A model generated the notes under the pieces. It was not told the origin of the DNA and ran no database searches. It saw only the letters and a list, made by a program, of their open reading frames with translations. Positions 1 to 16,061 of a stretch of 16,061 bases of DNA are shown piece by piece (the first letter of the stretch is position 1; each line of letters starts with the position of its first letter). This stretch comes from an uncultured Ruminococcus sp. (GTDB taxonomy: Bacteria; Bacillota; Clostridia; Oscillospirales; Ruminococcaceae). A program made the position numbers and the translations under genes. The stretch lies in assembly GCA_946612185.1 (NCBI GenBank), contig CAMOEP010000017.1, positions 1-16,061 on the forward strand. The letters are read 5' to 3'.

Positions 1-53
1 TTTTCCTAAAATCCATAGGTCGAAAATTTATGTCCCCTTATTTCCCGGCAGTC
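1..53 (+). repeat. Dispersed repeat, copy A (cut by window start)
   Basis: Bases 1-19 (TTTTCCTAAAATCCATAGG), 21-31 (CGAAAATTTAT) and 41-53 (TTTCCCGGCAGTC) are repeated in the same order and orientation at 13200-13218, 13220-13230 and 13233-13245. The copies differ by one substitution and a 7-bp length difference. The repeat probably extends left of the window, so its full size is unknown. It is not coding in either copy. Confidence 0.7.
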
Positions 54-110
54 TCATTGTCGTAGAAATATGGACACCAAAGAAAACCGCCGCATCTTTA
101 AAAATTAATC

Positions 111-140
111 GCCCCGAAGCACTTTGAAATGCTCCGGGGC
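111..140. other. GC-rich hairpin, role unknown
   Basis: An 11-bp stem with one mismatch (GCCCCGAAGCA against TGCTCCGGGGC) and an 8-base loop. It is followed by AAAATTT on the plus strand and by GATTAATTTTTAAAG on the minus strand, so it could be a weak terminator of a gene to the left or to the right. Neither side has a convincing uninterrupted T run directly after the stem. It may instead be part of a structured RNA together with the hairpin at 174-212. Confidence 0.4.
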
Positions 141-173
141 AAAATTTCTGTATGGGTAACTTATCAGGGGAAT

Positions 174-212
174 CTGTTCCTGCGGCTTATAGGCATACGT
201 CCGCAGGAACAG
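174..212. other. 12-bp perfect hairpin, role unknown
   Basis: CTGTTCCTGCGG (174-185) pairs perfectly with CCGCAGGAACAG (201-212) around a 15-base loop. No T tract follows on either strand, so it is not an ordinary intrinsic terminator. It lies 34 bp after the hairpin at 111-140 and about 165 bp upstream of the promoter of the next gene, hence outside that gene's leader. The rest of the stretch, 213-378, is AT-rich and I see no gene or clear site in it. Confidence 0.4.
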
Positions 213-378
213 TATTCAAAGAGGAGTGAAGATCTCATAATTCTGCTATGATTCCATTTTAGTACATTTTTCGGTTGGTTTCAATGACCAAATGAACAAA
301 AAAACTTACATTTTACATCATATGCTCCAAAACACCCCGATTTTCATATTAACAATTTCTAAATTTTACATCAGGTTG

Positions 379-407
379 TTGACATATGTGCATATATATG
401 ATATAGT
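379..407 (+). promoter_or_regulatory. Sigma-A-type promoter of the BspA-dockerin gene
   Basis: A perfect -35 box TTGACA (379-384), a 17-bp spacer and a -10 box TATAGT (402-407). Transcription would start near 414 and give a leader of about 33 bases. AAGGAGG at 433-439 is the ribosome binding site, 7 bases before the ATG at 447. The match is close to consensus and suggests strong expression. Confidence 0.8.
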
Positions 408-446
408 ATATATAGCGATAATTTTCACATATAAGGAGGATTCATT

Positions 447-2786
447 ATGAGAATAAGACGTTTTATTGCAGCAGTTATAGCGATATGCATGGTAACAGGT
501 GCAGTCGGCTACGATTCTCCGGCTTTTTCAGAGTATGCGGCAACTGCCGATGCTGCGGAGGCATTATGCTACGACTTCGACCTGGAAAGCGGTGAACTTA
601 CGCTTAAAGGAAACGTTGTCGCAAGCCAGATAACTGAGTTCCTGCACAAGGATTCTGTAAAGTATATCATTGCATCAGCGGGAACTGTTCTCCCGGAGGA
701 CTGCTCCTATCTTTTCGCACATTACAATAATTGCACATTCATCGACCTTGCTGGCGCATCAAAAAGCAAAGTGACCAATATGAAAGATATGTTCCTGGGC
801 TGCGAAAGTCTTTCGAGTATTGATTTCGGCACACTTGATACAAGCAGCGTTACTGACATGAGCGGTATGTTCGTATACTGCAAGAGTTTACTCCAACTCA
901 ACATAAGCTATCTGAATACAAAGAGCGTTACCAGAATGTCCTCAATGTTCGAGGAATGTGACAATCTGGTTAAGCTTGATATAAGCGGACTTGACACAAG
1001 AAATGTTACGGATATGTCCTATATGTTCAGCGGATGCAGCAGTCTGACCGAACTTGACATGACCGGCATTGATACAAGCAAGGTCGAAAATATGTACGCT
1101 ATGTTCGACTTTTGCCGGAAACTGCGCTCTCTTGACCTCAGCAGCTTTGATATGAGCAATGTCAGCGATACCCAGCATATGCTTTCATACTGCTCAGAAT
1201 TAAAGCAGCTTCACCTGGGTGAGAAATTCGGCAATATCACGGAGGACTTTGAACTCCCCAACGAATGGGGCTGGGTAAATTCCAATGCCGATGAAAAGGT
1301 TATCAGCGGAAGCGGTAAATATGCTGTCATTGAAAACAGCGGCGATAATACCTACCTGGCAAATGCTTCCGAAGATGCGTGCTATACATATGACAGTAAT
1401 ACCGGCGAGATGATTCTGCACGGAAACATTGTCAGCTCGGAGATAAGGTCTTTTGAGCATAAGGCTGATGTAGGCATTATTTACGCTGAAGCAGGAACAG
1501 TTCTCCCCGAAAACTCAAAGGCACTGTTCGCCGGTTACGGCTGCGTTTATGCAAGCCTCGAAAACGCTGATATGAGCCATGTTAAGGATATGAACATAAT
1601 GTTCTCGTCCTGCCCGAACCTTAATGCTGTTTTCATGAACTTTGCAGACACAAGAAATGTTACTGATATGGGCGGTATGTTCCTTAACTGCCATTCCCTC
1701 AAAACCGTTAACATGGCAGGAGTTGATACAAGCCAGGTTACAGATATGGGCGAAATGTTCCACGGCTGTACCTCTTTGGAGGAACTGGACATCAGCAGCT
1801 TCAATGCAGGAAATGCAAATAAAGATTGTATGTTCTGGAATTGCACGAGTCTTAACAAGCTGACTATAGGCGATAACTTCGGTGATATTGATGAAACTTA
1901 CCGCCTGCCAAATAATTACGCCTGGGTAAACGAAAAGGATACATCTACCCCCGTAAGCGGCAGCGGAACTTATGCAGTTATCAGCAATACAGGCAAAAAT
2001 ACTTACCTGAAATCCAATTCCATTCCTGATGATGTCTGCTACACCTTCAACTCCGATAGTTCTATACTCACTCTGCATGGAAACGTTTCCCTCAAACAGT
2101 TGCAGGAATTCAGCTATAAAAAGTTTGTAAAAGTCGTTATTGCCAGACCCGGAACTGTTCTGCCTGAATCATGCAAAGCAATGTTTGCGGAGTACTCAGA
2201 CTGCCGTTACTTCGACCTTGCCAACGCTGATACAAGCCACGTTACAGATATGAGCGATATGTTCGCATCATGCAGCAGCATGACAATCGCTGAACTTAGC
2301 GGATTTGATACAAGTAATGTAAGCGATATGACGAATATGTTCTATAATTGTACAAGCATCAGACGACTTGACCTGAGTTCATTTGATACAAGAGATATGG
2401 AAGATACCTCTATGTCGGATATGTTCAAAAACTGCAATAAACTTTCGCTCATCACACTTGGCGAGAATTACGGCAATATCAGCAGCTATCAGGCTCTTAC
2501 CACCGGAAGCGGCTGGGTGAACGTGAAAAAGGATACCGCTCTTGTAAGCCGTTCCGACGGCAGTATCAAAAACACCGGCAGAAATACCTATTTCCGCCTG
2601 GGCGGTGAAACTGCCGGCGATATCAACTTCGACAGCTATATTACCGTTTCCGACCTGGTCGCACTCCAGCGCTGGCTGATGGCTGCGCCAAATGCTGATG
2701 TCCCCTACTGGAAAGCCGCTGACACTGACGGCGACGGAAAGTTAAACGCTTTCGATGCCTGCGAACTGAGAGATATGCTCTCTTAA
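447..2786 (+). CDS. Secreted BspA/DUF285 repeat protein with C-terminal dockerin
   Basis: Predicted exported surface or cellulosome-associated protein. Residues 1-37 look like a signal peptide (basic MRIRR start, hydrophobic core, Ala-rich end). Three modules follow, at about 41-304, 312-521 and 531-716. Each opens with a cap containing CY-F/Y, GN and GTVLPE motifs and continues with 23-24-residue BspA-type leucine-rich repeats of the pattern DTSxVTDMSxMFxxCxSLxxLDLS (DUF285 family), then ends near NTY. Residues 724-779 are a complete type I dockerin: loop 1 D725/N727/D729/D736, loop 2 D759/D761/D763/D770. DUF285/BspA repeats are known from adhesins and surface proteins of gut bacteria, and a dockerin would attach the protein to a cohesin. 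No catalytic motif is visible, so adhesion or scaffolding is inferred rather than shown. The start is set by AAGGAGG at 433-439. The stop TAA lies inside the end of a palindromic element (2783-2962). Confidence 0.9.
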   Translation: MRIRRFIAAVIAICMVTGAVGYDSPAFSEYAATADAAEALCYDFDLESGELTLKGNVVASQITEFLHKDSVKYIIASAGTVLPEDCSYLFAHYNNCTFIDLAGASKSKVTNMKDMFLGCESLSSIDFGTLDTSSVTDMSGMFVYCKSLLQLNISYLNTKSVTRMSSMFEECDNLVKLDISGLDTRNVTDMSYMFSGCSSLTELDMTGIDTSKVENMYAMFDFCRKLRSLDLSSFDMSNVSDTQHMLSYCSELKQLHLGEKFGNITEDFELPNEWGWVNSNADEKVISGSGKYAVIENSGDNTYLANASEDACYTYDSNTGEMILHGNIVSSEIRSFEHKADVGIIYAEAGTVLPENSKALFAGYGCVYASLENADMSHVKDMNIMFSSCPNLNAVFMNFADTRNVTDMGGMFLNCHSLKTVNMAGVDTSQVTDMGEMFHGCTSLEELDISSFNAGNANKDCMFWNCTSLNKLTIGDNFGDIDETYRLPNNYAWVNEKDTSTPVSGSGTYAVISNTGKNTYLKSNSIPDDVCYTFNSDSSILTLHGNVSLKQLQEFSYKKFVKVVIARPGTVLPESCKAMFAEYSDCRYFDLANADTSHVTDMSDMFASCSSMTIAELSGFDTSNVSDMTNMFYNCTSIRRLDLSSFDTRDMEDTSMSDMFKNCNKLSLITLGENYGNISSYQALTTGSGWVNVKKDTALVSRSDGSIKNTGRNTYFRLGGETAGDINFDSYITVSDLVALQRWLMAAPNADVPYWKAADTDGDGKLNAFDACELRDMLS

Positions 2787-2962
2787 GGCAACACCGCACA
2801 AAGACCGCCTGACGGCTTTGCGGCACATCTGCTTGCATATTTTCCGGCATCTTGCACATAAATTTTTTGACATACGTCAGTATGCCTGCAAAATTTCTGC
2901 ACAATCTGCCGAAAAATCTGACTGCGCATCTGCACCACAATCTCTGTGCGGTGTTGCCTTAA
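2783..2962. repeat. MITE-like palindromic element, full-length copy (copy 1)
   Basis: A 172-bp interior bounded by GGCAACACCGCACA and TGTGCGGTGTTGCC, with TTAA on both sides. The whole element is a long imperfect palindrome. Its centre is a CATAC-GTCA-GTATG hairpin at 2871-2884, and the half-arms still align (for example ATTTTCCGGCAT against ATTTTTCGGCAG). Two shorter relatives lie at 10999-11044 and 12886-12916. No transposase is present, so it would have to be moved by something elsewhere. Short minus-strand reading frames through it are by-products of the palindrome. The left TTAA contains the stop codon of the preceding gene. Confidence 0.8.
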
Positions 2963-2971
2963 AATAACAAC

Positions 2972-3008
2972 AAATGCACTCACTCCCCTGTGAGTGCATT
3001 TTTCTTTT
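2972..3008 (+). terminator. Intrinsic terminator of the BspA-dockerin gene
   Basis: A 12-bp perfect stem (AAATGCACTCAC at 2972-2983 with GTGAGTGCATTT at 2990-3001), a 6-base loop and the T-rich tail TTTTTCTTTT. It is now 185 bp after the stop codon. Without the palindromic element it would be only about 10 bp after it. Confidence 0.85.
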
Positions 3009-3056
3009 CCTGATAAAATAAGCACAAAAAAGCATTGATTTAAGCAGAAAAGCTCA

Positions 3057-3085
3057 TTGATTTTATGAACTTTTTATGATATACT
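3057..3085 (+). promoter_or_regulatory. Promoter of the pectinolytic enzyme gene
   Basis: TTGATT (3057-3062), a 17-bp spacer, then TATACT (3080-3085). The start of transcription would be near 3092 and the leader about 46 bases. AAGGGGA at 3123-3129 serves as ribosome binding site, 8 bases before the ATG at 3138. No operator is evident. Confidence 0.7.
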
Positions 3086-3137
3086 TAAAACACTAAAATC
3101 GGCAGCCTATCGCTGTCAGAGCAAGGGGAATAATGTT

Positions 3138-5948
3138 ATGAAAAGAATGAAAAAAACTGCTGTAATGGCAATGACAGCCTGTATGCTGCTGTCAGCCGTT
3201 CCTGTGGCTGCAATGCAGACTATGGACACCGGTATCACCGCTTACGCCGGTGCAAACGATTTTTCCTGGAGTACCTACAAGAAGAAGGATACCTCATGGT
3301 GGTCAGGCAGCGAGGCTTTGGCTTACGGTGACGAGATCATCGCTTACCAGCTTTCCGACGGCGGCTGGCGCAAGGATATGAAAACCGAAACTACCGGCTC
3401 ATGGAACAAGTCCACTATCGACAACGATGCTACCTGGGGTCAGATCCGCTACCTGGCAAGACTTTATACCAATACCGGTATCGAGAAGTACAAGACCTCC
3501 TGCCTGAAAGCTATCGACCTGCTCCTTAATGGTCAGTACTCAAACGGCGGCTGGCCGCAGGTTTTCAATGACCCTGGAACTTATCATGCTCATATCACTT
3601 TCAACGACTCCGCAATGATCGAGGTCATGAAAATAATGCAGGACGCTGCTGCAAAGTCCGGCGACTTCGCTTTCATCGACAGCACCCGTCAGAGCAGAGC
3701 GCAAGCTGCCGTTGACAAGGGCGTGGAGTGTATACTGAAATGCCAGATAACCGTGAACGGCACTCTCACCGCATGGGGTCAGCAGCACGACGAAAATACC
3801 CTTGCCCCTGCCGGTGCGAGAGCATATGAGCTTCCCTCAATCTGCACCTCCGAAAGCGCCGGTATCGTTAACTTCCTGCGCATACTCCCCGATGAGAAGA
3901 AAACTCCTGCGGTAATACACAGCATAAATGCGGCTGTGCGCTGGTTCGATGCGGTAAAGATCGAGAATACCAAGTTCGACTGGAACTCCGACAAGACCGA
4001 TAAGCTGGTAACTTATTCCAGCGGCTCGACTATATGGGCAAGATTCTATGACCTGCAAAACAGCAAACCTATGTTCTCCGACCGTGACGGAAAGGTATAT
4101 ACCGACGTTTCACAGATAAGCCAGGAACGCCGCACTGGTTATTCCTGGTATGGTACATGGTGCGCTGAAAATATAAAGCTGGGTACTCTCCCCGAACCCT
4201 CTGAGCCTTCTCAGCCGGAACAGACTCAGGGTACTCATCTCTACGTCGGCTACAGCAACAAGTCCTCCAACTACAATACCGTTCAGGAGGCTGTCAATGC
4301 GGCTGCTGCACTTGCTCCCGCTTCGGAGGAACAGCGTGTGAATATCCACATCGCTCCCGGTACTTACCGTGAACAGGTAATAGTCAATACCCCGTTCATC
4401 AGCTTCATAAACGACGACCCCACCAGGGAAGTAAAACTTACCTGGTACTACGGCATCGGCTACAAGTACTACAGTATGGGCAGCGACGGCTACTATAATG
4501 CCGCCAGCGCCGCAAGCAAGTCCGCAAAGGGCGAGGCGGTGCGCTGGGGAAGTGCCGTTGCACTCAAGAAAAATGCTGACTATTTCCGTGCTGAGCATAT
4601 CACTTTCGAGAACTCATTCAACCGCTACATTACTGACGAGGAATTAGCTGACGGCGTTGAAGTTTCCGGAAGCCAGCCCATAACATTCCAGCGTACTAAG
4701 GGCGCTGACGTTACCACCAAGACCGCTACTGAACGTGCGGCTGCAATTGCAGTTGAAGGCGACTACAGCGAGTTCTTTGAGTGTACCTTCCTCGGCAGTC
4801 AGGACACTCTCTATGTGGGCAGCGAAGCCGGATATTTCCGTCAGTGCCATATCGTCGGCAATACCGACTACATCTTCGGTCAGGGCAATATGATATTCCA
4901 GGATTGTAACCTTGAATTCGCCGGATATCCCGACAAGGCTGTTGGCGGATACATCACCGCTATGAAAGACAGCGGCAAGACCCTGTTCTATAACTGCAGC
5001 GTAACAGCAGCAAGCGGCAAGCAGGTCGGCTCAGGTTTCTTCGGCAGACCATGGGGCGCTTCCGCTAATGTTGCATTCGTAAATACTTCTCTCCAGTACG
5101 AGAGTATCATCTCATCTGCCGGCTGGACTAAGATGAGCAGCAATGACCCGGCAAATGCTCAGTTCAAGGAGTATAATACTACTGCCGGCGGCAAAGCTGT
5201 CAATACCTCCGGACGTGTTGCAGGTACAGTGAAGTCCTCCGGAAACGGTCTTGATGTTACTACATACCTGGGCGGCTGGTCACCTTATTACCTGAATGGC
5301 TCTGCACCGGTAGTTCCTGTATATGATGCCATAGACGGCATTTACGTCAAGGCTCTCAAAGGCATAGAGCATCCTGATTCCTGGGACATCGACAGCGATA
5401 TCCAGATCGGTGATAAGATATATACTGACCGTGAGGTGATCTACGCCACCCTTCCACAGGAAGTTATCGGCGCTGAAGCGATAAAGATACCCTGCGACGC
5501 TAAGACTGCCAGCGGAAATATAGCTTCCTTTACCGCCGGTGAGGACATTAACGTATACGCCGCACTTGACACAAGATTGGAAAAAATTCCCGGCTGGATG
5601 TCCGACTGGACTGATACGGGGCTTCTCGCTTCCAATGACCAGTATGTTGATTATAAGCTGTTCTGCAAGAAGTTTTCTGCCGGTGACGTTATTACTCTCG
5701 GCGCTAACGGTCAGTCAGCCTACTGCGTGAACTACACAATTTTCGTCACTCCTGCAAAGCCTGCCGAGGTAAAGGGCGATGTGAACGATGACGGTCAGCT
5801 TGCTGCATCTGACCTGGTAGTGCTTCAGAAATGGCTTATGGCATTCCCCGACACTTCCCTCAATAACTGGGAAAATGCTGACCTTTGCAAGGACGGCAGG
5901 ATCGACGTATTCGATTTCGTGGAACTGAGAGAACTTCTCGGTCAGTAA
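3138..5948 (+). CDS. Secreted PL10 pectate lyase / CE8 pectin methylesterase with dockerin
   Basis: Bifunctional pectin-degrading enzyme, probably on a cellulosome. Residues 1-38 are a signal peptide. Residues about 40-345 match family PL10 pectate lyases (SDGGWRKD at 73-80, NGGWPQ at 136-141, YELPS at 230-234 followed by SES, RRTGYSWYG at 331-339), which cleave polygalacturonate by beta-elimination. An acidic Pro/Ser linker follows (351-365). Residues about 367-725 are a CE8 pectin methylesterase. By family homology Q555 and D556 (GSQDTL) and D577 (TDYIFG) are catalytic, and R637 and W639 (GRPW) bind substrate; all are present. Residues about 731-872 form a beta-rich accessory domain I cannot name. 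A dockerin occupies 879-936. Its second Ca loop has Cys917 where Asp or Asn is usual. The esterase would expose de-esterified galacturonan for the lyase in the same chain. The gene is monocistronic: own promoter, own terminator, convergent neighbour. Confidence 0.93.
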   Translation: MKRMKKTAVMAMTACMLLSAVPVAAMQTMDTGITAYAGANDFSWSTYKKKDTSWWSGSEALAYGDEIIAYQLSDGGWRKDMKTETTGSWNKSTIDNDATWGQIRYLARLYTNTGIEKYKTSCLKAIDLLLNGQYSNGGWPQVFNDPGTYHAHITFNDSAMIEVMKIMQDAAAKSGDFAFIDSTRQSRAQAAVDKGVECILKCQITVNGTLTAWGQQHDENTLAPAGARAYELPSICTSESAGIVNFLRILPDEKKTPAVIHSINAAVRWFDAVKIENTKFDWNSDKTDKLVTYSSGSTIWARFYDLQNSKPMFSDRDGKVYTDVSQISQERRTGYSWYGTWCAENIKLGTLPEPSEPSQPEQTQGTHLYVGYSNKSSNYNTVQEAVNAAAALAPASEEQRVNIHIAPGTYREQVIVNTPFISFINDDPTREVKLTWYYGIGYKYYSMGSDGYYNAASAASKSAKGEAVRWGSAVALKKNADYFRAEHITFENSFNRYITDEELADGVEVSGSQPITFQRTKGADVTTKTATERAAAIAVEGDYSEFFECTFLGSQDTLYVGSEAGYFRQCHIVGNTDYIFGQGNMIFQDCNLEFAGYPDKAVGGYITAMKDSGKTLFYNCSVTAASGKQVGSGFFGRPWGASANVAFVNTSLQYESIISSAGWTKMSSNDPANAQFKEYNTTAGGKAVNTSGRVAGTVKSSGNGLDVTTYLGGWSPYYLNGSAPVVPVYDAIDGIYVKALKGIEHPDSWDIDSDIQIGDKIYTDREVIYATLPQEVIGAEAIKIPCDAKTASGNIASFTAGEDINVYAALDTRLEKIPGWMSDWTDTGLLASNDQYVDYKLFCKKFSAGDVITLGANGQSAYCVNYTIFVTPAKPAEVKGDVNDDGQLAASDLVVLQKWLMAFPDTSLNNWENADLCKDGRIDVFDFVELRELLGQ

Positions 5949-5960
5949 GCTGAAATAAAT

Positions 5961-5998
5961 ACTCCCCTTTTCTCAGGTCTGAGAAAGGGGGAGTTTTT
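5961..5998. terminator. Terminator between convergent genes
   Basis: ACTCCCCTTTTCTCAG (5961-5976) pairs with CTGAGAAAGGGGGAGT (5979-5994) with one G-T wobble, followed by TTTTT. It ends transcription of the pectinolytic gene. The T run reaches the stop codon of the minus-strand flavodoxin gene (5998-6000). Read from the minus strand the hairpin follows that stop directly but its T tract is interrupted, so it may act weakly in that direction. Confidence 0.85.
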
Positions 5999-7101
5999 CA
6001 TTTTAAACTGCTGAGCCATTCACCGATGACTTGCCTTGAATACGGGATATCATCGCAGTAAATACTCATGACCGGCTGAACGTCAGCGCCTTTTGCCATA
6101 GCTTTTATATCGTCCACGCTGCTTCCGTAGCCGCTGCTGCCCTGAGTTGCGATGAGGTACAGCGGCTTTCCGGTAAAGTCATTGCTTTCCAGGAACGTCG
6201 CCACCGGCATGGGAACTGTTCCCCACCAAAGAGGGTATACCAGTATCACCCGATCATACTCTGCAATATCCACCGGCTCTATCCCCGGACGCTCTCCGGC
6301 GCTCAGTTCCTTGCCTGCCACGGAAACGGTATCACCATAGCCTGAGGGGTACTTCTCCCCGGTCAGAGTTATCGCTTTCACATCGCACTCTGCGGCATTT
6401 TCGATCATGCCTGCAATAAGCTGAGTATTTCCCATAAGTTCGCCGTCTGCCAGCATAAGCGATGCTCCGGAAACTGCGTCCACGTCCTGTTCAAAGTCGG
6501 TATTTCCCACACGGGTAAAGTATACCGCAAGCGTTTTACCGCCGCTAAGTTCCACCCTCTCGCCGCTGACCGCTTCGGTGTAGTTTATGTTCACTGTCCG
6601 GAAATGGCGGTTAAGGTACGGCACAAGGGCAAGTCCCACCGCAACTGACGCAATCCCTCCGGCTGCCATGAGAAAAGCTGCAAGCTTCTTTTTCTTCGTG
6701 CGGATAAATCCCTTCATTCCGCCGTGTATCGCTGAAAGCGCCAGAACTGCTGTTGCAAGATACACATGAAGGTCTGCGCTTCCAAACAGCCTGAACCGTG
6801 GGAAAAGTGTCCTGGAAACGTCCAGACTGCTGACCATAAGCGCCGCTATCGCCAGCATGAGGAGTATGGTAACTGCGTCCGAGAACCACCTTGCCGCCGA
6901 CTTGTTTCCGGGCTTGAAAAGCGGTATGATCTGCCTGTGTTTTATGAATATATGCCCCGCAAGGCACAGGAAAAAGCCTATTCCCAGTACCTCATGTACG
7001 ATGTTGCCTGTAAAGACGTATATCATCTGTATCAGCAGTATTGCGTACATCAGCACGTCAACAGCTATGCCTGCTTTTTTCATTATATCACGTTTTTCCA
7101 T
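5998..7101 (-). CDS. Five-helix membrane protein with C-terminal flavodoxin domain
   Basis: A 367-residue protein joining a membrane domain to a cytoplasmic FMN domain. Predicted membrane helices lie at about 9-29, 34-52, 72-92, 109-127 and 138-161. The second and fourth helices each carry a His pair (H36/H50, H112/H126), a pattern that recalls DUF4405/cytochrome b-type four-helix domains and could hold haem; that is inference. Residues about 188-367 are flavodoxin-like: YFTRVGNT (194-201) is the usual FMN phosphate loop, YPLWWGTVP (289-297) and the ATQGSSGYG region (318-326) are typical of the family, and a short insertion follows the phosphate loop. A membrane electron-transfer role is plausible and the substrate unknown. 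The start is the ATG at 7101: it overlaps the stop of the upstream gene (TAATG) and has AAGGGCG just before it. An in-frame start 30 bases upstream lies inside that gene and is less likely. Confidence 0.82.
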   Translation of the reverse strand: MEKRDIMKKAGIAVDVLMYAILLIQMIYVFTGNIVHEVLGIGFFLCLAGHIFIKHRQIIPLFKPGNKSAARWFSDAVTILLMLAIAALMVSSLDVSRTLFPRFRLFGSADLHVYLATAVLALSAIHGGMKGFIRTKKKKLAAFLMAAGGIASVAVGLALVPYLNRHFRTVNINYTEAVSGERVELSGGKTLAVYFTRVGNTDFEQDVDAVSGASLMLADGELMGNTQLIAGMIENAAECDVKAITLTGEKYPSGYGDTVSVAGKELSAGERPGIEPVDIAEYDRVILVYPLWWGTVPMPVATFLESNDFTGKPLYLIATQGSSGYGSSVDDIKAMAKGADVQPVMSIYCDDIPYSRQVIGEWLSSLK

Positions 7102-7808
7102 TATTCGCCCTTGTCCCTGTATCTCAGCCACATTATGCCGTTGTCACACATTTCCGAGTAATGCGCCGCATACTCCCGGAATATACTCTCGCTGAACAGC
7201 GGCTTGTCGTCCTTGTCAGCGATAACGGGCGCAGTAACAAGGCTCAGTTCATCAACTGCATCTGCCCGGAAAAATGCGCCGTTGATAATGCTTCCGCCTT
7301 CGAGCATCAGCCGCTTTATGCCGAACAGACTGTAGAGTTTGCGAAGTGCTGCGGTGATATCTGTATCATTCCTGCCTGCGAATATATAGGATACTCCGAT
7401 ACTGCGGTAGTACGCCAGATTTTCCGCCGGAACGTCCTCCGTCAGTACCTCGATGATGTGGCAGTTATCGTAGCCCTCGTCCTCGTCGTGGATAAAGCCC
7501 TCAGTCCAGCCAACCAAGCCGTGGCGGTCAAAGGAAACAGCATAGTAATCATGGTTGCAGGCGATGAAGTCCTCATGTGGGATATCAGCACCGGAAAAGC
7601 CGGACAGGTCGGGCTTGAAACCGCCGGTAAAGCTTTCCTCCATAGTTACACGTCCGCAGGCGAACGCATCACCTTTCAGCTTGCGGTTGATATCGTAGTA
7701 CACCTCTGATGCAAGAATACCGGAATTGCTTCTGAGGAATTTGCCAGTGACCTTGCCGTCAATGGAAGTCACCATATGGCAGGTAACATAAGGCATATCG
7801 TTTTTCAT
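7101..7808 (-). CDS. RibD C-terminal / dihydrofolate-reductase-like protein
   Basis: A 235-residue protein of the RibD_C (DHFR-fold, NADPH-dependent reductase) family. Seen in the sequence: TSIDGKVTG near the N-terminus (14-22), CGRVTMEESF (51-60) as the nucleotide-binding strand-loop, and LEGGSIINGAFF (169-180) followed by DELSLVTAPVI (186-196), the classic C-terminal signature. It lacks the RibD deaminase domain and no other riboflavin gene is nearby, so it is better read as a stand-alone reductase of unknown substrate than as RibD. The start is the ATG at 7808, 8 bases after AGGAG; in-frame GTG and ATG codons upstream (to 7838) are worse placed. It is the first gene of a two-gene operon, and its stop overlaps the start of the flavodoxin gene, implying translational coupling. 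Confidence 0.85.
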   Translation of the reverse strand: MKNDMPYVTCHMVTSIDGKVTGKFLRSNSGILASEVYYDINRKLKGDAFACGRVTMEESFTGGFKPDLSGFSGADIPHEDFIACNHDYYAVSFDRHGLVGWTEGFIHDEDEGYDNCHIIEVLTEDVPAENLAYYRSIGVSYIFAGRNDTDITAALRKLYSLFGIKRLMLEGGSIINGAFFRADAVDELSLVTAPVIADKDDKPLFSESIFREYAAHYSEMCDNGIMWLRYRDKGE

Positions 7809-7828
7809 AGTCATCACTCCTTTTTCTA

Positions 7829-7857
7829 ATTTTACCACATATCCCCCCCAATTTCAA
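7829..7857 (-). promoter_or_regulatory. Promoter of the reductase-flavodoxin operon
   Basis: On the minus strand: TTGAAA (7857-7852), a 17-bp spacer containing seven G's, then TAAAAT (7834-7829). Transcription would start near 7822, close to the AGGAG site. The -35 box overlaps the first bases of the palindrome array (leftmost CAAGCTG dyad at 7855), so anything bound there would interfere with this promoter. Confidence 0.65.
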
Positions 7858-8554
7858 GCTGAGCCAGCTTGACCGCTTATCACGTTGTCGCTTGCTTACG
7901 CTCGCTCACATGGTAGAAACGGTGCTTTGTACGTCGCTCAACCGTGTTTCTACTGGTACAGAGTGCTATTCGGGGAATTTTGTAAATTTGCCATTTTAAA
8001 GTTCTACCGGAGAACTTTGTACCAAGCAAAATAAGGTTGAGCGACAAGCTGGAGCCAGCTTGACCGCTCCCACGTTGTCGCTTGCTTTCGCTCGCTTACT
8101 TTTTTAGAAACGGTGCTTTTGCCGTCGCTCAACCCGCTTTTCAATGGTACTACGTTCTCCGGAAGAATTGCAAAATATCAGCTTTTCAGAATTTTCCGAA
8201 TAGAACTTTGTACCATTGCAAACCAAGTTGAGCGACGGCAAAATGTGATGTTCTGTCAAAGTGAGCGACAAGCTGGAGCCAGCTTGACCGCCCCCACGTT
8301 GTCGCTTGCTTTCGCTCGCTTACCTTGACAGAAGCGGAACTTTTGCCGTCGCTCAACCGTGTTTTCCTCGGTACTACGGGCTATTCTAATATTTCTGGAA
8401 ACTGCCGCTTTATCATTCTACCGGTGAACTCTGTACCATTGTAAACTCAGTTGAGCGACGGCAAAATGTGATGTTCTATCAAAGTGAGCGAGTTCACGAG
8501 CGTCAACGTGATATGTGGTCAAGCTGACGCAGCTTGCAAGCTGGCTCAGCTTGA
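7854..8554. repeat. Tandem array of nested palindromes between divergent promoters
   Basis: About 700 bp without a credible gene. The ends are an 18-bp perfect inverted repeat (7854-7871 against 8537-8554). Inside are three tandem units starting at the CAAGCTG dyad: 7855-8044, 8045-8268 and 8269 to about 8491. Units 2 and 3 each contain 17-bp perfect arms, TTTTGCCGTCGCTCAAC and its complement (8117-8133 with 8227-8243; 8341-8357 with 8450-8466). Unit 1 has an 11-bp version (7933-7943 with 8035-8045). Further nested pairs lie within, such as CAATGGTAC/GTACCATTG at 8142-8150 and 8210-8218. Loops of the hairpins differ between units while the arms are conserved, which suggests selection or gene conversion on the arms. 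No spacer regularity as in CRISPR and no conserved frame. Confidence 0.85.
7855..8553. promoter_or_regulatory. Five CAAGCTG-N3/4-CAGCTTG dyads (candidate protein-binding sites)
   Basis: Copies at 7855-7871, 8045-8062, 8269-8286, 8520-8536 and 8537-8553. The two in the middle are the full 18-bp palindrome CAAGCTGGAGCCAGCTTG. One copy stands at the start of each array unit and two are back to back at the right end. The leftmost overlaps the -35 box of the minus-strand operon and the rightmost ends 8 bp before the -35 box of the plus-strand operon. Operator function is inference. Confidence 0.5.
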
Positions 8555-8561
8555 TGATATC

Positions 8562-8590
8562 TTTACAAAATGGTACAGAAATGTTATAAT
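8562..8590 (+). promoter_or_regulatory. Promoter of the 71-aa protein / glycerate kinase operon
   Basis: TTTACA (8562-8567), a 17-bp spacer and a consensus TATAAT (8585-8590). Transcription would start at about 8597, giving a leader of only about 13 bases that contains GAGGTG and little else. It lies directly beside the palindrome array. Confidence 0.75.
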
Positions 8591-8609
8591 TACCTCAGAG
8601 GTGATGCAC

Positions 8610-8825
8610 ATGAGCATTTTCAGAAAAAACGTGCCTGCTCCTATCCCTGAACCATTTTCCGCCAGCGACATTAAAATCGAATCAAGTACCTGCACCGGCG
8701 AGAAAACTATCGGATTCTTCGACAAAACTGCCAAGCGTCTGATGTTTGCCGAACTCGTTCGCTCGGAAAGTGATATCGCTAAATTCTACAAAAAATATGG
8801 CATCGAATATAAGGGTGATAAATAA
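8610..8825 (+). CDS. Small hypothetical protein, 71 aa
   Basis: Not recognised. It is a soluble-looking, slightly basic protein with a Pro-rich stretch at 9-15 (PAPIPEP), a single Cys (28), and a C-terminal amphipathic part rich in Lys, Glu and Tyr (51-71). There is no signal peptide or membrane helix. The start at 8610 is chosen because GAGGTG lies 6 bases before it and the promoter at 8562-8590 puts the mRNA 5' end near 8597. The longer in-frame reading from 8484 would start upstream of the promoter, inside the palindrome array. Its stop TAA overlaps the ATG of glycerate kinase (TAATG), so the two are probably translationally coupled and may be functionally linked. Confidence 0.7.
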   Translation: MSIFRKNVPAPIPEPFSASDIKIESSTCTGEKTIGFFDKTAKRLMFAELVRSESDIAKFYKKYGIEYKGDK

Positions 8826-9967
8826 TGCGGATAATTATTGCTATTGATTCATTCAAGGGCAGCCTTTCCTCCCTTGAAGCCGGAAACGCTGCTGCTGTGG
8901 GAATTCGCAGAGTTTTCCCGGAAGCTGATACTATCGTCTGCCCCGTTGCAGACGGCGGTGAGGGAACTGTAGATGCACTGGTTTCCGGTCTGGGCGGCAA
9001 ATTCGTCGATATTCCGGTACATGACCCACTCGGCAGGAAAATTACCGCAAGATACGGCGTTCTCCCGGATAATACCGCTGTTATCGAAATGGCGGCGGCT
9101 TCGGGACTGACCCTGCTTTCCGAAAACCTGCGTGACCCCATGAAAACCTCCACCTTCGGCACTGGCGAAATGATACTTCACGCCATTCGCCACGGCTGCC
9201 GCAGCTTCATTATCGGCATCGGCGGAAGCGCTACAAATGACGGCGGTATCGGATGTTTGCAGGCGTTGGGATTCGGTATCCTCGACAAAAATCGCAAACC
9301 AGTAAGCAGCGGCGCTCAGGGACTTTCAGAAATTGCTGAGATAAACTGCAAGAGCGCTGTCCCGGAACTGAAAGTTTGCCGGTTTCACGTTGCCTGCGAT
9401 GTTACTAACCCACTTTGCGGTGAAAATGGATGCAGCGCAGTTTTTGCTCCCCAGAAAGGCGCTGACAGCGCTATGATACGCAAAATGGACGGGTATCTGC
9501 TAAGGTTTGCGGAACTTGCAAAAACCGTCGTCCCTGACGCTTCTCCGGATACCCCCGGTACTGGCGCTGCCGGTGGTCTGGGCTTTGCGCTGATGTATTT
9601 CCTGGGCGCTGAACTACAGTCCGGAGTGAACCTTATTATCCGTGAAACTCATCTTGAGGACGCTGTACGGACAGCAGACATAGTAGTTACCGGCGAGGGC
9701 TGCATCGACAGCCAGACCGCTATGGGGAAAGCACCTGCCGGTATCGCAAAGATCGCCGGAAAGTTCCAAAAGCCTGTCATCGCTTTCAGCGGCGCTGTCA
9801 GGCAGGACGCAGGAGTGTGCAACAGCCACGGCATCGGTGCGTTCTTCCCAATAGTCCGCAGCCCTTGCTCCCTCAGTCAGGCTATGAACAAGGATAACGC
9901 CCGGAATAACCTTGCTGATACTGCGGAACAGGTTTTCAGGACTATCAAGATGTTCAGAGGACGCTAA
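8825..9967 (+). CDS. glxK: Glycerate kinase (GarK/GlxK family)
   Basis: Phosphorylates D-glycerate with ATP in the cytoplasm; members of this family (PF02595) usually give 2-phosphoglycerate, which enters lower glycolysis. At 380 residues it is the normal full length. Family signatures: DSFKGSL (8-14), PVADGGEGT (40-48), TSTFGTGE (108-115), GIGGSATNDGG (131-141), a GTGAAGGLG segment about two thirds along and VTGEGCID near residue 290. The start is the ATG at 8825, overlapping the upstream stop, with AAGGGTG as ribosome binding site. It is the second gene of the operon that starts at 8610. No glycerate dehydrogenase or glyoxylate gene lies nearby, so the source of glycerate is not visible here. 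Confidence 0.93.
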   Translation: MRIIIAIDSFKGSLSSLEAGNAAAVGIRRVFPEADTIVCPVADGGEGTVDALVSGLGGKFVDIPVHDPLGRKITARYGVLPDNTAVIEMAAASGLTLLSENLRDPMKTSTFGTGEMILHAIRHGCRSFIIGIGGSATNDGGIGCLQALGFGILDKNRKPVSSGAQGLSEIAEINCKSAVPELKVCRFHVACDVTNPLCGENGCSAVFAPQKGADSAMIRKMDGYLLRFAELAKTVVPDASPDTPGTGAAGGLGFALMYFLGAELQSGVNLIIRETHLEDAVRTADIVVTGEGCIDSQTAMGKAPAGIAKIAGKFQKPVIAFSGAVRQDAGVCNSHGIGAFFPIVRSPCSLSQAMNKDNARNNLADTAEQVFRTIKMFRGR

Positions 9968-9997
9968 TGAGCAAAATCACATAAAGGAGGTAATCAT

Positions 9998-10990
9998 ATG
10001 ACAGAAATAATCCAGGAAACGATAATTATGTTTATAGGTTTTGTCATGCTTGTCGTTGTCATTTTTCTAAACATAGATAGGGCAATGAGGAAGTCCAATA
10101 GGGGTAAACGGAGGTACAACAGGACTTCGGTACGTCCATCTGCTGAATTTGAGCAATGGAAAAAAACACTGAAAACGAATTGCTCAGAAGCAGAATTCCT
10201 GCGCTTTATGTCTTTTCTACAAAGCTATAGGGGCGGATTTCGTCGGCGTGACGGACGTTTTGAGTATCTGGGCAGGGAAAAGGGTGACCTGAAAGGAATA
10301 TTCTTTAACATAGTCGCCCCAAACCCTAATCTGAATACTATACAGAAAGAAAAGTTCAGGAATTTTGCCATTTCCGTCGGCGTTAACGGACTTGATGTGC
10401 GCCCGGACTATGAGACTCGTGACAGCAAACTTAGAAATAATGAAATTGACAGCGACAGTTTCCAGCGAAAAGAAGTCGGCAACAAAGGCGAGAAACTGGT
10501 AAGAGATATCCTGAAGGAACTGGAAAATACCGGCGCTGCTGTAATAAATGGCGCTAAACTGAAAGCTAACGGTGTTGTCAGAGAATTCGACCATATCGTA
10601 GTATGTAAAAACGGTGTTTTCGTCCTTGAAACCAAGGCATTCGGTATGACTGACGGTCATGCTGCAAAAGCTGCACTGTTCATCGACCCTGGCGACCAAT
10701 GGATACTGCGCAGAAATAAAAAGAATCACGAACTCAATTCCCCTACTGAACAGATAAATGCCGAATACAGACACCTTTCGAGGTGCATTTCAACTATGAA
10801 GTCATTCACTATCCACCCTATTGTCGTCCTGAGCAATACTGAACTGTTCATAAAGCAAAATATTCCTCTGGATTATCAGGTCGTTCGTGCGGATAACCTT
10901 ATCTCCGTTGTGAATGAGTACAATGACTTCCTTTCTTCCAGCGATATTCGCCTTATTATCGGCATTATTGACGAGTGCAGGGTCAACTGA
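9998..10990 (+). CDS. Membrane-anchored NERD-domain protein
   Basis: 330 residues. One N-terminal membrane helix (about 9-25) is followed by a very basic segment (RKSNRGKRRYNR, 31-42), so the bulk should be cytoplasmic. Residues 50-150 form a region I do not recognise. Residues about 158-290 are a NERD (nuclease-related) domain: GNKGE (161-165), EFDHIVV (196-202) and ETKAFG (211-216) line up with the E-D-ExK metal site of the restriction-endonuclease-like fold, and Q252 lies in the usual later position. Nuclease activity is inferred from this motif only. A perfect AAAGGAGG sits 8 bases before the ATG. The gene follows glycerate kinase by 30 bp with no terminator between, so it may share its mRNA. 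It ends 8 bp before palindromic element copy 2. Confidence 0.85.
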   Translation: MTEIIQETIIMFIGFVMLVVVIFLNIDRAMRKSNRGKRRYNRTSVRPSAEFEQWKKTLKTNCSEAEFLRFMSFLQSYRGGFRRRDGRFEYLGREKGDLKGIFFNIVAPNPNLNTIQKEKFRNFAISVGVNGLDVRPDYETRDSKLRNNEIDSDSFQRKEVGNKGEKLVRDILKELENTGAAVINGAKLKANGVVREFDHIVVCKNGVFVLETKAFGMTDGHAAKAALFIDPGDQWILRRNKKNHELNSPTEQINAEYRHLSRCISTMKSFTIHPIVVLSNTELFIKQNIPLDYQVVRADNLISVVNEYNDFLSSSDIRLIIGIIDECRVN

Positions 10991-10998
10991 AAACATAT

Positions 10999-11048
10999 GG
11001 CAACACCGCACAAAGACCGTCTGACGGCTCTGTGCGGTGTTTCCTTAA
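10999..11048. repeat. MITE-like palindromic element, short form (copy 2), possible bidirectional terminator
   Basis: A 46-bp interior (10999-11044) consisting of the first ~31 bp of copy 1 joined to its last ~15 bp, with one change in the right terminus (TTTCC for TTGCC). TTAA follows at 11045-11048 and holds the stop codon of the minus-strand dockerin gene. The 14-bp terminal stem with an inner CCGT/ACGG hairpin lies between two convergent genes, so it could stop transcription from both sides even though T tracts are poor. Confidence 0.75.
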
Positions 11049-12838
11049 TCAAAATTGATACCCTGCTCCTCAATGCTGTAAATAATGTCTACATCATCAG
11101 CGATAGCAGCGTCCTTATCCAGTTCTATCATTATGTGCCATGTTGCGATATTATCTGTGCGGGTTTCCGGTATGATACGCTTTATGCGGACAGCATCTTC
11201 GCAGACGTGGGTGACTTTGTGGCGGACTGAACCGCTAAACTCCTCAAACGCCACCAGCAGCAGCTTATGAGTATCGAACCACTTCGCTGTGTACTTCTCC
11301 GCTGCACCTGCAAAGCTGACCTCGTCGCTGTCGGAAAGGTGGTATATATCCTGGTTTTCCTCAATATAGCTGTCGAGTTCATCACGGGAGGTGATAACGT
11401 GCTTCTGCGGAAAACCTATGGGGTACTGCTTTCCTGTAATATTCGTGAGGACGTACTGGGCATCAAAATCATAACCCTCGATACCATAGCCGTACATTTT
11501 CTCTATCAGCATCTCTTTCATACGGTCGTAGTCAAAAACGGTAATACGGTTATCAAGGTCAAAGTCTGAATTCGCCCAGTTGTGAAGTTCTGCACCGGGA
11601 ACGCCCAGCAGCCACTTCTGCAAAATAACTATATCCGACATACTCAGAACTGCATCACCGTTCAGGTCGCCGTTTACATTGAGTTTCGTCCTGAAAACCA
11701 GGTCCATTGAACCGTTATCATAGAGAGTAACTTCCGGCTTATCCTCGCCAGTAAAACTGAATTGATCTGCTGACCTGTAAAGGTTTGCAAGGCTATCATC
11801 AAATTCGCAGGGATTAGTCTCCACGAAGTATATCGGGCCGGTGTAAGTCCAGCCAGTAGGTGTCTTAAAACCGATATCAGTTCCGAACATCCAGTTATGA
11901 TATTGCAGAACATCATTCGGTATCAGCTTGCCTGTGTCCTTATCATAAAGGGTAACTCTTGTTACGCCCGGAGCAAGGTCACATACCGGCTTCTTTTTCA
12001 GCTTGAATACCACATCAGCCGCACCATTTGAATACCGGGTGATCTGCTTGTAGTCACCTTGCAGCATATAGCCTTCCGGCAGACTTTTCTCGTTTACGTC
12101 CACGTCGAACTGGTCAGCATTTTTTATATCATGCTCCCAGAAAAAAGGGTTGTTATACGCTGTAAGTTCAATGTCCTCACTGATATTCTCGTTTTCGCCA
12201 TTGTATACAACAGTGGGGATAAGGGGAACTTTTTTAATGTCCACGAGTTCGCCGGTATCAACGTCGATAAAAGTTACCCGGATAACGTTCTCATTAAGAA
12301 CTTCTATCTCGTTCCAATCCACTATCTGTCCATTATACCTGGACTTTGGGACAGCAGCCTGCATCACATCGAAATTGAACGTCCTGCTTTGAGTACCCGA
12401 CACTGAGGAGGTGTAGTTTATCCTTATGGTATTATCCTCGATATATCCGTCCCTGTATTCATGGCCTGTTATCCTGCCGCTGTATGGCTCTGTATAGGCA
12501 TGGAGCAGGAGAACATTATCCGCAAAAAACTTATCGGTATACTTCTTGAGATACGGTAGGATACTCTCCTCAGTCAGGTACTCTTTCAGGAATGTGGACA
12601 GTTCCTCCTGAGAGGAAACTGCTGCCGACTTCAGTTCCACATCAGATATATTTGCCCAGGAAAAAGATATATCCGTAGAGAACAGACTGTATCTGTTATA
12701 GGAATACTCAATATTCTCCTGCACATCATCTACACCGTCATCGGCGTAAACATAACTGCTCTCAGGGAGCGCAATACTTTTTGGCACGACCATGCCAGTC
12801 ATCAGTGCCGCACTGACGATTGCTAAAAGTTTTTTCAT
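11045..12838 (-). CDS. Secreted protein with internal dockerin and duplicated flanking domain
   Basis: 597 residues from the ATG at 12838; an in-frame GTG at 12847 is possible, but GGTGA lies only about 5 bases upstream of the ATG and overlaps the GTG. Residues quoted are numbered from the GTG. A signal peptide spans 4-36. Domain A (about 73-170) and domain A' (about 483-595) look related: both start with SxxEL, continue with AEKYTAKWF/LKKYTDKFF, then LLLxA-E-SG and a late IR-I strand. Between them are two further repeats (about 188-285 and 296-388) sharing VT-DxDTG and NG-xD-VFK/R features. The dockerin sits at 391-447, not at the end: loop 1 D394/N396/D398/D405, loop 2 D428/D430/D432/D439. 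No catalytic domain is recognised, so its role on the cellulosome is unknown. It has its own promoter (12920-12948) and a palindromic element at each end. Confidence 0.85.
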   Translation of the reverse strand: MKKLLAIVSAALMTGMVVPKSIALPESSYVYADDGVDDVQENIEYSYNRYSLFSTDISFSWANISDVELKSAAVSSQEELSTFLKEYLTEESILPYLKKYTDKFFADNVLLLHAYTEPYSGRITGHEYRDGYIEDNTIRINYTSSVSGTQSRTFNFDVMQAAVPKSRYNGQIVDWNEIEVLNENVIRVTFIDVDTGELVDIKKVPLIPTVVYNGENENISEDIELTAYNNPFFWEHDIKNADQFDVDVNEKSLPEGYMLQGDYKQITRYSNGAADVVFKLKKKPVCDLAPGVTRVTLYDKDTGKLIPNDVLQYHNWMFGTDIGFKTPTGWTYTGPIYFVETNPCEFDDSLANLYRSADQFSFTGEDKPEVTLYDNGSMDLVFRTKLNVNGDLNGDAVLSMSDIVILQKWLLGVPGAELHNWANSDFDLDNRITVFDYDRMKEMLIEKMYGYGIEGYDFDAQYVLTNITGKQYPIGFPQKHVITSRDELDSYIEENQDIYHLSDSDEVSFAGAAEKYTAKWFDTHKLLLVAFEEFSGSVRHKVTHVCEDAVRIKRIIPETRTDNIATWHIMIELDKDAAIADDVDIIYSIEEQGINFD

Positions 12839-12885
12839 AATGTTCACCAGCTTTCATATTAATTGCAGAAGCCTGCTTTTTTTAA

Positions 12886-12916
12886 GGCAACACCACAATC
12901 TCTGTGCGGTGTTGCC
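12886..12916. repeat. MITE-like palindromic element, minimal form (copy 3) in a 5' leader
   Basis: A 31-bp interior: GGCAACACC (the left 9 bp of copy 1) joined to ACAATC and TCTGTGCGGTGTTGCC, the right 22 bp of copy 1. TTAA precedes it (12882-12885) and ATAA follows. It begins directly after the -10 box of the minus-strand dockerin gene, so the expected transcription start (about 12913) is inside it and the mRNA would begin with a 9-bp GGCAACACC/GGTGTTGCC hairpin. Confidence 0.75.
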
Positions 12917-12919
12917 ATA

Positions 12920-12948
12920 ATTATAACATATTTAATATACATTTGCAA
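12920..12948 (-). promoter_or_regulatory. Promoter of the internal-dockerin gene
   Basis: On the minus strand TTGCAA (12948-12943), a 17-bp AT-rich spacer and consensus TATAAT (12925-12920). The leader would be about 75 bases and begin in palindromic element copy 3. Confidence 0.75.
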
Positions 12949-13065
12949 TAGCTTTTAACAATTTTTACATAGCGGTATTTGCTTTTGGGGATTTTTTAGT
13001 CGCACGTTTATTTTTCTGTTTATTGTTAGTCTCCATGACGTTCCCAAAGGGGACAACCCAAGTGG

Positions 13066-13122
13066 AAAAAGGGGGAGGAACAAATTAAACCCGACAAAAA
13101 TCGGCATTTCCTCCCCCTTTTT
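13066..13122. terminator. 15-bp perfect inverted repeat, likely bidirectional terminator
   Basis: AAAAAGGGGGAGGAA (13066-13080) and TTCCTCCCCCTTTTT (13108-13122) pair perfectly, with a small CCGA/TCGG hairpin in the 27-base middle (13091-13104). Either strand ends in five T's after the stem, as expected of a two-way terminator. It lies 204 bp beyond the stop of the Clp gene, far for that gene alone, so a part in a larger repeat is also possible. Confidence 0.55.
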
Positions 13123-13199
13123 CCCCTTAGTTTTTCCCCTTTGAAACCCCTTTCCTGAACCCTTTTTTTCCCCTCTTTTGACGATTTTTACCGGCATTG

Positions 13200-13245
13200 T
13201 TTTCCTAAAATCCATAGGGCGAAAATTTATTCTTTCCCGGCAGTC
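13200..13245 (+). repeat. Dispersed repeat, copy B
   Basis: Same-orientation counterpart of bases 1-53: TTTTCCTAAAATCCATAGG (13200-13218), CGAAAATTTAT (13220-13230) and TTTCCCGGCAGTC (13233-13245). The surrounding stretch 12956-13325 holds no convincing gene. It has a T/C-rich tract (13107-13179), the inverted repeat at 13066-13122 and AT-rich sequence before the Clp stop codon. Confidence 0.7.
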
Positions 13246-13325
13246 ACCTTTTCGTCCTCGTTTCTATGGTATCCGGAAGTTTTTCCTGTATGGCAAAAAA
13301 TAAATCCTGCCTCCACCGACGGTTT

Positions 13326-15665
13326 TTACTGTGCTACCGTCACTCCCTTTGTAAGCCGTATACTTTCACCGGACATCTCAGCGCTCACCTTGTCCCCCTT
13401 GCTCACCGCTGACGTGATTATCAGCCGTGCAAGTTCATTCTCGATAAGGTCAGTGACCCGCCGGTTTATTGGACGTGCGCCGTATTTCTCCGTTCCACGG
13501 GCGGCTGCTATGGCTTCCACCACCTCGTCTGTATAGCAGAAGTCTATCCCCAATCCCTGCGCCCGGAATTTAAGATTATCCAGGGCTTTCCGGCTTATGC
13601 TCCGCAGGTCGTCACGCTCCAGACTCCGGAAAACTATCACCTCGTCGATGCGTCCCACAAATTCCGGAGTGAAATGCTCCCTCACCTGCCCCAGAACTTT
13701 TTCCTCGCTCGCCTGCACCGCCGCACCAAATCCAAGCGCCGACTGCTGGCTCATTGCCTGTGCGCCCACGTTTGTGGTCATTATGATAATGGTATTCGCA
13801 AAGCTGACTTTCCGCCCGGTGGAATCCGTCAGCATACCCTCGTCGAGTATCTGCAAAAGCAGGTTCAGAACCTCCGGGTCAGCTTTCTCAATCTCATCAA
13901 AAAGTATCAGAGAATACGGGTTTCGGCGTATCCTGTCGCATATCCCGCTGTTTTGCTCATCGTACCCCACATACCCTGGAGGCGCTCCGATAAGCCGGGA
14001 AACCGAGTTTTTCTCCATATACTCCGACATATCCAGCCGTATCATATTCTTCTCCGAGTGGAAAAGGTTCTCCGCAAGCGCTTTCGCAAGTTCAGTCTTG
14101 CCCACTCCCGTAGGCCCTGCAAACAGGAACGATGCCGCCGGACGGTCAGGACTGTGCAGCCCGGAATGTGCCCTGCATACCGCATTTGTCACCTTTTTCA
14201 CCGCATAGCTGTGACCTATCACACGCTCCGCCAGCCGCTTTTCCAGAAGCTCCAGTTCCGGGGAATCACCGGCGGTTATGCGGTTGACGGGGATACCGGT
14301 TTTCATGGCGATCACCCGGCGGATATCCTCCTCCGTCACCTCCGCCCTGCCACGGGACTTTCTCGCAACGCTCCCGGCAGTCAGCGGCGTGTCACTCATG
14401 GGGATATAGTCCGTCCCCTTGCGGAAAAACCCGGAATTGCTGCGAATCCTCGCACAGGCACAGGCTTCGTCCAGAACATCAAACGCCTTGTCCGGCAGGA
14501 ATCGCTCGCTGATATACCTTGTGGACAGCCTGACAGCAAGTTCCACCGCTTCATCACTTATACTGACATCGTGGTAACTCTCGTAACGGCTGCGAACTCC
14601 CTGTATCATTCTCACGCAGTCCTCCTGAGAAGGCTCAGTGACCTGTATCGGCTGAAAACGGCGCTCCAGTGCGGAATCCTTCTCGATGCTCCGGCGGTAC
14701 TCCTCAAAGGTGGTCGCACCTATTACCTGAACTTCTCCACGGGCAAGCTGAGGCTTCATGATATTCGCCGCATCTATCGCACCCTCCGCCGCACCTGCGC
14801 CAACCATTGTGTGTATCTCGTCAATGAACAGGATTATATTCCCGGCGTTTGCGGCTTCATCAATGCAGGACTTCACACGTTCCTCAAAGTCGCCACGGTA
14901 CTTCGCCCCGGCAAGAAGCTGAGTCATATCCAGTGAGAAAATGAACTTGTTCTTCAACTGGTCTGGGACGAGGTTGCGCACGAAAAGTTCCGCAACGCCC
15001 TCAACTATGGCGGTTTTTCCCACTCCTGCCTCACCGATAAGACAGGGGTTATTTTTCGTCCTCCGGGATAGCACCTGCATCACTCGCTCAACCTCTTTGA
15101 TTCGCCCTATAAGCGGGTCATGCTTGCGGACGAGCGCCATATCCGTAAGATTTTTTCCGAAGCGGAACAGGTTCGGCAGGTGGGACACTTTTGGCTTTAT
15201 TGCGTCATATATATCCCCCTGAACGGAGTCCGGGGAGTACTTTTCAAGTGCGCTGCATATCCCGGTCAGGTCGCCGCCAGCCTTGCGTATGACCGTAACT
15301 GCGCTGCAAGCCGATTCCCTTATGACCGCCGTAAGGATATGCTCAGGAGTTGCCTGCTTTTTCTTGCCGCTGACTGCCAGAAGCACTGCGCTGTCCAGCA
15401 TACGCCTTACGGCAGTTGTGAAATACCGCCGGTTCAGGTTTACAGGACTTCCCTGCCCCACCAGGGTTATTATCTCCCGGCGCAGGTCGTCGTAGGAAAC
15501 GCCGTTCTCTATGAGTATCTCCGCTGCACCGGTCATGCCGTCACCAGCCATAGACAGAACCAGGTGTTCGCTGCCTATATAGGTATGCCCCAACTCAGAT
15601 GCCGCACTGACTGCCCCCTCAATTATCCGCAGAGAACTCCGTGTGAATTTCTCGGTACTAAACAT
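13326..15665 (-). CDS. Clp-family AAA+ ATPase (ClpC/ClpA type) with minimal middle domain
   Basis: Hexameric unfoldase expected to feed substrates to ClpP. An N-domain with two Clp repeats spans about 5-145. AAA-1 has Walker A GEAGVGKT (211-218), Walker B ILFIDE (278-283) and LERRF (333-337). AAA-2 has Walker A GPTGVGKT (517-524), Walker B LILFDE (586-591), GRID (671-674) and sensor-2 GARP (729-732). SALGFG (642-647) fits the ClpP-binding LGF loop. Between the two AAA domains only about 34 residues (409-442) replace the coiled-coil middle domain of typical ClpC, and the sequence there (Ser/Gly/Thr-rich) is not coiled coil. In Firmicutes ClpC that domain binds McsB/MecA-type adaptors, so regulation probably differs. 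AAGGAGG lies 7 bases before the ATG at 15665. No CtsR-like direct repeat, CIRCE element, ctsR or mcsAB gene is seen, and no strong promoter. Confidence 0.93.
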
Positions 15666-15735
15666 TTTCTCTCCTCCTTTTCATACTACTATATTATGCC
15701 ACTTGTCCCGTGCGATATCAGTCGAAATCTGTTTT

Positions 15736-15766
15736 TTGTAACACAATTCCGGCGCTGTCATATAAT
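15736..15766 (+). promoter_or_regulatory. Probable promoter of the Cys-rich small protein
   Basis: Consensus TATAAT (15761-15766) with a weak -35 candidate TTGTAA (15736-15741) at a long 19-bp spacing. Transcription would start near 15773, about 50 bases before the start codon. The 156-bp gap also serves the divergent Clp gene, for which I see no clear promoter. Confidence 0.5.
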
Positions 15767-15821
15767 GTACTATGAAACGCAGACAAAGCGGTTCAAATAC
15801 AACTCAAGGAGATGTTCTCTT

Positions 15822-15956
15822 ATGTGTAATTCTTGCTTCGATGGTAACAACTGCTGGTGCCTTATTCTTCTGGTGATCCTGTTCATTTTCCTGTTCTCCG
15901 GCTGTGGCTGCGGCAATAACGACTGCGGCAACAACAACTGCGGCTGCGGCTGCTGA
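15822..15956 (+). CDS. 44-aa cysteine-rich small membrane protein
   Basis: Ten of 44 residues are Cys (2, 5, 11, 13, 28, 30, 35, 40, 42, 44). A very hydrophobic stretch at 14-26 (LILLVILFIFLFS) is flanked by Cys/Asn/Gly-rich ends, the tail being GCGCGNNDCGNNNCGCGC. The layout resembles small Clostridia proteins often annotated as 'chorion class high-cysteine HCB protein 13'; I base this on recollection of that family, not a search. Function is unknown; membrane insertion and metal or disulphide binding are possible. AAGGAGA (15806-15812) stands 9 bases before the ATG and a TATAAT lies upstream. The reading frame runs open far to the left through the Clp gene, but that extension is antisense shadow. 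Confidence 0.75.
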   Translation: MCNSCFDGNNCWCLILLVILFIFLFSGCGCGNNDCGNNNCGCGC

Positions 15957-16006
15957 TACGCCCCTGGCTCTCTGTTCAGGCTGATTTAGCGGAAACGGCG
16001 GCTTTC

Positions 16007-16045
16007 CTGGGGGGAAACCTTTCTGAAGAAAGGTTCTCCCCCCAG
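16007..16045. repeat. G-rich palindrome at window end
   Basis: CTGGGGGG (16007-16014) pairs with CCCCCCAG (16038-16045) and, inside, AACCTTTCT with AGAAAGGTT around a GA turn. The stem is interrupted by a small asymmetric bulge. It is followed by ACCCCCTTT rather than a T run. It resembles palindromes scattered in intergenic regions of related Clostridia (recollection only). It may end transcription of the Cys-rich gene, 50 bp upstream. Confidence 0.5.
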
Positions 16046-16061
16046 ACCCCCTTTCCCAAGA

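Follow-up and report, generated by a model that had tools for sequence, protein, structure and literature searches.

The palindrome-rich array at positions 7854 to 8554 of the window, by which we mean the whole 16,061-nucleotide stretch of an uncultured Ruminococcus genome that was analysed, is probably a cluster in which three units of a REP/REPIN-like repeat, reshuffled by recombination or template switching, stand in tandem. The repeat family is dispersed, non-coding and genus-specific, and it is built on a basic module of ~90 bp, a half-unit whose outer end carries a small hairpin (a dyad).

How might such a cluster arise? In the mechanism that we propose, halves would spread, now or formerly, as small mobile elements, with the hairpin being recognised in single-stranded form, by analogy with REPINs. 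Clustered halves would then be reshuffled by copy-to-copy exchange, and inversion or template switching between short invariant words may reshuffle them as well, a process that would retain the invariant words and a 2-bp pairing between dyad tip and tail and scramble the remainder. A bolder version is conceivable but unlikely; in it, the repeat is a hairpin-recognised, RAYT-less, genus-specific mobile element that docks at exact gene 3' ends (the CCA of tRNAs and tmRNA, and stop codons that it may itself supply), carries a tip-tail code, and has halves that continually recombine into palindromes selected against perfection.

The family adds to Ruminococcus a REP-like repeat with many copies, in many species and with no visible RAYT, and it can be used to test how REP-like repeats persist and spread without one. 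Its mosaic halves separate the parts that are kept (the invariant words and the tip-tail pairing) from the parts that are free, arm parts swapped between close relatives make palindrome-driven rearrangement measurable, and placement flush with the ends of tRNA, tmRNA and coding genes suggests a testable rule of targeting or tolerance.

Architecture of the array

Repeat searches and searches with a covariance model of the half-unit (R1, built from 25 halves) resolve the array into three head-to-tail units of a dispersed repeat, two of them truncated. The parts, with the two promoter-like sites that lie at the array's edges, are as follows.

7829 to 7857, minus strand: promoter-like site of the leftward reductase gene, a consensus match only (10/12), with its first hexamer overlapping the first array bases
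7855 to 7946, plus strand: left half-unit of unit 1 (R1, 80.3 bits, L001:1516-1607; also from repeats), with terminal dyad CAAGCTGAGCCAGCTTG at 7855-7871 and inner word GTCGCTCAAC at 7933-7942
7933 to 8045, no strand: core of unit 1, 113 bp, GTCGCTCAAC ... GTTGAGCGAC, from the core-pair search; the right arm ends after GTTGAGCGA, the junction being read from the sequence
8045 to 8137, plus strand: left half-unit of unit 2 (R1, 85.9 bits, L001:1706-1798), with dyad CAAGCTGGAGCCAGCTTG at 8045-8062
8124 to 8236, no strand: core of unit 2, 113 bp, enclosed by 17-bp perfect arms at 8117-8133 / 8227-8243
8227 to 8268, minus strand: right arm of unit 2, ending after GTGAGCGA without a dyad; a poor R1 match (24.6 bits, L001:1884-1947)
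8269 to 8361, plus strand: left half-unit of unit 3 (R1, 78.0 bits, L001:1930-2022), with dyad at 8269-8286
8348 to 8459, no strand: core of unit 3, 112 bp
8446 to 8536, minus strand: right half-unit of unit 3, complete (R1, 85.0 bits, L001:2107-2197), with dyad CAAGCTGCGTCAGCTTG on the minus strand at 8520-8536
8537 to 8554, no strand: additional terminal dyad, the perfect inverted partner of 7854-7871
8562 to 8590, plus strand: promoter-like site of the rightward genes, a consensus match only (11/12), just outside the array

The 17-bp perfect arms of units 2 and 3 (TTTTGCCGTCGCTCAAC / GTTGAGCGACGGCAAAA), the 11-bp arm of unit 1 (GTCGCTCAACC / GGTTGAGCGAC) and the 18-bp perfect outer inverted repeat (7854-7871 / 8537-8554), which is the terminal dyad of the repeat family at both ends, reproduce the nested palindromes described in the earlier note. 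Direct-repeat families with three copies in the array have spacings of ~191 and 224, and in unit 3 the D-slot allele of the right half is unlike that of the left half. The array folds far beyond chance (DNA z = -13.8, RNA z = -16.3), none of 20 shuffles being as stable in either case. The earlier statement that no gene explains the array is supported as well, and among the three explanations offered in that note, a pile-up of non-autonomous elements fares best, the family being genome-wide and the units tandem and truncated.

A half-unit module in the source genome and across the genus

The source genome (G000, with the window as contig C17) is a 2.61-Mb metagenome-assembled genome (MAG) of 433 contigs, 73.7% complete, in which 119 segments match the array and the inner arm word GTTGAGCGAC occurs 99 + 99 times, compared with 0 and 2 times for the reversed word as a control. 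Its fetched loci hold 59 core pairs (GTCGCTCAAC ... GTTGAGCGAC), mostly 111-114 bp long, 37 of which have both halves usable. In this species and in its sister, a complete unit consists of a half, a core of ~110 bp and an inverted half, together a ~270-bp imperfect palindrome.

Across the genus, R1 matches 79 of 125 genomes and 47 of the 68 good ones (E <= 0.01), with copy counts that are lower bounds, as ~34 candidates were scored per genome; the possibility raised earlier that the sequence occurs only here is thus false. A named near relative is Ruminococcus sp. RGIG9177. At E <= 1e-5, an even draw of 297 family genomes gives a single R1 match outside the genus, in G358, and a draw of 295 order genomes gives none outside it; each draw includes a few genus members. 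That one match is a strong half-unit (L341, 97.5 bits) in another genus of the family, either a transfer or a binning error. Searches of 50,697 phage and 72,556 plasmid records gave no match to the array, and a phage or plasmid origin was rejected.

All 20 loci read from three relatives (G010, G021 and G022) carry one ~90-bp half with no facing partner, two of them with a partial extra dyad in addition, and another genome (G107) has two halves in tandem. Because the half stands alone in these relatives, it, and not the inverted pair, is the basic unit.

The module has several variants. For example, two source loci (L068 at G000:C151:2127 and L057 at G000:C31:10831) and one sister locus (L164) have a hairpin GCCGCTTAGCGAGCGGC in place of the CAAGCTG dyad, followed by a normal CACGTTG part. 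Tandem sub-units of ~32-39 bp (dyad to CACGTTGnCGCT) with differing alleles flank a full half on its outer side at G000:C92 (L065), in the C41 region of the source genome, at L286 and L273 of the sister, and at L334 and L336; G021 has one extra sub-unit where G010 has none. A near-identical subfamily of halves (L321-L324, L326 and L330 in G022 and G010, and L087) has a second palindrome-rich repeat (..GGGATTCCAAAGGGACTGTGTTCCTTTGG..CAGAGGC..GCCTCTGG..) after it and AAATCA(G/T)AATTT before it, with several copies at contig ends. One of the two elements reported in G049 (L219) lies between ORFs that by eye resemble tyrosine integrases, which may place it on an integrated mobile element. All partial model matches inside contigs (9 in the source genome and 4 in the sister) retain the dyad end; we do not claim a retro-like truncation, because dyad-less arms also exist, in the window among other places, and are scored as poor full-length matches.

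MITEs, and modular repeats of the Correia, RUP and BOX kinds, resemble the Ruminococcus repeat in being short, non-coding and modular, with inverted ends and nesting. Could the family be a MITE, that is, terminal inverted repeats of ~78 bp plus a core, a ~270-bp unit mobilised by a transposase (DDE-type or other) whose gene lies elsewhere, and nested through repeated self-insertion? The two inverted halves around a core do form long inverted ends of the MITE type, the core is of near-constant length, and copies are found inside or beside other copies. We nevertheless consider a MITE improbable, since the half is the common form in the relatives read, no target duplication is visible at the sole empty site (where the element's right end is truncated), no parent transposon was seen, and among 60 model matches in 959 kb of the sister there are none of the widely spaced facing halves that an autonomous parent would present.

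Comparison with REP-like repeats and the search for a partner transposase

The REP, REPIN and BIME repeats and their RAYT transposases (PMC3116915, PMC3733652; see also PMC2817692) have much in common with the Ruminococcus repeat; both are high-copy extragenic hairpins that form inverted doublets around a spacer and tandem clusters, lie close to stop codons and have no coding content. The Ruminococcus repeat differs in having no GTAG or CGTC tag, its foot being GYGG then T in nearly all copies, and in its ~90-bp half-unit, its further invariant words and its 2-bp tip-tail pairing. Additionally, compensatory changes across the doublet are reported for REPINs, whereas none are seen in the arms studied here, and REP and REPIN repeats are linked to RAYTs, whereas no such link was found for this repeat. 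Since the tag is lacking, and neither a RAYT nor compensatory doublets were found, we describe the family as working in the manner of REPINs without calling it one; it resembles a distant relative of the REP/REPIN repeats.

No RAYT or other Y1 transposase (PF01797) was found in the source genome, as far as a 73.7% complete MAG extends; none of 30 Y1 loci carries a half-unit; Y1 genes and elements are not associated across the genus (29/41 vs 50/84, p = 0.24); and 15 of 28 high-copy genomes have no Y1 match at all. An IS200/IS605 or RAYT partner was rejected on these grounds. Inspection by eye of the ORFs around 11 loci in low-copy genomes revealed no recurrent partner gene beside the elements. 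A literature search returned no paper on a REP-like family in Ruminococcus, and the genus is not mentioned in the main texts searched, among them those of PMC12306157 and PMC8040213.

Invariant words and a two-base pairing

In 133 aligned halves of the source genome, invariant or nearly invariant words (CAGCTYGACC, CACGTTG, CGCT, CTCGCT, AGAA, TTT and GTCGCTCAAC) are separated by hypervariable slots with several discrete alleles. The earlier picture of conserved arms with variable tips therefore holds for the short words, which are kept, but not for the arms at large, as the slots lie within the arms themselves. Most slots of a half show weak linkage or none; the exceptions are neighbouring slots and, by far the strongest, a tip-tail pair (MI z = 28.4).

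The dinucleotide at the dyad tip is the Watson-Crick complement of the dinucleotide after ACC in 146 of 147 source contexts, 46 of 50 in the sister and 47 of 49 elsewhere (shuffled means 87.3, 26.6 and 43.2), with the types GC/GC, GT/AC, AC/GT, AT/AT and GG/CC. In the last set GC/GC accounts for 45 contexts and shuffling, at its maximum, likewise reaches 47; the evidence therefore comes from the source and sister sets only, and these share ancestry. The complementarity points to a pairing within the half, which may occur in RNA or in single-stranded DNA. RNAalifold on the half finds the 7-pair dyad and no conserved pairing beyond it. We considered that ACC might form a base triple with the dyad stem (ATC with AACTG) and dropped the idea, as copies with ATC and an unaltered stem were seen.

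Placement at gene ends

The module is often found at the ends of genes. In relatives, 34 of 48 genes on the dyad side have their 3' end towards the element, six of them at 0 nt, as do 27 of 49 on the inner side; these counts come from crude ORFs and ARAGORN genes, with two loci counted twice, some orthologous entries, two entries from the source genome and one probable false detection in L321. Halves directly follow the CCA ends of tRNA-Glu (L325), tRNA-Gln (L332) and tmRNA (L339) at 0 nt, and the end of tRNA-Glu is directly followed by a half in further genomes too. In the source genome, 33 mechanically called ORF ends within 60 nt of a cluster were classed by eye; the stop lies inside an element or dyad in 16, typically as AGC-TGA or CTG-TAG, within 2 nt of an element or hairpin in 11, and in neither position in 6. 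Does the element bring the stop codon with it? At the sister's empty site AGC TGA is already present at the gene end, so the element may either bring the stop or seek it out. For one gene, a search of 60 genomes on whether elements replace native stop codons gave, apart from the gene itself, 2 distant homologues, neither of them usable.

E. coli REPs are also often near stop codons, and those within 15 nt of one are reported to lower translation (PMC12306157). This report, together with the invariant words, the tip-tail pairing and the location at stop codons and at the ends of tRNA and tmRNA genes, would suit a functional 3'-end or structured RNA element, selected for its action on the transcripts that end there (their stability, or translation of the upstream gene) and not mainly selfish. 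Such an element is, however, quite improbable, as RNAalifold shows no conserved pairing beyond the dyad, Rfam has no match in the window at the gathering score, and positions 7700-8700 contain no intrinsic terminator (a G+C hairpin followed by a T-run). Additionally, the copies in the array adjoin the 5' sides of both neighbour genes, and of the 38 source clusters with an ORF on both sides, 12 lie between divergent ORFs, 21 between codirectional and 5 between convergent ones (24 further clusters are too close to contig or locus edges to be classed). With a relaxed Rfam threshold, weak, chance-like matches alone were obtained, with the microRNA names that any strong hairpin yields, and a known structured RNA was set aside.

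Arm parts swapped between sister species

The sister (G077) was compared over 959 kb, in which 13 of the 62 source clusters have both flanks; two of these (C9:5044 and C9:5413) fall in one region, and C31:7549 aligned poorly and was left out. One site is empty in the sister, at C6:7999, where the right end of the source element is truncated, the sister retains a dyad-like CAAGCTGACAGCGGCTTG, and no target duplication is visible. With one empty site only, and that one with a truncated end, a dyad-like remnant and no duplication, we infer movement from it together with the family's dispersal and its changing arrays. Examples of the latter are a cut-back copy at C335, half counts that differ between the species at C160, C31:10831 and C6:16478, and extra sub-units in the source genome at C92. 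Unaltered halves (identity 0.99-1.00) are found at C117:4037, C31:10831 and C6:16478.

At C92 the two arms are swapped between the species, with identities of 0.97 and 0.91 in the swapped alignment vs 0.74 and 0.73 in the parallel one; the core orientation is unchanged, and flank identity is 91 and 95%. At two further loci, C151 and C77, the sister's left half has an inner part that corresponds to the right half of the source genome; the reciprocal change is partial at C151 and absent at C77, which may mean that the exchange went one way. At C117 the arm type of one cluster in one species sits at the neighbouring cluster in the other, which suggests exchange between copies. Template switching between inverted repeats can invert the intervening segment and also homogenises the arms (PMC8604942), and it could yield swapped arm parts like these. 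The arms of the Ruminococcus repeat, by contrast, match below chance; moreover, the swapped blocks are tens of bp long, and alleles foreign to the orthologous unit also enter.

Could the mosaic arms and swaps largely be short-read assembly artefacts of a repeat family? Both genomes of the two-halved clade (the source and its sister) are MAGs in many fragments, with contigs that break off inside elements (e.g., G000:C1, C42 and C5, and several G077 contigs). The longest exact inverted match between the arms at C92, C151 and C77 is nevertheless 11-22 bp, so that a simple flip in assembly becomes less likely, the unique flanks align through, and random joins would break the tip-tail pairing, yet it is retained. 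We therefore regard an artefact as very improbable.

The long palindrome and its setting in the window

The left and right arms of a unit do not co-vary. Arms of the source genome match in 68 of 407 slots vs 94.5 (sd 7.4) when shuffled (37 units; 0.00005 of shuffles are as low), and arms of the sister in 16 of 110 vs 24.4 (sd 3.4) (10 units; 0.004 as low). Two of the 13 source slots are slightly and not significantly above expectation (columns 63-69, 6 vs 4.2; columns 1 and 15, 25 vs 23.9). Since elements are cut by contig ends and assembly may lose perfect palindromes, our claim is an absence of covariation, not an avoidance of matching arms. A long palindrome under compensatory selection was rejected, as the arms match less than shuffled in both sets, and the structural conservation proposed in the earlier note is not supported; that arms fail to co-vary in relatives is true of the long palindrome and false of the 2-bp tip-tail pairing within each half.

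The two promoter-like sites (2 found vs 0.9 expected by chance) flank the array and are directed away from it. None of 29 loci with related neighbour genes, 28 with the glycerate-kinase side and one with the reductase, carries a half-unit in the fetched DNA (regex detection, flanks up to 1.5 kb), and regulation of the flanking genes was rejected on this basis; the copies between the two divergent promoter-like sites probably have no dedicated role there. We give almost no credence to the earlier suggestion that the palindrome forms a cruciform with a regulatory or chromosome-organising role and is selected for its long-range fold; its very stable fold and its position between the promoter-like sites are outweighed by arms that match below shuffled, by the 0 of 29 loci and by the presence of half of the palindrome in the other genus genomes read, and no evidence supporting such a role was found.

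Elsewhere in the window, a small gene for 71 aa without a Pfam match lies ahead of the glycerate kinase (8610-8825), and the joint stretch is also kept in another genome (G025). Three dockerin-bearing proteins are encoded at 447-2786, 3138-5948 and 11045-12847, one with pectic acid lyase and pectinesterase domains and one BspA-like with DUF285 repeats.
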